In this document: piece after piece, positions 1 to 64,000 of the stretch | How positions within the stretch are numbered: position 1 is the stretch's first letter | Layout of the letters: each line of letters opens with the position of its first letter | Assembly: GCF_003347015.1 (NCBI RefSeq) | Contig: NZ_PNFB01000014.1 | Location: 1 to 64,000, forward strand | Reading direction: 5' to 3' | DNA: 64,000 bases | DNA from: Brachybacterium sp. YJGR34 | Lineage (GTDB): Bacteria > Actinomycetota > Actinomycetes > Actinomycetales > Dermabacteraceae | Program-made: the position numbers and the translations under genes | The notes under the pieces: model-generated | What the model was told of the DNA's origin: nothing | The model's database searches: none | Seen by the model: only the letters and a program-made list of their open reading frames with translations

Positions 1-43
1 GCCCGCAGGCACCGCCCCTCCTCGCCGTCGGGCGATCACTCGA

Positions 44-493
44 TCAGGAGACGCTCCGCGTCGCCTCGACCTGGACCGGGAGGCCGGCCGCGCGGTACGC
101 GCGGACGCCGCCGATGAGGTCCGTGGCGCGGTGGAAGCCGAGGTCCCGCAGGTCCCTCGCGGCGAGCGAGGAGTAGAACCCCTCGGTGCAGACCACGACC
201 ACCAGATCGTCGTGCTCCGGGCCGTCGTCCATCCGCTCCGCGCTGCCCGGGTCCAGCCGCCATTCGAGCACGAGGCGCTCGATGACGGTGGCCCCGGGGA
301 GATGCCCCTCGGCCTCGCGGAACGCGGCGGGGCGGATGTCCAGCACGTGCGCGCCCTGCTCCATCAGCGCAAGCAGCCGGTGCGGTGCGATGCGATCCAC
401 CCCGCGCCGTGAGGCCTCGAGGATCTCGTCGATGCTGTGGGCGCTCGCGGCGGCCGCGCGCCGCCTCCCGCCGCCGGGAACCTGCTCGGTCAC
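44..493 (-). CDS. Rhodanese-like domain protein
   Basis: A single rhodanese domain protein of 149 residues. The body reads HVLDIRPAAFREAEGHLPGA, the usual rhodanese strand and substrate-facing segment, followed by a cysteine loop (VVCTEGFYSS) in the position of the persulfide-carrying cysteine. Rhodaneses transfer sulfane sulfur between thiol acceptors in the cytoplasm; the partner cannot be read from sequence. The GTG start (complement 491-493) overlaps the TGA stop of the upstream DEAD-box helicase as GTGA, so translation is probably coupled. No signal peptide is visible. The family call is secure; the physiological substrate is unknown. Confidence 0.85.
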   Translation of the reverse strand: MTEQVPGGGRRRAAAASAHSIDEILEASRRGVDRIAPHRLLALMEQGAHVLDIRPAAFREAEGHLPGATVIERLVLEWRLDPGSAERMDDGPEHDDLVVVVCTEGFYSSLAARDLRDLGFHRATDLIGGVRAYRAAGLPVQVEATRSVS

Positions 494-1896
494 CGGGAGT
501 CGCCGGTGGAGGTCGAGTAGCGCGCGGGGGCGGACTCGCGGCGACCGCCGCCGGAGCGGCCCTGGCCACCCCGTCGGCCGCCGCCCGAGGGCTGGCCCTG
601 GGCGCGGCCGCGACCGCCGCCCTGACCGCGGCCGCCGCCCTGACCGCGACCGCGGCCGCCGCCCTGGCCACGGCCCTGACCCTGCTGCTGCGGGGCCGGG
701 GCGACCTCGCGCGGCTCGTGCATCTCGGTGCGCTCGCCCGGGGCGAGCTCCTGCAGCACGGCGCTCGTGGGGATCACACGTGCGTGGTACTCGGGGGTGA
801 TCCCCGCCTTGCGCATCAGGTCGCTGACGTCGCGCTTCTGCTCCGGCGTCTGCACGGTGATCACCGTCCCGGACTCGCCCGCACGGGCGGTGCGGCCCGA
901 GCGGTGCAGGTAGGCCTTGTGCTCGACGGGCGGATCGGCGTGGACGACGAGCGCCACCTCGTCGACATGGATGCCGCGGGCGGCGATGTCGGTGCAGACC
1001 ATCGTGGTCGCGCTCCCGGAGCCGAAGGCCTCGAGGTTCCGGGTGCGGGCGTTCTGCGAGAGGTTGCCGTGGAGGTCCACCGCGTCCACGCCGCGCGCGC
1101 TGAGCTTGCGGGCGAGGTTCTTCGCGCCGTACTTGGTGCGCGTGAACATGATCGTGCGTCCCGGAGCGGCCGCGAGATCGCGCAGCACGTCGAAGCGTGC
1201 GGCGGCGTCCACCTCGAGCACGTGGTGCTCCATGGTGCCCACGGGGCTCGTGGCCGGGTCCGCGGAGTGGGTGACGGGCTCGTGGAGGAACTGCTTGACG
1301 AGCTTGTTGACCCCGGAGTCGAGGGTGGCGGAGAAGAGCATCCGCTGGCCGCGCTTCGGGGTGGTCTCGAGGATGCGCTTGACCATCGGGAGGAAGCCCA
1401 TGTCGGCCATGTGGTCCGCCTCGTCGATGACGGTGATCTCGACGGCGCCGAGGTCCGCGTGCCCCTGACCCATGAGGTCGAGCAGGCGGCCGGGGCAGGC
1501 GATCAGCACGTCGATGCCGCCGGCGAGGGCCTTGACCTGGGGGTTCTGGCCGACCCCGCCGAAGACGACGGCGCTGCGCAGGCCGGCGGCGGCCTCCAGC
1601 GGCTGCAGGGACTCCGCGATCTGCGCGGCGAGCTCGCGGGTCGGGGCGAGGATCAGGGAGCGCGGGCGGCGCGCGGCGCGCTTGCGGGGCTCGGCGATCA
1701 GCCGCGCCACCAGCGGCAGCAGGAAGGCGTAGGTCTTGCCCGAGCCCGTGCGGCCCCGGCCCAGGACATCGCGTCCGGACAGGGAGTCCGGCAGCGTCGC
1801 GGCCTGGATGGGGGTGGGCTGGGTGATGCCCCGGGGCGCGAGGGCGCCGACCAGGACAGGGGGCACGCCGAGGCGTGCGAAATCGGGGGAGGTCAC
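490..1896 (-). CDS. DEAD-box RNA helicase with RGG-type tail
   Basis: ATP-dependent RNA helicase of 468 residues, probably acting in ribosome assembly or mRNA decay. Motifs occur in order: Q-motif region TPIQ near 28, Walker A GRTGSGKT at 48-55, PTREL at 85, CPGR (in place of TPGR) near 134, DEAD at 158-161, SAT at 189-191, and HRSGRTAR in the second RecA domain. Residues about 400-455 form a glycine/arginine/glutamine-rich tail of repeated GGGRGQ-like units, typical of RNA-binding tails in this family (RhlE/DeaD type). The start is GTG, with about 270 bp separating it from the divergent LacI gene. The 3' end overlaps the rhodanese start. Confidence 0.95.
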   Translation of the reverse strand: MTSPDFARLGVPPVLVGALAPRGITQPTPIQAATLPDSLSGRDVLGRGRTGSGKTYAFLLPLVARLIAEPRKRAARRPRSLILAPTRELAAQIAESLQPLEAAAGLRSAVVFGGVGQNPQVKALAGGIDVLIACPGRLLDLMGQGHADLGAVEITVIDEADHMADMGFLPMVKRILETTPKRGQRMLFSATLDSGVNKLVKQFLHEPVTHSADPATSPVGTMEHHVLEVDAAARFDVLRDLAAAPGRTIMFTRTKYGAKNLARKLSARGVDAVDLHGNLSQNARTRNLEAFGSGSATTMVCTDIAARGIHVDEVALVVHADPPVEHKAYLHRSGRTARAGESGTVITVQTPEQKRDVSDLMRKAGITPEYHARVIPTSAVLQELAPGERTEMHEPREVAPAPQQQGQGRGQGGGRGRGQGGGRGQGGGRGRAQGQPSGGGRRGGQGRSGGGRRESAPARYSTSTGDSR

Positions 1897-2167
1897 GGGA
1901 ATCCGTTCTGAAGATGCAGATCCCGCCCGTTGCGCGAGTGCCGGGCTGCCGTGGCAGCGGCGTCAGTGCTGCGCGGTCACCCCCGACGGGAGGACCTGTG
2001 CCGCGGCGGGATGACGGCACGCTGGACCCACGGTAGACCCGCCCGTGTCCAGGGGGAACGATCTTCCGTGCGGATGTGAGATACCCCTGTCCCACCTCCG
2101 GTCCGGGATACTGCCGGGAGGGCCGCAGCGGAGCACGGCATCACGAGGGATCGCGGAGGAGCACGAG

Positions 2168-3223
2168 ATGGCACGCAGGGTGAGCATCAAGGACGTCGCA
2201 CAGCACGCCGGGGTGTCGTGGAAGACCGTCTCGAACGTGGTCAACGAGCGCCCCGTGGTGCGCCCGGAGACGCGTGCGCGGGTGCTCGCGGCGATCGAGG
2301 AGCTCGGCTACGTGCCCAATCACGTGGGTCGGGAGCTGCGCGGCGGCCCCACCCGCTCGATCGCCCTCGTCGTCCCCGAGCTGCAGAACCCCTACTTCGC
2401 CCGGCTCGCCGAGCGGATGCAGGCCGCCGCCCGCGAGCGCGACTACACCGTGAGCGTCGAGGTCTCGCTGCACAGCATCGAGGTCGAGCGCGCCCACGTG
2501 CGCGGACGCACCGCCCGACCGGTCGACGCGGTGATCCTCTCGCCCTCCGCGCTGGACCCCGCGGACCTCTTCGAGCGCACCGCCGGACCGCCGGTGGTGC
2601 TGCTCGGGGAGCGGCTCCCCGGGGCCGCGAACGTCACGCACGTGGCGATCGACAACGTGGCCTCCGCGGCCGATGCCGTCAGCCATCTGGTCGCCGGTGG
2701 GCATCGCCGCCTGCTGTTCCTGGGCGCCGATCGCTCGGTACGCTCGACGGGCACCGATCGCCTGGCGGGCTTCCGCGCCGCGAGCCGCTACGCCGATCTC
2801 CCGCAGGATCCGGACCTGCTGCGCGAGGGGCTGGAGTGGACCCGGGAGGGCGGGTACCGGGAGACGCTCTCCGTGCTGGAGGCCGGGATCGAGGTCGACG
2901 GCGTGGTGGCCGCCAACGACCTCATGGCCCTCGGCGCGCTCCGCGCGCTGCGCGAGCGCGGGCTCGCGGTGCCCGAGGATGTCGCGGTGATCGGCTGGGA
3001 CGACGTCCCCGAGGCCGCCTGGTCGACGCCGACCCTGACCAGCATCGCCCCGGACCTCGAGGCGCTCGTCGCCGCGGCGCTGGACGCCGCGCTCGCCGCG
3101 AGCGGTGAGGCCGAGGGGGAGGAGAGCGCGGTCCCCGCGGGGGCGGAGGAGACCGTCATCGCGCACCGCCTGGTGGAGCGCGGCTCCACCCGGCCCGTCC
3201 CCGGCGCGGACGAGGGAGCCTGA
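2168..3223 (+). CDS. LacI-family transcriptional regulator
   Basis: Sugar-responsive repressor of 351 residues. An N-terminal helix-turn-helix and hinge (VSIKDVAQHAGVSWKTVSNV, then GYVPNHVGRELR) is followed by a periplasmic-binding-protein-like domain with family landmarks such as ALVVPELQNPYFA, AIDNVASAADAVSHL, GVVAANDLMALGAL and VIGWDDVPEA. The ATG has a GGAGGA ribosome site at 2155-2160. An upstream in-frame ATG at 2045 is ignored because the extension has no family similarity. The next gene, 115 bp downstream on the same strand, is a GH2 glycosidase, so local control of glycoside use is likely. The inducer is unknown, and I could not identify a convincing operator. Confidence 0.95.
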   Translation: MARRVSIKDVAQHAGVSWKTVSNVVNERPVVRPETRARVLAAIEELGYVPNHVGRELRGGPTRSIALVVPELQNPYFARLAERMQAAARERDYTVSVEVSLHSIEVERAHVRGRTARPVDAVILSPSALDPADLFERTAGPPVVLLGERLPGAANVTHVAIDNVASAADAVSHLVAGGHRRLLFLGADRSVRSTGTDRLAGFRAASRYADLPQDPDLLREGLEWTREGGYRETLSVLEAGIEVDGVVAANDLMALGALRALRERGLAVPEDVAVIGWDDVPEAAWSTPTLTSIAPDLEALVAAALDAALAASGEAEGEESAVPAGAEETVIAHRLVERGSTRPVPGADEGA

Positions 3224-3338
3224 GGACCGCGGCGGACACCTGGGATTCTCACGTTGCAATTCTGGGTCGGGTGCGCTTGACTGGTTCATGACCGATCGCG
3301 CCCCTCAGCGACGAGCACCACGATCCCAGGAGTCCTCC

Positions 3339-5291
3339 GTGCCCTCTTCCGCCCCTGCTCTCCCGGAGCACCTGCGCTCCCTGTTCGCCCGCGCCGAGGA
3401 GCTCGCCGCGCTGCTGGACGCCGCGCCGTCCGCCGCGCAGGACGCGCCCCGTCCCGAGCATCCCCGCCCCCAGCTGCAGCGCGATGCCTGGCTGACCCTC
3501 AACGGGACCTGGGAGTTCGAGATCGACCAGGGCGACTCGGGCCGCGAGCGCGGCCTGCTCGAGCGTGAGCTCGCCACCACCATCACGGTGCCCTTCGCCC
3601 CGGAGACCGAGGCCTCGGGGATCGGCAACCGCGACTTCCTCGAGGCGGTCTGGTACCGCCGCCGCGTGAGCATCCCGGCGAGCTGGGAGGGACTGCGCCC
3701 GATCCTGCGCTTCGAGGCCGTCGACCACGACGCGACCGTCTGGGCGGACGGCGTCGAGGTCGCCCGTCACCGCGGCGGCTTCACCCCCTTCGCGGCGGAC
3801 CTCTCCACCGTGCCCGGCGTCGTCGCCGGGTCCGAGGTGGAGATCGTGGTGCGCGCCCGTGACCCGCACGGCGCGCCGCAGGCCCGGGGCAAGCAGTCCC
3901 AGGTCTTCCGCCCCACCCACGCCGACTACCACCGCACCACCGGCATCTGGCAGAGCGTCTGGCTCGAGGGCGTCCCTGCCGACGAGATCCGCTCGCTGCG
4001 GGTGATCCCGTCCCTGGCCGGCGCCTCCTTCGCCGTGGACGTCCCGCTCGCGCGCAGCACCGCCGGCACCCGCCTCCAGGCCGTGCTCTCCGAGCCCGGC
4101 GGCGAGGAGGTGGCCCGCGCCGAGGTCCGCGCCGACCTCGACCTCGCCCCGCACCTCGCGCTCCAGGTCCCCGCGGACAAGGTCCGCGTGTGGGGCGCCG
4201 GCGCCCCCGAGCTGTACGCGCTGACGGTGCGCCTGCTGGACGCCGACGGCGCCGAGCTGGACGCGGTCCGCTCCTACACCGGCCTGCGCTCGACCTCGCT
4301 GAACGGACACGAGTACCGTCTCAACGGCGAGAAGGTCTTCCAGCGCCTGGTCCTCGACCAGGGCTACTGGGAGCAGTCCTTCATGACCGCCCCCGAGGAC
4401 GCCGCGTTCACGACCGACATCCGCCTCGCGCTCGAGGCCGGCTTCAACGGCGCCCGGCTGCACCAGAAGGTCTTCGACCAGCGCATGCTGTTCTGGGCGG
4501 ACCTTCACGGGTACCTCACCTGGGGCGAGTTCGGCGACTGGGGCGCGAACGGCTTCGGCCCCGAGGGGGACAACCAGCAGCCCACCGCGAGCTTCATCGG
4601 GCAGTGGATCGAGGCCGTCGGCCGCGACATCAACCACCCCAGCATCATCGGCTGGTGCCCGCTGAACGAGACCCACCAGGTGCTCCACGACCGGATCACG
4701 CAGCTGGACGACGTCACCCAGGCGATGTACGACGCGACCAAGCTCGCCGATCCCACCCGCCCCGTGCTCGACGCCTCGGGCTACTCGCATCGGGTGCGCG
4801 GGGCCGACGTCTACGACTCCCACTCCTACGAGCAGGATCCCGAGCGCTTCCGCGTCGAGCAGGCTCCTCTCGCCGAGGGCCGGCCCCACACCAACCGCCG
4901 CGAGCTCGGGATCGACGAGATGGCCTTCGCCGACGGCGCCTTCTCCCATGACTACGCCGGCCAGCCCTACTTCGTCTCCGAGTACGGCGGCATCTGGTGG
5001 AACGAGGAGGAGGCCCGGGCCGCGGAGGAGGCCTCCCGCGCCGGCAACAACGCCGCCGAGTCCTGGGGCTACGGCCAGCGGATCCGCAGCGAGGAGGAGC
5101 TCTACAAGCGCTTCGAGGGCCTGACCCGGGTGCTGCTCGAGGACCCGCTGATGTTCGGCTACTGCTACACGCAGATGACCGACGTCTTCCAGGAGAAGAA
5201 CGGCATCGTCGACTTCGCCCGCGGCCGCAAGCTGGACCTGTCCCGCCTGCGCGCCGTCCAGCAGCGGCCCGCCGCCTTCGAGCAGGACTGA
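3339..5291 (+). CDS. Glycoside hydrolase family 2 (beta-galactosidase/beta-glucuronidase-like)
   Basis: Retaining exo-glycosidase of about 650 residues. An N-terminal sugar-binding jelly-roll (NGTWEFEID, VWYRRRVSIP) and an immunoglobulin-like domain precede a TIM barrel. The predicted acid/base is Glu444 in PLNETH and the nucleophile is Glu548 in VSEYGG. There is no secretion signal, so it is probably cytoplasmic and acts on imported oligosaccharides. I chose the GTG at 3339 because AGGAG at 3328-3332 lies 6 bp before it; an in-frame ATG at 3288 lacks a ribosome site. The LacI regulator immediately upstream suggests substrate induction. Substrate preference (galactoside, glucuronide or mannoside) cannot be decided from sequence. 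Confidence 0.92.
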   Translation: MPSSAPALPEHLRSLFARAEELAALLDAAPSAAQDAPRPEHPRPQLQRDAWLTLNGTWEFEIDQGDSGRERGLLERELATTITVPFAPETEASGIGNRDFLEAVWYRRRVSIPASWEGLRPILRFEAVDHDATVWADGVEVARHRGGFTPFAADLSTVPGVVAGSEVEIVVRARDPHGAPQARGKQSQVFRPTHADYHRTTGIWQSVWLEGVPADEIRSLRVIPSLAGASFAVDVPLARSTAGTRLQAVLSEPGGEEVARAEVRADLDLAPHLALQVPADKVRVWGAGAPELYALTVRLLDADGAELDAVRSYTGLRSTSLNGHEYRLNGEKVFQRLVLDQGYWEQSFMTAPEDAAFTTDIRLALEAGFNGARLHQKVFDQRMLFWADLHGYLTWGEFGDWGANGFGPEGDNQQPTASFIGQWIEAVGRDINHPSIIGWCPLNETHQVLHDRITQLDDVTQAMYDATKLADPTRPVLDASGYSHRVRGADVYDSHSYEQDPERFRVEQAPLAEGRPHTNRRELGIDEMAFADGAFSHDYAGQPYFVSEYGGIWWNEEEARAAEEASRAGNNAAESWGYGQRIRSEEELYKRFEGLTRVLLEDPLMFGYCYTQMTDVFQEKNGIVDFARGRKLDLSRLRAVQQRPAAFEQD

Positions 5292-5361
5292 CCCGGACCG
5301 GGCCCGGCGGCGCGGGGATATTCGCGTGACCTCCCCGCCCCGCCGGGCCCAGGATGGGGCC

Positions 5362-6114
5362 ATGATCGATCAGACCCGCCTCTGGGACGAGCAGGCCGCC
5401 GCCGAGTACGACACCCCCGGCGAGGGCATGTTCGCCCCGGAGGTGCTGGGCCCCACCGTCGAGGTGCTCGCCGAGCTCGCCGCCGGGGGCCGGGCGCTCG
5501 AGCTCGCCGTCGGCACCGGGAGGGTGGCGATCGAGCTGACCGAGGCGGGCGTGGACGTCACGGGCATCGAGCTCTCGGGCGCGATGATCGCGCGCCTGCG
5601 CCAGAAGATCGGGCCGGAGGACCTGCCGGTGATCGAGGGCGACATGACCACCGCGAGCGCCGGGGAGGGGTTCTCCCTCGCCTACCTGGTGTTCAACACC
5701 ATCTCGAACCTGCTCTCCCAGGAGCAGCAGGTCGAGTGCTTCCGCAATGCCGCCCGCCACCTCGCCCCCGGCGGGTGCTTCGTCATCGAGCTGTGGGTGC
5801 CCCAGCTGCGGGCGCTGGCCCCCGGGCACGGCGGAACCGTCGAGGTCTCCGAGCCCGGCTACCTGCTCGTCGACACGATCGACACCCTCGCCCAGCACCT
5901 CGTCTCGCACCACGTGCGCTTCGACCCGGCGGTGGACGGCGCGCGCGGCGCGCGCATCGGCCGCACCCCGCACCGCTACATCTGGCCCTCCGAGCTGGAC
6001 CTCATGGCGCAGCTGGCGGGATTCACCCTCGAGAGCCGCTGGGCGGACTGGGACCGCTCGGAGTTCACCGCGGAGTCCCGCAGCCACGTGAGCGTGTACC
6101 GGCTGGCTCCGTAG
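5362..6114 (+). CDS. Class I SAM-dependent methyltransferase
   Basis: A 250-residue cytoplasmic methyltransferase with a Rossmann fold. Motif I is LELAVGTGRVAIEL, followed by VDVTGIELS (acidic ribose-binding residue), IEGDM and the post-motif LAPGGCFVIELW. The substrate is not predictable. The ATG at 5362 is preceded by AGGATGGGG; an in-frame GTG at 5326 is possible but adds only a basic, unconserved stretch. Its TAG stop at 6112-6114 is also the first half of a TAGACT box that sits 6 bp before the next gene, so the downstream acetyltransferase may have its own leaderless promoter inside the stop codon. Confidence 0.9.
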   Translation: MIDQTRLWDEQAAAEYDTPGEGMFAPEVLGPTVEVLAELAAGGRALELAVGTGRVAIELTEAGVDVTGIELSGAMIARLRQKIGPEDLPVIEGDMTTASAGEGFSLAYLVFNTISNLLSQEQQVECFRNAARHLAPGGCFVIELWVPQLRALAPGHGGTVEVSEPGYLLVDTIDTLAQHLVSHHVRFDPAVDGARGARIGRTPHRYIWPSELDLMAQLAGFTLESRWADWDRSEFTAESRSHVSVYRLAP

Positions 6115-6117
6115 ACT
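6112..6117 (+). promoter_or_regulatory. Putative leaderless -10 box (TAGACT) for the GNAT gene
   Basis: TAGACT ends 6 bp before the GTG start at 6124, the spacing expected when transcription starts at the start codon. The box overlaps the stop codon of the preceding methyltransferase gene. No clear -35 is seen. Confidence 0.5.
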
Positions 6118-6123
6118 TCTCCG

Positions 6124-7119
6124 GTGACCACGACCCATGCCCCGATCACCCGCTCCGCCCTCACCCTCGAGGACGTCCCGGCCCTCACCGCGCTGCTGAA
6201 CCGGATCGACGTCGCCGACCAGCTCGGCGAGCCCGTGCAGGAGCCGAGCGTCCGCGAGTGGCTCACCAGTCCCGAGCTCGACCTGCCGCGGGACACCCGA
6301 GCCCTGCGCGCAGGGGAGGAGCTGATCGGCGTCGCGATCGTCGATGTCCACGCCGCCGTGGACCGGGACGGGCGTGTGCGCTGCCAGCTGATGGGCGGCG
6401 TGGACCCGGAGCACCGCCGGCAGGGCCGGGGCACCGAGCTGCTGGACTGGTCCGAGGCCCGCGCTCTCGAGCTCGCCCGTGCGCGCCACGGGAGTGCGGA
6501 GAACGCGGTCCTGCGCATCGGCGGGGGCCGCGACCCGCAGGAGGGATCCGGTCCCGGCGGCGCGGAGGTCCGTCCGCTGCTCGAGCGTCGCGGCTATCGT
6601 CGCGCCCGCAGCTGGTTGGTCATGTCCTGCGCCCTGCCCGCGTCCGCGCCGGCGGCGGTCGACGGCGCGGAGATCATCGCGCCGACGGACGCGCTGCGCG
6701 AGGCGACGCACGCGGCGCATCTGGCCGCCTTCGCCGACCACTGGGGATCGGCACCGATCTCCGCCGAGCGCTGGAACCGCTTCTGGTCCGCGCACACCGC
6801 GCGCCGCGAGCTGTCCTCGATCGCGCGCGACGATCGCGGCACCGTGCTCGCCTACGTCCTCACCGACGAGGACGTCCCGGGCGTGCTCCACATCGCCCTG
6901 GTGGGCACCCGCCCCGAGGCGCGCGGCCGGGGCCTCGCCCGCGCCGCCATCGCCCACAGCCTCGCCGCCGGCTCCGCGGCCGGGTTCGCGCGGGCCGAGC
7001 TCGAGGTCGACGCCGAGTCGCTCACCGGCGCGACCCGCCTCTACGACGCCCTCGGCTTCGTGCGCGAGAGCGTCGTCGCGACCTTCGAGAAGCCGGCGGC
7101 CGGGGACGATGCGCCGTGA
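6124..7119 (+). CDS. Tandem GNAT acetyltransferase
   Basis: A 331-residue protein with two GNAT folds. Each half has an acetyl-CoA pyrophosphate-binding motif: VDPEHRRQGRGTELL near residues 98-112 and TRPEARGRGLARAAI in the C-terminal half, followed by LYDALGFVRESV, the usual GNAT ending. Double-GNAT proteins of this size are common in actinobacteria, where some acetylate small molecules such as antibiotics or mycothiol precursors; the substrate here is unknown. The GTG start lies directly after a TAGACT box. The stop overlaps the next start by GTGA (7116-7119), placing it first in a coupled operon with the dehydrogenase, RNase HI fusion, DUF418 and DUF4031 genes. Confidence 0.9.
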   Translation: MTTTHAPITRSALTLEDVPALTALLNRIDVADQLGEPVQEPSVREWLTSPELDLPRDTRALRAGEELIGVAIVDVHAAVDRDGRVRCQLMGGVDPEHRRQGRGTELLDWSEARALELARARHGSAENAVLRIGGGRDPQEGSGPGGAEVRPLLERRGYRRARSWLVMSCALPASAPAAVDGAEIIAPTDALREATHAAHLAAFADHWGSAPISAERWNRFWSAHTARRELSSIARDDRGTVLAYVLTDEDVPGVLHIALVGTRPEARGRGLARAAIAHSLAAGSAAGFARAELEVDAESLTGATRLYDALGFVRESVVATFEKPAAGDDAP

Positions 7120-8168
7120 GGGCGGTGCGCTACGACGGCTTCGGGGCGCAGCCCGCGCTGGCCGAGGTCCCCGACCCCGTGTGCCCGCCGCGCGGCGCCG
7201 TGATCGCCGTGCACGCCACCGGGGTGTGCCGCAGCGACTGGCACGCCTGGCAGGGCCATGACGACACCGTCCACCTGCCGCACATCCCCGGCCACGAGTT
7301 CGCCGGGGTGGTCCAGGAGGTGGGGGCCGGGGTCACGCGCGTCGCGCCCGGGGACCGGGTGACCGCGCCCTTCATCCTCTCCTGCGGGCGCTGCGCGCAG
7401 TGCCGGGCGGGGGCGACGCAGGTCTGCCCCGCCCAGCGCCAGCCCGGCTTCGACCTGCCCGGCTCCTGGGCGGAGCAGGTGGTGGTCATCGAGGCGGACC
7501 ACAACCTCGTCCCCCTCCCGGACGGGATCGACATGACGCTCGCGGCGGGTCTGGGCTGCCGGGTGGGCACCGCGTATCACGCCGTGAGGGCGCAGGCGGC
7601 GGTGACGCCCGGCGAGTGCGTGGTCGTGTACGGCTGCGGAGGCCTCGGGCTCGCCGCGGTGCAGGTCGCCCGCGCCATCGGGGCCGAGGTGCTCGCCGTC
7701 GACGTCTCCGAGCGCGCCCTCGCGGCCGCCGCGGCGCTGGGCGCGACCCCGGTGCCCTTCGCCGCCGACGTCGCCGAGCAGGTCCGGGCGGCGACGGACG
7801 GCGGGGCCGACGTGAGCCTCGACGCGCTCGGCTCCGCCGCGACCGCCGGAGCGGCGCTGAGCTCCCTGCGCCCCCGCGGACGCCACGTCCAGGTGGGCCT
7901 GCTGCTCGGCGAGGACGCCGAGGCGCCCCTGCCGATGGGCCGGGTGATCGCCCAGGAGCTGCAGATCCTCGGCAGCCACGGCCTCGCCGCCGCCGAGTAC
8001 CGGGACCTGCTGGAGGAGATCGCCGGCGGCCGCCTCGACCTCGGGGCGACCGTCGGCCGGCTCCTGGACCTCGAGGACCTCCCCGCGGCGATGCTCGCCA
8101 TGGATCACCCGCCCACCAGCGCCGGGATGACGATCGCCCGCGTGGGCTGTGGAACGATGAGCGCATGA
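7116..8168 (+). CDS. Zinc-dependent alcohol dehydrogenase
   Basis: Medium-chain dehydrogenase of 350 residues that oxidises alcohols or reduces aldehydes with NAD(P). Catalytic zinc ligands are Cys38 (GVCRSDWH) and His60-Glu61 (GHEFAG). The structural zinc lobe is complete, with Cys90, Cys93, Cys96 and Cys104. The cofactor fold shows GCGGLGLAAVQVA followed by an acidic residue (AVD), which favours NAD over NADP. The GTG start overlaps the GNAT stop (GTGA) and its own stop overlaps the RNase H start (ATGA at 8165-8168), so it is translationally coupled on both sides. The substrate is not predictable. Confidence 0.93.
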   Translation: MRAVRYDGFGAQPALAEVPDPVCPPRGAVIAVHATGVCRSDWHAWQGHDDTVHLPHIPGHEFAGVVQEVGAGVTRVAPGDRVTAPFILSCGRCAQCRAGATQVCPAQRQPGFDLPGSWAEQVVVIEADHNLVPLPDGIDMTLAAGLGCRVGTAYHAVRAQAAVTPGECVVVYGCGGLGLAAVQVARAIGAEVLAVDVSERALAAAAALGATPVPFAADVAEQVRAATDGGADVSLDALGSAATAGAALSSLRPRGRHVQVGLLLGEDAEAPLPMGRVIAQELQILGSHGLAAAEYRDLLEEIAGGRLDLGATVGRLLDLEDLPAAMLAMDHPPTSAGMTIARVGCGTMSA

Positions 8169-9100
8169 GCATCACCGCAGCTGCCGACGGCTCCGCCCTC
8201 GGCAACCCCGGGCCCGCCGGCTGGGCCTGGTACATCGACGAGACCACCTGGCGAGCGGGCGGCTGGCCCCACGGCACCAACAACATGGGCGAGCTGAAGG
8301 CCGTGCTGGACCTGCTCGAGGCCACCGCGGCGGACGCGGATCAGCACCTGCGGATCCTCTGCGACAGCCAGTACGTCATCAACTCGGTGACGAAGTGGAT
8401 GCCGGGCTGGAAGCGCAAGGGCTGGCGCAAGAAGGACGGCAAGCCGGTGCTGAACGTCGAGCTGCTGAAGGACATCGACCGCGCCCTCGCCGGACGCAGC
8501 GTCGAGTTCGAGTGGGTCAAGGGGCATTCGGGCCATGCGCTGAACGAGGCCGCCGACCGGCGTGCGAACGCCGCCGCGACGGCCTTCTCGCGAGGACGCG
8601 ATCCGGAGTGCGGGCCCGGGTACCGGGCCGCGGCCGCTGCGGTCCCGGCCGACGAGCCCGCCGACGACCTGTTCAGCCTCCTGGACCGGACCGCCCCCGA
8701 GCCCTCACGCTGCTCGAGCGCCGGCGAGGAGACCGTCCTGGTGGCCGACGCCCCCGGTGCGACGTCCTTCGAGCAGGTCACCTCGCGCGAGCTCGCCCTG
8801 CTCTCCGACGCCCTGCGCGCCGATCCGCCCAGCGCCGCCGAGCTGCTGCACCCGGAGTTCACCGAGATCGGTGCGAGCGGGCGGCGCTACGACCGCGAGG
8901 AGATCCTCGCCGCCCTCGCCCCGGTCCCCGGGCTGCGCGCCGAGGAGCTCGTCGCCGAGGAGATCGTGCCGGGCGCCGTGCTCCTGCAGTACACGACCGT
9001 CGGCCCGCACGGCACCGCGCACCGCAGCTCGCTCTGGGTGCGCACGCGCGACCGCTGGCTGCTGCGGCACCACCAGGGCACGCCGGTCGACCCCCGCTGA
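8165..9100 (+). CDS. RNase HI fused to an NTF2-like (DUF4440-type) domain
   Basis: The N-terminal 140 residues are a ribonuclease HI, which cleaves RNA in RNA:DNA hybrids. The four-residue metal site is intact (Asp8, Glu43, Asp67, Asp131), with catalytic-loop His121 in KGHSGHALNEAAD and a basic handle WKRKGWRKK. After an alanine-rich linker, residues about 195-310 match a DUF4440/SnoaL-like cone fold (ELLHPEFTEIGASGRRYDRE, then LLQYTTVG and RTRDRWLLRHHQGTPV). Typical bacterial RNase HI is about 150 residues, so the second half is an added domain of unknown function, perhaps ligand binding. It overlaps the upstream dehydrogenase by ATGA and the downstream DUF418 gene by one base (TGATG). Confidence 0.9.
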   Translation: MSITAAADGSALGNPGPAGWAWYIDETTWRAGGWPHGTNNMGELKAVLDLLEATAADADQHLRILCDSQYVINSVTKWMPGWKRKGWRKKDGKPVLNVELLKDIDRALAGRSVEFEWVKGHSGHALNEAADRRANAAATAFSRGRDPECGPGYRAAAAAVPADEPADDLFSLLDRTAPEPSRCSSAGEETVLVADAPGATSFEQVTSRELALLSDALRADPPSAAELLHPEFTEIGASGRRYDREEILAALAPVPGLRAEELVAEEIVPGAVLLQYTTVGPHGTAHRSSLWVRTRDRWLLRHHQGTPVDPR

Positions 9101-10344
9101 TGTCCGCGCCGCTGCGCCCGGGGACCTCGCGCAGGTCCGGAGCGGTCGCGGCCCCGGTCTCCGTCCCGCTCGCCCGGCGCGCCGGGGGTCCCGACCTCGC
9201 GCGCGGCCTCGCCCTGCTGGGCATCGGCCTGGCCAACCTCGTGGGCTGGCTGCACGGCAGCGACTGGACCGTGCTGCTCAAGCAGAGCGGCGCGACCGCC
9301 CTGGATCGCTCGGTGGACGTGCTCGTCGCGCTGCTGGCGGACAATCGCGCCTTCCCGCTGTTCGCGCTGCTGTTCGGGTACGGCATCGGCGTCCTGCACC
9401 GCCGCGCCCGTGAGCGCGGGGAGACGGCGCGGATGTTCACCGGGCGGATGGCGCGCCGCCACCTGGTGCTGCTCGGGATCGGGCTCGCCCACGCGATCCT
9501 CCTGTTCAGCGGTGACATCCTCGTCGCCTACGCGGTGGTCGGCATGCTCTGCGTGCTGCTGGTGAGCCGGCACCGGGTGATGCTCCCGCTGGCCGCGGTG
9601 CTGGCCCTGCCCGCCCTCGGGGTCTGGGGCTGGGCGGACGGCACCATCGGCCTGCGGGGCGGGAGCGGATACGCCTCTGCCTCCGCCCCCGACTATCTCT
9701 CTGCCGTGCAGCTGCGCACCCTCCCCGCCCTGCGGGGCGTGCTCACGGCCCCGCTCTGGGACCTGGGCCTGCTCACGCCGATGGCGCTCGGGGCGATCGC
9801 CGCGCGCCTGCGGCTGCTCGAGGAGGTCTCCGCGAACCGGGATCTGCTGGTGCCGGTCACCCGCTGGGGCCTGGGGATCGGCCTGCTGGGCGCGGTGCCG
9901 CTGACCGTGGTGCTGCTGCGCGGCGGCGCGGGGACGCCGGGTCCCGACGAGATCGTGCTGGGCGTCCTCGGCGTGCTCCACCAGTACTCCGGCCTGGTCC
10001 TCGCCCTCGGCGTCGCGGCGGGCGCCGCCCTGCTCGCCCAGCGGGTGCTCGAGGGCGGTCCGCATCCTCGGCGCCGCGAGCGGTGGCTGGGCACGGGGGT
10101 GCGGGGCGTCGAGGCGCTCGGCGCGGTCTCCCTGAGCGTCTACATCGCGCAGTCCCTGCTCTTCGCCGCGCTGTTCCCGCCGTACACGCTGGACCTCGGC
10201 GCACGGCTGGGCACCGCCGGCGCCGCCGCGCTGGTGCTGGCGGCCTGGCTCGCCATGATCCCGCTCGCGGTCCTCCTGCGCGCGCACGACCGGCGCGGAC
10301 CGCTCGAGAGCCTGCTGCGCCGTCTGGCGGGGAGCCGCGCATGA
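9100..10344 (+). CDS. DUF418 family membrane protein
   Basis: A polytopic membrane protein of 414 residues with about eight hydrophobic segments. The start resembles DUF418/acyltransferase-3-like proteins (DLARGLALLGIGLANLV, then FALLFGYGIGVLHRRAR). The C-terminal DUF418 region includes a GAVSLSVYIAQSLLF segment. Function is uncertain; related proteins are proposed to be transporters or membrane acyltransferases. The ATG overlaps the RNase H stop by one base and its own stop overlaps the next ATG (ATGA at 10341-10344), so it sits inside a tightly coupled operon. Confidence 0.85.
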   Translation: MSAPLRPGTSRRSGAVAAPVSVPLARRAGGPDLARGLALLGIGLANLVGWLHGSDWTVLLKQSGATALDRSVDVLVALLADNRAFPLFALLFGYGIGVLHRRARERGETARMFTGRMARRHLVLLGIGLAHAILLFSGDILVAYAVVGMLCVLLVSRHRVMLPLAAVLALPALGVWGWADGTIGLRGGSGYASASAPDYLSAVQLRTLPALRGVLTAPLWDLGLLTPMALGAIAARLRLLEEVSANRDLLVPVTRWGLGIGLLGAVPLTVVLLRGGAGTPGPDEIVLGVLGVLHQYSGLVLALGVAAGAALLAQRVLEGGPHPRRRERWLGTGVRGVEALGAVSLSVYIAQSLLFAALFPPYTLDLGARLGTAGAAALVLAAWLAMIPLAVLLRAHDRRGPLESLLRRLAGSRA

Positions 10345-10904
10345 CCGTCTACGCCGACACCCCGCGCTGGCCCCGCCACGGCACCCTCTGGGGCCACCTG
10401 ATCTCCGACGCCTCGCTCGCGGAGCTCCACGAGCGCGCCGCCCGCGCCGGGCTGCCCCCGCGCGCCTTCGACCTCGACCACTACGACTGGCCGCTCGGGG
10501 CCCGGGAGCAGCTCGAGGCGGTGGGCGTCCGCTTCGTCGCCGACGGCGAGCTGACCCGGATCCTCATCGCCTCGGGTCTGCGGATCCGGCTGCGGGACCG
10601 CCCGGACGCCCGGGCCCGGCGCAGCGCCGAGCACGCCGCGGCCCTGGGCCTGGAGGTCGTGCCCCGCGACCTCATCCACGGGATGATCGGGCACGTCGAC
10701 CCGCTGCCGGGCGCCGAGTCCGCGGCGCCGGGGGCGTTCCGTCTGACGCAGGACCGCCCCGGGGGCCCGCCCCGGGTCGAGTCCCACGACGAGCAGGGCC
10801 GGCGCGCCGCGCTCGCGCTGCTGCAGATGCTCGACTCCCTCGCCCGGGGTCGCGGCGAGGAGGGGTTCGTCGGGCAGGTGCTCGAGGACGGGACGTCGGC
10901 CTGA
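10341..10904 (+). CDS. DUF4031 domain protein
   Basis: A soluble 187-residue protein. Its N-terminus (MTVYADTPRWPRHGTLWGHL) and the segments FDLDHYDWP and PDARARRSAEHAAALG match the small DUF4031 family of unknown function found in actinobacteria. It contains conserved Asp, His and Tyr residues that could form a metal or nucleotide site, but no known catalytic signature. It is the last gene of the coupled operon that begins with the GNAT gene and converges on the histidine kinase gene with only 7 bp between the stops. Confidence 0.8.
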   Translation: MTVYADTPRWPRHGTLWGHLISDASLAELHERAARAGLPPRAFDLDHYDWPLGAREQLEAVGVRFVADGELTRILIASGLRIRLRDRPDARARRSAEHAAALGLEVVPRDLIHGMIGHVDPLPGAESAAPGAFRLTQDRPGGPPRVESHDEQGRRAALALLQMLDSLARGRGEEGFVGQVLEDGTSA

Positions 10905-10911
10905 GGGGTGC

Positions 10912-12513
10912 TCAGCGCGAGGGCGAGGAGGGGCTCTCCGGAGTGTCGGCCGGGGGCTCGTCCGGGCTCCCGCCCGTCAGCGCGCGCAGCTGATCGGGGG
11001 TCGACTGCTGCTCGGGGGCGATCTCGGTGCCCTGCAGCTGGACCCAGAAGGTCGCGCCGCCGCCGGGGGTCTCGATCACCCCGATGCTGCCGCGATGCTG
11101 CTGCACGATCGTGGCCGCGATCGACAGACCCAGACCGGCCCCGCCGCCCTGCGTCGCCGCCCGGACCCGCGAGGAGTCGGTGCGGTAGAAGCGCTCGAAG
11201 ACCTTCTCGCGCTGGTCGTCGTCGATCCCCTCGCCGTGGTCGCGGACCTCGATCCGCACCGTGTCCGGGGCGGTGTAGCCCACCGCGATCTCCACCGGCG
11301 ACCCCTTGGGGGTGTGGCGGTTGGCGTTGCCCACCAGGTTGAGGATCACCTGCCGCAGGGACGCCTCGTCGCCCAGCACGCCGATCGACACGTGCGGCTG
11401 CACGGAGACCGGGGTGCCCGCGAGGGAGACCACCATGACCTGCCGGTCGGGATCCAGGGCGCGCAGGTCCTGCGCGGCGTCGAAGAGCGCGTCGGTGAGG
11501 TCCACCGGCTCCAGCGGGAGATCGGGGTTCTCGTCGAGGCGGGCCAGGCGCAGCAGGTTCTCCACCAGCGAGCCCATCCGTCGCGCCTCGTCCTCGATGC
11601 GCCGCATGGCCGAGGCGACGTCCTCGTCGGTGCCCAGCGCCCCCATCCGGTACAGCTCGCCGAAGCCGCGGATCGCGGCCAGCGGGGTGCGCAGCTCGTG
11701 CGAGGCGTCGCCGACGAAGCGCCGCATCCGCGCCTCGGAGCGGGTGGCGTGCTCCTCGGAGGCGGACTGGGCGGCGAAGGCCTGCTCGATCCGCACCAGC
11801 ATCTCGTTGAGGGACAGTGCGAGGTCGTGCACCTCGAGGGAGGTGTCGGTGACGGGGACGCGGCGGGAGAGATCGCCGCCGGCGATCTGGGAGGCGGTGG
11901 ACTCCACGTCGCGCAGCGGCTCGAGCGCCCGGTGCGTCACGTACCCGCCGGCGCCCATCCCCACCAGCACCACGAGCGTGCCCACCAGCACGATGACCAG
12001 GGCCATCTCGTGCATGGTGCGGTCCACGCCGGTCAGCGGCAGGGCCACGTACACGCTGCCGTGATCGGGGCCGGTGTTGACCATCGCGATGACGCGCCAG
12101 CGGTTCTCCTGGGAGTCCACCACCGTGAAGGGGCGCCCTCCGCGCTGCAGGATCTGCTCGTCGGTCAGCTCCGGGAAGGGGACCGTGGGATCGCCGTGCC
12201 CGTAGTGGACGACGTCGGTGAGGATGGGGTCGCCGTTCTCGTCGCGGATCTCGACCGCGTACTCCACCGGGGTGTACGTGCTGTCACGGGCGGCCTCGTC
12301 ATCGCTGGCCAGGCGCTCCTGCGCGAGGGACAGCATCTCGCCCATGCCCGCCTGCAGGTTCGAGTCGACGGACTGGATCAGCGTGCGGTTGAGCAGGAAC
12401 AGCGAGAGGCTCCCGGTGATGACCGTGCCGAGCACCAGCAGCAGGGAGATGAGCGCGACGATCCGCGTCCACAGGGACACGGGCCGCTCGGTGCGCAGGC
12501 TCGGCAGGGCCAA
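10912..12513 (-). CDS. Two-component sensor histidine kinase
   Basis: Membrane sensor kinase of 533 residues. Transmembrane helix 1 is at about 17-41 and helix 2 at 170-192, enclosing an extracytoplasmic sensor of about 125 residues. A HAMP linker follows, then a HisKA domain with phosphoacceptor His272 in DASHELRTPLAA and a HATPase domain with NLVGNANRHTP, DHGEGIDDD, FERFYR and GAGLGLSI. The C-terminus is proline/serine rich. The layout resembles TrcS/MprB/CutS-type kinases; the stimulus is unknown. The start is TTG at 12511-12513, 3 bp after the stop of the response regulator, so the two are co-expressed. Confidence 0.95.
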   Translation of the reverse strand: MALPSLRTERPVSLWTRIVALISLLLVLGTVITGSLSLFLLNRTLIQSVDSNLQAGMGEMLSLAQERLASDDEAARDSTYTPVEYAVEIRDENGDPILTDVVHYGHGDPTVPFPELTDEQILQRGGRPFTVVDSQENRWRVIAMVNTGPDHGSVYVALPLTGVDRTMHEMALVIVLVGTLVVLVGMGAGGYVTHRALEPLRDVESTASQIAGGDLSRRVPVTDTSLEVHDLALSLNEMLVRIEQAFAAQSASEEHATRSEARMRRFVGDASHELRTPLAAIRGFGELYRMGALGTDEDVASAMRRIEDEARRMGSLVENLLRLARLDENPDLPLEPVDLTDALFDAAQDLRALDPDRQVMVVSLAGTPVSVQPHVSIGVLGDEASLRQVILNLVGNANRHTPKGSPVEIAVGYTAPDTVRIEVRDHGEGIDDDQREKVFERFYRTDSSRVRAATQGGGAGLGLSIAATIVQQHRGSIGVIETPGGGATFWVQLQGTEIAPEQQSTPDQLRALTGGSPDEPPADTPESPSSPSR

Positions 12514-12516
12514 GCC

Positions 12517-13236
12517 TCAGGAGCCTTCGGGCGCGCGCAGGACGTAGCCGATGCCTCGCTTGGTGTGGATCATCGGATCGCCGATCACGTCGATCTTGCG
12601 GCGCAGGTAGGAGATGTAGGACTCCACGATGCCCACCTCCCCGGACCAGTCGTAGTCCCAGACGTGGTCGAGGATCTGGGTCTTGGAGACCACCCGGCCG
12701 GCGTTGAGCATGAGGTAGCGCAGCAGCTTGAACTCGGTGGGGGAGAGCTCGATGTTCACGTCCCCGCGGTACACCTCGTGGGAGTCCTCGTCCAGGCGCA
12801 GGTCGCCGACCACCAGGGAGCTGTCCACCGTGGTCTCGGAGCCGCCGTGGGTGCGCCGCAGCACGGCGCGGATGCGGGCCACGACCTCCTCGAGGCTGAA
12901 GGGCTTGGTGACGTAGTCGTCGCCGCCGACGGTGAGTCCGGCGACCTTGTCCTGGGTCTCGTCCTTCGCCGTGAGGAAGAGGATCGGGTACTTCTCGCCG
13001 CGGTCGCGCAGGCGCCGGGTGACGGTGAAGCCGTCCATGTCCGGCAGCATCACGTCGAGCACCACGAGATCGGGCTGGTTCTCAGTGGCCTCGCGGATCG
13101 CCTCGTTGCCGCTCGAGGCGGTGAACACCTCGAAGCCGGCGAAGCGGAGGGAGGTCGCGAGCAGGTCGCGGATGTTGGGCTCGTCGTCGACGACGAGGAG
13201 CCGTGCCTCGTAGTCATGATCGTCGGTGGCAGTCAT
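12517..13236 (-). CDS. OmpR-family response regulator
   Basis: A 239-residue DNA-binding response regulator. The receiver domain has the acidic pocket VVDDEP, phosphoacceptor Asp61 (LVVLDVMLPDMDG), a conserved Thr (LFLTAKD) and Lys (YVTKPFS). The C-terminal winged helix shows LSPTEFKLLRYLMLNAGRVV and VESYISYLRRKID, ending with GIGYVLR. I use the ATG at 13236; a GTG at 13269 would add 11 residues and has a comparable ribosome site, so the start is not certain. It is the cognate partner of the kinase immediately downstream. Confidence 0.95.
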   Translation of the reverse strand: MTATDDHDYEARLLVVDDEPNIRDLLATSLRFAGFEVFTASSGNEAIREATENQPDLVVLDVMLPDMDGFTVTRRLRDRGEKYPILFLTAKDETQDKVAGLTVGGDDYVTKPFSLEEVVARIRAVLRRTHGGSETTVDSSLVVGDLRLDEDSHEVYRGDVNIELSPTEFKLLRYLMLNAGRVVSKTQILDHVWDYDWSGEVGIVESYISYLRRKIDVIGDPMIHTKRGIGYVLRAPEGS

Positions 13237-13290
13237 GCCTCTACCGTCCTCCCGTTGCTTGGGAATCACCTGGATGCCCTCTGAGCGGCC

Positions 13291-13722
13291 TCAGCGGGTG
13301 CCGCGCGAGCCCTGCTCCTGGAGCTTGCGCAGCTTGCGGATGGTCCAGCTCATCTGGATCATCCGCACCGAACCGACCAGCGCCATGACCAGGGCCCCGG
13401 CGATCGCCGCGAACAGCATCGCCACGCCGAGGGGGAGCTCGAAGGTCGCGGCGAAGTACTCGAAGCTCGCGGTCTGGCCGTTCTGGATCACGAAGATCAA
13501 CAGCAGCACCAGGACGATCGCGCCGAGGATCATCGAGATCCACAGCCCCGCGGTCTTCCCGCCGCGGGACGCGGACCCCTCGCCGGTCGAGGGCTCCCGC
13601 GGCGTCCGGGGCGTCGGCGGCTCGGCGGGGGCGGCCGGGCGCGGTGCGGGCCGGTCCTCGCCCGACGGGGCGTCGGCCGGGGTGCGACCCGCGGGACGGG
13701 TGGGATCCTCGGATGAGGTCAT
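13291..13722 (-). CDS. LapA-domain membrane protein
   Basis: A 143-residue protein with a proline-rich cytoplasmic N-terminus (about 55 residues), a first transmembrane helix (LWISMILGAIVLVLLLIFVI), the LapA signature QNGQTASFEYFAATFELPLG, a second helix, and a basic tail with a short coiled segment (IRKLRKLQEQ). LapA proteins are small two-helix membrane proteins linked in E. coli to LPS assembly control; their actinobacterial role is unclear. The ATG has a good AGGAG site 6 bp upstream. It lies 54 bp upstream of the response regulator on the same strand, so co-transcription is possible. Confidence 0.88.
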   Translation of the reverse strand: MTSSEDPTRPAGRTPADAPSGEDRPAPRPAAPAEPPTPRTPREPSTGEGSASRGGKTAGLWISMILGAIVLVLLLIFVIQNGQTASFEYFAATFELPLGVAMLFAAIAGALVMALVGSVRMIQMSWTIRKLRKLQEQGSRGTR

Positions 13723-13779
13723 GTCGATCTCCTCGGGTGGGCCGGCGGAGCGGCGGGGAAGGGTGTGCTGCGTGCCACT

Positions 13780-15444
13780 CTAGCCAGCCGGGCGGTCGTC
13801 CAGGGAGGTCTCGAGGTCGTCGGCGTCCACGATCGTGTAGGCGTAGCCCTGCTCGGCGAGGAACCGCTGGCGATGGGCCGCGTAGTCCTGGTCCTGGGTG
13901 TCGCGCATGACGACCGTGTAGAAGTGCGCGGTGCGGCCGTCGGCCTTGGGGCGCAGCAGGCGGCCCAGTCGCTGGGCCTCCTCCTGGCGCGAGCCGAAGG
14001 CGCCGCTGACCTGCACGGCGACCGAGGCCTCGGGGAGGTCGACGGAGAAGTTCGCGACCTTCGAGACCACCAGGCGGGAGATCTCGCCGGCCCGGAAGGC
14101 CTCGAACAGCTCCTGGCGCCGCCGCACGGGGGTCTGCCCGGTGACGAGGTCGCAGCCGAGCTGCTCGGCGAGCTCCTCGAGCTGATCGAGGTACTGACCG
14201 ATCACGAGCATCGGCTCCCCGGGATGCCGAGCCGCGATCCGCCGCACCACGTCCGTCTTCGCCGGATGCGCGGCCCCCAGGCGCGGGCGGTCCCCGGCCT
14301 CGGCCATGGCGTAGGCCATGCGGTCCTCGGCGGGCATCGCGACCCGCACCTCGGTGCAGTCGGCCGGGGCGATGTAGCCCTGGGCCTCGATGTCCTTCCA
14401 CGGGGCGTCGTAGCGTTTGGGGCCGATGAGCGAGAACACCTCGCCCTCGCGCCCGTCCTCGCGCACCAGGGTCGCGGTCAGGCCCAGCCGTCGGCGGGCC
14501 TGCAGGTCCGCCGTCATGCGGAAGACCGGGGCGGGCAGCAGGTGCACCTCGTCGTAGAGGATGAGCCCCCAGTCGCGGGCGCTCATGAGCTCCAGGTGGG
14601 GCTGGACGCCCCGGCGCTTCATGGTGAGCACCTGATAGGTCGCGATCGTCACCGGGCGCACCTCCTTCGTCGCCCCGGAGTACTCGCCGATCTCGTCCTC
14701 GGTGAGGCTGGTGCGCCTCAGCAGCTCGGCGCGCCACTGCCGCGCGGAGACGGTCGAGGTGACCAGGATCAGGGTGGTGCGCTGCATCGCCGCCATCGCC
14801 CCGGCGCCCACCAGCGTCTTCCCGGCTCCGCAGGGGAGGACCACCACCCCGGAGCCGCCGTGGCGGAAGCCCTCGATCGCCTCCACCTGGTACGGCCGCA
14901 GCGACCAGCCGTCCTCGTCCAGCGCGATCGGGTGCGCCTCGCCGTCCACATAGCCGGCGAGGTCCTCCGCGGGCCAGCCCAGCGCCAGCAGCGCCTGCTT
15001 CAGGGCGCCGCGCTCGGAGGGGTGGACGACGACCGTCGCCTCGTCGACCCGGGCGCCGAGCATGCCCTGGATGCGTCGCGCCCGGGAGATCTCCTCGAGC
15101 ACCGCGCGGTCCAGCGCCTGCAGCACCAGGCCGTGCACGGGGTCCGCCCGCAGCTGCAGGCGGCCGTAGCGGTCCATGGTGTCCGCGACGTCGACCAGCA
15201 GGGCGTGGGGGACCGGGTAGCGGGAATGGTCGACGAGGGCGGCGATGACGGTCTCCGCGTCGTACCCCGCGGCCCGTGCATTCCACAGCCCCAGGTCGGT
15301 GATGCGGTAGGTGTGGATGTGCTCGGGCGCGCGCTCGAGCTCAGCGAAGGCGGCGATCGCGGCGCGCGCCGCGGCGGAGCGGGGGTGGTCGACCTCGAGC
15401 AGGAGGGACTTGTCGCTCTGGACGATGAGGGGGCCGGCGGTCAT
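13780..15444 (-). CDS. XPB-type DNA repair helicase
   Basis: Superfamily 2 helicase of 554 residues, related to eukaryotic XPB and archaeal/mycobacterial XPB (3'-5' DNA helicase, proposed nucleotide excision repair). An N-terminal damage-recognition-like domain (1-180) is followed by a Q-like LRPYQVEAI, Walker A PCGAGKT at 204-210, Walker B DEVH at 298-301, GLTATLVRED and a motif VI region EEAQRLGRLLRPK. The ATG is preceded by TAGCCT ending 6 bp upstream, predicting a leaderless mRNA. Its usual partner, the helicase-associated domain protein, is encoded about 3 kb away at 18422-20581 rather than next to it. Confidence 0.95.
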   Translation of the reverse strand: MTAGPLIVQSDKSLLLEVDHPRSAAARAAIAAFAELERAPEHIHTYRITDLGLWNARAAGYDAETVIAALVDHSRYPVPHALLVDVADTMDRYGRLQLRADPVHGLVLQALDRAVLEEISRARRIQGMLGARVDEATVVVHPSERGALKQALLALGWPAEDLAGYVDGEAHPIALDEDGWSLRPYQVEAIEGFRHGGSGVVVLPCGAGKTLVGAGAMAAMQRTTLILVTSTVSARQWRAELLRRTSLTEDEIGEYSGATKEVRPVTIATYQVLTMKRRGVQPHLELMSARDWGLILYDEVHLLPAPVFRMTADLQARRRLGLTATLVREDGREGEVFSLIGPKRYDAPWKDIEAQGYIAPADCTEVRVAMPAEDRMAYAMAEAGDRPRLGAAHPAKTDVVRRIAARHPGEPMLVIGQYLDQLEELAEQLGCDLVTGQTPVRRRQELFEAFRAGEISRLVVSKVANFSVDLPEASVAVQVSGAFGSRQEEAQRLGRLLRPKADGRTAHFYTVVMRDTQDQDYAAHRQRFLAEQGYAYTIVDADDLETSLDDRPAG

Positions 15445-15450
15445 CCGCTC

Positions 15451-15456
15451 AGGCTA
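15451..15456 (-). promoter_or_regulatory. Putative leaderless -10 box (TAGCCT) for the XPB helicase
   Basis: On the minus strand TAGCCT is separated by 6 bp (GAGCGG) from the ATG at 15444. The spacing places the transcription start at the start codon. No ribosome site is present. Confidence 0.5.
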
Positions 15457-15462
15457 CGCCGC

Positions 15463-16215
15463 TCAGGCGGCGGCGGGCTCGGGCAGGTGCCGACCGTTCA
15501 GGCGCTCGTACATGCCGACCTCGAAGAGCACGATGAACGGGATGGCGACGACGAGGCCGACGACCACGGCGGAGGCGATCGAGGAGGCCACGCCGATCAG
15601 CAGCCAGGCGACGATCGTGGTGCCGAGGTTCGCCCGGGCCAGGGCGACGCTCTCGGCCAGCGCGGCCAGCGGGGAGGCTCCGCGGGCCGCGGCCGGGATC
15701 GCGTACATCAGCAGCACCCCGGCGACGAGCCCCGGCAGGTAGCACAGCAGCAGGCCGACTCCGACGATCACCAGCACCAGCAGGGCGGTCAGGAGCACCC
15801 GGCCCGGCCCGATCATCGCCTGGCCGATGCCGGGGCGCCGGCCCTCGAGGAGGGTCTCCGCGGCACGGGCGGATCCGGACTGCCACAGGATCGTGAACGG
15901 GACCGCCAGCAGGGCGATCGCGGCCGTCACGGCGTAGAACAGGAGCATCTCGGTCCACGGGACGGTCTCCGAGGCGTCCAGGGCGCCCGATTCCTGAAGC
16001 CGGGAGAACAGCACGACCATCGCCACGGCCACCCCGCCGCCGATGACGAGGAGCATCACGACGGAGTAGACGAGCCCGGCCACGAGGAAGGGGACGGGGC
16101 TGCGGAGCAGTCCCGTGCCCGCGAACCGCAGCGCCGCGCCCAGATCGCTCGAGAGGTCCGTGCCGGGCGGGATGCCCGAGGGGTCGGGGACGTTCGACGG
16201 CGGGGGAACGGTCAT
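15463..16215 (-). CDS. Predicted multi-pass membrane protein
   Basis: A 250-residue integral membrane protein with a short soluble N-terminus (about 40 residues) and about five or six hydrophobic segments. Its architecture resembles the membrane domains of DUF975/GlpQ-membrane-type proteins (alternating long helices with small-residue loops and an amphipathic segment SPLAALAESVALARANLGTT). No catalytic motif is seen and I do not assign a function. I use the ATG at 16215; a GTG at 16227 is the alternative. It is divergent from gnd across 216 bp and its stop lies 18 bp upstream of the XPB start. Confidence 0.75.
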   Translation of the reverse strand: MTVPPPSNVPDPSGIPPGTDLSSDLGAALRFAGTGLLRSPVPFLVAGLVYSVVMLLVIGGGVAVAMVVLFSRLQESGALDASETVPWTEMLLFYAVTAAIALLAVPFTILWQSGSARAAETLLEGRRPGIGQAMIGPGRVLLTALLVLVIVGVGLLLCYLPGLVAGVLLMYAIPAAARGASPLAALAESVALARANLGTTIVAWLLIGVASSIASAVVVGLVVAIPFIVLFEVGMYERLNGRHLPEPAAA

Positions 16216-16431
16216 CAGGCTGCTCACTCTCGCGGAACGGGGCTCGACGGCTCCGGGCGGGGTCGGGACGGGGCCACGGTACGGGACCGTGACAAGGGGC
16301 GGCACGCCCGGCCGCGGGCGGGCGCGGGTCTCTAGGATGGGGGAGAATGGACCGGTGCGCCCGCTCCGGCGGCCTGTCGTCGGACGCGCGGTCCGGCCCG
16401 GTTCGATATTTTCCCGACCTGAGGAGATCCC

Positions 16432-17898
16432 ATGGCAAGCTTTGCTCCGTCCCCCGCCGATGTCGCCGACATCGGTGTCACCGGAATGGCGGTGATGGGC
16501 TCCAACCTGGCCCGCAATCTCGCCCGCAACGGCTTCAAGGTCGCCATCCACAACCGCAGCGTCGCGAAGACCGAGAAGGTCATCGCCGACCACGGCGGCG
16601 ACGGCGAGTTCTACCCGTCGGAGTCCACCGAGGAGTTCGTCGCCTCCCTGCAGAAGCCGCGCGTGGCCATCATCATGGTCAAGGCCGGCGGCCCCACCGA
16701 CGCCGTCATCGACGAGCTCGCCTCCTTCATGGAGGAGGGCGACATCATCGTCGACGCCGGCAACGCGCTGTTCACCGACACCCGTCGCCGTGAGGCCGCG
16801 CTGCGCGAGAAGGGCCTGCACTTCGTGGGCACCGGCGTCTCCGGCGGCGAGGAGGGCGCGCTCAACGGCCCCTCGATCATGCCCGGCGGCACCAAGGAGT
16901 CCTACGACCGCCTCGGCCCGATGTTCGAGAAGATCTCCGCCAAGGCCGAGGACGGCGCCCCCTGCTGCACGCACGTCGGCGCGGACGGCGCGGGCCACTT
17001 CGTGAAGATGGTGCACAACGGCATCGAGTACGCCGACATGCAGGTCATCTCCGAGGCCTACGACCTCATGTCCAAGGCGCTGGGCATGGAGGCCTCCGCG
17101 ATCGGCGACGTCTTCGACGAGTGGAACAAGGGCGACCTGGAGTCCTTCCTCATCGAGATCACCGCCGGGGTGCTGCACCACACCGACGTCACCTCCGGCA
17201 AGCCCTTCGTGGACGTCATCCTCGACCAGGCCGCCCAGAAGGGCACCGGCGCCTGGACCGTGAAGACCGCGCTGGACCTGGGCGTCCCGGTCACCGGCAT
17301 CGCCGAGGCCACCTTCGCCCGCTCGATCTCCGGCGGCACGCCCCAGCGCGAGGCCGGCCGCGCCGTGCTGCCCGCCGAGGCGCAGAGCCTCGAGATCGCC
17401 GACCCGGCGCAGTTCATCGACGACCTGCAGAAGGCGCTCTACGCCGCGAAGCTGGTCTCCTACTCGCAGGGCTTCGACGAGATCGCCGCCGGCGCCGCGG
17501 AGTACGGCTGGGACATCGCCCTGGGCGACATGGCCCGGATCTGGCGCGAGGGCTGCATCATCCGCGCCCGCTTCCTCGACCGGATCACCGAGGCCTACCA
17601 GCGCGACGCGAAGCTCCCGCTGCTGCTGGCGGACGAGTACTTCACCGCCGAGATCGCCCAGTGCATCCCGGCCTGGCGCCGCATCGTGTCCTTCGCGGCC
17701 GCGAGCGGGTTCCCCGTGCCGGTGTTCGCCTCGACGCTGTCCTACTACGACTCGGTGCGCGCCGAGCGCCTGCCGGCCGCCCTGGTCCAGGCGCAGCGCG
17801 ACTACTTCGGCGCCCACACCTACCGGCGCGTCGACGCCGAGGGCACCTTCCACGTGGAGTGGTCCGAGGACCGCCGGGAGACCAAGCAGGACTGGTGA
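16432..17898 (+). CDS. gnd: NADP-dependent 6-phosphogluconate dehydrogenase
   Basis: Oxidative decarboxylation of 6-phosphogluconate to ribulose 5-phosphate in the pentose phosphate pathway, producing NADPH. The 488-residue length is that of the long homodimeric type. The N-terminal cofactor motif is GVTGMAVMGSNLARNLARNG, with HNRS supplying the 2'-phosphate binding residues. Catalytic segments are GTGVSGGEEGALNGPSIMPGG and GAGHFVKMVHNGIEYADMQ (catalytic Lys and His-Asn). The C-terminal domain ends in YFGAHTYRRVD. The ATG has a strong GAGGAGA site. A perfect 30-bp palindromic terminator follows. The gene interrupts the XPB/helicase-associated neighbourhood on the opposite strand. Confidence 0.98.
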   Translation: MASFAPSPADVADIGVTGMAVMGSNLARNLARNGFKVAIHNRSVAKTEKVIADHGGDGEFYPSESTEEFVASLQKPRVAIIMVKAGGPTDAVIDELASFMEEGDIIVDAGNALFTDTRRREAALREKGLHFVGTGVSGGEEGALNGPSIMPGGTKESYDRLGPMFEKISAKAEDGAPCCTHVGADGAGHFVKMVHNGIEYADMQVISEAYDLMSKALGMEASAIGDVFDEWNKGDLESFLIEITAGVLHHTDVTSGKPFVDVILDQAAQKGTGAWTVKTALDLGVPVTGIAEATFARSISGGTPQREAGRAVLPAEAQSLEIADPAQFIDDLQKALYAAKLVSYSQGFDEIAAGAAEYGWDIALGDMARIWREGCIIRARFLDRITEAYQRDAKLPLLLADEYFTAEIAQCIPAWRRIVSFAAASGFPVPVFASTLSYYDSVRAERLPAALVQAQRDYFGAHTYRRVDAEGTFHVEWSEDRRETKQDW

Positions 17899-17916
17899 TC
17901 GGCTCCTAGCACGGCA

Positions 17917-17946
17917 GAAGGCCCGGACCTCGAGGTCCGGGCCTTC
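17917..17946. terminator. Bidirectional terminator, perfect palindrome
   Basis: A perfect 14-bp stem with a CG centre (GAAGGCCCGGACCT and its complement), reading the same on both strands and flanked by TTCTTC on the right. It lies between convergent gnd (stop 17898) and the CD225-like gene (stop 17984), so it can end transcription from both directions. Confidence 0.88.
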
Positions 17947-17983
17947 TTCGCGTCCTCCTCGCCGCCGTGCGGGCGGCGGCGGA

Positions 17984-18268
17984 TCAGTAGGTGTCGACAG
18001 TTGCCGTGAACGCGCCGGTGAGCAGCAGGATGACCCACATGATGATCACCAGGACCCACACGATCGCGAAGACGATCCAGCCCCACTTGTAGTACTTGTT
18101 CGCGGCCTCGAGATCGGTGTCGGCCTTGACCAGGCCGAGGATCGCGAGGATCACGGTGATGATGTTGCCGCCGCACAGGAACGAGACGATCAGCTGGACG
18201 ATCCACTTCGTCTTGCTGACGGGAGCCTGCGCGCCGGGGGCGGGGGCGGAGTAGTTCTGATTGGTCAT
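17984..18268 (-). CDS. Small two-helix membrane protein, CD225/dispanin-like
   Basis: A 94-residue membrane protein: a short polar N-terminus rich in Pro/Ala/Gln, a first hydrophobic helix (IVQLIVSFLCGGNIITVILA), a loop with Lys, Asp and Tyr-Tyr, and a second long helix ending in TVDTY. The spacing and loop resemble bacterial CD225 proteins (distant relatives of interferon-induced transmembrane proteins). The function is unknown. The ATG at 18268 has an AAGGGG site; an in-frame ATG at 18385 is upstream of the likely promoter and is rejected. A TATGAT box at 18357-18362 and a 7-bp leader hairpin precede it. Confidence 0.75.
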   Translation of the reverse strand: MTNQNYSAPAPGAQAPVSKTKWIVQLIVSFLCGGNIITVILAILGLVKADTDLEAANKYYKWGWIVFAIVWVLVIIMWVILLLTGAFTATVDTY

Positions 18269-18314
18269 GATGATGTGTCCCCTTCGTGGTGCGGGAAGGT
18301 ATTCCCCGTTCGCG

Positions 18315-18331
18315 GTGACGGCGGCCGTCAC
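18315..18331 (-). promoter_or_regulatory. Leader inverted repeat upstream of the CD225-like gene
   Basis: GTGACGG and CCGTCAC are separated by 3 bp, forming a perfect 7-bp hairpin or operator in the predicted 5' leader, about 25 bp downstream of a TATGAT -10 box (minus strand 18362-18357). Its role is not known. Confidence 0.45.
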
Positions 18332-18356
18332 TGTGAATTCGCCGACGTCGTGGGTG

Positions 18357-18362
18357 ATCATA
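18357..18362 (-). promoter_or_regulatory. Putative -10 box (TATGAT) for the CD225-like gene
   Basis: TATGAT on the minus strand is the closest match to a consensus -10 in this intergenic region and would give a leader of about 80 nt. A convincing -35 is not visible. Confidence 0.45.
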
Positions 18363-18385
18363 ACCGCACGGCACCATGAAAGCAC

Positions 18386-18405
18386 GATGGGGAGGACTCC
18401 CCATC
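18386..18405 (-). terminator. Probable terminator of the helicase-associated gene
   Basis: GATGGGGA and TCCCCATC pair perfectly (8 bp) around a 4-nt loop, 17 bp past the stop of the minus-strand helicase-associated gene, and are followed on that strand by GTGCTTTC. A moderate terminator candidate that would insulate the CD225-like gene. Confidence 0.5.
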
Positions 18406-18421
18406 GCCTCGTCGGAAACGG

Positions 18422-20581
18422 TCAGTCGAGCGCCACCCGGTGCACGAGCACCGTGAACTCCTCGTCGTGGCCGTGCTCGCGCGCCCGCAGCCGACCGCCC
18501 TCGAGGGAGAGGGGTCGGGCCCGCTTGACGACCACGCCGCCGCGACCGTCGACGATCCCCATCGGGATCTCCGTCTCCTGCGCGATCGCCTCGAGCAGGC
18601 GGTCGGTGACGGACAGCTCCGTCTGCCCGTCCTCGGCCGCGCGGATCCGCGCGACCGCCTCGGCGGCGGGCAGGGGCAGGGCCGGGCCCTCGATCGTGAC
18701 CAGGTCGGGGTCGACCGGTCCGCCGCGCAGGGAGTGCGAGAGGTCGGCCGGCACCGGCCGCCCGTCGGCGCCGACGGCCTGCGGCGCGAGCCCCGCCTGC
18801 CGGGCCACCTGCAGCGCGTAGCCGGGATCGCCCAGGCTGATCGCGACGGTGGGGGCCAGGCGGTGCAGACCGAGGGAGGTGGCCTCCGGGGCCGCCTGCA
18901 GCAGGTCCAGCACCTCCGGCTCCGCGGTGAGGACCGTCTGGGCGCGGGAGATGCGCAGGCGGCCGTGACGGCGCTGCTCGTCCTGCAGCAGATAGCGCAG
19001 GGATTGCGGCACGGGGGAGCGGGAGGCGTCCTCGAGCAGCGCGAGCAGGGCTTGCGCGTCCCGGCCGTCCCCGAGGGCTCGGCGCACCGAGGCCGCGGTG
19101 AAGCGGAGCGTGAGGGCCCCGCCGCGGGAGATCGGCTCGGTCCAGTCCAGCAGCGGCAGCAGGCGCTCCGCGGGCCGTCCGGGGACCACGGCGGTCAGAT
19201 CGGCGTCCAGCAGCACCTCGTCGACCGGCGGCGGCGCCGCCTCCGTCAGGGCGGCGGCGAGGCGGGCGTCGGCCGCGGTGACGTCCTCGTCGAGGGCGAG
19301 CACCAGCTCGTGGCCCAGCAGGGTGAGCGCCCCGCCGTCCAGCAGGCCCAGCGCCCGGCCCTCGACCAGCAGCGCCGCGACCTCCTCCCGGATCACCTCG
19401 GCGGGCACCAGCGGGAAGGACCAGGAGAGCGCGGCGGCGAGGGACTCCTCGGTGGCGTCCAGGCCCGGGGAGGTGCGCAGGATGCGCAGCAGCACGGTGC
19501 GCCGCGTGCGCACCCCGTCCCGGCGCGTGAGGTCCGACATCAGCGAGCGCCCGGTGCCCGAGGAGTCCGGGGTCCCCACCACGGCCGCCAGGTGGTGCCC
19601 GGCGGCCCAGGCCAGCACCAGCTCCGCCCAGCGCTGCTCGGCGCCCTGGAGCCGATGGGCGTCCCAGTCCGCCGTGGGACGCCATTCCTGGCCGTCGTGG
19701 CCCAGCAGTCCGGCCTCCCAGGCCGACTGCAGCACGGTCGCATAGGTGAGCAGCGGCGCCCCGGCGCGCTCCGCGAGCCGCCGCAGGTCCCGCTGCGGGA
19801 TCCCGCCGCGGCGCAGCACCCCCGGCGGGTCCTCGTCGAAGCTCCGCACCGTGCCCAGCAGTCGCAGCGCCTCGACGGCCCGCTCGACGGCCTGGGCCGT
19901 GCGGGAGCCGGGGATGCGCTCGGTGAGCTCGGGGCCCTCCGGAGCGGGCCGCTGCGCGGCGTGGCTGCGGCGCACCCGACCGCCGCGCAGGGCCAGGTGG
20001 ACGGGGCGGGGGATGCGGAGCGCATCGCCGTCGGCCACCACGATCCCGGCCTGCCGGAGGCGGCCGGCGAGCGTCCCCGTCCCCTGGACGGTGGGCGGGC
20101 CCCAGGCGAGCGCGTCGAGCACCTCGGGGGCGCGCCGGCGCACCGCCTCGACGCGTCGGAGGGCCTCCTCGGGCGAGGGATCCTCGGGATGCTCGGCGGC
20201 CAGGCCCGCGGGGGTGCGCAGCCCCTCCCGCAGCGGCCGCACCAGATGCAGCGCGTCCTCGCCCCACAGCACCGCGAGCGTGGTCAGCCGCTCCAGCTCC
20301 GGGGAGATCGACGCCGGGTCGGAGGAGACCGCCGCGGCCAGGCGGGCGGGGGAGACGCCGTCCTCGAGCACCGCGAGCGCCTCGACCAGGTGGAGCTCGG
20401 GGAGGGTGAGGGAGTCCAGCGCCCGGCGCGCGGAGGTGGCGCCGGCGGCGCGTGCCGCCAGCGGTCCGATGCCCCGCGGCACGGGCGAGGCGAGGTCCGG
20501 TCGGGCGACGAGCAGGGCCTCGAGGCGGTCGTCGCCGAACCGTCGCAGGGAGTCCGCGAGGGATCGGATGGGCGCGGTCAT
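18422..20581 (-). CDS. Helicase-associated domain protein (partner of XPB)
   Basis: A 719-residue protein matching the large actinobacterial family annotated as helicase C-terminal/XPB-Ssl2 domain containing (the mycobacterial member lies beside the XPB gene). The N-terminal half contains winged-helix-like segments (TLPELHLVEALAVLEDGVSP, then SPEEALRRVEAVRRRAPEVL). The C-terminal half has ADLTAVVPGRPAERLLPLLD, TLRFTAASVRRALGDGRD and a final beta-rich domain. There is no Walker A, so it is not an active helicase itself. A role with XPB in DNA repair is an inference from genomic linkage. The ATG at 20581 has GGAG 7 bp upstream; an ATG at 20596 is an alternative. Confidence 0.85.
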   Translation of the reverse strand: MTAPIRSLADSLRRFGDDRLEALLVARPDLASPVPRGIGPLAARAAGATSARRALDSLTLPELHLVEALAVLEDGVSPARLAAAVSSDPASISPELERLTTLAVLWGEDALHLVRPLREGLRTPAGLAAEHPEDPSPEEALRRVEAVRRRAPEVLDALAWGPPTVQGTGTLAGRLRQAGIVVADGDALRIPRPVHLALRGGRVRRSHAAQRPAPEGPELTERIPGSRTAQAVERAVEALRLLGTVRSFDEDPPGVLRRGGIPQRDLRRLAERAGAPLLTYATVLQSAWEAGLLGHDGQEWRPTADWDAHRLQGAEQRWAELVLAWAAGHHLAAVVGTPDSSGTGRSLMSDLTRRDGVRTRRTVLLRILRTSPGLDATEESLAAALSWSFPLVPAEVIREEVAALLVEGRALGLLDGGALTLLGHELVLALDEDVTAADARLAAALTEAAPPPVDEVLLDADLTAVVPGRPAERLLPLLDWTEPISRGGALTLRFTAASVRRALGDGRDAQALLALLEDASRSPVPQSLRYLLQDEQRRHGRLRISRAQTVLTAEPEVLDLLQAAPEATSLGLHRLAPTVAISLGDPGYALQVARQAGLAPQAVGADGRPVPADLSHSLRGGPVDPDLVTIEGPALPLPAAEAVARIRAAEDGQTELSVTDRLLEAIAQETEIPMGIVDGRGGVVVKRARPLSLEGGRLRAREHGHDEEFTVLVHRVALD

Positions 20582-20595
20582 GATGCGCTCCAGCA

Positions 20596-20601
20596 TAGGC
20601 T
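20596..20601 (+). promoter_or_regulatory. Putative -10 box (TAGGCT) for the short tRNA
   Basis: TAGGCT ends 8 bp before the first acceptor-stem base, so transcription would begin at about the mature 5' end. No good -35 hexamer is seen. Confidence 0.4.
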
Positions 20602-20609
20602 GGGTCCCC

Positions 20610-20683
20610 GCCCCCATAGCCCAATCGGCAGAGGCGGCCGCCTTAAAAGCGGCGCAGTACGGGTTCGAGTCCCGTTGGGGGCA
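20610..20683 (+). tRNA. Class I (short variable loop) tRNA with anticodon UAA
   Basis: The cloverleaf is complete: a perfect 7-bp acceptor stem (GCCCCCA/TGGGGGC), a 3-bp D stem with GG in the loop, a 5-bp anticodon stem (GCCGC/GCGGC), loop CTTAAAA with anticodon TAA at 20644-20646, a 5-nt variable loop (GCAGT), a perfect 5-bp T stem and loop TTCGAGT. The discriminator is A; CCA is not encoded. The anticodon would read leucine UUA, yet bacterial tRNA-Leu is class II with a long variable arm, which is absent. It may be a leucine-like tRNA outlier or have a non-standard role. A TAGGCT box lies just upstream and yggS just downstream. Confidence 0.85.
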
Positions 20684-20711
20684 CGCGGGCGGATCCGCCA
20701 CAATGGTGGCC

Positions 20712-21437
20712 ATGGCCTCCTCCTCCGCTGAGCTCTCCGACCGTCTCGACGCCGTGCTCGCACGGATCGACGCCGCCGCGACGCGCGGGGGACGGGACGG
20801 GCGGGAGGTCACTCTGCTGCTGGCCACCAAGACCCGCACCCCGGCGGAGATCGCCGCCGCGGTGGAGGCGCTGCGGGAGCGGGGCCGCTCCTTCGCGGTG
20901 GGGGAGAACCGGGCGCAGGAGATCGCCAAGCATGACGACCCGCTGCTCGCGGGCAACGGCGTGCCCCGTCACTTCATCGGCCGCCTGCAGACCAACAAGG
21001 CCCGGGACGTGGTCGCCTTCGCGGAGCTGATCCACAGCGTGGACCGCGACGACATCGCCGACGCCCTCGAGCGCCGCGCCGCCCTCGCCGGCGTGGTCCG
21101 CGAGGTGCTGATCCAGGTCAACACCTCGGGGGAGGAGTCCAAGGGCGGCTACGCCCCGACCCTCGAGGCCCTCGCGCCGGTCGTGGAGCGGCTGCGCTCC
21201 AGCGCGACGCTGCGGCCCGTCGGCCTCATGACGATCGGGGCGAACACCTCCGAGCAGACGGCCGTGCGGGCCTCCCTGCACCGGCTGCGGGAGCTGCGGG
21301 ACGCCCTCCGCGACGAGCTGGACGTCCCGGGGATCGACCAGCTCTCGATGGGGATGAGCGGGGACCTGGAGATCGCCGTCGAGGAGGGCGCGACGATCGT
21401 GCGCGTGGGCTCGGCGGTGTTCGGCCCGCGCCCCTGA
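20712..21437 (+). CDS. YggS-family pyridoxal phosphate homeostasis protein
   Basis: A 241-residue PLP-binding protein with a single alanine-racemase-like TIM barrel, thought to maintain vitamin B6 and amino/keto acid balance without a defined catalytic reaction. Family markers are LLLATKTRT (PLP lysine), VGENRAQEI, HFIGRLQTNKARDVV, IHSVDR, VLIQVNTSGEESKGG, GLMTIG and LSMGMSGDLEIAVEEGATIVRVGSAVFG. I use the ATG at 20712, which lies 7 bp after CACAAT; an ATG at 20703 is the alternative. It follows the tRNA by 28 bp and could be co-transcribed. Its stop is 7 bp from the convergent ROK gene. Confidence 0.92.
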   Translation: MASSSAELSDRLDAVLARIDAAATRGGRDGREVTLLLATKTRTPAEIAAAVEALRERGRSFAVGENRAQEIAKHDDPLLAGNGVPRHFIGRLQTNKARDVVAFAELIHSVDRDDIADALERRAALAGVVREVLIQVNTSGEESKGGYAPTLEALAPVVERLRSSATLRPVGLMTIGANTSEQTAVRASLHRLRELRDALRDELDVPGIDQLSMGMSGDLEIAVEEGATIVRVGSAVFGPRP

Positions 21438-21444
21438 GCGCTCC

Positions 21445-22551
21445 TCACTCCGGCGACGGGCCCACCAGCGCGGTGGGCAGGCCGTACTCGTGCTCGAGCA
21501 CCTCGCAGGCCGCGCCGGCGGCGATGAGGTCGACCCCCCGGGTGGAGAGCATCACCTCGACGTGGACCCAGGACTCCCCGTGCAGGCCCTCCGCGAGCGC
21601 ACGGCGGACGGCGTCCATCGACGCGGCGTGATGGGCGTACATCGAGCGCCCGCCCAGGACCACGCGATCCACGTCCAGCAGACGCACGAGGTTCAGCACC
21701 ACCGCGGCCAGGACCTCCGCGGCGAGAGCATCGTCGCCGCGGTCCAGCGCCGCGCGGTACTCGGCCTGCGCGCAGCCGCGGCGTCCGCAGGGGCAGGGGA
21801 CGCCGCCGAGCTGCACCACGGTGTGCCCCACCTCCCCGGCCTGGGAGTGAGCGCCGCGGACCATCGTCCCGTCCAGGCGCAGGCTCGCCCCGAGCCCGTC
21901 CTCGGCGAGCACCAGGGCCGCGTTCTCGAGCAGACCGGGCTGCGACCAGCTCTCGCCCACCAGGGCGGCCCGCGAGTCGTGGTCCAGCAGCACCGGCATC
22001 CGCAGCTCCTCGACGAGGAGGTCGCGCAGCGGCACGTCGTGCCAGGGGTCGGAGCGCGCGGCCCCGCGGGGTCGGCCCGCGCTCGAGTCGACGGGCCCCG
22101 GCATGCCCAGTCCCAGCCCGAGCAGCTCCCCGTCCCCCGCGCGGGCCAGCTCCCGGGCGGCGCCCGTCAGCAGGCCGAGCAGCTGCGCCGGCTCGTCGCC
22201 GGGGGTGATCGGGACCTCGTGCCGGGCGACGACCGCGCCGGTGAGGTCCGCCACCACGCCGTGCACGCGCGAGCGGCTCAGATGCAGGCCGATCGCCCGG
22301 CGGGAGGAGGGGACGATGCGGTAGAGGGTGGTGGGCTTCCCCGGCCCCCAGGAGACGGTGCCGGCCTCCTCCATCAGCCCGCGGTCGCTGAGCCGGGACA
22401 GGATCTTGGAGATCGCCTGCGGCGTGACCTGCAGGGCGTCGGCGAGGCCCGCACGGGCGACCGGTTCCCCGCGGCGCGCGACGGCGAGGACGGCGGCGTC
22501 GTGCGCGCCCGCCACGCGGTCCAGGGGTCCGGTCGGTCTCACGGCGCTCAT
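21445..22551 (-). CDS. ROK-family transcriptional regulator
   Basis: A 368-residue repressor of the NagC/XylR type: an N-terminal MarR-like winged helix (ALQVTPQAISKILSRLSDRG) followed by a ROK sugar-kinase-like domain. The ROK zinc motif is present (VPCPCGRRGC, with the preceding His of GEVGH). The phosphate-binding and catalytic features of active ROK kinases are degraded, consistent with a regulator. It is divergent from an MFS exporter whose promoter contains a perfect inverted repeat, which I take as its probable operator. The effector sugar is unknown. The start ATG has no good ribosome site and an upstream in-frame start exists, so the N-terminus is less sure. Confidence 0.92.
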   Translation of the reverse strand: MSAVRPTGPLDRVAGAHDAAVLAVARRGEPVARAGLADALQVTPQAISKILSRLSDRGLMEEAGTVSWGPGKPTTLYRIVPSSRRAIGLHLSRSRVHGVVADLTGAVVARHEVPITPGDEPAQLLGLLTGAARELARAGDGELLGLGLGMPGPVDSSAGRPRGAARSDPWHDVPLRDLLVEELRMPVLLDHDSRAALVGESWSQPGLLENAALVLAEDGLGASLRLDGTMVRGAHSQAGEVGHTVVQLGGVPCPCGRRGCAQAEYRAALDRGDDALAAEVLAAVVLNLVRLLDVDRVVLGGRSMYAHHAASMDAVRRALAEGLHGESWVHVEVMLSTRGVDLIAAGAACEVLEHEYGLPTALVGPSPE

Positions 22552-22599
22552 CCTGCCACGCCCCCGGTGTGATCCCGCCGGGGCGCACATCGACCCCCC

Positions 22600-22630
22600 T
22601 TGACGTAACGCAACAGCGTTGGCTTATTCT
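22600..22630 (+). promoter_or_regulatory. MFS gene promoter with an operator-like repeat in the spacer
   Basis: TTGACG at 22600-22605 and TTATTC/TATTCT at 22624-22630 give an 18-19 bp spacer. Within it AACGC (22607-22611) and GCGTT (22616-22620) form a perfect inverted repeat around AACA. A repressor bound here would block RNA polymerase. The divergent ROK gene begins about 50 bp away and is the obvious candidate. Confidence 0.7.
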
Positions 22631-22688
22631 GTCCGCTCGGTCGATGACGCCCTCGTGCCCGCCCGTCCTCCCCGTCCGAGGAGCCTCC

Positions 22689-23999
22689 ATGACCGTCACT
22701 CCCTTCACGCCGCACGCGCCGCACGCGGCGCTCACGCCCCGCCGTCGCCGCCTCGCCCTGCTCGCCATCGCGCTGGGCGGCTTCGGCATCGGCGGCTCCG
22801 AGTTCGTCTCGATGGGCCTCCTGCCCAACATCGCCGACTCCCTGCTGCCCGAGACCCGGGCCGCCGACCCCGAGGCCGGCATCGCCCGCGCCGGGCTCGC
22901 CATCACCGCCTACGCCCTCGGCGTCGTCGTCGGCGCCCCCGCGCTCGCCCTGCTCTCCGTGCGCTGGAGCCGCTCGACGATGATCGTCGCGCTGGCCGTG
23001 GTGCTCGCCGTGGGGACCCTGCTCTCCGCCGTCATGCCCACCTTCGAGCTGACGGTGCTCGCCCGCTTCCTCGCCGGCGTCCCGCACGGCGCCTACTTCG
23101 GCGTCGCCTCCCTGCTCGCCGCCTCCCTCATGGGGCCCGGGAGCCAGGGGCGGGGCACCGCGCTCGCGCTGTCCGGGCTGACGGTCGCGAACCTGCTGGG
23201 GGTCCCCGTGCTCACGGCCGTCGGCCAGGTGGCGGGCTGGCGGGCGGTGTACCTGCTGCTGACCGGGGTCTTCCTGGTCACCGTCGTGGCCCTGCGCCTG
23301 ACCGTCCCGCGCGAGCGGGCGGTGCCCGGCCGTCGCATGCTCGACGAGCTCGCGGCCCTGCGCCGTCTGCAGCTGTGGATCGTCATCGGCATCGCCGCGA
23401 TCGGCTTCTCCGGCGGCTTCGCCGTGTTCAGCTACATCGCCGACATCACCACCGAGGTGGCCGGCGCCGGCATCGGCGCCGTCCCCTGGGTGCTGGCCGC
23501 CGCGGGCCTCGGGATGACGATCGGCAACGTGGCCGGCGGCGTGGCCACGGACCGCTCCCTGCGCGGCACCCTGCTGATCGGGTTCCCCCTCTACATCACC
23601 GCGCTGGTGGTGCTGTTCGCGGTGGCCCACACCTCCGTGCTCGCCCTGGCCGCCGGGTTCTTCGCGGTCAACCTCCTCAGCTCCTCGCTGAGCCCGGCGA
23701 TGCAGACCTGGATGATCCGCATCGCCCATCGCTCGGAGCTGCTGGGCGCCTCCATGAACCAGGCGGCGTTCAACGTCGCCAACGCCCTGGGGGCGAGCCT
23801 GGGCGGCGCCGTGATCGCCGCGGGACTCGGCTTCCAGGCCCCGATGGTGGTGGCGATCGTGCTGGCGAGCACCGGCTTCGCGATGGTCGTGGCCACCCTC
23901 GTGGCGCTGCGGGTGCGCGCCCGCCGCACCCTCGAGCAGCTCAGCCGCCACGAGGACACCTTCACCGGCCCCGTGCCCGTGGTGTCGATGAGCTCCTGA
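22689..23999 (+). CDS. MFS transporter, DHA1-like drug/sugar exporter
   Basis: A 436-residue major facilitator with 12 predicted transmembrane helices. The first helix carries GGFGIGGSEFVSMGLLPNIA, the pattern of the AraJ/YdhP/NepI exporter group. Motif-C-like glycines are in the fifth helix region (ALSGLTVANLLGVPVLTAVG). Probable proton-driven efflux of sugars, nucleosides or drugs; the substrate cannot be specified. The ATG has GAGGAG 5 bp upstream. Expression is likely controlled by the divergent ROK regulator through the repeat in the promoter spacer. Confidence 0.9.
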   Translation: MTVTPFTPHAPHAALTPRRRRLALLAIALGGFGIGGSEFVSMGLLPNIADSLLPETRAADPEAGIARAGLAITAYALGVVVGAPALALLSVRWSRSTMIVALAVVLAVGTLLSAVMPTFELTVLARFLAGVPHGAYFGVASLLAASLMGPGSQGRGTALALSGLTVANLLGVPVLTAVGQVAGWRAVYLLLTGVFLVTVVALRLTVPRERAVPGRRMLDELAALRRLQLWIVIGIAAIGFSGGFAVFSYIADITTEVAGAGIGAVPWVLAAAGLGMTIGNVAGGVATDRSLRGTLLIGFPLYITALVVLFAVAHTSVLALAAGFFAVNLLSSSLSPAMQTWMIRIAHRSELLGASMNQAAFNVANALGASLGGAVIAAGLGFQAPMVVAIVLASTGFAMVVATLVALRVRARRTLEQLSRHEDTFTGPVPVVSMSS

Positions 24000-24049
24000 G
24001 CGCCGTCACACTCCGTCATCGGGCCCCGGGCGGGCTCCGGTCGTCGCCC

Positions 24050-24086
24050 TACAGTGGTCCGGGCGCCGACCGTCGGCGCCCGGACC
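24050..24086 (+). promoter_or_regulatory. -10 box (TACAGT) followed by a 14-bp leader hairpin
   Basis: TACAGT at 24050-24055 is followed at once by a 14-bp perfect stem (24056-24069 with 24073-24086; 3-nt loop CCG). If the box is used, most of the hairpin would form the 5' end of the mRNA for the PLP enzyme at 24106. There is no U-tract after it, so it is a weak terminator for the MFS gene; a leader stabiliser or control element is possible. Confidence 0.5.
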
Positions 24087-24105
24087 CGAGACCCGTGGAG
24101 GCCCC

Positions 24106-25239
24106 GTGCACATCCAGACCGCCGCCGTGCAGACCCTGAGGGACTTCGAGCACGGAGCCGTCGTCCCGTCGGTGCACATGGCCTCGACCTTCGAGCTCGA
24201 TCCCGCCACCGACGACGGCGTCTACGCCTATCAGCGGGGATCGAACCCCACCCGCGCCCAGCTCGAGACGGTGCTGTCCGCGCTGGACGGGGCGCGGCAC
24301 GGCTTCGCCTTCGCCTCCGGCATGGCGGCGACCGCCGCGGCGCTGTCGGTCCTCGAGGTGGGCGACGAGGTGATCCTGCCCGCCAGCGTCTACGGGGGCA
24401 CCTACCGCTTCGTGGACCTGGTGCTCCCGAAGCGCGGCGCCACCGCCCGCTTCGTCGACGACCTCGGCGCCCTCACCGACGCGGACTTCACCCCCGCCAC
24501 CCGCGCCGTGTTCATCGAGACCCCCGCCAATCCCACCCTGCGGATCACGGACCTGAGAGCCCTGGTCGAGCTCGCGCACCGGCACGGCGCCCTGGTCATC
24601 GTCGACAACACCTTCATGACCCCGGTGCTGCAGAAGCCGCTCGCGCTCGGCGCCGACATCGTCGTCCAGTCCGCCACCAAGTACCTCGCCGGGCACTCCG
24701 ATCTGCTGGCCGGCGCGGTGACCGTCGACGACGACGGCCTCGCCGACGCGCTCCGCCTCGCGCAGAAGGCGGAGGGCGGGGTGCTCTCCCCGGCCGACTC
24801 CTTCCGCCTGATCCAGGCCGTCAAGACGCTCCCGCTGCGCCTCGAGCGCCAGCAGGCCAACGCCCTGGCGATCGTGGACTTCCTGCGCGGGTGCGAGGAC
24901 GTCGCGCAGGTGCACTACCCCGGCTCGCACAGCGAGGAGGAGGCGCGCGTCCACGCCTCCCAGGCCTCGGGCACCGGGGCGGTGGTCTCCTTCGAGCTGG
25001 CCCCGGAGCTGGACCGCATCGCCTTCCTCCAGGCGCTGCGCTATCCGGCCTATGCCGTGAGCCTCGGCGGAGTGGAGTCGCTGATCTGCCGTCCGGCCAC
25101 CATGACCCATGAGGCGATGACCCCGCAGGCGCGGGCGAACGCCGGGATCTCCGACGAGCTGCTGCGCCTGTCCCTCGGCATCGAGCACGCCGCCGACCTC
25201 GTCGCCGACCTCGAGCAGGCCCTGGCCGCGGCGCGCTGA
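24106..25239 (+). CDS. Cys/Met-metabolism PLP enzyme (cystathionine synthase/lyase type)
   Basis: A 377-residue PLP-dependent transsulfuration-family enzyme. Family segments are YAYQRGSNPTRAQLE, ALDGARHGFAFASGMAA, SVYGGTYR, ETPANPTLRI, VDNTFMTPVLQKPLALGADI, the PLP lysine in QSATKYLAGHSDLLAG, and the C-terminal AVSLGGVESLICRPATMTH. These enzymes make or break cystathionine or degrade cysteine/methionine; gamma-synthase, gamma-lyase and beta-lyase cannot be separated with confidence here. The GTG start has GTGGAGG upstream. The preceding leader contains a long perfect hairpin. Confidence 0.9.
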   Translation: MHIQTAAVQTLRDFEHGAVVPSVHMASTFELDPATDDGVYAYQRGSNPTRAQLETVLSALDGARHGFAFASGMAATAAALSVLEVGDEVILPASVYGGTYRFVDLVLPKRGATARFVDDLGALTDADFTPATRAVFIETPANPTLRITDLRALVELAHRHGALVIVDNTFMTPVLQKPLALGADIVVQSATKYLAGHSDLLAGAVTVDDDGLADALRLAQKAEGGVLSPADSFRLIQAVKTLPLRLERQQANALAIVDFLRGCEDVAQVHYPGSHSEEEARVHASQASGTGAVVSFELAPELDRIAFLQALRYPAYAVSLGGVESLICRPATMTHEAMTPQARANAGISDELLRLSLGIEHAADLVADLEQALAAAR

Positions 25240-25286
25240 TCGCCCGAAGCGCAGGGAGCGTACAGCCAGATCACGGGGAACCTCGG

Positions 25287-25292
25287 TAGACT
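25287..25292 (+). promoter_or_regulatory. Putative -10 box (TAGACT) for the Bax1/YccA gene
   Basis: TAGACT matches the TANNNT pattern seen across the window and would give an approximately 80-nt leader before the ATG at 25377. No clear -35 hexamer. Confidence 0.4.
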
Positions 25293-25376
25293 GGGGCGGT
25301 CGGTCCGACGGGCGCCTCCGCCTCTGCGCGTGACCGCCGTCCGTCCTCGACCTCCCCTGACCCCGTGAGGAGTCCC

Positions 25377-26291
25377 ATGGCACGCCACAACATCGTGTTC
25401 GGCCGCGACCAGGCGGTCCAAGGGGGCACGCAGTACAGCGCGCCCCGCTTCGGGCAGCCCGCGCAGGCCGCTCCCGCCCAGAACACCCAATGGTCCTCGG
25501 GCTTCGAGCGTCAGGGCGCCGGCGCGCCCGTCGCCCCCGGCGCCGATCCGCTCGAGGCCGCCTACGCCCGTCCGGCGGCCACCGGCTTCGACACCGGCCG
25601 GATGACCCTGAAGGACGCCCTCAACGCGATCACCGCCACCCTCGGCACGATCATCGTCGTCGGCGCCGCGGTGGCGCTGCTGCCTCTGGTCCTGGGGATC
25701 GTCGGCGGGGAGGCCGGGGCTCAGCTGGGCCTGGTCCTCGCCGGCGGCGCGACCCTGATCGGCGTGGTGGGCGGTCTCGTCGCCGCTCTGGTCAACATCT
25801 TCAAGAAGCAGCCCTCGCCGCTGGCGGTGCTCGCCTACGCCGTCTTCGAGGGCCTCTTCCTCGGCGGCATCAGCGCCACGATGGAGTACCTCTACCCGGG
25901 CATCGCGCTCCAGGCCGTGGTGGGCACCCTCGCGGTCGCCGGCACCGTGCTGGTGATGTTCCGGATGGGCATCCTGCGCACCTCCCCGCGGCTGAACAAG
26001 ATCTTCTTCGTCGCGATGGTCGCCTACGGGCTGTTCCTCGTGGTGAACCTCGTCCTCGCCCTCTTCACCGGCGGGGACCTCCGCTCGGGCCTGTTCGGTC
26101 TGGTCATCGGCGGTCTCGCCGTCGTGCTGGCCTCGTACTCGCTGGTGATGGACTTCGAGGACATCCAGCACGCCCTCGAGTCGGGGACGCCGCGCGTCTA
26201 CGCCTGGCGCGTGGCCTTCGGCCTCGCCGTGACGCTGGTGTGGATGTACGTCGAGATCCTGCGGATCCTCGCCATCCTGCGCGGCGACTGA
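25377..26291 (+). CDS. Bax1-I/YccA family membrane protein
   Basis: A 304-residue protein: about 75 polar, Gln/Ala/Pro-rich N-terminal residues, then seven hydrophobic helices with the family motifs MTLKDALNAITATLG, NIFKKQPSPLAVLAYAVFEGLFLGGIS and DFEDIQHALESGTPRVYAW. YccA/Bax inhibitor proteins are membrane proteins of debated function (FtsH modulation, ion leak); the long cytoplasmic tail is typical of actinobacterial members. The ATG has TGAGGAG 5 bp upstream. Confidence 0.9.
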   Translation: MARHNIVFGRDQAVQGGTQYSAPRFGQPAQAAPAQNTQWSSGFERQGAGAPVAPGADPLEAAYARPAATGFDTGRMTLKDALNAITATLGTIIVVGAAVALLPLVLGIVGGEAGAQLGLVLAGGATLIGVVGGLVAALVNIFKKQPSPLAVLAYAVFEGLFLGGISATMEYLYPGIALQAVVGTLAVAGTVLVMFRMGILRTSPRLNKIFFVAMVAYGLFLVVNLVLALFTGGDLRSGLFGLVIGGLAVVLASYSLVMDFEDIQHALESGTPRVYAWRVAFGLAVTLVWMYVEILRILAILRGD

Positions 26292-26322
26292 CGTCCGAGC
26301 GGCCTCGCGGCCGCGACGACCG

Positions 26323-26357
26323 TATGCTGAAGCGGCGGGCTCCTCCGGGAGCCCGCC
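26323..26357 (+). promoter_or_regulatory. -10 box (TATGCT) and 10-bp leader hairpin before cardiolipin synthase
   Basis: TATGCT at 26323-26328 precedes a perfect 10-bp stem (GGCGGGCTCC, 26334-26343, with 26348-26357; loop TCCG). The predicted transcript would begin at the base of the hairpin, the same layout as before the PLP enzyme at 24106. Confidence 0.45.
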
Positions 26358-26368
26358 CCCGCCTTGAC

Positions 26369-26378
26369 GGGGGGGGGG
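26369..26378 (+). repeat. Homopolymer of ten G
   Basis: Ten consecutive G residues lie 9 bp upstream of the cardiolipin synthase ATG, next to its GGGAGG ribosome site. Such tracts are prone to slippage; a length change would alter leader spacing without changing the protein. Confidence 0.85.
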
Positions 26379-26387
26379 TGGGAGGTC

Positions 26388-27875
26388 ATGGCCGAGCTGT
26401 GGCAGTGGGTGCTCGACCACTGGGTCGTGGTGTTCACCTACGCCTATCTCGTCCTGGACGTCGTGCTGCGGATCGTGAGCCTGATCGTGGTGCCCCGCGA
26501 TCGGCGTCCCGGCTCGGCGATCGCCTGGCTGCTGGCGATCATGCTGCTGCCGATCATCGGCTTCCCGCTCTACCTCCTGCTCGGCAAGGCGCAGCTGCCC
26601 CGCCGGCGCCGGGAGAAGCAGCGGATCGTCACGTCGCTCATGCGGGAGCGGTCCCACGAGATCCCCGACAGCGCGTTGGACGAGGACGTGCCCAGCTGGC
26701 TCCAGTCCGCCGTGCGGCTGAACCGCGAGCTCGGGGCGTACCCGCTGACCGGCAACAACGCCGCGGACCTCGAGATCGACTACGCCGCCTCGATCGCGGG
26801 CATGGCCGCGGACATCCGCACCGCACGCCGCACGGTCCACGTGCTCTTCTACACCATGGTCCTCGACGAGGCCACCGAGGACGTCGTCGCCGCCCTCTGC
26901 GAGGTCGCCGATCGCGGGGTCGAGGTCCGGGTGCTCTACGACCACTGGGGCTCGCTCAGCCATCGGCCGCACTACGGCGCCCTGCGTCGACGGCTCGACG
27001 CCCACGGCATCGAGCACTATCCGATGATGCCCCTGAAACCGCTGCGCGACGGCGCCTTCCAGCGCCCGGACCTGCGCAATCACCGCAAGCTGCTGATCGT
27101 CGACGGCCAGGTGGGCTGGATGGGCAGCCAGAACATGATCGCCGCGCACTACGACAAGAGGGCGAACATCCGCCGCGGCCTGCACTGGCAGGAGACGATG
27201 ATCCGTCTGCGCGGACCGATCGTCTCCGAGATGAACCTGCTGTTCGCCACGGACTGGTACTACGAGTCCGACGAGCAGCTGCCGCTGGAGACCGTGGTGA
27301 CGGTCCCGGAGGACACCTCGGGCACCTACGAGTGCCAGCTGGTCCCCTCCGGCCCCGGCTTCGTGCTCGAGAACAACCTGCTGCTGTTCAACCAGCTGTT
27401 CTACTCCGCCTCGCACCGGATCACGGCGGTGAGCCCGTACTTCGTCCCCGAGGAGTCGATGCTCGCCGCCCTGGTGACGGCCGCCAAGCGGGGCGTCGCG
27501 GTGGAGCTGTTCGTCTCCGAGGTGGGCGACCAGTTCCTCGTCTCCCACGCCCAGCGGTCCTACTACGGGGCGCTGCTCGCGGCCGGCGTGAGGATCTGGC
27601 TGTACCGGGCGCCGACGATCCTGCACGCCAAGCACGTGACCATCGACGACTCCGTGACCGTGGTGGGCTCCTCGAACATGGACATCCGCTCGTTCCTGCT
27701 GGACATGGAGTGCTCCCTGATGGTCGGGGGCACCGATTTCATGGAGAAGATGCACGTGGTCGAGGACGTCTACCGCTCCCGCAGCCGCGAGCTCACGCTC
27801 GAGGAATGGAATCGCCGTCCGCGGCTGGCGAGTGTGGTCGACGACCTGTGCCGCCTGGCCTCCGCGGTGGTCTGA
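26388..27875 (+). CDS. cls: Cardiolipin synthase (phospholipase D family)
   Basis: A 495-residue membrane enzyme that condenses phosphatidylglycerol to cardiolipin. Two N-terminal transmembrane helices (about 8-28 and 42-65) are followed by two HKD phospholipase D motifs: HRKLLIVDGQVGWMGSQN and HAKHVTIDDSVTVVGSSNMD. The order and length match bacterial ClsA-type enzymes. I use the ATG at 26388 behind GGGAGG; an ATG at 26364 would begin before the G tract and is unlikely. It is convergent with the paralogous membrane-anchored pair. Confidence 0.95.
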   Translation: MAELWQWVLDHWVVVFTYAYLVLDVVLRIVSLIVVPRDRRPGSAIAWLLAIMLLPIIGFPLYLLLGKAQLPRRRREKQRIVTSLMRERSHEIPDSALDEDVPSWLQSAVRLNRELGAYPLTGNNAADLEIDYAASIAGMAADIRTARRTVHVLFYTMVLDEATEDVVAALCEVADRGVEVRVLYDHWGSLSHRPHYGALRRRLDAHGIEHYPMMPLKPLRDGAFQRPDLRNHRKLLIVDGQVGWMGSQNMIAAHYDKRANIRRGLHWQETMIRLRGPIVSEMNLLFATDWYYESDEQLPLETVVTVPEDTSGTYECQLVPSGPGFVLENNLLLFNQLFYSASHRITAVSPYFVPEESMLAALVTAAKRGVAVELFVSEVGDQFLVSHAQRSYYGALLAAGVRIWLYRAPTILHAKHVTIDDSVTVVGSSNMDIRSFLLDMECSLMVGGTDFMEKMHVVEDVYRSRSRELTLEEWNRRPRLASVVDDLCRLASAVV

Positions 27876-27908
27876 GATCCCTCGAGCCGGCGGGCGCGGC
27901 CGGCACCC

Positions 27909-28718
27909 TCAGGAGTAGCCGGTCAGCGACTCGTAGGCGGCCTGGGCGCCCTCCTCGTGCTCGGCGACGCCCGCGGCGGTCTCGGAGATGAAGGCGCTGG
28001 GGCCCTGCGGCGTGTCGAGCACCGTCACCGAGATCAGCGCGGCGTCGGTCCTCTCGAGGTCGGAGGACTCCCAGTTCACGGTGGCGGTGGTGCGGTAGCC
28101 GGGCATGCCGGAGATCGTCACCGGCTCGGTGACCTCGTCGTCGAGAGAGCGCCCGGAGGTGTCTCCCCAGATGCTCGCGCGGAAGATGCAGGTGGTGATC
28201 CGCTCGGAGGCGGCCTCGGCACCGGGGTACTCGACACCGGGCTGCCAGACCACCTCGCCGACGGTGAGGGTCGACTGCCAGTTCTCCTCGACGGTCGCAT
28301 AGGCGGTCTGGGAGTCGTCGAGGAAGGAGAACCACCACGCGGTGGTGCGCCCGTCGAACTCCGCCGGCGGGATGAACTGCAGACCGCCGCCGCGGAGCTT
28401 GCCCGAGGGGTTGCTGGAGGTGCGGTTCGTCCCCTCGGGGGTCCAGCAGGTCTCCTCCTCGACGTCGGTCGGGGTGGCATCGGCGGAGGTGGTGGCCTGC
28501 GAGCTCTCGGGATCCGGGGCGGTGGACGACGAGGTCACCTGCGCACCGCCGCCTCCGGAGCCACCGGTGCGCAGCACCAGGTAGCCCACGGTCCCGCCCA
28601 CGATCAGCAGGAAGACCACGGCGAAGGCCAGTCCTCCGATCAGCAGGGCGGCACCGCGCCCGCCGCCGGACCCCGGTCCCTGGGGCTGGGTCGAGGTGTA
28701 CTGCGGTCCGGTGTGCAC
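27909..28718 (-). CDS. Membrane-anchored extracytoplasmic protein, paralogue A
   Basis: A 269-residue protein with about 20 polar residues, one transmembrane helix (ALLIGGLAFAVVFLLIVGGTV), a Ser/Thr-rich linker and an extracytoplasmic domain. The domain carries GKLRGGGLQFIPPAEF, two Cys (EEETCWTP and ERITTCIFRAS) likely to pair, and a final motif PQGPSAFISETAAG. The same order of segments appears in the next gene (28765-29703), so the two are paralogues from a tandem duplication. I do not recognise a named family. The GTG start has AAGGAG 5 bp upstream. It is probably co-transcribed with its paralogue. Confidence 0.8.
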   Translation of the reverse strand: MHTGPQYTSTQPQGPGSGGGRGAALLIGGLAFAVVFLLIVGGTVGYLVLRTGGSGGGGAQVTSSSTAPDPESSQATTSADATPTDVEEETCWTPEGTNRTSSNPSGKLRGGGLQFIPPAEFDGRTTAWWFSFLDDSQTAYATVEENWQSTLTVGEVVWQPGVEYPGAEAASERITTCIFRASIWGDTSGRSLDDEVTEPVTISGMPGYRTTATVNWESSDLERTDAALISVTVLDTPQGPSAFISETAAGVAEHEEGAQAAYESLTGYS

Positions 28719-28764
28719 GGAGGCTCCTTCGGCGCGGGGAGGGGAGGGGTGAGGTCTCGGGTGG

Positions 28765-29703
28765 TCACTCGACGACGGCGAGCGAAGCGATGATGTCCTC
28801 GAGGTCCTGGACATGCTCGGGCTGATCGGCGGCGACGTCGCTGGCCAGCGCGCTGGGGCCGTTCGGGGTCTCCACCACGATCGAGGTCACGACCGAGGCG
28901 CTCGAGGTCTCCAGGACGTCAGGGTCCTCGAAATGGTAGGTGGCCTGGACGATCCATGCGGGCTCGCCGTCCACCGTCATCGCCTCGGAGCGGTAGTCGG
29001 TCACCTCGGGGTTCTCGCCGAAATGGGAGACCACCCCCGAGGTGGTCGCATAGCACTGGAAGATCGCGACCGCGGAGCTCTCGAGGCCGGGATAGCCGCC
29101 CTCCTCCTCCGGCCAGACGACGCGGCCGAGGTTGACCACGCTGTACCAGCTGCCCTCGACCTGGCGGGCCTCGGCGCCGATCTCGGTCATGTAGGGCAGG
29201 GAACCGGTGGCCCAGCCGTAATCCCATGCGGCGGGCGCGGTGTACTCGAGGCCGCCGCCGCGCACGGTGCCGGGCCCGGCCGCGGGCGCCGGGGCGGGGT
29301 CCGGGGGCACGGTGCACTCGGTGGTGGGGGCCTGCGTGAACAGCGGCGGCGGGGGAGCCAGCTCGGGGTCCTCCGGGTCCGGCACGTACTCGGACTGGCC
29401 CTCCGCGGTGCGCGGTTCGCTGCTGGGGCCGGCGGTGGGGCCCGGATCCTCGAGCACGGAGCGGAAGACGGTCTGGGAGAGCACCAGGGCGATGACGGCG
29501 AGCAGCACCACCGAGCCGCCGATCACCGACCACATCAGGGTCAGCGTCCGGCGCCGGGCGCCCTCGGAGGGCTCGCCGAGGGTCGCGGCCTCGGAACGGG
29601 CGGCGTGGTCGGGCAGGGACGCGGCCTCCGAGGTGCGGAAATCCGGCAGCTGCCGCCCGGCGTCCGACGGGCGCTCCCCGCCTCCGTGCAGATCCTGTGC
29701 CAT
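28765..29703 (-). CDS. Membrane-anchored extracytoplasmic protein, paralogue B
   Basis: A 312-residue protein with a polar N-terminus of about 70 residues, one transmembrane helix (MWSVIGGSVVLLAVIALVLS), a Pro/Glu-rich linker and an extracytoplasmic domain related to paralogue A. Shared features are TVRGGGLEYTAPAAW versus KLRGGGLQFIPPAEF, a pair of Cys (TTECTVPP and AIFQCYATTS), and NGPSALASDVAAD versus QGPSAFISETAAG. The ATG has GGGGAGG upstream. The gene lies 47 bp upstream of paralogue A on the same strand. The function is unknown. Confidence 0.8.
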   Translation of the reverse strand: MAQDLHGGGERPSDAGRQLPDFRTSEAASLPDHAARSEAATLGEPSEGARRRTLTLMWSVIGGSVVLLAVIALVLSQTVFRSVLEDPGPTAGPSSEPRTAEGQSEYVPDPEDPELAPPPPLFTQAPTTECTVPPDPAPAPAAGPGTVRGGGLEYTAPAAWDYGWATGSLPYMTEIGAEARQVEGSWYSVVNLGRVVWPEEEGGYPGLESSAVAIFQCYATTSGVVSHFGENPEVTDYRSEAMTVDGEPAWIVQATYHFEDPDVLETSSASVVTSIVVETPNGPSALASDVAADQPEHVQDLEDIIASLAVVE

Positions 29704-29887
29704 CGTCACCTCCCCGGCGGGCCGGGAACTCCCCGTCCACCCTGCGCGGGCCCGTCGCCACGGGTGATTCTCGCACGCGCGGCCCCACGGCCCTTCCTCC
29801 AGGATAGAGAAGCCAGGGGCCCTTGGTAGTCTCCGCTCAGCGCGCCGCGCCCCCGGAGCTCCCGGCACCCCGAGAGATGGAGACTGC

Positions 29888-30763
29888 ATGCGTCCGCCCC
29901 TCGTCCTGACCGTCGCCGACTCGGAATCCGACGGTGCCGCGGGCATCCAGGCCGATCTCAAGACCTTCACGGCGCTGGGCGTCTACGGCGCCAGCGCCGT
30001 CAGCATGATCACCGCGGTGAACACCCAGGGCGTGCGCGACATGCATCCGCTGCCGGGTGCGGTGGTGCGCGGGCAGATCGACGCGGTCGCGGAGGACCTG
30101 TGGATCGACGCCACCAAGATCGGGGCGCTGGGCAGCGCCGCGGGCGTCGAGGCGGTCGCCGGCGCCGTGCGTGCGCACCGCGAGCGGCTGGGCCGGATCG
30201 TCCTGGACCCGGTGATGGTCGCCGCCGACGGCTCCCCGCTGATCTCCGCGGAGGGGGCCGGCGCGCTGCGCTCGCAGCTCGTGCCGCTGGTCGACGTGCT
30301 CACGCCGAGCATGGCCGAGGCGGCGCAGCTGACCGGCGGGGCCCTCGCCACCTCGATCGACGAGATGCGCGAGCAGGCCCTCGCGCTGCAGGCCGCGGGG
30401 CCGGGCACCGTCCTCATCACCGGGGGCCGCCTGCCCGGCCAGGACGTGGTGGACGTCCTCGTCCACGCCGGCGGCACCGATCTGCTGCGGGCGCGGCGGG
30501 TCCCCTCCCGCAAGGTCCGCGGCGCCGGCACGACGCTCTCGGCCGCGATCGCGGCGCAACTGGCCCGGATCGCCGGCTTCGACCGGGCCGGGGAGCTGGG
30601 CGAGATCGGCGAGGCGGGCACCGAGGACGACCTCGCGACCATCGTCGCCTCCGCCCGGGAGTTCCTGGCCAGCGCCACCGACGACGCCCGGAGCTGGACC
30701 ATCTCGCGGCACTCCGGCGGCTACGGGCCGGTCAACCACCTGATCACCCTCGACAAGCGGTAG
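29888..30763 (+). CDS. thiD: ThiD-like hydroxymethylpyrimidine (phosphate) kinase
   Basis: A 291-residue ribokinase-fold enzyme of the ThiD/PdxK group, expected to phosphorylate HMP or HMP-phosphate in thiamine synthesis. N-terminal signature GAAGIQADLKTFTALGVYGA, middle DPVMVAADGSPLIS, then LTPSMAEAAQLTG and LITGG. The usual catalytic loop GTGCT reads GAGTT here (Gly212-Thr216), so threonine replaces the common cysteine. The ATG has TGGAGA upstream. No TPP riboswitch is seen. Its stop is only 4 bp from the stop of the convergent NagZ-like gene. The symbol is by family; exact substrate is open. Confidence 0.8.
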   Translation: MRPPLVLTVADSESDGAAGIQADLKTFTALGVYGASAVSMITAVNTQGVRDMHPLPGAVVRGQIDAVAEDLWIDATKIGALGSAAGVEAVAGAVRAHRERLGRIVLDPVMVAADGSPLISAEGAGALRSQLVPLVDVLTPSMAEAAQLTGGALATSIDEMREQALALQAAGPGTVLITGGRLPGQDVVDVLVHAGGTDLLRARRVPSRKVRGAGTTLSAAIAAQLARIAGFDRAGELGEIGEAGTEDDLATIVASAREFLASATDDARSWTISRHSGGYGPVNHLITLDKR

Positions 30764-30767
30764 GCCC

Positions 30768-31964
30768 TCACCCCTCGAGCAGCCCGGCGCTCTCCTTGAG
30801 CGCGAGCACGCGGGCGGCGGACTCGCGCACGCGCTGCTCCTGCGCGGGGCTCTGCGCGGCCCAGTCCTCGATGGCGTCGACCAGCTCGCCGGTCAGCGAC
30901 GGATCGGCGGTGAGCACCATGTCCCCGCCCGCCTCGAGCAGCCGGGTGGCCCGCTCGGCGACCGGCACCGAGGCCACGGCGGCCGCGGCGCCGATGTCAT
31001 CGGTGACCACGAGCCCCTCGAAGCCCAGGCGTCCGCGCAGGAGGTCCTGGATCGCGGCCGCGGAGAACATCGCGGGCACGTCCGGCTCCAGGGCGGGGTA
31101 GACGGCGGAGGACATCATCACCAACGCCGCCCCGGCCCCGATCCCGGCGCGGAAGGAGTCGAGGAAGGGATCGTCCCTCCCGGTGGTCGCGTCCTCGATG
31201 CCCTCGGCGGAGAAGTCCGTGTTCTCCTCCACCCTCCCCAGCCCCGGGAAGTGCTTGAGGGTCGCGGCGACACCCTGCTCCTGCAGCGCGGCGGTCGCCG
31301 CGGCCACGCACTCGCCCACCAGCTCCGGATCGGTGCCGAAGCCCCGGCCCAGCTGCCCCACCGGGGCGTTGCCGTCGCCGAGGGCGGGGTCGACGACGTC
31401 GGCCACCGGTGCCAGGTCGACCTGGATCCCGCGGGCGGCGAGGTCCTCGCCGATGCTCGTGTACGCCGCGGAGACGGCCTCGGGCCCCTCCGCACCCAGG
31501 GACTCGGCGGAGGCCGTCCGCCGGGCGGCGTCCCCGCGCAGCATCCGCACCTGACCGCCCTCCTGGTCGACCGCGATCAGCGGCGGCAGATCGGCGCGGG
31601 CGAGCTCGCGGGCCCGGGCCACGGCGGCATCGACCGCCTCGGCGCTCTCCCACACCTGGAGCAGGAAGATCCCGCTCGCATGATGGTCGGCGAGGACCTC
31701 GGCGGGGAGCTCGGCGCCGGCGGCGAGGCCGACCAGCACCAGCTGGCCGGCGATCTCGCGCGGGGAGAGGTCCGCGAGCAGCAGCTCGGCGCCCGAGGGC
31801 GGCTCCGTGGTCTCGGCGGGCTCCGTGGGATCCTCGGTCGGCTCCTCGGCGGCCGAGGAGCTCCGCTCGGGGTCCTCCGCGCCCCCGTCCGGCGCGGGCT
31901 CCGGGGCGGTGCAGGCCGCCAGCACGGCGGCGGGGGCGAGGGCCAGGAGAGGTCGGCGGCGCAT
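30768..31964 (-). CDS. GH3 beta-N-acetylhexosaminidase-like lipoprotein (NagZ type)
   Basis: A 398-residue secreted lipoprotein. The signal peptide ends in the lipobox LAAC (Cys18), followed by an acidic Pro/Glu/Ser-rich linker to about residue 60. The GH3 TIM barrel shows IAVDQEGGQVRML, LAPVADVVDP, the substrate loop LKHFPGLGRVEENTDFS and the nucleophile Asp in LVVTDDIGA. The C-terminal part ends as single-domain NagZ enzymes do. NagZ removes terminal GlcNAc from muropeptides; a lipid-anchored form suggests cell-wall turnover outside the membrane. AAGACT ends 6 bp before the ATG, a weaker form of the leaderless pattern. Confidence 0.9.
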   Translation of the reverse strand: MRRRPLLALAPAAVLAACTAPEPAPDGGAEDPERSSSAAEEPTEDPTEPAETTEPPSGAELLLADLSPREIAGQLVLVGLAAGAELPAEVLADHHASGIFLLQVWESAEAVDAAVARARELARADLPPLIAVDQEGGQVRMLRGDAARRTASAESLGAEGPEAVSAAYTSIGEDLAARGIQVDLAPVADVVDPALGDGNAPVGQLGRGFGTDPELVGECVAAATAALQEQGVAATLKHFPGLGRVEENTDFSAEGIEDATTGRDDPFLDSFRAGIGAGAALVMMSSAVYPALEPDVPAMFSAAAIQDLLRGRLGFEGLVVTDDIGAAAAVASVPVAERATRLLEAGGDMVLTADPSLTGELVDAIEDWAAQSPAQEQRVRESAARVLALKESAGLLEG

Positions 31965-32039
31965 CCGCCCAGTCTTCCACGGGCCGCCGGGTCGGCGACG
32001 GATCGGCGGAAGGGGGGATCGGCCCCGGCTCGTCGGCCG

Positions 32040-32045
32040 TAGGCT
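32040..32045 (+). promoter_or_regulatory. Putative leaderless -10 box (TAGGCT) for the DUF4287 gene
   Basis: TAGGCT is separated by 6 bp from the ATG at 32052, which has no ribosome site. Confidence 0.5.
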
Positions 32046-32051
32046 GATCCC

Positions 32052-32621
32052 ATGAGCACCACGACGAGGCCGGAGGACCACCCCCGGGCCCGTGCCATCG
32101 GGACCGGGACGGGGACGGAGCTGGGCACCTGGGTGGAGCGGATCGACGAGGCGGGCGGGCGCGAGCTCGACCATGCCGCGATCGCCCGTCTGCTGCCCGA
32201 GCGCTGGGAGATCACCGAGTGGTGGGCGCAGGGCGTGACCGTCGCCTACGAGCAGATCATCGGACGCCGCGTGGTGGGGCAGAGCTGCGAGGGCGACTTC
32301 GCCGCCTCCGCCTCCCGCACCGTGGCCGGCACGCCCGAGGAGGTGCGCGGGCGCTGGGACGCGTTCATGACGCCGCAGCGGCGCGAGGAGCTGGGGCTGG
32401 GAGCGCCCAGCCTCACCGATACCGAGCGGTGGCGCTACTGGCGCGCCGCGGCGTCCGACGGCACCCGCCTCAGCGTGAACATCACCGCCAAGGACGAGGG
32501 GCGCAGCACGCTGGGCCTCGAGCACAAGGGCATCGAGACCTCCGCGGGCCGCGACGCCTGGAAAGCCGCCTGGAAGACCGTCCTGACCGCCTTCGCCGCC
32601 GATCACAAGGAGCATTCATGA
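32052..32621 (+). CDS. DUF4287/SRPBCC-like protein
   Basis: A 189-residue soluble protein. The N-terminal half (ELDHAAIARLL, then WWAQGVTVAYEQIIGRR) matches DUF4287. The C-terminal half (VRGRWDAFMTP, RWRYWRAAASDGTRLSVNIT, then a long amphipathic final helix AWKAAWKTVLTAF) looks like a START/SRPBCC lipid- or ligand-binding fold. The function is unknown. Its stop overlaps the start of the S9 peptidase gene (ATGA at 32618-32621), so the two are translationally coupled. Confidence 0.8.
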   Translation: MSTTTRPEDHPRARAIGTGTGTELGTWVERIDEAGGRELDHAAIARLLPERWEITEWWAQGVTVAYEQIIGRRVVGQSCEGDFAASASRTVAGTPEEVRGRWDAFMTPQRREELGLGAPSLTDTERWRYWRAAASDGTRLSVNITAKDEGRSTLGLEHKGIETSAGRDAWKAAWKTVLTAFAADHKEHS

Positions 32622-34786
32622 GCGAGACCGCCCCGCAGCTGCCCGCCCCCGACGGCACGAGCGATCCGCACCGGTGGCTCGAGGAGGTCACGGGCGAGGC
32701 CGCCCTGGACTGGGTCCGGGAGCGCAACGCGGCCGCGGAGTCCGAGCTCGACGCATTCCGCGACCCGCTCTCCGTGGAGGACACCCCGCTGAGCGCGACC
32801 CTGCAGCGTGAGATCCGGGAGATCCTCGACGCCAAGGACCGCATCCCCGCCGTCACCAAGCGCGGCGACTTCCTCTACAACTTCTGGACCGACGCCGAGC
32901 ACGAGCGCGGCCTGTGGCGCCGCACCACCCTGGCCAGCTATCGCACCGAGGAGCCGGTGTGGGAGACCCTGCTGGACGTCGACGCCCTCAACGAGGCCGA
33001 GGGCGAGGACTGGGTCTGGCACGGCGCCCGCCTGCTGCGCCCGGCGGGACTCGAGGACGGGGAGCCGTACCGGCACGCCCTGGTGGACCTCTCCCACGGC
33101 GGCTCCGACGCGGACGTCACCCGCGAGTTCGACCTCGAGACCCGGTCCTTCGTGCCCGCCTCCGAGGGCGGCTTCGAGCGCCCCGAGGCCAAGGGGTCGC
33201 TGAGCTGGATCGACCGGGACACCGTCTGGGCCAGCACCGCGTTCGGCGAGGGCACCACCACCAGCTCCGGCTACGCCCGCCAGGCCCGGATCTGGCGCCG
33301 CGGCACCCCGCTGGCCGAGGCGCAGCTGGTGCACGAGGTCCCCGAGAGCGACATGGCGGTCTTCGCCGGGCACGACGCCACACCCGGCTGGGAGCGCGAC
33401 TGGGTGATCGAGGCGCACGCCTTCTACGACACCACCGTCCACGTGGTCGACCGCACGCAGGAGCCGCCCGCGCTCACGCAGGTCGAGGTCCCCTCCGATC
33501 TCGAGGTGGACGCGCACCGCGACCTGGGCTTCTTCAGCCCGCGCAGCGACTGGGAGGTCGACGGCGCCCTCTATCCCGCCGGATCGCTCGTGGTGGGCGA
33601 CTTCGAGCGATTCCAGGCCGGTGAGAGCGAGCTGCACCTGCTGTTCGAGCCCACCGAGTCCACGTCCCTGGCCGGCGTGACCGTGACCCGCACCGCCGTG
33701 GTGCTCACGATCCTCGAGGACGTGCTGCACCGCCTCGAGGTCCACACCCGCGACGAGCACGGCGACTGGGAGCGGCGCGACCTCTTCCCCGAGCTGCGCG
33801 GATCGATCGACGTCGCCGCCGTCGACGCCGACGTCAGCGACGAGATCTGGGTGACCGTCACCGGCTTCATCGAGCCCACCGCCCTCCACCTCGCGGACCT
33901 CGCGGACGTGGCCGGCGGCGGCGAGGTGGGGGAGCTCGAGATCGTCAAGTCCGCCCCCGCGCGCTTCGACGCCGAGGGGCTGGACGTCAGCCAGCACTTC
34001 GCCATCAGCGACGACGGCACCCGGATCCCGTACTTCGAGATCAGCCGGCTGGACGCCGAGGATCTCTCCGGCTCCGCCGGCCCCCGTCCCACCCTGCTCT
34101 ACGGGTACGGCGGCTTCGAGATCTCCCTGACCCCGTCCTATCTCGGCGCCATCGGCAAGGCCTGGCTGGAGCGCGGCGGCACCTACGTGCTCGCGAACAT
34201 CCGCGGGGGCGGCGAGTACGGTCCGCACTGGCACCAGGCGGCGCTCAAGGAGAACCGCCACCGGGCCTACGAGGACTTCTCCTCGGTGGCCAAGGACCTG
34301 GTGGAGCGCGGGGTCACCGACCGTGAGCACCTCGCGGTGCGCGGAGGCTCCAACGGCGGGCTCCTCACCGGCAACATGGTCACCCAGTACCCGGAGCTGT
34401 TCGGCGCGGTCATCATCCAGGTGCCGCTGCTGGACATGAAGCGGTACAGCCACCTGCTCGCGGGCGCCTCCTGGATGGCCGAGTACGGTGACCCGGACAC
34501 CGAGGACTGGGAGCATCTGCGCACGTTCAGCCCGTACCACCTGCTGCGCGAGGACCCGTCCGCCCCGTACCCGCCCACCTTCGTGCTCACCTCCACCCGG
34601 GACGACCGCGTCCACCCCGGCCACGCCCGGAAGTTCACCGCCGCGATGGAGTCCCTCGGCGCGGACGTGCGGTACTGGGAGAACATCGAGGGCGGCCACG
34701 GCGGAGCGGCCACGAACGAGCAGGCCGCACGGATGAACGCCCTGATGTACACCTTCCTCTGGGACACCCTCGGATCCTCCTCATGA
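32618..34786 (+). CDS. Prolyl oligopeptidase family serine peptidase (S9A)
   Basis: A 722-residue cytoplasmic peptidase with an N-terminal seven-bladed propeller and a C-terminal alpha/beta hydrolase domain. The catalytic triad is present: Ser578 in VRGGSNGGLL, Asp in TRDDRVHPGHA and His694 in IEGGHGG. The domain entry YGYGGFEISLTPSY and LANIRGGGEYGPHWH are family hallmarks. It probably cleaves short peptides, with prolyl specificity likely but not certain. The ATG overlaps the preceding stop. No signal peptide. Confidence 0.95.
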   Translation: MSETAPQLPAPDGTSDPHRWLEEVTGEAALDWVRERNAAAESELDAFRDPLSVEDTPLSATLQREIREILDAKDRIPAVTKRGDFLYNFWTDAEHERGLWRRTTLASYRTEEPVWETLLDVDALNEAEGEDWVWHGARLLRPAGLEDGEPYRHALVDLSHGGSDADVTREFDLETRSFVPASEGGFERPEAKGSLSWIDRDTVWASTAFGEGTTTSSGYARQARIWRRGTPLAEAQLVHEVPESDMAVFAGHDATPGWERDWVIEAHAFYDTTVHVVDRTQEPPALTQVEVPSDLEVDAHRDLGFFSPRSDWEVDGALYPAGSLVVGDFERFQAGESELHLLFEPTESTSLAGVTVTRTAVVLTILEDVLHRLEVHTRDEHGDWERRDLFPELRGSIDVAAVDADVSDEIWVTVTGFIEPTALHLADLADVAGGGEVGELEIVKSAPARFDAEGLDVSQHFAISDDGTRIPYFEISRLDAEDLSGSAGPRPTLLYGYGGFEISLTPSYLGAIGKAWLERGGTYVLANIRGGGEYGPHWHQAALKENRHRAYEDFSSVAKDLVERGVTDREHLAVRGGSNGGLLTGNMVTQYPELFGAVIIQVPLLDMKRYSHLLAGASWMAEYGDPDTEDWEHLRTFSPYHLLREDPSAPYPPTFVLTSTRDDRVHPGHARKFTAAMESLGADVRYWENIEGGHGGAATNEQAARMNALMYTFLWDTLGSSS

Positions 34787-34811
34787 GCGACCCGGCAGGG
34801 AGCGCGGAGGA

Positions 34812-36275
34812 ATGAGGGTCGCGCGCGCGAGGAGAACCTCGGAGCTGTTCGACCGACCGGCGCAGGACGACCTGCTGCAGGTCCGCAACGACGTCATGAC
34901 GGTGTACCGGGAGATCGCGCCCGGGGACCCGCGGCTGTTCCCGCTGCGCTACGCCCGGACCGTGCCCCGTCGGCCCCGCCCCGTGCGGCGCGCCCGCGGT
35001 CGCCGCACGGGACCGCGCCCCCCGGGCGCGCCGCCGTGCGTGCCGGCGCCGTCGGGCGTCGCCGCCCCCCAGGTGCCCGTGCTGCTGATCCCCGACGGGC
35101 CGGCGCGGGCCTCGGTGCTGCCCTATGACGTGCTGCGGCGCAGCATGGCCTCGCGCGGCCTGGACGTGCTGATGATGGAGCACCGCGGGGTGGGCCTGTC
35201 GCGGCTGGACGCCGAGGGGGAGGACCTGCCGCCGGAGGCGATGACGATGCGCGAGGTGGTGCCGGACCTGGTGGCGGTCCTGGACCACGCCCGCGTCGAG
35301 CGGGTCGCCCTGGTGGGCACCGGGTACGGCGCCTATATCGCCCAGGCGCTCGCCGCCCTCCACCCCGAGCGGGTGCACTCGCTGGTGCTGGACTCGCCGC
35401 TGACCTCCGCCCAGGACGAGGTGGCCTCCCAGCAGCAGGTGCGCGCGCTGTACTGGGAGGGGACCGAGCCGCGCACCTCGACCACCGCCTCGACCCTGCG
35501 GCGGCTCGCACGGCACGGTGTCATCGACGCCCGCCGCGCCGGTGCCGTGGTGCTCGCGGTGCACGAGCACGGCGGCCCCGACGCGGTGCGGGAGCTCGTG
35601 GACCTGCTGGCCGTGGGCCGGGGGAGCCTGACCTGGAACAGCGTGCGCCAGGTGCTGAACCAGGGCTGGCTGCAGTCCACCCCGTACGTCATCGAGCACG
35701 ACCTCACCTCCCGGATCCTCCACACCGAGCTGGGACGCGGCCGGCATGCGGACGGCGGACCGCTGGATCCGCTGCTGCTGTCCGGGGACCAGGCGCGCGC
35801 CGTGCCCCCGTTCGCCGGGGAGCCGCTGGACCTCCACGCCCTCGCCCCCTCGATCACCGCGCCCACCCTGGTGCTCTCCGGCACCGGCGATCTCATCGCC
35901 CCGCCGCGGATCGCCCGGGAGCTCACCGCCCGCATCCCCGGCGCCCAGCTGCTGGAGATCCCCGGGGCGGGCCATTCCCTGCTCGACACCCGCAGCAAGA
36001 TCGTGCAGGTCGCAGCCCGGTGGAGCGCCTGCGGCGCCCTCCGGCAGCTGCCCCGGCACGCGGCGGAGCTCGCCGAGCTGCCGGCGACGCCCACGGATCA
36101 GGCTCTCTCCCGGGGGCTGCAGCTGGCGCTGGCCGCCGAGCGCTACTCGCCGTGGCGGCTGCGCCTGGAATCGGCGCGGGTCGAGCGCGAGCAGGCGCTG
36201 CGGGAGCGGGCTCAGGCCGACGCCCGCCCGCACCGCGGCCGTCGCCCGGCGATCGAGCGCGAGGATCCGGCGTGA
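34812..36275 (+). CDS. Alpha/beta hydrolase-fold protein lacking the nucleophile serine
   Basis: A 487-residue protein with an alpha/beta hydrolase core (VPVLLIPDGPARASVLPYDV, then MMEHRGVGLSR, ALVGTGYGAYIAQALAALHP, LVLSGTGDLIAPP and GAGHSLLDT). The nucleophile elbow, normally GxSxG, reads G-T-G-Y-G: Gly171 (GGG at 35322-35324) replaces the serine. The Asp and His positions remain. It may be a non-catalytic binding protein or use other chemistry. Residues about 52-82 are an Arg/Pro-rich low-complexity stretch with no alternative frame that improves the alignment. The start is ATG at 34812, behind AGGGAG; the gene follows the S9 peptidase by 25 bp. Confidence 0.8.
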   Translation: MRVARARRTSELFDRPAQDDLLQVRNDVMTVYREIAPGDPRLFPLRYARTVPRRPRPVRRARGRRTGPRPPGAPPCVPAPSGVAAPQVPVLLIPDGPARASVLPYDVLRRSMASRGLDVLMMEHRGVGLSRLDAEGEDLPPEAMTMREVVPDLVAVLDHARVERVALVGTGYGAYIAQALAALHPERVHSLVLDSPLTSAQDEVASQQQVRALYWEGTEPRTSTTASTLRRLARHGVIDARRAGAVVLAVHEHGGPDAVRELVDLLAVGRGSLTWNSVRQVLNQGWLQSTPYVIEHDLTSRILHTELGRGRHADGGPLDPLLLSGDQARAVPPFAGEPLDLHALAPSITAPTLVLSGTGDLIAPPRIARELTARIPGAQLLEIPGAGHSLLDTRSKIVQVAARWSACGALRQLPRHAAELAELPATPTDQALSRGLQLALAAERYSPWRLRLESARVEREQALRERAQADARPHRGRRPAIEREDPA

Positions 36276-36282
36276 GATCGCG

Positions 36283-37719
36283 CTAGGGCCGGCACACCAC
36301 GGTGAAGCCGCCGTCCTCGGTCACCGTCTCGTACGGGACGCCCCACCGATCCTGTGCCCAGGCGGCAGGGTCCTGCGGCGGGCTGCCGCCCCAGGAGAAG
36401 GCGTAGCGATCGGAGAGCATGCAGTCCGGGACGCGCTGATTGGGGCCGTGCAGCCACTGCACCTCGTGGTCCGGCACGGCCTGCGCCATCAGCGTGATGT
36501 CCACGGCGAGCACGGCGCCGTCGGGCACGGCCTCGAGGGCCTCGGCCGCCGGCTCGGCGCGCCAGCTGGGCTCCCAGAGCGCCGGGCGCATCACGTCCAC
36601 GACCGGCATCAGCGGGCCCAGCGCCAGCGTCACCGCCGCGGAGACCGAGACGGCGGTGACGCGGACCGTCCGCGAGGGCAGCGGGGCGTCGCGGCGGAGC
36701 CAGGCCGTGGCCCGGCCCGTCCGCCGGTCCCCGAGGGCGTCGAGCATCGCCGCCGTCGCGATCGGCATCAGGACCGCGTTGTAGTGCCAGTACCAGTCCC
36801 AGTAGAACTCCACCGTGCCCGTGAAGCGCCAGGCCAGGGTGGGCAGCATGAGCAGGATCAGCGGCGAGCGGCCACCGATCAGCCCCGCGGCCAGCAGCAG
36901 CATCGCCACGGTCATCCACTTCACCGGCGGCCAGAGGACCTCCAGCGGGGAGCCGAGGTTCCCCGTGTAGTCGTACTGACCCGCCGTGTTCAGCAGCGGC
37001 AGGATGACGAAGGTCGCCAGCACGAACCAGCCGACGCCCCAGGCCGCGAGCGCGGCGCCCTCGACCCGTTGGGAGCGGTGGCGCAGCGCGATGAGCACCC
37101 CGAGCAGGGCGACGGTGAGCCCGAGGTCCTCCTTTACGAACACCAGCGGCGCCGCCCAGAGGATCGCCCCGTGGACCCGCCCGCGCAGCAGACGGGTCAG
37201 GGACATCGCCAGCAGCGGCACCGCGACGGCGATCTCGTGGAACTGGACGGAGACGGCCGACTGCAGACCGAAGGAGAAGACGTAGGCGGCGCCCGCGAGC
37301 GTGCCGAGCCCGCCGCCCAGGCGGTCGATCGCCAGGCGCGTGATCGGGATCGCGGAGAGGCCGAACAGCACCGCCTGGGTCCACAGCAGCGCCGCGGGGG
37401 AGGGCCACACCCACCACACCGGCGCCAGCAGCGCGAGGATCGGGTGGAAGTGATCGCCCAGCAGGTTCACCGCGTCGCCCTTGATGGGCACGATCGGGGC
37501 CCGCAGCTCGCCGTAGGCGCGCAGCAGCTGCGTGAAGATCCCCAGGTCCCAGGATCGGGCGGCGAGGACGCGCAGCTGCTGCGTGCCCATCAGCCCGTAG
37601 GCGAGGGCGGCCAGCACGGCCAGGGCGATCGGCACGGTGCGGCGGGCGCGCACCGGGGTCCGCGGAGGGCCCGGCGCCCGGTGAGCGGGCGCCGGCCTGT
37701 CGTCGGCGAGGATGTCCAC
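36283..37719 (-). CDS. DUF2079 family membrane protein
   Basis: A 478-residue polytopic membrane protein with about nine helices. The first loop has the DUF2079 signature SWDLGIFTQLLRAY followed by GDHFHPILALLAPVWWVWPS. Later segments include VQFHEIAVAVPLLAM, FVKEDLGLTVALLGVLIALR and a C-terminal soluble domain ending DGGFTVVCRP. Acidic residues in the first extracytoplasmic loop and the overall shape recall GT-C glycosyltransferases, but activity is unproven. The GTG start has only a weak ribosome site. Its stop is 7 bp from the convergent hydrolase-fold gene. Confidence 0.88.
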   Translation of the reverse strand: MDILADDRPAPAHRAPGPPRTPVRARRTVPIALAVLAALAYGLMGTQQLRVLAARSWDLGIFTQLLRAYGELRAPIVPIKGDAVNLLGDHFHPILALLAPVWWVWPSPAALLWTQAVLFGLSAIPITRLAIDRLGGGLGTLAGAAYVFSFGLQSAVSVQFHEIAVAVPLLAMSLTRLLRGRVHGAILWAAPLVFVKEDLGLTVALLGVLIALRHRSQRVEGAALAAWGVGWFVLATFVILPLLNTAGQYDYTGNLGSPLEVLWPPVKWMTVAMLLLAAGLIGGRSPLILLMLPTLAWRFTGTVEFYWDWYWHYNAVLMPIATAAMLDALGDRRTGRATAWLRRDAPLPSRTVRVTAVSVSAAVTLALGPLMPVVDVMRPALWEPSWRAEPAAEALEAVPDGAVLAVDITLMAQAVPDHEVQWLHGPNQRVPDCMLSDRYAFSWGGSPPQDPAAWAQDRWGVPYETVTEDGGFTVVCRP

Positions 37720-37769
37720 CTCGCGAGGGTATCCGGCCGGAGGAGATCGGTCAGAGCGGTCCGGCGCCC

Positions 37770-37775
37770 TACACT
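37770..37775 (+). promoter_or_regulatory. Putative leaderless -10 box (TACACT)
   Basis: TACACT ends 6 bp before the ATG at 37782; no ribosome site is present. Confidence 0.5.
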
Positions 37776-37781
37776 TCCGCC

Positions 37782-38597
37782 ATGACCTCGCCCGCCGCGC
37801 GCCGACTGCTCCACCTCACCGCCGCCGCGGGCGCCGTGGGGGCGCTGACCCTTATCGAGCCGCGCCGGCTGGGTCCGGGGCCGCGCGCGGCCTACCGCGT
37901 CGGCACCGCGGTGGTGAGCGGTGCGCTCGCGGCCGACACCGCGCAGGACGCCCCGCTGCTGGACCCCGTCCGCGACGGCGTGGTCGCCGGCGGCATCACC
38001 CTCGGCCTGATGGACGTGCTCGAGCGGATCGACGCGCGGACGGTCGACTCCCTCGCGGCGCTGGGCGTCCGCCGGCCCCGGGTGCTGCTGGCGGCGCTCG
38101 GCGCGGCGGGGACGGCGGCGGTCTGCGCCCTGCCCCGCCTCACCGGGCCCATCGAGCGCCGGGGCGGCACCGAGGAAGGGTTCGCCGAGGGGGAGACCGC
38201 CCCGCTGCCGTGCGAGGTCCGCGCGCTCCTGGCCGCGCTGCTCGCGCCGGGGCCCGCGGATCCTCCCGGCGCCGCGGCGCTGCGCGATCAGCTCGAGGCG
38301 GCCCGTGCGGTCGACCCCGGCTATCTCGACGGCGACGTGCAGATCCATGTCGAGGACCCCGAGCGCCTCGCCGTGCCGCGCACCCAGATCTGGCCCGTGG
38401 CCGGCGAGTTCTCCCACGCGGGCTTCCGCTACGAGCTGCAGCTCCAGGTCGAGGAGGGACGGCTCGGGATGCTCACGGTGATGGTCCGCGCCGACGAGGC
38501 GCGCCTCGCGCAGGCCCTCGAGCACCTCGCCTCCCCGGGCTTCGTCCTGCCCGATCCGTCGGCGCTCACCCTGCGGCGCGAGACGGAGGTCCCCTGA
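37782..38597 (+). CDS. Hypothetical membrane-associated protein
   Basis: A 271-residue protein I do not recognise. Hydrophobic stretches near residues 10-25, 60-80 and 100-115 suggest one to three membrane passes. A soluble C-terminal half contains an alternating strand pattern (PRTQIWPVAGEFSHAGFRYE, then LQLQVEEGRLGMLTVMVR). The gene is preceded by a TACACT box with leaderless spacing and is followed within 20 bp by the ArsD-like gene on the same strand. No catalytic motif is evident. Confidence 0.7.
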   Translation: MTSPAARRLLHLTAAAGAVGALTLIEPRRLGPGPRAAYRVGTAVVSGALAADTAQDAPLLDPVRDGVVAGGITLGLMDVLERIDARTVDSLAALGVRRPRVLLAALGAAGTAAVCALPRLTGPIERRGGTEEGFAEGETAPLPCEVRALLAALLAPGPADPPGAAALRDQLEAARAVDPGYLDGDVQIHVEDPERLAVPRTQIWPVAGEFSHAGFRYELQLQVEEGRLGMLTVMVRADEARLAQALEHLASPGFVLPDPSALTLRRETEVP

Positions 38598-38601
38598 GCG
38601 C

Positions 38602-38607
38602 TACCGT
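38602..38607 (+). promoter_or_regulatory. Putative leaderless -10 box (TACCGT)
   Basis: TACCGT ends 7 bp before the ATG at 38615, in the 17-bp gap after the preceding stop. Confidence 0.45.
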
Positions 38608-38614
38608 GGGGACC

Positions 38615-39097
38615 ATGACCACACAGGACGAGACCCCGCCGCTCGCGGCGCTCGACATCTTCCTGCCCTCCCCGCCGCCCGATCCGGCACGGCAGGAGGC
38701 CTTCCTCGACGAGGCCGCGGCGCTGGCCAAGGCCGGTCATCCGATCACCGTCTACCTCCAGGACGAGGACGCCTGGGCCTTCGAGGCGTGCGAACCGGTG
38801 CGGGCGCTGCTGGCGTCCGCGGGACCGGAGGCGCTGCCGGTGACCCTGCTGGGGGCGGACATCGTGGTCACGGCGGTCCACCCCACGGCCGAGCAGATGA
38901 CCCGCTTCGCCCGCGCGGGCGGGGAGGCCCGCCAGCCGCGCTCGGCCGCGGCCTCGGCCTGCGGTCCCTCCGGCGCGCCGCTGCCCCGTGAGGCGAGCGG
39001 CGCCGCGGCGCTGCTGCTGGGAGCGCCGGCGTCCTCGGCCGCCTCGGCCCCCGAGATCGGTGCCCGGCGCAACCTCCTGGGCGGTGCGGGCGGCTGA
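38615..39097 (+). CDS. ArsD-like thioredoxin-fold protein without metal cysteines
   Basis: A 160-residue protein whose first 105 residues follow the ArsD arsenical metallochaperone pattern: a first strand (ALDIFLP), a helix with KAGHPITVYL, FEACEPVRALLASAGPEALPVTLLG, and a C-terminal helix (TAEQMTRFAR). ArsD passes As(III) to ArsA through a vicinal Cys pair and a third Cys; here that N-terminal region reads PSPPPDP and lacks all of them. The last 55 residues are Ala/Gly-rich and of unknown role. No arsA, arsB or arsR lies nearby, so an arsenic function is doubtful. Confidence 0.6.
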   Translation: MTTQDETPPLAALDIFLPSPPPDPARQEAFLDEAAALAKAGHPITVYLQDEDAWAFEACEPVRALLASAGPEALPVTLLGADIVVTAVHPTAEQMTRFARAGGEARQPRSAAASACGPSGAPLPREASGAAALLLGAPASSAASAPEIGARRNLLGGAGG

Positions 39098-39108
39098 GGC
39101 GCAGCTGC

Positions 39109-39801
39109 TCAGAGGGAGCAGGCCACCCCGTTGAAGCCGTGGTTGCAGTAGCCGCCGGGGTTCTTCGCGAGGTACTGCTGATGCGCGGGCTCCGCGGTGT
39201 AGTAGACGCCGTCGCCGGCCTCCGCGAGCGGTGTCAGCTCGGTGGTGATGGTGCCGCGGCCGGCGTCGTCGAGCGCCTGCTGGTAGCTCCGTGCGGAGGA
39301 GCGGACGATCTCCCCCTGGGACGGCGAGGTCCAGTACACGGCGCTGCGGTACTCGGTGCCCACATCGTTGCCCTGACGGTTCGCGGTGGTCGGGTCGTGC
39401 TGCTGCCAGAACTGGGTCAGCAGCGCCCGCAGGGTCGCCTCGCCGCCGCGGTAGATCACCCGGACCGCCTCGGCATGGCCGGTGCGCGCGGAGAAGACCT
39501 CCTCGTAGGTGGGATGCGGGGTGTAGCCGCCGGCATAGCCCGCCGAGGTGGTGTGCACGCCCTCGGTCTCCCAGGCGATCCGCTCTATCCCCCAGAAGCA
39601 GCCGCCGGCCAGGATGATCTCCTCGGTGCCGGCCGGCCAGGGCCGCGCCTCCTGCGGCGCGTCGGGACCCAGCATGTCCGTGCCCAGCACGGCGTGCTCG
39701 CGCGCCAGCGGATACGGGGTCGCCGCCCGGCCCGGCAGGGCGTCCTCGGGCGCCACCATGTCCTTCTTGTGCGCGTACAGGAGGTCCATCATCTGCCACA
39801 T
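39109..39801 (-). CDS. msrA: Peptide-methionine (S)-S-oxide reductase
   Basis: A 230-residue cytoplasmic repair enzyme that reduces methionine-S-sulfoxide. The catalytic Cys lies in LAGGCFWGIERI; other family segments are GVHTTSAGYAGGYTPHPTYEEV, GHAEAV, FWQQHDPTTANRQGNDVGTEYRS and the C-terminal YCNHGFNGVACSL with resolving cysteines. I use the ATG at 39801 because TACCGT ends 7 bp before it; a GTG at 39810 is the alternative. Its stop is 11 bp from the convergent ArsD-like gene. Confidence 0.95.
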   Translation of the reverse strand: MWQMMDLLYAHKKDMVAPEDALPGRAATPYPLAREHAVLGTDMLGPDAPQEARPWPAGTEEIILAGGCFWGIERIAWETEGVHTTSAGYAGGYTPHPTYEEVFSARTGHAEAVRVIYRGGEATLRALLTQFWQQHDPTTANRQGNDVGTEYRSAVYWTSPSQGEIVRSSARSYQQALDDAGRGTITTELTPLAEAGDGVYYTAEPAHQQYLAKNPGGYCNHGFNGVACSL

Positions 39802-39808
39802 GAGCGCC

Positions 39809-39814
39809 ACGGTA
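39809..39814 (-). promoter_or_regulatory. Putative leaderless -10 box (TACCGT) for msrA
   Basis: On the minus strand TACCGT is followed by 7 bp and then the ATG at 39801. Confidence 0.45.
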
Positions 39815-39874
39815 GTCCTGCGCCCTCCGCGGCGGGAGGGCGGGGAGACCCGCGCCACGCGGGCGTCGGCCTCC

Positions 39875-40426
39875 TCAGCGGGCCCGCGGCAGCACCGCGA
39901 CGAACAGGCCGATCGCCGCGAGGATCCCGACCACCAGCGTCCACGGCCCCAGGCGGAGCCCCGAGACGGCGAGCACCACCACCGCGCCGAGCACGGCGAG
40001 CGCGAGGACCGGCAGCAGGCTGCGCAGCCCCAGCCGCCACACGGCGGGCTCGAGGACCCCGTGGGCCGGGGTCGTCGCCGCGAGGGCGAAGGCCGCGTGC
40101 GAGGCCAGCAGCGCCAGGCCCACGCCGCCCGCCCGCAGCGGCGAGAGGTCCTCCTGGCCGGCCAGGGCCAGCAGCACCAGCAGCGGTCCGCCGATGCCCA
40201 GATCGGTGTCGGGGAGGATCATCTGGATCAGCAGCAGCCCTCCCACCAGCAGGGTCACCAGGACGGTGAGGAAGTTCGCGAACAGGCCCATGGGCAGCGC
40301 CCCCATCAGCGCCAGCATCATGCCCGCCGCGCCGATCAGGCGCAGCGCCCACTGGGCGGGGCTCACCCGGCGCAGGCCCAGGAGCAGGTCCGCGAGCGGA
40401 TCGAGCAGGGTCCGCAGAGGGAGCAT
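39875..40426 (-). CDS. Small membrane protein downstream of DUF58
   Basis: A 183-residue integral membrane protein with about five hydrophobic helices (ALRLIGAAGMMLALMGALPM, LTVLVTLLVGGLLLIQMILP, and three more). No named family is recognised. Its ATG overlaps the DUF58 stop (TGATG at 40428-40424) and has GGAGG 5 bp upstream, so it is the third gene of the MoxR-DUF58 operon. By position it probably supports the MoxR/DUF58 membrane complex. Confidence 0.8.
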   Translation of the reverse strand: MLPLRTLLDPLADLLLGLRRVSPAQWALRLIGAAGMMLALMGALPMGLFANFLTVLVTLLVGGLLLIQMILPDTDLGIGGPLLVLLALAGQEDLSPLRAGGVGLALLASHAAFALAATTPAHGVLEPAVWRLGLRSLLPVLALAVLGAVVVLAVSGLRLGPWTLVVGILAAIGLFVAVLPRAR

Positions 40427-41742
40427 CAGGACCTCCTCATCCGCGGGGCGGTCCGCGCGCGCGAGAGGGACAGCAGCACCGGGGCCAGGGAGGCGGGGCC
40501 CTCCCAGGCGGTCACCGGCACCCCCGCCTCGCGCAGCTCGCGCACGGTCCGCCGCCGGAGCAGGCGGCGGATCGCCCACGCCTCGGGCCAGAACCGGTCC
40601 GAGGAGCTCCCGTCCAGGCGCACCGGCCGCCCGGTCAGCACCGAGACGTCCCCGACGCTGGGCGGCAGGGTGTCCACGACGATGACGTCGGCCCCGTGGG
40701 AGACCAGCACGCCGATCTGCTCGATCACGTCCCTGCTCAGCAGGGGCGAGCAGACCACCACGAGGGTGCCCGGCCGCACGGTGCGCAGCTGCCGCGCCCG
40801 GCGCGGGGTGCCGTCGTCGCGCACCGCGCGGGCGAGGGTGTTCGTGAGCACCCGGAGCTGGCGGGGCCCGGTGCCGGAGCGCACCGGTCCGATGAGGTGG
40901 CCGATGTCGAACACCGCCACCCGGTCACCCGCCGTCAGGTAGTGGCGCGCCACCGCGGCGGTGGCCCGCACCGTCATGTCCAGGCTCGACGGCGCGCCGT
41001 CCGGGGCCCACGGCGCGGGGGCGATGTCCGCGATCGTGTCGGTGACCAGGAGGACCTCGGTGTCCTGCTCGGTGAAGGTGGCGTTGGTGTGCAGGCGCCC
41101 GGTGCGATTGGTGACCCGCCAGTTGATCCGGTGCAGGCGGTCGCCGGTGCGGAACTCCCGCACCTCCGACAGCGCGGTGCCGTCGCCGCGGCGCCGCGAG
41201 AGGTGCACGCCGCTGATGCCGATCGGGGTGGGCACCTCGACCGGGGCGTCGAGCACGGTGGAGGCCGGCACCGCCCGGATGTCGACCGGCGCCAGCTCCT
41301 GCTGGGCGCGGAAGGCCCCCAGACCGTCGGTGACGACCGTGTGGAACGGTCCCACCCGCAGCCGTCCCCAGCGTCGGGTGCTCACGCGCAGGCGCACCTC
41401 CTCCACGGCGGCGAGGGACCCGTACCGCGGGGCGAGGCGGGTCTGGGGCACCATCGGGACGGTGATCGCGGTGATCGCCGCCGGGGCGGAGCGCAGGGTG
41501 ACCGCGGCCGATCCGCCCTCCTCGATGCTGCGGCGACCCGGCAGGACCTCGGGGGCCTCGAACCCGTCCTCGCGGCCTCGCACCGTCCGCTCCGCGAGCG
41601 CCACGAGGGCCCAGGCGAGCAGCGGCAGGCCCGCGAGGATCAGCACCGGCCGGCCCAGCAGCACGGCGAGCGTCACCGCGGCGCTGCCCACCACCGCCGC
41701 GCGGATCATCGCCGCGGTGGCCCTGGCGGGCAGGAGGGTCAC
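40426..41742 (-). CDS. DUF58 domain protein
   Basis: A 438-residue protein with two N-terminal membrane helices, a beta-rich segment (IPAVPAST-like spacing in VDIRAVPASTV) and the DUF58 core EVREFRTGDRLHRINWRVTN followed by LHTNATF and a von Willebrand A-like fold. DUF58 proteins occur with MoxR ATPases, where they are thought to be membrane-tethered substrates or adaptors. The GTG start overlaps the MoxR stop (GTGA at 41742-41739). Confidence 0.9.
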   Translation of the reverse strand: MTLLPARATAAMIRAAVVGSAAVTLAVLLGRPVLILAGLPLLAWALVALAERTVRGREDGFEAPEVLPGRRSIEEGGSAAVTLRSAPAAITAITVPMVPQTRLAPRYGSLAAVEEVRLRVSTRRWGRLRVGPFHTVVTDGLGAFRAQQELAPVDIRAVPASTVLDAPVEVPTPIGISGVHLSRRRGDGTALSEVREFRTGDRLHRINWRVTNRTGRLHTNATFTEQDTEVLLVTDTIADIAPAPWAPDGAPSSLDMTVRATAAVARHYLTAGDRVAVFDIGHLIGPVRSGTGPRQLRVLTNTLARAVRDDGTPRRARQLRTVRPGTLVVVCSPLLSRDVIEQIGVLVSHGADVIVVDTLPPSVGDVSVLTGRPVRLDGSSSDRFWPEAWAIRRLLRRRTVRELREAGVPVTAWEGPASLAPVLLSLSRARTAPRMRRS

Positions 41743-42728
41743 GCGCCGGCGCCCACGGCCGGCGCCGCGGCGGGGACCTCGACCTGGCCCAGCACGGACT
41801 CGACCACGCCGGCGCCGGTCGCGTTCTGCAGCCACAGCTCGGGCTTGACGGTCACCCGATGGTCCAGGGCGGGGTGGGCGAGGGTCTTGACGTCCTCGGG
41901 CACCACATAGCTGCGGCCCCGGATCAGGGCGAGCGCGCGGGCGCAGGTGATGAGGGCGAGGGTGCCGCGCGGCGAGGCGCCGACCAGCGCGTGCTGGTGC
42001 TCCCGCGTCGCGGCCACGATCTCCACCGCGTAGTGCCCGATCGAGTCCTCGACGTGGACGGCCTCGACCGCCTGCTGGACGCCCAGCAGCCCGGGGGCGT
42101 CGAGCACCTCGCGGACGGTCTGCTCCTCGCGCCGGCGGTCCAGGCGGCGGGAGACGACCTCCCATTCCTGGGCGGCGGTGGGATAGCCGAAGGTCAGGCG
42201 CAGCAGGAAACGATCCAGCTGGGCCTCCGGCAGGGGATAGGTGCCCTCGTGCTCCACCGGGTTGGCGGTGGCCAGGACGTGGAAGGGCCGCGGCAGCGGC
42301 CGCGTCGTGCCCTCGACGGAGACCTGCCGCTCCTGCATCGCCTCGAGCAGCGCGGACTGCGTCTTCGGTGGGGTGCGGTTGATCTCGTCGGCCAGCAGCA
42401 GGCCCGTGAACACCGGTCCGGGGCGGAACTCGAAGTCGCCGGTGCGCTGGTCGAACACCTCGGCGCCCGTGAGATCCGCAGGCAGCAGGTCCGGGGTGAA
42501 CTGCGCGCGGGTGAAGGGCAGGCCCAGCGCCTGGGCGAAGGAGCGCGCGGCGAGGGTCTTGCCGAGTCCGGGGAGGTCCTCGAGCAGGACATGGCCGCCG
42601 GCGAAGATGCCGGTGAGGACCAGCTCGAGGGACTCCCGCTTGCCGACCACGGCCGTCTCGACCGCGTCGAGCACCGCCCGGGCCGCGTCCGTCGCCTCGT
42701 CGGGGGTCATGGGCGTGGGCTGGGTCAT
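41739..42728 (-). CDS. MoxR-type AAA ATPase
   Basis: A 329-residue ATPase. Walker A LEDLPGLGKT, Walker B LLLADEINRTPPKTQSALLEAMQE, sensor segment ATANPVEHEGTYPLPEAQLDRFLL and a C-terminal helical lid (ASPRGTLALITCARALALI). MoxR proteins act as chaperone-like ATPases maturing protein complexes. The ATG is preceded by TAGGGT ending 6 bp upstream, a leaderless promoter pattern. It now heads a three-gene operon with DUF58 and a membrane protein; the DUF4129 genes that often accompany it are found 6.9 kb away on the same strand. Confidence 0.95.
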   Translation of the reverse strand: MTQPTPMTPDEATDAARAVLDAVETAVVGKRESLELVLTGIFAGGHVLLEDLPGLGKTLAARSFAQALGLPFTRAQFTPDLLPADLTGAEVFDQRTGDFEFRPGPVFTGLLLADEINRTPPKTQSALLEAMQERQVSVEGTTRPLPRPFHVLATANPVEHEGTYPLPEAQLDRFLLRLTFGYPTAAQEWEVVSRRLDRRREEQTVREVLDAPGLLGVQQAVEAVHVEDSIGHYAVEIVAATREHQHALVGASPRGTLALITCARALALIRGRSYVVPEDVKTLAHPALDHRVTVKPELWLQNATGAGVVESVLGQVEVPAAAPAVGAGA

Positions 42729-42734
42729 CCTGCG

Positions 42735-42740
42735 ACCCTA
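42735..42740 (-). promoter_or_regulatory. Putative leaderless -10 box (TAGGGT) for moxR
   Basis: On the minus strand TAGGGT is followed by 6 bp (CGCAGG) and the ATG at 42728. Confidence 0.4.
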
Positions 42741-42988
42741 CGTGAGACGCGGCCCACAGCGAGGGAGGTCCGGGAGACAGGACGGGCGGGGCAGATCACG
42801 GTTTGGTCAGGATCGCCGGGGTGCTCAGGGGTGGAGCCTCGCGGTGGGGGCGAGACGATATTCTGGCGCCCGGTCCGCATCCGTCGAGGGACGGCGTCAC
42901 GTGCCCGTCGTCGTGCACGGCGGCGTCCGTGGCCGCGACCGCCGTACGCAGCGCCGCTCGTCATCCCCGACCGCCCAGAGGTAGGAAC

Positions 42989-44785
<1,797 letters not shown>

Positions 44786-44786
44786 G

Positions 44787-45467
44787 GTGGCGCCCACGGA
44801 CCCGGCCCCGCGGGGCCTGCAGCGGCTGGGGCTGCGCCGCCGGACGGACGGGTCCACGGTCGTCCGGCCCGGTGGCGCCCTGCTGCTGTGCGTGATCGTG
44901 TGGGCGTTCTGTGCGGCCACCGCCCTGCAGGCCTTCTGGCTGCTGGGGCTCGACGGCTGGAGCTTCGCCGTGCTGCCCGCGGTGGTCTGCGCCGTGCTGT
45001 GGGTGCTGCTGTGGGCGCCGCGCGTGGTGGTCCGAGAGGACCGCATCGAGGTGCGCAACGTCCTGGTCACCCACCACCTGCCGATGGCCGCGATCGAGCG
45101 CGCCCGCCTCGGGGCGATGCTCCGCTTCGAGGTCCGCTCCCAGCGCGCCGACGGGGCCGAGGAGGTCGTGACCGCGTGGAACGCTCCCGGCGTGGGCCGC
45201 GACCGACCCCGCGAGCGCCTCGCCCGGGCGGACCGCCGCGCCCCCGGGGCGAGCGCCCGGGCACAGGCCGACTGGGCGGAGCGCCTGCGCCGCGACCAGC
45301 TCGCGAGTCCCAGCCACGCAGCCGTCGAGGCCTGGGAGCGCTGGGAGGCCGGTCGTGCGGGTGTCGCGGGGCAGGAGCGACCGGCAGCGACGCGTCGGCT
45401 CAACGTCGGCGTCCTCGTCGTGCTGGCCGGGTGCGCCCTCGCCGTGACGGTGCGCGCACTCGTCTGA
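44787..45467 (+). CDS. Membrane protein with a PH-like domain
   Basis: A 226-residue protein with two closely spaced N-terminal helices (LLLCVIVWAFCAATALQAFW, then FAVLPAVVCAVLWVLLW), followed by RVVVREDRIEVRNVLVTHHL and IERARLGAMLRFEVRS. This arrangement is typical of small actinobacterial bacterial-PH-like proteins. A charged helical region (residues about 130-200) and a C-terminal helix (NVGVLVVLAGCALAVTVRAL) follow. The function is unknown. The GTG start at 44787 is 1 bp after the stop of the ABC ATPase gene. Confidence 0.7.
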   Translation: MAPTDPAPRGLQRLGLRRRTDGSTVVRPGGALLLCVIVWAFCAATALQAFWLLGLDGWSFAVLPAVVCAVLWVLLWAPRVVVREDRIEVRNVLVTHHLPMAAIERARLGAMLRFEVRSQRADGAEEVVTAWNAPGVGRDRPRERLARADRRAPGASARAQADWAERLRRDQLASPSHAAVEAWERWEAGRAGVAGQERPAATRRLNVGVLVVLAGCALAVTVRALV

Positions 45468-45490
45468 CCCCGCCCACCCGGAGCACAGCA

Positions 45491-45520
45491 GGGCCCGGCC
45501 ACCCTGAGGTGGCCGGGCCC
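45491..45520. terminator. Bidirectional terminator, perfect 13-bp stem
   Basis: GGGCCCGGCCACC pairs with its complement around loop CTGA, between the convergent PH-like gene (stop 45467) and the peptide-binding protein gene (stop 45540). No U-tract on either side, as is common in actinobacteria. Confidence 0.8.
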
Positions 45521-45539
45521 CGCGGGGGTCGGATCAGGC

Positions 45540-47273
45540 TCAGGCGGCCTTGAAGCCCACCGTGGTCCAGTCGACGGTCTCGAACAGCGAGGCACCGAAG
45601 TTCACGACACCCTCGGCGACGCCGAAGACCACGGGCGTCGCGTAGAACGGGATCACGCTGAAGGACGCGGCCACGATCGAGGAGAACTCGTTCGAGGCGG
45701 CCATGCGGGCCTCCGGGTCCAGCTCGGTCTGCATGGTGTCCGCGAGGTCCGCCAGCTGATCGTCCAGGTCCAGGCCGGTGTAGTTCTGTCCGGAGTCCGC
45801 CGGGTAGAACAGGTTCGCCGAGGACTGCTGGGGGAACAGGGTGCCGATCCAGGAGAAGGTGACCATCTCGAAGTCGCCCGTGTCGATGTACTCGTCGAAG
45901 TAGGCGTCGGAGGGGACCGTCGTGAGCTCCACGGAGAAGCCCACCGCGTTGAGGTCGGTCTGGATCTGGCGGGCGCGGTCCGAGTTGGACTTCACGTCCG
46001 CGGGCACGGTGACGGAGAGCGTGAGCTGCTTGCCGTCCTTCTCGCGCACCTCGCCGTTGAGCGCCCAGCCGGCCTCGTCCAGCAGGGCGTTCGCCGCCTC
46101 GGGATCGTAGGTCAGCGGGGCGTCGGTCCCGGCCTCGAAGGAGTCCTCGTAGCCGTCCTGACCGGGCATGAAGATGTAGTTGTCGACCGGCACCACGGGC
46201 GCCTCGAGCGGGCCCACCACGGCCTGGCCCACGGCGTCGCGGTTGATGGCCCGGGCCAGGGCCTCGCGGACCGCGATGTCGGCCAGAGGGTTGTCCTCGC
46301 CGGTGACGTTGAGGGTCACGTGGGTCCAGGTGACGCCGTTGGTCTTCTGGAGCACGGCGTCGCTGCGGCCGGCGGCCTGCGAGTAGGTGTCGCCGTCGGC
46401 GATGTCGATGACGTCGATCTCGCTGTTGGCGAAGGTCGAGGGCATCTGCGCCTGGCTGACCACCGAGAAGATGATGGTCTCGAGCTTGGGGGCCTGTCCC
46501 CACCAGTTCTCGTTCCGCGTCATGGTGACGACCTCGCCGGTCTGGTCGACGTTGTCGACCTTGAACGGGCCGTAGGACGGGGTCGGCGTGGTCACGTAGC
46601 CCTCGTTGAAGGACTCGGCATCCGCGGTGACCTCCTGCGGGAGGCTCGGGTAGAGGTACTGGATCCAGTCCGGGAAGGTGGAGGTGTACTCGATCTCGCC
46701 GGTGAACTCGTCATCCGTCTCGCGGACGTCGGCGATGTCCGCCCAGCCGGTGGTGCTGCCCACCTCGTAGGCCTCGTCGCTGCCGCTGCAGGCCTTCCAC
46801 TGGGAGATGAAGTCCTGGATCGTGATGGGCGTGCCGTCCTCCCACACACCCTCCGGGTTGTACTTCACCGTGACGATCTGAGGGTCCTCGCTGGTGATCT
46901 CCGCGGAGACGACCGTGTCCGGGTTCAGCTCCACCTCGCCGGTCTCGGAGGCCCGGAAGCTGCCCGGCCACATCGGGTCGAGGATGTCGGAGAGATCCGC
47001 CAGGGCGCCGTTGGTGTGGTAGTAGTTCCACGTGTTGGGCAGCTGGTTCACCGCCAGGCGAAGCGTGCCGCCGTCCTCGACCTGGTCGTACTCCGCGCGC
47101 TCCCAGCCGGTGTTGGGCAGCTCGGAGGCCTCCTCCATGGCCTGGTCGTTCTCCTCGGCGGCCTGATCGGCCTGCTCCTCGGAGGACTGCTGGCTGCACG
47201 CGGCGAGGGCGCCGAGGCCGCCCACGACGGCCGTGCCCTGGAAGAACCGGCGACGGGTGCTGGTGATGGTCAT
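45540..47273 (-). CDS. Peptide ABC transporter substrate-binding lipoprotein (family 5)
   Basis: A 577-residue extracytoplasmic binding protein. The N-terminus has a twin-arginine motif (STRRRFFQG) and a lipobox LAAC, so it may be exported by Tat and lipid-anchored. A Gln/Glu-rich linker (SQQSSEEQADQAAEEND) precedes the family 5 fold with WNYYHTNGALADLSDILDP, GVWEDGTPITIQDFISQWKA, SYGPFKVDN and ALARAINRDAVGQAV. It is the last gene of the minus-strand permease operon. Dipeptide or oligopeptide ligands are expected from the family; specificity is not predictable. Confidence 0.94.
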   Translation of the reverse strand: MTITSTRRRFFQGTAVVGGLGALAACSQQSSEEQADQAAEENDQAMEEASELPNTGWERAEYDQVEDGGTLRLAVNQLPNTWNYYHTNGALADLSDILDPMWPGSFRASETGEVELNPDTVVSAEITSEDPQIVTVKYNPEGVWEDGTPITIQDFISQWKACSGSDEAYEVGSTTGWADIADVRETDDEFTGEIEYTSTFPDWIQYLYPSLPQEVTADAESFNEGYVTTPTPSYGPFKVDNVDQTGEVVTMTRNENWWGQAPKLETIIFSVVSQAQMPSTFANSEIDVIDIADGDTYSQAAGRSDAVLQKTNGVTWTHVTLNVTGEDNPLADIAVREALARAINRDAVGQAVVGPLEAPVVPVDNYIFMPGQDGYEDSFEAGTDAPLTYDPEAANALLDEAGWALNGEVREKDGKQLTLSVTVPADVKSNSDRARQIQTDLNAVGFSVELTTVPSDAYFDEYIDTGDFEMVTFSWIGTLFPQQSSANLFYPADSGQNYTGLDLDDQLADLADTMQTELDPEARMAASNEFSSIVAASFSVIPFYATPVVFGVAEGVVNFGASLFETVDWTTVGFKAA

Positions 47274-47365
47274 GGTGTTCTCCTTGTGAGGTGAGACGCC
47301 GCCAGGGGAGTGGACGGACGTGGGGTGCGCCGGCGGCGCCGACGGCGAACTGGGGGGCGGTCAGG

Positions 47366-48325
47366 TCAGGCGCGGTCGGTGCCGCTGGTGGGGTCGAGGG
47401 CGTCGCGCAGCGCGTCGCCCACGAGGGACACCGCGGTGAGCAGGGCGATGAGGAATCCGGCCGGGAAGATGAACAGCCACGGCCGGGAGACCGCCGCGGA
47501 GGTGCCGTCCTGCAGCAGGGTGCCCAGGGAGACGTCCGGCGGCTGGATGCCCAGGCCGAAGTAGGACAGCGAGGTCTCCGCGAGGATCGCGGAGCACACG
47601 CCGAGGGTCGCGTCGACGATGAGCAGCGAGGAGACGTTCGGGACGATGTGCCGGGTGAGGATCGAGAAGGTGCCCACCCCGGAGAAGCGCGCGGCCAGCA
47701 CGAACTCGCGCTCGCGCAGCGACTTGGTCTGGTTCTTCACGATCTGGGACATGATCATCCAGCCGAACAGCGCGATGAAGAGCACCAGGATGATCCAGGA
47801 CATGCTCGCCATCAGCGGCGAGATGATCATGAGGACGTAGAAGATCGGCAGGGTGAGCAGCAGGTTCACGAGCCAGCCGTGGAACATCTCCACGGGCCCG
47901 CCGAGGTACCCGGCCAGCGCGCCCACGAGGGCCGCGATGATCGTGGCGATCGGGGCGGCGATGAAGCCGATCAGCAGCGACTTGCGCAGCGCCGCCGTGA
48001 TCGAGGCGTAGAGGTCCACGCCGATCGCGTCGGCCCCGAACCAGTGCTGGGCGCCGGGAGGGGCGTTGAACCCGTAGGGGTCCTGCTGGCCCACGTCATA
48101 GATGTTCGGGATGTTCCCGACCAGGGCGAACAGCACGATGGCGACGGTGATCCCGGTGCCGATCCAGAAGTTCGGCTTCCGCTTGAGGCGGCGCCAGACC
48201 AGCGTGCTGCGGGAGATGGGGCGCTGGCGCATGCCGGTGCCGTCGCCGTCCTGGAGGGCGGCGTCGAGCTCGAGGACGTCGTGCGCCTCGGGGGAGCCGG
48301 GGGGAGGAGTGGACAGGGTCGACAT
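47366..48325 (-). CDS. Peptide ABC transporter permease (DppC/OppC type)
   Basis: A 319-residue inner membrane permease with a cytoplasmic N-terminus, a first helix after RLKRKPNFWIGTGI, a periplasmic loop ending GAQHWFGADAIGVDLYASI (the OppC-type marker) and five further helices. The ATPase-contact EAA loop reads EREFVLAARFSGVGTFSILT. The ATG lies 3 bp after the stop of the DppB-type permease, indicating coupled expression. It faces the binding protein gene 92 bp downstream. Confidence 0.95.
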   Translation of the reverse strand: MSTLSTPPPGSPEAHDVLELDAALQDGDGTGMRQRPISRSTLVWRRLKRKPNFWIGTGITVAIVLFALVGNIPNIYDVGQQDPYGFNAPPGAQHWFGADAIGVDLYASITAALRKSLLIGFIAAPIATIIAALVGALAGYLGGPVEMFHGWLVNLLLTLPIFYVLMIISPLMASMSWIILVLFIALFGWMIMSQIVKNQTKSLREREFVLAARFSGVGTFSILTRHIVPNVSSLLIVDATLGVCSAILAETSLSYFGLGIQPPDVSLGTLLQDGTSAAVSRPWLFIFPAGFLIALLTAVSLVGDALRDALDPTSGTDRA

Positions 48326-48328
48326 GGT

Positions 48329-49363
48329 TCAGATCCTCACCCTCGGGTCGAGTGCGGCGTAGAGGAACTCGGAGAGCGTGGAGGCGAACAGCACGAGCAC
48401 CGCGGAGAACAGCACGGTCCCCGCGAGCGCGTTGACGTCCGACTGCTGCACGGCCTGGATGCCGTACTGGCCCATCCCCGCCCAGGAGAAGACGATCTCC
48501 AGGAAGGCGGAGCCCGAGACCAGGGTCCCGAAGTTGTACGCGAAGTAGGTGGACATGGGGATCAGGGCGACGCGCAGGCCGTGCTTGATGAGCGCGCGGG
48601 TGCGGGTCGCGCCCTTCGCCCGGGCGGTGCGGATGAAGTCCGAGCCCAGCACGTCGAGCATCACCGCGCGCTGGTAGCGCGAGTAGCCGGCGGCGCCGAA
48701 GAGCGTCAGCGCGATCGTGGGCAGGAGCAGGTGGGATATGTAGTCCCAGGTCGTGGGCCAGAACCCGGTGACGCCGGGCGTGTAGGCCCCGGTGAAGCGG
48801 ATGACCTGCCCGCCCATCGCCTGGTTGAACTTGGTCGCCAGGATCATCAGCAGCACGCCGCCCACGAAGGTGGGGGTGGAGATGAGGATGAACGAGGCGT
48901 AGGAGATGACCTGGTCGGAGGCCTTGTACTGGCGCACCGCGCCCCAGACGCCGGCCGCGACGCCCACCAGGGCCGCGAGGATCGAGCCGATGATCAGCAG
49001 GCGCAGGCTCACGCCCGAGCGGCCCAGCCAGCCCTGCTCCCAGAACAGCAGCCACTGCGAGGGCTCGCCGAGCATCTGGGTGACGACCGAGCGGTCGTTG
49101 AGGTCGGTGCCCAGCTTCTCGGTGAAGGGGGCGGTGACGAAGTTCTCGATCCACCACCAGGTGCGCAGCAGCACGGGGTCCTTGTCGTTGACGCCGTGCG
49201 CGCTGAGGATCGCGTCGATCGAGGCCTCGTCGAGCGGGGGGTTCCGGCCCAGGTAGCGGTTGCGCGGCTGGAAGAACGAGCTCGCGGCGATATAGGCGAA
49301 GACGGTCGCGATGCCCGTGAGGATCGCGTAGTTCACGAACCGTCGCAGGATGTACTTCGTCAC
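48329..49363 (-). CDS. Peptide ABC transporter permease (DppB/OppB type)
   Basis: A 344-residue permease beginning TKYILRRFVNYAILTGIATV, with six helices and a larger periplasmic loop than canonical DppB (residues about 32-115, including NPPLDEASIDAILSAHGVND). The EAA loop is SDFIRTARAKGATRTRALIK, followed by GLRVALIPM and GSAFLEIVFSWAGMGQYGIQAV. The GTG start has AAGGAG 7 bp upstream. It is the first gene of the permease/binding-protein operon, with a leader of about 170 nt carrying two inverted repeats. Confidence 0.94.
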   Translation of the reverse strand: MTKYILRRFVNYAILTGIATVFAYIAASSFFQPRNRYLGRNPPLDEASIDAILSAHGVNDKDPVLLRTWWWIENFVTAPFTEKLGTDLNDRSVVTQMLGEPSQWLLFWEQGWLGRSGVSLRLLIIGSILAALVGVAAGVWGAVRQYKASDQVISYASFILISTPTFVGGVLLMILATKFNQAMGGQVIRFTGAYTPGVTGFWPTTWDYISHLLLPTIALTLFGAAGYSRYQRAVMLDVLGSDFIRTARAKGATRTRALIKHGLRVALIPMSTYFAYNFGTLVSGSAFLEIVFSWAGMGQYGIQAVQQSDVNALAGTVLFSAVLVLFASTLSEFLYAALDPRVRI

Positions 49364-49485
49364 CGGGCGGCTCCTTCGGGCCTCGGGCCCCTCTCCAGTG
49401 CGCCTCCCGCGACGATCGCGCACCCGGCGGACGGGCTCGGGACGGGGGACCGCAGCACTGGTTTCCTCACTTCATCAGGGAACAT

Positions 49486-49514
49486 CACCCCCTCGGGGGT
49501 GTGGTCACGACCAC
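49486..49514 (-). promoter_or_regulatory. Two inverted repeats in the dppB-type leader
   Basis: CACCCCC-TC-GGGGGTG (49486-49501) abuts GTGGTC-AC-GACCAC (49501-49514). Both are perfect. They lie between a TACAGT box on the minus strand (49544-49539) and the permease start at 49363, so they could be an operator or leader hairpins. Confidence 0.5.
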
Positions 49515-49538
49515 GATCTTCCGCGATCGGATCCCTGA

Positions 49539-49544
49539 ACTGTA
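49539..49544 (-). promoter_or_regulatory. Putative -10 box (TACAGT) for the peptide permease operon
   Basis: TACAGT on the minus strand would start transcription near 49532 and give a leader of about 170 nt before the GTG at 49363. The surrounding 60 bp are less GC-rich than the coding background. The -35 is weak. Confidence 0.45.
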
Positions 49545-49595
49545 GAACAGCGCCACAACCGGACAGGCCGGCGTCGGGGAGTTATGGCCGAATCG

Positions 49596-50093
49596 TTATT
49601 CACACGGCGTCACAAGCTCCCGGAGCGCCCGGTGGAGGGTGCGGCGGTCGATCGAGCCGATCTTCCCCTCCTCGGCGTCCGGGCGCTGCGCGCGGTCCAG
49701 GAGGTCCTGCAGCTCGGGGCTCAGCGGCGGGGCCTGCGGGTCGCGGGCGCGCTCCTCGGCGATCTCCGCGAGGGTCCGGGCCAGGCCGCGGGCGGTCATG
49801 CGGCGACTCGGCTGGGCGCCGTGGATGAGGTCCTCGAGGCGGCGTACGCGCACGTCCTGCCCGTGGGGGAGCGCGTAGTCGACGTCCAGATCGAGCCGGG
49901 GCGCGTCCAGTCCATCGGCCCGGGAGGTCTCGATCCGCACCAGCCACACGGCGGCGCCGGCGGCGAGGCCACCGGCGATCATGAGCGGGAGGGACAGGCG
50001 CAGCTCGACCAGCGCGCACACGCCCACCAGGGCGACGGCCGCCACGGCCCCGCCCAGCAGGTGCCACAGCAGGAAACGGGCGGCGCGGCTCAC
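49596..50093 (-). CDS. Membrane protein coupled to the DUF4129 gene
   Basis: A 165-residue protein with two N-terminal helices (LLWHLLGGAVAAVALVGVCA and SLPLMIAGGLAAGAAVWLV) and a cytoplasmic domain of about 100 residues containing LDVDYALPHGQDVRVRRLED and a helical segment MTARGLARTLAEIAEERARD. No named family is recognised, but proteins of this form accompany DUF4129, MoxR and DUF58. The GTG start overlaps the DUF4129 stop (GTGA at 50093-50090). After its stop the next minus-strand gene is the unrelated peptide permease. Confidence 0.78.
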   Translation of the reverse strand: MSRAARFLLWHLLGGAVAAVALVGVCALVELRLSLPLMIAGGLAAGAAVWLVRIETSRADGLDAPRLDLDVDYALPHGQDVRVRRLEDLIHGAQPSRRMTARGLARTLAEIAEERARDPQAPPLSPELQDLLDRAQRPDAEEGKIGSIDRRTLHRALRELVTPCE

Positions 50094-50830
50094 GGGGTGC
50101 GCTCCCGCAGCTGGCGGGCGAGCAGGTCCAGCTGGGCGACGGCCTCCTCGCGGTCCTGCTCGCCCAGCGGGGCGTCGTCGAACAGAGCGCGCCGGTACAG
50201 GTGCGCCAGGCGGTCCAGCGCGGTGCGGTCGAGGGACACGGTGCCCAGCACGGCCACCACGAACTCGAGCGTGGTCTGGGACGGCGCGCGCGTGATGCCC
50301 GCCCGGGAGATGGCGGCCTCGAGGGCGAGCCAGGCCGCGACCACGGCGTCGTGCGGGTCGACGTCCAGAGCCAGCCGTTCGCGGGCCTCGGCGAGGGCCG
50401 CGCCGGCCTGCTCCTCGGAGAGCTCGTCCTCGGGCACCTCCTCGGCCTCCTGCGGCGAGGGCCGGACCAGGGCGCGCATGCGCAGCACCAGGGCGAGGAG
50501 CACCAGGGCCGCGACCACGGCGGCGAGGACGAGGAGGAGGGTGCCGACGGGGCGGGATCCTCCCTGCTCGGTCGGTGGACGGGTCGGCATCTCGTAGACG
50601 CTCCAGTCCGGTTCGGAGTACTCCTCGGACTCGGGCGGGGGCGGTGTGCGGACCGTCGGCCCCGACCCCTCGGAGAGGATCAGGTCGCCCCGGTCGGCCG
50701 AGGCGCCGAGGGTCGCGAGCGCGAGGGCGCCGAGCGCGGCGAGCAGCAGCATCGCGGCGAGGCCCCGGCGGGCGCGCTGCGCCCCGGCGCCGCTCGGCGA
50801 CCGCTCGCCCGGACCGGCGCCCGATGTCAC
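50090..50830 (-). CDS. DUF4129 domain membrane protein
   Basis: A 246-residue protein with an N-terminal helix (LAAMLLLAALGALALATLGA), an extracytoplasmic acidic linker (ESEEYSEPDWSVYEMP), a second helix, and a C-terminal DUF4129 domain (DVDPHDAVVAAWLALEAAIS, then RAPSQTTLEFVVAVL and LYRRALFDDAPLG). DUF4129 is commonly encoded beside MoxR and DUF58. The GTG start overlaps the methyltransferase stop and its own stop overlaps the next gene, each by GTGA. Confidence 0.88.
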   Translation of the reverse strand: MTSGAGPGERSPSGAGAQRARRGLAAMLLLAALGALALATLGASADRGDLILSEGSGPTVRTPPPPESEEYSEPDWSVYEMPTRPPTEQGGSRPVGTLLLVLAAVVAALVLLALVLRMRALVRPSPQEAEEVPEDELSEEQAGAALAEARERLALDVDPHDAVVAAWLALEAAISRAGITRAPSQTTLEFVVAVLGTVSLDRTALDRLAHLYRRALFDDAPLGEQDREEAVAQLDLLARQLRERTP

Positions 50831-52095
50831 GGGAGGTCCTCGGCGGGCAGGTCGCGGTGCGGTGAGGCGACGATGACGCTCTGCTCGCCGTCGATCCGGG
50901 TGAGGATCAGGGTGGCGGAGCCGGTCCCGAAGCGGCGCGGTCGCAGCTTCCGCCGCAGCTCCTCGGGCTCCACCGCGGTGCCCCGCTTCTTGATCTCGAG
51001 CACCCCGAGGCGATGCTCCCGCAGGTACGTGATCAGGCGTTTGATGCCGAAGGGCATCACGTCCCGCACTGCGTAACCACGGGCGAAGGGGGTGTCGATC
51101 CGCCGGTCGGCGGTCAGGTACGCGATCGTGGGGTCGACGGTGCGGGCCCCGAGGTCCTCGGCGAGGCGGCCGATGAGACCGGCGCGGATGACCGCGCCGT
51201 CGGGCTCGTAGAGATGCTCCCCGAGCGCACCCGGCACCGGATCGTCGATCCCGGTCTCGTCGCGCTCGAGGCGGTGCGCGCCGCCGCGGTCGACCACGAG
51301 GGCGGAGGAGTGGACGCCCGCGCCGGCCAGGGGACCGCACCACAGGGTCGCCTCGAGCACCTGCCCGTGCCAGGACAGCCACTGCACCTCGGTCCCGGCC
51401 GGCAGCGCGGAGCGGTCGATGCCCGGGCCGAGCTTCGCGCCCAGCGGGCCGAGGTCGCCGTCGGCCCCGAGCCGCCGCGCGAGGTCGAGCACGAGGGAGA
51501 GGGGCGGGGAGTAGTCCTCCGGGTCGTGGAGCCGGCGTCCGGCGCCGCGGGAGGTGACGCGGCGGGCGGGGTCCATCCAGAGGCCCTCGCTCGCGGAGGG
51601 GTCGTGGTCCTCCGCGGTGCCCTGCCGGGCGGTGGCGGTGGGGAAGGAGCGCAGGTTCAGCAGCGCCACGGCCACGGCGACGGGATCGCGGTCCACGGCC
51701 TGCACCTCGAGGCCGAGGCCGGCCAGCGCCATGGCGTCCCCGCCGATGCCGCAGCCCAGATCCGTCACGGAGGCGACGCCCGCACGCTGGAACCTGCGCG
51801 CGTGCAGGGCGGCGACCGGCAGCCGCGTGGCCTGCTCGAGGCCGTCCGGGGTGAAGAGCATGGAGTCGGCGAACTCGCCGAACTTCTCGGCGGCGCGGGC
51901 GCGCAGACGTGACTGGGTGAGCACCGCGGAGACCAGCTCGGGGGAGTGCCCGGCCGCGCGCAGCGCGGCGCTGCGCCGCAGCACGTCCTGCTCGTCGTAG
52001 GGCGGCAGCGAGTCCAGCAGGGCCAGCCCGCCCGGATGCAGCACCGGCTCGATGGCTCGGGCGGCGTCGCTGTCAGCGGTCATCGGTGCGGGCAT
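50827..52095 (-). CDS. SAM-dependent methyltransferase with THUMP-like domain
   Basis: A 422-residue protein with an N-terminal helical region, a class I methyltransferase core (TDLGCGIGGDAMALAGLGLE followed by AVDRDP), and a C-terminal THUMP-like domain including IKKRGTAVEPEELRRKLRPR. An RNA target is plausible from the domain but unproven. The ATG at 52095 is preceded by TAGTCT ending 7 bp upstream with no ribosome site, so a leaderless mRNA is predicted; an internal ATG at 52083 is the alternative. It heads a coupled operon with the DUF4129 gene and a membrane protein. Confidence 0.9.
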   Translation of the reverse strand: MPAPMTADSDAARAIEPVLHPGGLALLDSLPPYDEQDVLRRSAALRAAGHSPELVSAVLTQSRLRARAAEKFGEFADSMLFTPDGLEQATRLPVAALHARRFQRAGVASVTDLGCGIGGDAMALAGLGLEVQAVDRDPVAVAVALLNLRSFPTATARQGTAEDHDPSASEGLWMDPARRVTSRGAGRRLHDPEDYSPPLSLVLDLARRLGADGDLGPLGAKLGPGIDRSALPAGTEVQWLSWHGQVLEATLWCGPLAGAGVHSSALVVDRGGAHRLERDETGIDDPVPGALGEHLYEPDGAVIRAGLIGRLAEDLGARTVDPTIAYLTADRRIDTPFARGYAVRDVMPFGIKRLITYLREHRLGVLEIKKRGTAVEPEELRRKLRPRRFGTGSATLILTRIDGEQSVIVASPHRDLPAEDLP

Positions 52096-52102
52096 GGTGG
52101 CG

Positions 52103-52108
52103 AGACTA
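52103..52108 (-). promoter_or_regulatory. Putative leaderless -10 box (TAGTCT)
   Basis: On the minus strand TAGTCT is followed by 7 bp and the ATG at 52095; no ribosome site. Confidence 0.5.
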
Positions 52109-52127
52109 CCCGCTGCACCCGCCCCGT

Positions 52128-53123
52128 TCAGGCCCTCACGTCGATGACCAGCTTGCCACGGGTGTGACCGTCCTCCAGCAGCCGGTGCGCCTCGTCGATC
52201 CGCTCCATCGGGAGCACCTGCGAGGCCTCGAGCGGATAGGCCCCGGAGCGCAGGCCCTGCACGAGATGGTCGAGGCGGTCCCGGCCGGTGACGATCTGCG
52301 GGATCTCGGCGCGGATCCCGCGCTCCCGGGCCGGGGAGAGATCGGCGAGGGTGGGCAGGGCGACGATCAGCCCGTCGGGACGCAGCACGTCCAGGCTGGG
52401 CAGGAAGGTCGAGAAGTAGTGGGTGTCCAGGACGACGTCGACGCCCTCGCCGTCGGTCGCCGCGAGGATCTCCCGCTGCCAGTCCGCCTCGTCGTAGGCG
52501 ATCGGCTCGGCGCCCAGCTCGCGGATGCGCTCGGCGTTGCGGGCCCGGCCCGTGGCCCAGACCCGGGCGGCGCCGGCCTCGAGCACCATCGGGATCAGCA
52601 GCTGACCCACACCGCCGCTGCCGCCGTGGACCAGGACGCTCTGCCCCTCCTGGATCCGCGCCGTGTCCCGCACCGTCGCGATCGCGGTGAGACCGGCCAG
52701 GGCGAGCCCCGCCCAGCGCGGGAGCATCTCCGCCTCCACCGCGTCCGGGATCGGGGCGAGGTCGTCGGCGGCGATCGCGATCACCTCGGCGACCACGCCG
52801 CGGTCGTCGCCCGGGCCGCGCATCCCGAACACCCGCGTGCCGGGGGCGAGGCCGCGCGAGGCCAGCTCGGCCTCGTCGAGCTCCGCGCTGTCCGGGCCGG
52901 CACCGATCACGGTGCCGGCCATCTCGCGGCCGGTCCCCGCCGGGAGCGCGAGGCCCTCCGCCCGGGCGGAGGAGCCGTCGCGGATCTTGTAGTCCAGCGG
53001 GTTGAGGCCTGCGTAGGCGACCTCGACGAGCACCTCGCCCGGCCCGGCCGTGGGGCGGGGGGAGTCGGTGCGGAGGGTCAGGACGTCGGGGCCGCCGAAG
53101 CGGTCGAAGAGGATCTCGCGCAT
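52128..53123 (-). CDS. NADPH:quinone reductase-like MDR oxidoreductase
   Basis: A 331-residue zinc-independent medium-chain dehydrogenase. The N-terminal GroES-like domain begins MREILFDRFGGPDVL and includes VEVAYAGLNPLDYKIRDG and PAGTGREMAGTVIG. The cofactor domain has VLVHGGSGGVGQLLIPMV followed by TGRARNAERIRELG, whose arginines favour NADPH. No catalytic zinc ligands are present, which fits quinone oxidoreductase/enone reductase activity. It is divergent from the first MoeA-like gene. Confidence 0.9.
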   Translation of the reverse strand: MREILFDRFGGPDVLTLRTDSPRPTAGPGEVLVEVAYAGLNPLDYKIRDGSSARAEGLALPAGTGREMAGTVIGAGPDSAELDEAELASRGLAPGTRVFGMRGPGDDRGVVAEVIAIAADDLAPIPDAVEAEMLPRWAGLALAGLTAIATVRDTARIQEGQSVLVHGGSGGVGQLLIPMVLEAGAARVWATGRARNAERIRELGAEPIAYDEADWQREILAATDGEGVDVVLDTHYFSTFLPSLDVLRPDGLIVALPTLADLSPARERGIRAEIPQIVTGRDRLDHLVQGLRSGAYPLEASQVLPMERIDEAHRLLEDGHTRGKLVIDVRA

Positions 53124-53228
53124 CCCCCCATGATGCACCCCGCGGGCGCCCGGCACAGGACCTCCGCCCGAGGAGCCGGGGAGGGGCGTGGGATGATCGG
53201 CACCACCCGGTCGCGGCGGAGGAGGACC

Positions 53229-54452
53229 ATGGCAGCGAGCGAGACGGACCCCTGGCACTGGCGGCGGATGCTGCGGGAGGAGGCCGTCCTCGAGCCCTCG
53301 GCGGCCGAGGTGACCGTGCCGCGCGCCCGCGGCCGGATCCTCGCCGCCGCGTTCCACAGCCCCGAGGACGTGCCCGCACTCCCCGTCTCCGCCATGGACG
53401 GCTTCGCGGTGCGGCGCGCGGAGCTCGCCGCGCACGCAACCACCGTCCTGCCCGTGGCCGCGGATCTCCCGGCCCGTCCCGGGGCGGCGGGCGTCCTCGC
53501 CCCCGGCACCGCCGCCCGGATCATGACCGGGGCCCCGGTCCCTCGTGGGTGCGATCTGGTCGTCGAGGTCGAGGCCACCGAAGCCGACCCCCACGGACCG
53601 GCGCCCGCCCGCGTCGGGATCACCCTCGGGGAGCTGCCCGCCCCGGGCCGGCACATCCGCGGACGCGGGGAGGAGATTGCGCGCGGGGACCTGCTCGCCA
53701 CGCCGGGGGAGAGGGTCACCGCGGGTCTGATCGGGCTGGCACGGATGCTCGGCGCGGCCACGCTGCCGGTGCTGGCGCCGGTGCGAGCGACGGTCGTGGT
53801 GACCGGCGACGAGCTCGCCGGGGCGGAGGCACAGGTCCTGCCGGGCGCCGTGCGCGAGTCCAACGGGACGATGCTGGCCGCCGCCCTCGAGGCCGACGGC
53901 TGCGCCGCCCGCATCCTGCGCAGCGGCGACGACCCCGCGCACCTCGCCGCCGTGCTCGAGGAGGCCGCGGACGGCGCGGACCTCGTGGTGACCACCGGCG
54001 GCATCGGGCACGGCGCGTACGACGTGGTCAAGGAGCTGCTGGGACCGCGCGGCCGGGGAAGCTCCCGCTTCGCGCACCTGGCGCTGCGGCCAGGCGGCCC
54101 GCAGGGGGCCGGGTCCCTGTCCGGCGGTGTGCCGGTGGTGCATCTTCCGGGCACGCCCGTCGGGGCGCTCGTGGGCCATCATCTGTTCATCCGGCCCCTG
54201 CTGCCGGGTGCGGAGGCCGCTCCCCGCACCGTCGTGCTCGAGGACGCGGAGGGGCGGATCCGCCGCGGTCGCCGGCGCGCGGGGCTGCAGATCGAGGCCG
54301 GGCGGCTCGCGGTCGGGGCCGACGGCACCACCGCGGTCAGCCCGCTGCCGGGGCGCCGGCTGGCCCCCTTCGGCCGCGCCGACGCGCTGATCCTCGGCGG
54401 CGCCGGCGCGGACACCGGGGACGAGGAGACGGCGAGCGTGCTGGTGCTGTGA
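53229..54452 (+). CDS. MoeA-like molybdopterin molybdenumtransferase, paralogue 1
   Basis: A 407-residue MoeA/GlpR-fold protein of molybdenum cofactor synthesis, which inserts molybdate into adenylylated molybdopterin. Landmarks are VPALPVSAMDGFAV, MTGAPVPRGCDLVVEVE, RGRGEEIARGDLL, VVVTGDELAGAE, RESNGTML and TTGGIGHGAYDVVKELLG. The catalytic acidic positions are retained, but the C-terminal loop reads LPGTPVGALVG where the canonical form is PGNPVS. A second MoeA at 57284 has the canonical loop. The ATG has GGAGGAGG upstream. It is followed after 31 bp by the MoeB-like gene. Confidence 0.9.
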   Translation: MAASETDPWHWRRMLREEAVLEPSAAEVTVPRARGRILAAAFHSPEDVPALPVSAMDGFAVRRAELAAHATTVLPVAADLPARPGAAGVLAPGTAARIMTGAPVPRGCDLVVEVEATEADPHGPAPARVGITLGELPAPGRHIRGRGEEIARGDLLATPGERVTAGLIGLARMLGAATLPVLAPVRATVVVTGDELAGAEAQVLPGAVRESNGTMLAAALEADGCAARILRSGDDPAHLAAVLEEAADGADLVVTTGGIGHGAYDVVKELLGPRGRGSSRFAHLALRPGGPQGAGSLSGGVPVVHLPGTPVGALVGHHLFIRPLLPGAEAAPRTVVLEDAEGRIRRGRRRAGLQIEAGRLAVGADGTTAVSPLPGRRLAPFGRADALILGGAGADTGDEETASVLVL

Positions 54453-54483
54453 GGGCCGACGGAGGACGAGGAGAGGAGCGAGG

Positions 54484-55659
54484 ATGAGGGACCGGGACAG
54501 GGACGCGCCGGCGGCGATCTCGCGCTGCGCGGTGGCGGAGGACCGCCTGGCTCCGCCGGGCGCCTCCTCGCCGCGGTACCGGCGCCAGATGCGCCTGCCG
54601 CAGCTGGGGGAGCTCGGCCAGCGCCGCCTCGCGGCCGCGCGGGTCGCCGTGATCGGGGCCGGCGGACTCGGCGCCCCCGTGCTCTCCTATCTCGCCGCGG
54701 CGGGCGTCGGCCGGATCACGGTGATCGACCCCGACACCGTCGACGTCACCAATCTGCACCGCCAGATCCTCTTCGCCGACGGCGACGTGGGCCGGTCCAA
54801 GGCGGTGCTCGCCGCCGAGCGCCTGCGGGCGCAGAATCCCGGGATCGAGGTCCGCGCGGAGGTCGACGTCCTCGCCCCCGCCACCGCCCTCGAGCAGCTC
54901 GCCGGTCACGACCTGGTGCTCGACGGCACCGACAACTTCCCCACGCGGTATCTCGCCTCGGACGCCTGCGAGATCCTGAACCTGCCGCTGGTGTGGGGGT
55001 CGATCCTCGGCTTCTCCGGCCAGCTCAGCGTGTTCTGGGCCGCGGGAGGGGCCGGCGTCACCTACCGCGACGTGCACCCGGTGCCGCCCGGTCCGGGGGA
55101 GGTGCCCAGCTGCGCGGAGGCCGGGGTGCTGGGGATGCTGTGCGGCGTCATCGGGTCGGCCATGGCGATGGAGGCGGTGAAGGTCCTGGCGGGGATGGGG
55201 GACGTGCTCCACGGCCGCCTCGCGCTCCATGACGCGCTGCGCGGGCGCTGGGACGAGCTCCCGATCGCCCGCGATCCGCGCCGCCGGCCGGTCACCGCGA
55301 TCGAGGATCTGACGCTGACCTGCGGACTGCCGGGGCCGACGGGACCCGCCGTCCAGGAGGTCGAGGTCGCCGCGCTGCCCGGCCTGCTGGCGGAGGGGAC
55401 CCGGGTGATCGACATCCGCGAGGCCGCGGAGCTGGCCGCCGGCACCGTGCGGAGCGCGCAGCACGTGCCGCGGGACGTGCTGCTCGCCGCACCGGGCCCC
55501 GATCTCGAGGGCGCGGTGCTGCTGTGCGCGGGCGGCGTGCGCTCGGCCGCGGCCCAGCAGGCGCTCGCCCGGGAGGGGATCACCGTCCGCTCCCTGCGCG
55601 GCGGCTTCGCCGCGGTCCGCGAGGAGGCGCCGGAGCTGGTCGCCCGCTCCGGTCCCTGA
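54484..55659 (+). CDS. moeB: ThiF/MoeB adenylyltransferase with C-terminal rhodanese
   Basis: A 391-residue E1-like enzyme that adenylates the C-terminal glycine of MoaD-type sulfur carriers; the rhodanese domain can load sulfur. Residues 30-270 carry RYRRQMRLPQLGELGQRRLA, VIGAGGLGAPVLSYLAAAG, LHRQILF, DGTDNFPTRY and the catalytic-loop Cys of VPSCAEAGVLG. The rhodanese (from about 295) has VIDIREAAEL and the persulfide Cys in LLCAGGVRSA. The usual two CxxC zinc pairs are not present: the first region reads TYRDVHPVPPG and the second has a single Cys. MoaD lies convergent 23 bp away. Confidence 0.93.
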   Translation: MRDRDRDAPAAISRCAVAEDRLAPPGASSPRYRRQMRLPQLGELGQRRLAAARVAVIGAGGLGAPVLSYLAAAGVGRITVIDPDTVDVTNLHRQILFADGDVGRSKAVLAAERLRAQNPGIEVRAEVDVLAPATALEQLAGHDLVLDGTDNFPTRYLASDACEILNLPLVWGSILGFSGQLSVFWAAGGAGVTYRDVHPVPPGPGEVPSCAEAGVLGMLCGVIGSAMAMEAVKVLAGMGDVLHGRLALHDALRGRWDELPIARDPRRRPVTAIEDLTLTCGLPGPTGPAVQEVEVAALPGLLAEGTRVIDIREAAELAAGTVRSAQHVPRDVLLAAPGPDLEGAVLLCAGGVRSAAAQQALAREGITVRSLRGGFAAVREEAPELVARSGP

Positions 55660-55682
55660 GTGCGGCGCCCCGGAGGCGCGGA

Positions 55683-55946
55683 TCAGCCCCCGGCGAAGGG
55701 CGGCAGCACGTCGAGGCGGTCGCCGTCGACGAGCTCCTGGTCGTGGTCGGTGCAGACCACGGCATTGAGCAGGAGGCTCGAGCGGTCGATGACGCGCCGA
55801 GCATCGGGCGGGGCGTCCCGCCGCAGGTCGGCGAGCGCCTCGCCGACGGTGGCCCCGTGCACGGTGGCGGCGTCGGCCCCGTACTCCGCGGCGGCGCCGG
55901 CGAACAGGCGCACGGCGATGGCCGGCGCGGCGTCGGTGGTGTCCAT
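55683..55946 (-). CDS. moaD: MoaD-family sulfur carrier (molybdopterin synthase small subunit)
   Basis: An 87-residue ubiquitin-like protein ending in the conserved FAGG, whose terminal glycine becomes a thiocarboxylate that delivers sulfur to precursor Z. Internal family features are VRLFAGAAAEYG, TVGEALADL, LLNAVVC and DGDRLDVLPPF. The ATG has GAGAGGAG upstream. It is downstream of moaA on the same strand (69 bp) and convergent with moeB, its activating enzyme. The large subunit MoaE is supplied by the fusion at 59043. Confidence 0.93.
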   Translation of the reverse strand: MDTTDAAPAIAVRLFAGAAAEYGADAATVHGATVGEALADLRRDAPPDARRVIDRSSLLLNAVVCTDHDQELVDGDRLDVLPPFAGG

Positions 55947-56015
55947 GGTCCGCTCCTCTCTCAGGCTCTGTCGTTCTGGCTGATCTCCTGCCGTTCGTTC
56001 CTCACAGCACGTCGA

Positions 56016-57113
56016 TCAGCCGCCGATGGCGCTCATCGGTCGCTCGGGCGGGACGAAGTCCTCGCGGTCCATCCCGTGCCCGGCCTTCTTCCCCCACTGG
56101 GCGGCGCGCCAGATCTCCGCGATCTCCTCGTCCGCGGCCCCCTCGCGCAGCGCACCGCGCAGATCCGTCTCCTCGCGGGAGAACAGGCAGGTGCGCACCC
56201 GGCCCTCGGCGGTGAGCCGGGTGCGCCGGCAGTCCCCGCAGAAGGGGCGGGTGACCGAGGCGATGATCCCCACCCGGCCCCGGTGGAGCCCGCTGGCACG
56301 GTCCGTGACCTCGAACAGCTCCGCGGGGGCGCCGTCGCGCGCCTCCGCCACGGGCTCGAGCGCGAAGCGCGGGGCGAGCAGGGCGTGGACGTCGTCGGCG
56401 GAGACCATCGCGTCCCGGTCCCACAGGTGATCGGCGTCCAGCGGCATCTGCTCGATGACCCGCAGCTGCAGCGAGCGCTGAAGGCACCACTCCAGGAGGT
56501 CGGGCAGCTCGTGCTCGTTGAGGCCGGGCAGCAGCACGGCGTTGACCTTGATCGGGTCCAGCCCTGCCGCGCGCGCCCCGTCGATCCCCGCGAGCACGCG
56601 GTGCAGCATCGGGCGGCGGGTGAGGGTCGCGAAGGTCTCCGGGACCACGGAGTCGAGCGAGACGTTGATCCGATCCAGGCCGGCCGTCCGCAGGGCCTCG
56701 GCCCGGCGGTCCAGGCCGATCGCGTTCGTGGTCAGCGAGATGTCCGGACGGCGGCTCAGCGCGGCCACCCCGGCGATGATCTCCTCGAGATCGGGCCGGG
56801 TCAGCGGTTCGCCGCCGGTGAAGCGGACCTGCTCGATGCCCAGGTGCTTCACCCCGATGCGCACCAGGCGCACCACCTCCTCGGCGGAGAGCATCTGCTC
56901 CCGCTGCAGGAAGGTGAGGCCCTCGGCGGGCATGCAGTAGGTGCAGCGCAGATTGCAGAAGTCCGTCAGCGAGAGCCTCAGGTCCGTCGCCGAGCGCCCG
57001 TAGCGGTCCGCCAGGGCGGGGGTCGCGGGCCGGTCCGAGGTGTCCGGGAGGGAGGCGGCCCGGTCCGTGGTGCGCGGCTTGGGGATGCCCAGGCCGATGC
57101 GGCGCGATGCCAT
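56016..57113 (-). CDS. moaA: GTP 3',8-cyclase MoaA (radical SAM)
   Basis: A 365-residue radical SAM enzyme that rearranges GTP in the first step of molybdenum cofactor synthesis. The SAM iron-sulfur cluster motif CNLRCTYCMPAEG is near residue 52, GGEPL is present, and the second cluster cysteines are in FCGDCRRTRLTAEGRVRTC. The C-terminus ends in Ile-Gly-Gly, needed for activity in this family. It is divergent from moeA across 170 bp and co-directional with moaD. Confidence 0.97.
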   Translation of the reverse strand: MASRRIGLGIPKPRTTDRAASLPDTSDRPATPALADRYGRSATDLRLSLTDFCNLRCTYCMPAEGLTFLQREQMLSAEEVVRLVRIGVKHLGIEQVRFTGGEPLTRPDLEEIIAGVAALSRRPDISLTTNAIGLDRRAEALRTAGLDRINVSLDSVVPETFATLTRRPMLHRVLAGIDGARAAGLDPIKVNAVLLPGLNEHELPDLLEWCLQRSLQLRVIEQMPLDADHLWDRDAMVSADDVHALLAPRFALEPVAEARDGAPAELFEVTDRASGLHRGRVGIIASVTRPFCGDCRRTRLTAEGRVRTCLFSREETDLRGALREGAADEEIAEIWRAAQWGKKAGHGMDREDFVPPERPMSAIGG

Positions 57114-57137
57114 CTGACGGACCTCCTTGCGCGAGGA

Positions 57138-57167
57138 TCCGGCGGCCGGGGCTCCGGCGGCCGGGGA
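57138..57167. repeat. Two tandem copies of a 15-bp unit
   Basis: The unit TCCGGCGGCCGGGGC occurs twice in a row (last base A in copy 2), between divergent moaA and moeA. It could be a regulator site or simply GC-rich slippage. Confidence 0.6.
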
Positions 57168-57283
57168 GCCGGTCCGCTCCAGGATAGGCGGTCTCCGCGG
57201 ACGGCGCGGACGCGCGATACTGGACGGGGCCGCGCACCGCGCCGGTCCACGACCCGTCGACCGTCGAAGGAGCAGAGGGCCCG

Positions 57284-58540
57284 ATGGCAGGCACCCAGCG
57301 CATCCCCCTGGCCGATCACGTGGCCGACGCGGCCGCCCTGGTCTCCGGGAGCCGCCGCGGCGAGCCGTGCCCCCTGGACGGCCGGGCCGTGGGGCGCATC
57401 GCCCGGGTCGAGGTCCGCTCCGCGGTGGACGTGCCCGGCTGCGACAACTCCCAGATGGACGGCTACGCCCTGGCAGTCACGGATCTCGCCACGGCCGGCG
57501 AGGAGCTGACGCTGCCGCTCGGGACCACCGTCGCCGCCGGCGATGCGCCGGGCGACCTCGAGCCCGGCACCGCGCGGCCGATCATGACCGGGGCGCCGAT
57601 CCCCCGTGGTGCCGACGCCGTCGTCCCGGTCGAGGAGAGCGCCGCCGGGCGGTTCCTCCCGGGCGCCGTCCGGGACCAGGCCGTCACCCTGCGTCCCGCC
57701 GCCACCGCTCCCGGGCGCTTCGTGCGCCGCCGCGGCTCGGACACCCGCCGCGGCGACGCCGTGCTGCGCCCCGGACAGGAGCTCACCCCCGCCCGCATCG
57801 CCCACCTCGCCGCGTGCGGCCTGCGGGAGATCGAGGTCGAGGCCCCGCTGCGGGTGGTGCTGCTGTCCACCGGCAGCGAGGTCACGGGCGGCCCGGCGGA
57901 CGCCGGTGCGGTGCACGACGCCAACGGGCCGGGCCTCGCCGCCGCCCTCACCGCGGCGGGCGCGGAGGTGGTGCACCGCGGAGCCGTCCCGGACGACGCC
58001 GCGGTCCTGCTCGAGCAGCTGCGCTCGAGCGTGCGCGCGCACGACGCCGACCTGATCGTGACCAGCGGCGGGGTGAGCGCGGGAGCCTTCGAGGTGGTGC
58101 GGGCGGCCGCCGCGGAGGAGACGGGCGCGGTGTCGATGGCGTTCCCGCGGGTCGCGATGCAGCCGGGCGGACCCCAGGGGATCGGCACCCTCGCCCTGGA
58201 CGGCCGTCGCGTCCCCTGGCTCGCCTTCCCCGGCAATCCCGTCTCCGCGCTGCTGAGCTGCGAGCTCATCGCGCGTCCCGCCCTCGGGGCGCCGCCCCGG
58301 ACCCGCCTGCGCCTGCCGATCCGGCTCGAGGCGCCCGAGCCCTCGCCGCCCGAGCTCGCCCAGCACCGCCGCGCCCACCTGCTGCCCTCGGGTCAGGTGC
58401 GGCTGGCAGGTGGTGCGTCCTCGCACCTGATCGGCGCCCTCGCCGCCGCCGACGCCCTCGTGGTCGTCCCCGTCGGCGTCGAGGCGGTGCACGATGGGGA
58501 CGTCCTCGAGACCCTGCTGCTGCCCGGAGGAGACCGATGA
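57284..58540 (+). CDS. moeA: Molybdopterin molybdenumtransferase MoeA, paralogue 2
   Basis: A 418-residue MoeA with the canonical set: CDNSQMDGYALAV, MTGAPIPRGADAVVPVEE, RRRGSDTRRGDAVL, LLSTGSEVTGG, VTSGGVSAGAFEVVR and LAFPGNPVSALLSCELIARP. It catalyses molybdenum insertion into MPT-AMP. The stop overlaps the moaC start (ATGA at 58537-58540) and moaC overlaps the MogA-MoaE gene, so three genes are translationally coupled. The ATG has GAAGGAG upstream. Two GATACT/TATCCT-like boxes in the intergenic region could drive divergent transcription. Confidence 0.95.
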   Translation: MAGTQRIPLADHVADAAALVSGSRRGEPCPLDGRAVGRIARVEVRSAVDVPGCDNSQMDGYALAVTDLATAGEELTLPLGTTVAAGDAPGDLEPGTARPIMTGAPIPRGADAVVPVEESAAGRFLPGAVRDQAVTLRPAATAPGRFVRRRGSDTRRGDAVLRPGQELTPARIAHLAACGLREIEVEAPLRVVLLSTGSEVTGGPADAGAVHDANGPGLAAALTAAGAEVVHRGAVPDDAAVLLEQLRSSVRAHDADLIVTSGGVSAGAFEVVRAAAAEETGAVSMAFPRVAMQPGGPQGIGTLALDGRRVPWLAFPGNPVSALLSCELIARPALGAPPRTRLRLPIRLEAPEPSPPELAQHRRAHLLPSGQVRLAGGASSHLIGALAAADALVVVPVGVEAVHDGDVLETLLLPGGDR

Positions 58541-59046
58541 ACGACACCCCCAGCGACCTGACGCACGTGCGGGCCGACGGCTCCGCGCACATGGTCGACG
58601 TGACCGACAAGGCCGTCACCTCCCGCACGGCCACCGCGCGCGCCGAGCTGCGCACCCGGGAGGACGTGGTCGAGCGCATCGCGCGCGGCGAGCTGCCCAA
58701 GGGGGAGGCCCTCGCGACCGCGCGGATCGCCGGGATCATGGGGGCCAAGCGCACCAGCGAGCTGGTGCCCCTGTGCCATCCGCTGCCGCTGAGCGGCGTC
58801 GAGCTCGAGCTCGTCCCCCGCGGCGACCGGGTCGAGATCACCGCCACGGTCCGCACCCGGGGCGTCACGGGCGTGGAGATGGAGGCGCTGACCGCCGTGA
58901 CCGTCGCCGCTCTGACCCTCTACGACATGATCAAGGCCGTGGACCACCTGGCCGTGATCGACGGGGTGCAGGTGCTCGCGAAGTCCGGCGGCCGGAGCGG
59001 GGACTGGACTCGCCAGGAGCAGCAGGAGCAGGAGGATCGGGCATGA
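58537..59046 (+). CDS. moaC: Cyclic pyranopterin monophosphate synthase MoaC
   Basis: A 169-residue enzyme that, with MoaA, makes cyclic pyranopterin monophosphate. Conserved segments are HMVDVTDKAVTSRTATARAE, GLP-like AGIMGAKRTSELVPLCHPLP (active-site His and Cys), VEMEALTAVTVAALTLYDMIKAVD and VLAKSGGRSG. It overlaps the stop of moeA and its own stop overlaps the next start (ATGA at 59043-59046). A glutamine-rich tail (RQEQQEQED) follows the conserved core. Confidence 0.97.
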   Translation: MNDTPSDLTHVRADGSAHMVDVTDKAVTSRTATARAELRTREDVVERIARGELPKGEALATARIAGIMGAKRTSELVPLCHPLPLSGVELELVPRGDRVEITATVRTRGVTGVEMEALTAVTVAALTLYDMIKAVDHLAVIDGVQVLAKSGGRSGDWTRQEQQEQEDRA

Positions 59047-60095
59047 GAGAGGTTCCCGCACGGCGCAGCGACGCCGACTGCACCGTCCGCGAGGACGAGG
59101 GCGAGAGGCCTGCTCTGCACGGCACCGCCTGCGTGCTCATCGCCTCCACCCGCGCGGCCGACGGCACCTACGAGGACCGCACCGGCCCGCAGCTCGTGCA
59201 GTGGCTGAGCGGTCGCGGGCTGCGCGTCGCGCGGACCGTGGTGCCCGACGGGCCCGAGGTGGGACAGGCGCTGCGCGCGGCCCTCGCGGACGGGGTCGAC
59301 GTCCTGATCACCTCCGGCGGAACCGGCATCAGCCCCACCGACGTCACCCCCGAGCAGACCGCACCGCTGCTGACCCGCGAGATGCCGGGCGTGCTCGAGG
59401 CGGTCCGGCGCCGCGGTGCTGCGGCGACGCCCACCGCGCTGCTCAGCCGCGGCGTCGCCGGGATGGCGGGCCGGAGCTTCGTGGTGAACCTGCCGGGATC
59501 GCGCGGGGGAGTGCGCGACGGGATCGCCGTGCTCGACCCGATCCTCGATCACCTCCTCGCCCAGCGCACCGGCGGCGGCCACGGCGAACCCGCCCGGGAG
59601 GAGGACCGGCCCGGGGGCGGGGACGCGGCGCTCCCGCCGGCCGTGCCGGAGGCGTCGCGGGAGCCGGTCGCCGAGCGCGTGCGCTGGTCCGCGGTGAGCG
59701 AGGACGAGGTCTCCGCCGCGCGCGCCGCCGAGCTCGTCGCCGATCCCCGCTGCGGGGCCGTGGTCACCTTCGACGGCGTGGTCCGCGACCACGACGGGGG
59801 CCGCGGGGTGGAGCGCCTGGAGTACGTGGCGCACCCCGAGGCCGCGGCGATGATCGCCGCCGTCGCCCGCGAGGTCGCCGAGCGCCACCCGGATACGCTG
59901 CTGGCCGTCGCCCACCGCGTCGGACCGCTCGTCGTCGGCGACGGCGCCCTGGCGTGCGCCGTGGCGGCGCCGCACCGCAAGGAGGCCTTCGCCGCCTGCG
60001 ACGACCTCGTGGACTCCGTCAAGCAGCGGGTGCCGATCTGGAAGCACCAGGTGTTCTCCGACGGCAGCACCGAATGGGTCGGCGCGCTGGGATAG
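59043..60095 (+). CDS. MogA/MoaB-MoaE fusion protein
   Basis: A 350-residue fusion of two molybdenum cofactor enzymes. Residues about 20-175 are a MogA/MoaB molybdopterin adenylyltransferase (VLIASTRAADGTYEDRTGP, ITSGGTGISPTDVTPE, FVVNLPGSRGGVRDGI). A linker of about 40 acidic/Pro-rich residues leads to MoaE, the molybdopterin synthase large subunit (VVTFDGVVRDHDGG, AVAHRVGPLVVGDGALACAV, HRKEAFAACDDLVDSVKQRV, PIWKHQVF). The fusion would place synthase and adenylyltransferase on one chain. It is the last of three coupled genes. Confidence 0.94.
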   Translation: MREVPARRSDADCTVREDEGERPALHGTACVLIASTRAADGTYEDRTGPQLVQWLSGRGLRVARTVVPDGPEVGQALRAALADGVDVLITSGGTGISPTDVTPEQTAPLLTREMPGVLEAVRRRGAAATPTALLSRGVAGMAGRSFVVNLPGSRGGVRDGIAVLDPILDHLLAQRTGGGHGEPAREEDRPGGGDAALPPAVPEASREPVAERVRWSAVSEDEVSAARAAELVADPRCGAVVTFDGVVRDHDGGRGVERLEYVAHPEAAAMIAAVAREVAERHPDTLLAVAHRVGPLVVGDGALACAVAAPHRKEAFAACDDLVDSVKQRVPIWKHQVFSDGSTEWVGALG

Positions 60096-60152
60096 CGCCG
60101 CCGGGCCGCCCGGTGCACGCCCCGGCGTCACCGTCCCGTCACCTGCGCTGGC

Positions 60153-60158
60153 TACGGT
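60153..60158 (+). promoter_or_regulatory. Putative leaderless -10 box (TACGGT)
   Basis: TACGGT ends 6 bp before the ATG at 60165; no ribosome site. Confidence 0.5.
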
Positions 60159-60164
60159 GAGCTC

Positions 60165-61019
60165 ATGCGCATCCTCCACCTCAGCGACACCCATCTCTAC
60201 GGCGATCCCGCCGCTCGCCACTACGACCGGATCGACACCGCCGCGGCCCTGCGGGGCCTGCTGGCGCGCTTCGACCGGATCGAGGGCCTCGACGCGATCG
60301 TCCACACGGGGGACGCCTCCGAGGACGGCACGCCCGGCAGCTACCGCCTGCTGCACGAGATCCTCGAGCCCTTCGCCGCCGCGCAGGGGGCGGCGCTCGC
60401 CGTGGTGATGGGCAATCACGACGTCTCGGCCGCCTACGGCGCGACGATCGCGCTCGGCGACCGGGGCACCGCGGTGCAGGACCGTGTGGTCCCCCTCGCC
60501 GGCGGCGGGCGCATCGTGGTGCTCGACTCGAGCGTCCCCGGGGCGGGCTACGGCCACCTCGAGCCCGAGCAGCTGCGCTGGCTCGCCGAGGTCCTCGCGC
60601 AGCCGGCCGCCGCCGGCACGGTGCTCGCGATCCACCACCCGCCGCTGGTGGGCGCCACGCCGCTGCTGCGCGGGCTGGATCTCGACGGGCTCGACGAGCT
60701 CGCCGCGGTGCTCGAGGGCTCCGACGTGCGGATCGTGCTCTCCGGCCACTACCACCACGCGATGACGGGGGCGATCGCCGGGATCCCCGTCCACGTGGTC
60801 CCGGGCATCACGAACGTCGTCGATCCGGTCGCGGCCGGAGCGCGCGAGCGGTCCCTGGCGCTGTCCGGGGCGAGCCTGGTCGAGCTCGGCGAGAGCGCCC
60901 CACGGGTGGCGACCTCGGTGTTCCCCAGCGCGGGCGACACCCTGGACGCCCCCGGGACGCCCGTCTACGAGTTCGAGCCCGCGCAGGTCGCCGCGATCCT
61001 CGAGGCCGCCGGGCGCTGA
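60165..61019 (+). CDS. Metallophosphoesterase, CpdA-like
   Basis: A 284-residue calcineurin-fold phosphoesterase resembling cyclic-nucleotide phosphodiesterase CpdA. All five metal/catalytic motifs are visible: LSDTHLY, HTGDASEDG, VMGNHD, AIHHPPLVG and LSGHYHH. It is predicted to hydrolyse cyclic nucleotides or related phosphodiesters in the cytoplasm; the substrate is unproven. A TACGGT box with leaderless spacing precedes the ATG. It is followed by the groESL control region. Confidence 0.9.
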   Translation: MRILHLSDTHLYGDPAARHYDRIDTAAALRGLLARFDRIEGLDAIVHTGDASEDGTPGSYRLLHEILEPFAAAQGAALAVVMGNHDVSAAYGATIALGDRGTAVQDRVVPLAGGGRIVVLDSSVPGAGYGHLEPEQLRWLAEVLAQPAAAGTVLAIHHPPLVGATPLLRGLDLDGLDELAAVLEGSDVRIVLSGHYHHAMTGAIAGIPVHVVPGITNVVDPVAAGARERSLALSGASLVELGESAPRVATSVFPSAGDTLDAPGTPVYEFEPAQVAAILEAAGR

Positions 61020-61030
61020 GAGGGCCGGGG

Positions 61031-61057
61031 TTAGCACTCGCCTTGCATGAGTGCCAA
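61031..61057. promoter_or_regulatory. CIRCE element (HrcA operator)
   Basis: TTAGCACTC, 9 bp, GAGTGCCAA: all nine bases of the left arm and eight of nine of the right arm match the CIRCE consensus. The spacer holds the -35 hexamer of the groES promoter, so HrcA binding would block transcription. Confidence 0.92.
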
Positions 61058-61071
61058 TGCGGTTCTAGAGT
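61043..61071 (+). promoter_or_regulatory. groES-groEL promoter
   Basis: TTGCAT (61043-61048) and TAGAGT (61066-61071) are spaced by 17 bp. The -35 sits inside the CIRCE spacer, so HrcA and RNA polymerase compete. Confidence 0.75.
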
Positions 61072-61078
61072 GGTCGCG

Positions 61079-61105
61079 TTGGCAGTCGACGGCCGAGAGT
61101 GCCAG
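61079..61105. promoter_or_regulatory. Second, degenerate CIRCE-like element
   Basis: TTGGCAGTC, exactly 9 bp, GAGTGCCAG. Each arm matches 7 of 9 CIRCE bases and the arms are largely complementary. It lies just downstream of the predicted transcription start, 48 bp from the first element. Confidence 0.55.
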
Positions 61106-61215
61106 AAGCTGCCACAGCGGGAGACGCCCCGATCGGCACCGCGACGACGATCGGGACCGGATCCCCGTGCACCCAGAACTCACCAGAGTCATCTCTTCAT
61201 GAAGGAGTGAGCCGC

Positions 61216-61512
61216 ATGTCGGTCTCCATCAAGCCCCTCGAGGACCGCGTCGTCGTCAAGCCGATCGAGGCGGAGCAGACCACCGCCTCCGGCCTGGTCA
61301 TCCCGGACTCCGCGAAGGAGAAGCCCCAGGAGGGCGAGGTCGTCGCCGTCGGCGCCGGTCGCTTCGACGACAAGGGCCAGCGCATCCCGCTGGACGTCGC
61401 GGTCGGCGACAAGGTCGTCTACTCGAAGTACGGCGGCACCGAGCTGAAGTACGGCAACGAGGAGTACCTCGTCCTCGGCTCGCGCGACATCCTCGCGATC
61501 ATCGAGGCCTGA
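61216..61512 (+). CDS. groES: Co-chaperonin GroES
   Basis: A 98-residue co-chaperonin that caps GroEL. Family segments are [20 protein letters not shown] (with the mobile loop [19 protein letters not shown]), [28 protein letters not shown] and [13 protein letters not shown]. The ATG has GAAGGAG 8 bp upstream; an in-frame GTG-like upstream extension is not part of the protein. It lies 3 bp before groEL in one transcript under CIRCE control. Confidence 0.98.
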
Positions 61513-63102
<1,590 letters not shown>

Positions 63103-63148
63103 GCACGCGGACCGGCCCCCCGGGTCGGTCCGATGCCCATCCGTCGCG

Positions 63149-63186
63149 CGGGCGGGCGGTCCGGTACGCACCGGGCCGCCCGCCCG
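63149..63186 (+). terminator. groEL terminator
   Basis: A 17-bp stem (63149-63165 with 63170-63186; one U-G pair, loop ACGC) is followed by TTCCTCGTTCC. It lies 47 bp after the groEL stop. Confidence 0.88.
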
Positions 63187-63347
63187 TTCCTCGTTCCGCG
63201 CGGTCTCCCCGAGACCGCGCGAGCCCCGCATCGGTGCTGGTCGGGCACCTCCCGAACGACCGGTCGGTGCGGCGATCCGAGCGCCGTCCGCCGCCCGCGC
63301 GCTCTAAGATGGTCCGCATCACAGCGTCGAGGGTCGGAGGAGTCGTG

Positions 63348-64000
63348 GTGATCAGCATGTCCGATGCCGCCGGTCCCGAGACCGGGGACGACCGGCCCAC
63401 GCGGACCTTCGGGCCGCCCGCCGCGGTGGTCGTGGGCACCCTGGTGACCGGCTTCGTCTTCCTGGTGGTGCTCGAGTTCCTCGTCATCATCAGCTTCGTC
63501 GGCCAGAAGCTGTGGCGCGACCCGGCGATGCTGCACGATCTGCTGTTCACCCTGCCGCTGCTGCTGTGGGTGCTGGTCGCGACCGGTGTGACCGTGGTGT
63601 CGCTGCGGGTCCTGACCGCCTGGCTGCAGATCGACGGGAGCGGCTTCGAGCTGCGCAGCCTGTTCCGGCGCACCCGGCGATGCAGCTGGGACGAGGTGGG
63701 GGAGGTGATCGCGGTGCGGGACATCGATCGCGGGGCGTCCCCCGCGGAGATGGTCGACGCCGCCGAGACGGCCTACGACGGCGTGTACGTCCTGGACCCC
63801 TCCGGGCGCCGGATCATCGCGGTCTCGAGCCGCTTCTTCGGTCGCCGGGCCCAGCAGATGATGCTCCGGCGCGCCCAGGACGCCGGGGTGAGCATCTCCC
63901 ACATCGACGCGATCACCCCTGCCGAGCTCCGCGCCCAGGTGCCCCAGTCGATGTCCTTCGTGGACCGCCACCCGCACCTGCTGCTGCTGATGCTGCTCGC
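63348..64000 (+). CDS. Membrane protein with PH-like domain, cut by the window end
   Basis: A reading frame of at least 217 codons that runs off the window. About 30 polar residues are followed by a transmembrane helix (PPAAVVVGTLVTGFVFLVVL), a second helix (LLFTLPLLLWVLVATGVTVV), then LQIDGSGFELRSLFRRTRRC and a PH-like strand pattern (YDGVYVLDPSGRRIIAVSSR). A further hydrophobic helix starts at the end (HPHLLLLMLL). It resembles the protein at 44787 in layout. GGAGGA at 63336-63341 best fits the GTG at 63348; GTG 63345 and ATG 63357 are alternatives. The function is unknown. Confidence 0.75.
   Translation, partial: MISMSDAAGPETGDDRPTRTFGPPAAVVVGTLVTGFVFLVVLEFLVIISFVGQKLWRDPAMLHDLLFTLPLLLWVLVATGVTVVSLRVLTAWLQIDGSGFELRSLFRRTRRCSWDEVGEVIAVRDIDRGASPAEMVDAAETAYDGVYVLDPSGRRIIAVSSRFFGRRAQQMMLRRAQDAGVSISHIDAITPAELRAQVPQSMSFVDRHPHLLLLMLL

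Follow-up and report, generated by a model that had tools for sequence, protein, structure and literature searches.

A class I tRNA-Leu(UAA) with a short variable loop as the probable UUA-decoding tRNA of Brachybacterium sp. YJGR34, and its occurrence across the Actinomycetota

Leucine tRNAs with and without a long variable arm

According to a 2023 review, tRNA-Leu carries a long variable arm everywhere except in animal mitochondria (PMC9976931). In E. coli, a tRNA is marked out for leucine by A73, A15-U48, G18G19 and A20a and not by the variable arm or the anticodon, and a truncated E. coli tRNA-Leu from which this arm is missing can still be charged, the arm being dispensable for a bacterial LeuRS as shown for this species (PMC9976931). 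The animal mitochondrial tRNA-Leu(UUR), for which the charging determinants are mainly A73 and A14 (PMC9976931), likewise lacks a long arm and reads UUR codons, but it belongs to another lineage and is served by another enzyme, whereas the tRNA described here forms a canonical, stable cloverleaf and is found in free-living bacteria.

A tRNA-Leu(TAG) with a short variable loop has been reported from a tRNA cluster in Mycobacterium (PMC6582537). It too is an actinobacterial leucine tRNA, but it is an extra copy in a mobile-looking cluster with the normal class II isoacceptor alongside, whereas the genome described below has no UAA tRNA other than the short one. In M. tuberculosis, only tRNA-Leu-2, 3 and 5 have been named as long-looped (PMC11541572). 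The tRNA-Leu genes of Citrobacter phage Moogle (L383) and mycobacteriophage Kykar (L384) have a short loop and share 80–84 % identity with an actinobacterial class I tRNA-Leu(UAA), though they are phage-borne, have the anticodons UAG, CAA and UAA, and are each one of many in an array. Beyond the TAG copy of PMC6582537 and what PMC11541572 implies, the open-access papers searched yielded no account of a class I tRNA-Leu(UAA). Such genes are routinely annotated as tRNA-Leu, and specialists may therefore be aware of them.

The tRNA gene at 20610-20683 and its identity elements

The window, a stretch of 64,000 nucleotides from Brachybacterium sp. YJGR34 (contig NZ_PNFB01000014.1, positions 1 to 64,000), includes a single Rfam match, to the tRNA family RF00005 at 20610-20683. 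The match is full length (model positions 1–71) and reaches 59.4 bits (E 2.7e-10), well over the gathering score of 29, and ARAGORN predicts a tRNA-Leu(taa) on the forward strand at 20610-20684. In order, the gene reads GCCCCCA TA GCCCAATCGGCAGAGGC G GCCGC CTTAAAA GCGGC GCAGT ACGGGTTCGAGTCCCGT TGGGGGC A. The acceptor stem (GCCCCCA at 20610-20616 with TGGGGGC at 20676-20682, supported by covariation), the anticodon stem (GCCGC/GCGGC) and the T stem (ACGGG/CCCGT, within the T arm ACGGGTTCGAGTCCCGT at 20659-20675) are all perfect. The D arm GCCCAATCGGCAGAGGC (20619-20635) has a stem of 3 bp followed by a C13.A22 mismatch, which is the layout of leucine tRNAs, and includes A14, A15, G18, G19 and A20a. 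The anticodon TAA (20644-20646) lies in the loop CTTAAAA. The variable loop GCAGT (20654-20658; family consensus NCAGT) is only 5 nt long, and so falls outside class II, in which the arm has at least 10 nt and its own stem; its terminal U48 is able to pair with A15. The discriminator is A73 (20683), and the next three nucleotides are CGC, the 3' CCA being absent from the gene. The UAA-anticodon tRNA with an intact cloverleaf, a 5 nt loop and no long arm that was described in the initial annotation is thus confirmed by ARAGORN, by Rfam and by reading of the stems.

With a completeness rating of 100 %, the genome contains 49 tRNAs and one full-length leuS. Its class II leucine tRNAs have the anticodons CAA, CAG, UAG and GAG, and the class I tRNA at 20610-20683 is the only one with the anticodon UAA. 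A class II tRNA-Leu(UAA) hidden elsewhere in the genome was considered, and neither the Rfam tRNA search nor a pattern search found one, as is required if the short tRNA is the ordinary one. Compared with class II tRNA-Leu(UAA) such as bldA of Streptomyces, the short tRNA shares the anticodon, A73, A14, A15-U48, G18G19, A20a, the same 3-bp D stem and the same codon, but differs in its variable region (5 nt versus 13–17 nt in the bldA type), in its acceptor stem (GCCCCC versus GCCCGG) and at position 13 (C versus G).

Leucine identity was scored using the elements given in PMC9976931 plus A14, and all of them (A73, A14, A15-U48, G18G19 and A20a) are present in the short tRNA. In this genome, A73, A14, A15, U48 and a leucine-type D loop occur together only in the four class II tRNA-Leu and the short tRNA, the D arm of which, GCCCAATCGGCAGAGGC, is laid out like that of the UAG leucine tRNA, GCGGAACTGGCAGACGC. 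Among 168 distinct class I UAA sequences, A14 was found in all 168, A15 and U48 in 167 each, and A73 and the leucine D loop in 163 each. In the remaining five the discriminator is G73, which is unusual for leucine and would be expected to make leucine identity weaker. Relatives with G73 in the class I UAA tRNA include some of the same family (L081, L088, L101 and L105).

The acceptor stem and T arm of the short tRNA are nearest to those of tRNA-Glu(UUC) from the same genome. In a tree built without the anticodon and variable region, the leucine tRNAs of the two classes cluster together, with tRNA-Glu intruding because of these shared acceptor and T-arm letters, and the leucine grouping is weakly supported (0.56) once tRNA-Glu is removed. 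An origin from tRNA-Glu is disfavoured, as the D loop, A15-U48 and the tree point to leucine. The likeness to tRNA-Glu(UUC) and the G73 of a few relatives would nevertheless suit a tRNA charged with some other amino acid, UUA then being reassigned or ambiguous in this lineage, at low cost where the codon is so rare. Set against this are the retention here of the full set of leucine identity elements, the codon alignments described below, and the presence of the same tRNA in mycobacteria, nocardiae and corynebacteria, none of which is known to have a changed code.

Conservation and genomic context

In 30 diverse relatives, 99 % of the stem pairs are kept and both sides have changed at 15 of the 20 pairs, compared to 81 % of pairs kept and 8.1 two-sided changes in shuffles, none of 500 of which reached the observed values; when partners were slid, at most 51 % of pairs were kept. 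A search of 98 relatives gave homologues in 93, though some of the weakest matches are other tRNAs, and the anticodon was TAA in all 30 same-genus loci checked. Conservation beside yggS, proposed earlier as a check, is seen in Dermabacter hominis and at most loci of the genus, where yggS directly follows the tRNA in the same orientation. In the window, this yggS-like gene for a PLP homeostasis protein (20712-21437, forward strand, predicted start approximate) was identified from the Pfam domain Ala_racemase_N and from synteny.

Phage tRNA arrays often contain class I leucine tRNAs of this family, which might suggest a prophage remnant or degenerate relic. However, the stems are perfect, their pairing is maintained among the relatives, the gene is nearly universal in the genus with its position beside yggS conserved, and the genome holds no class II substitute. 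The stems, covariation, conservation and synteny therefore indicate that this class I tRNA-Leu(UAA) is no relic, a status that had been raised initially and that we consider scarcely credible.

Upstream, a divergent gene for a helicase C-terminal-domain protein (18422-20581, reverse strand; Helicase_C_3) is separated from the tRNA by a conserved motif, CATAGGCT or CAGCATAGGCT-like, at 20590-20605, which is also found at L031–L060. The motif CATAGGCT was considered as a promoter for the tRNA and rejected; its distance to the tRNA varies from 8 to 45 nt while that to the helicase start is nearly fixed, and it is therefore more likely, and indeed probably, the promoter of the divergent helicase gene. 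A generic sigma-70 scan found nothing.

When 297 genomes from the class were searched by pattern, 175 showed a class I UAA tRNA and 84 a class II one, some of the latter by chance, and the two patterns separate almost completely by family. Similar short tRNAs do occur in other actinobacteria, as mentioned in the initial annotation. The genus with bldA-like sequences, presumably Streptomyces, has class II only, and other families have class I only. Named genomes with class I UAA tRNAs among the matches listed include Mycobacterium, Mycolicibacterium, Nocardia, Rhodococcus, Gordonia, Corynebacterium and Pseudonocardia, as well as Microbacterium, Arthrobacter, Kocuria, Dermabacter, Microbispora, Actinomadura and Blastococcus, and the pattern is also found in other classes of Actinomycetota. 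Hence, class I tRNA-Leu(UAA) appears from these sequences to replace the class II (bldA type) form, almost mutually exclusively, across the phylum. In some families, including near-complete genomes of f35 and f36, no UAA tRNA of either class was detected by pattern (G132, G133, G150, G165, G166, G191, G192 and others), and in f35 and f36 genomes UUA may be unreadable or may be read by another tRNA.

The CAA tRNA is also class I, with no class II CAA tRNA found, in the three genomes checked, namely G121, G276, which we take to be a Mycobacterium, and G063. Class I tRNA-Leu(CAA) was observed at L405 (G121), L433 (G276), L116 (G063), L102, L111 and L113–L115, and both UUR leucine tRNAs are short in many actinobacteria, whereas a class II CAA tRNA is kept in the genome of the window. 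Class I UAA and CAA tRNAs in G276 are consistent with the implication of PMC11541572 that the remaining two tRNA-Leu of M. tuberculosis are short. As judged from the tRNA genes, the long-arm rule of PMC9976931 is contradicted for much of the Actinomycetota, Mycobacterium included.

Class I tRNA-Leu(UAA) genes were also found on MAG contigs labelled Blastocatellia, Phycisphaera, Armatimonadetes and Deltaproteobacteria (L347, L351, L370 and L311). No class II UAA tRNA was seen by pattern in these MAGs, and the taxon labels may be binning errors. Class I leucine tRNAs (UAG, CAA and UAA) occur in the tRNA arrays of phages of E. coli and other enterobacteria, Erwinia, Pseudomonas, Lactobacillus and mycobacteria (H1–H98), and such arrays are a possible route of spread. 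A broader proposal is that the UUR codons of several bacterial phyla were captured by a separate class I lineage, possibly phage-spread, after GC pressure had removed UUA and the long-armed UAA tRNA, the short tRNA being kept in near-UUA-less genomes for a few switch genes or for incoming DNA; we think this rather unlikely. A further UAA tRNA with a 9 nt variable loop (GCGGGCGTAGGCCAACGGCGAGCC...), seen at L149/L213 (G266 C3) and at G140 C9:276313-276346, has the same sequence throughout the matched stretch in both of the families concerned and looks mobile.

UUA codons and the role of the class I tRNA

UUA was thought from the outset to be very rare, and indeed no more than 4 of 114,890 codons in this genome are UUA (ORFs chosen by third-position GC, 464 kb), these four probably representing false ORFs or wrong starts. 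As UUA is nearly unused here, its meaning was examined in G121, a distantly related genome from the class (1.34 Mb, 48 % GC) in which UUA is common. The tRNA set of G121 was read almost completely. Its leucine tRNAs with the anticodons UAG and GAG belong to class II and those with UAA and CAA to class I; within that set no UUR tRNA of class II was found. Codons in 400 kb of G121 were aligned to homologues in E. coli and in G000. UUA faces leucine at 28 of 70 positions (40 %) in the comparison with E. coli and at 47 of 103 (46 %) in that with G000, similar to UUG (51 % and 50 %) and the CUN codons (44–56 %), while AUG, AUU, GUA and UUU, non-leucine codons of similar chemistry, face leucine at only 10–21 %. 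Both UUA and UUG therefore mean leucine in G121, in which the tRNAs able to read UUA are all of class I.

Reassignment of UUA is thus unsupported by the alignment of codons to amino acids in G121, where UUA matches leucine at the rate of other leucine codons, and we judge it very improbable. By anticodon, the tRNA at 20610-20683 is likewise a tRNA-Leu, UUA having been tested as a leucine codon in this relative. The earlier concern that LeuRS might fail to recognise a tRNA of this shape runs counter both to the complete leucine identity elements and to the UUA and UUG codons at leucine positions in class-I-reliant G121.

A role outside routine decoding, either as an aminoacyl donor or as a switch like bldA acting on a few genes with UUA, might explain why the tRNA is conserved although the surveyed genes contain almost no UUA, and the UUA tRNA of Streptomyces, bldA, does act as a switch (PMC4255298). 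It has been argued in the same paper that the bldA role may not reach beyond Streptomycineae. Moreover, the tRNA is the sole UAA tRNA of its genome, its homologues occur in genomes where UUA is common, and its neighbours are only yggS and the helicase-like gene, with no linked biosynthetic or transferase genes. The restricted or non-ribosomal role initially suggested is also at odds with the leucine positions of the G121 codons and with the lack of a class II tRNA-Leu(UAA), and we regard such a role as improbable.

We have high confidence that the tRNA at 20610-20683 is the ordinary elongator tRNA-Leu for UUA of this genome in a class I form, and very probably it is not a special-purpose RNA. 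The same short form is the only UAA tRNA in most Actinobacteria, and it is therefore almost certainly charged with leucine and working normally. We infer a lineage of leucine tRNAs, descended from a long-armed tRNA-Leu, that would have dispensed with the arm but retained A73, A14, A15-U48, G18G19 and A20a. A single LeuRS would charge the class I tRNA alongside the four class II leucine tRNAs, most likely docking at the A73 end and the elbow (A15-U48 and the contacts of G18G19 with the T loop) as in E. coli and ignoring the absent arm. In this organism, the charged tRNA would then read UUA, and possibly UUG, at the ribosome.

Work that relies on arm length to identify leucine tRNAs or to flag conflicts between anticodon and isotype, and models of LeuRS recognition, should admit two structural classes under one enzyme. 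Reasoning about toxins or drugs that act on mycobacterial leucine tRNAs should allow for both classes. These tRNAs also offer natural material for testing what LeuRS reads, and they raise the question of why the class I form and the bldA-type tRNA are nearly mutually exclusive. The interesting part is that class I UUR leucine tRNAs appear to be the standard set in much of the phylum.
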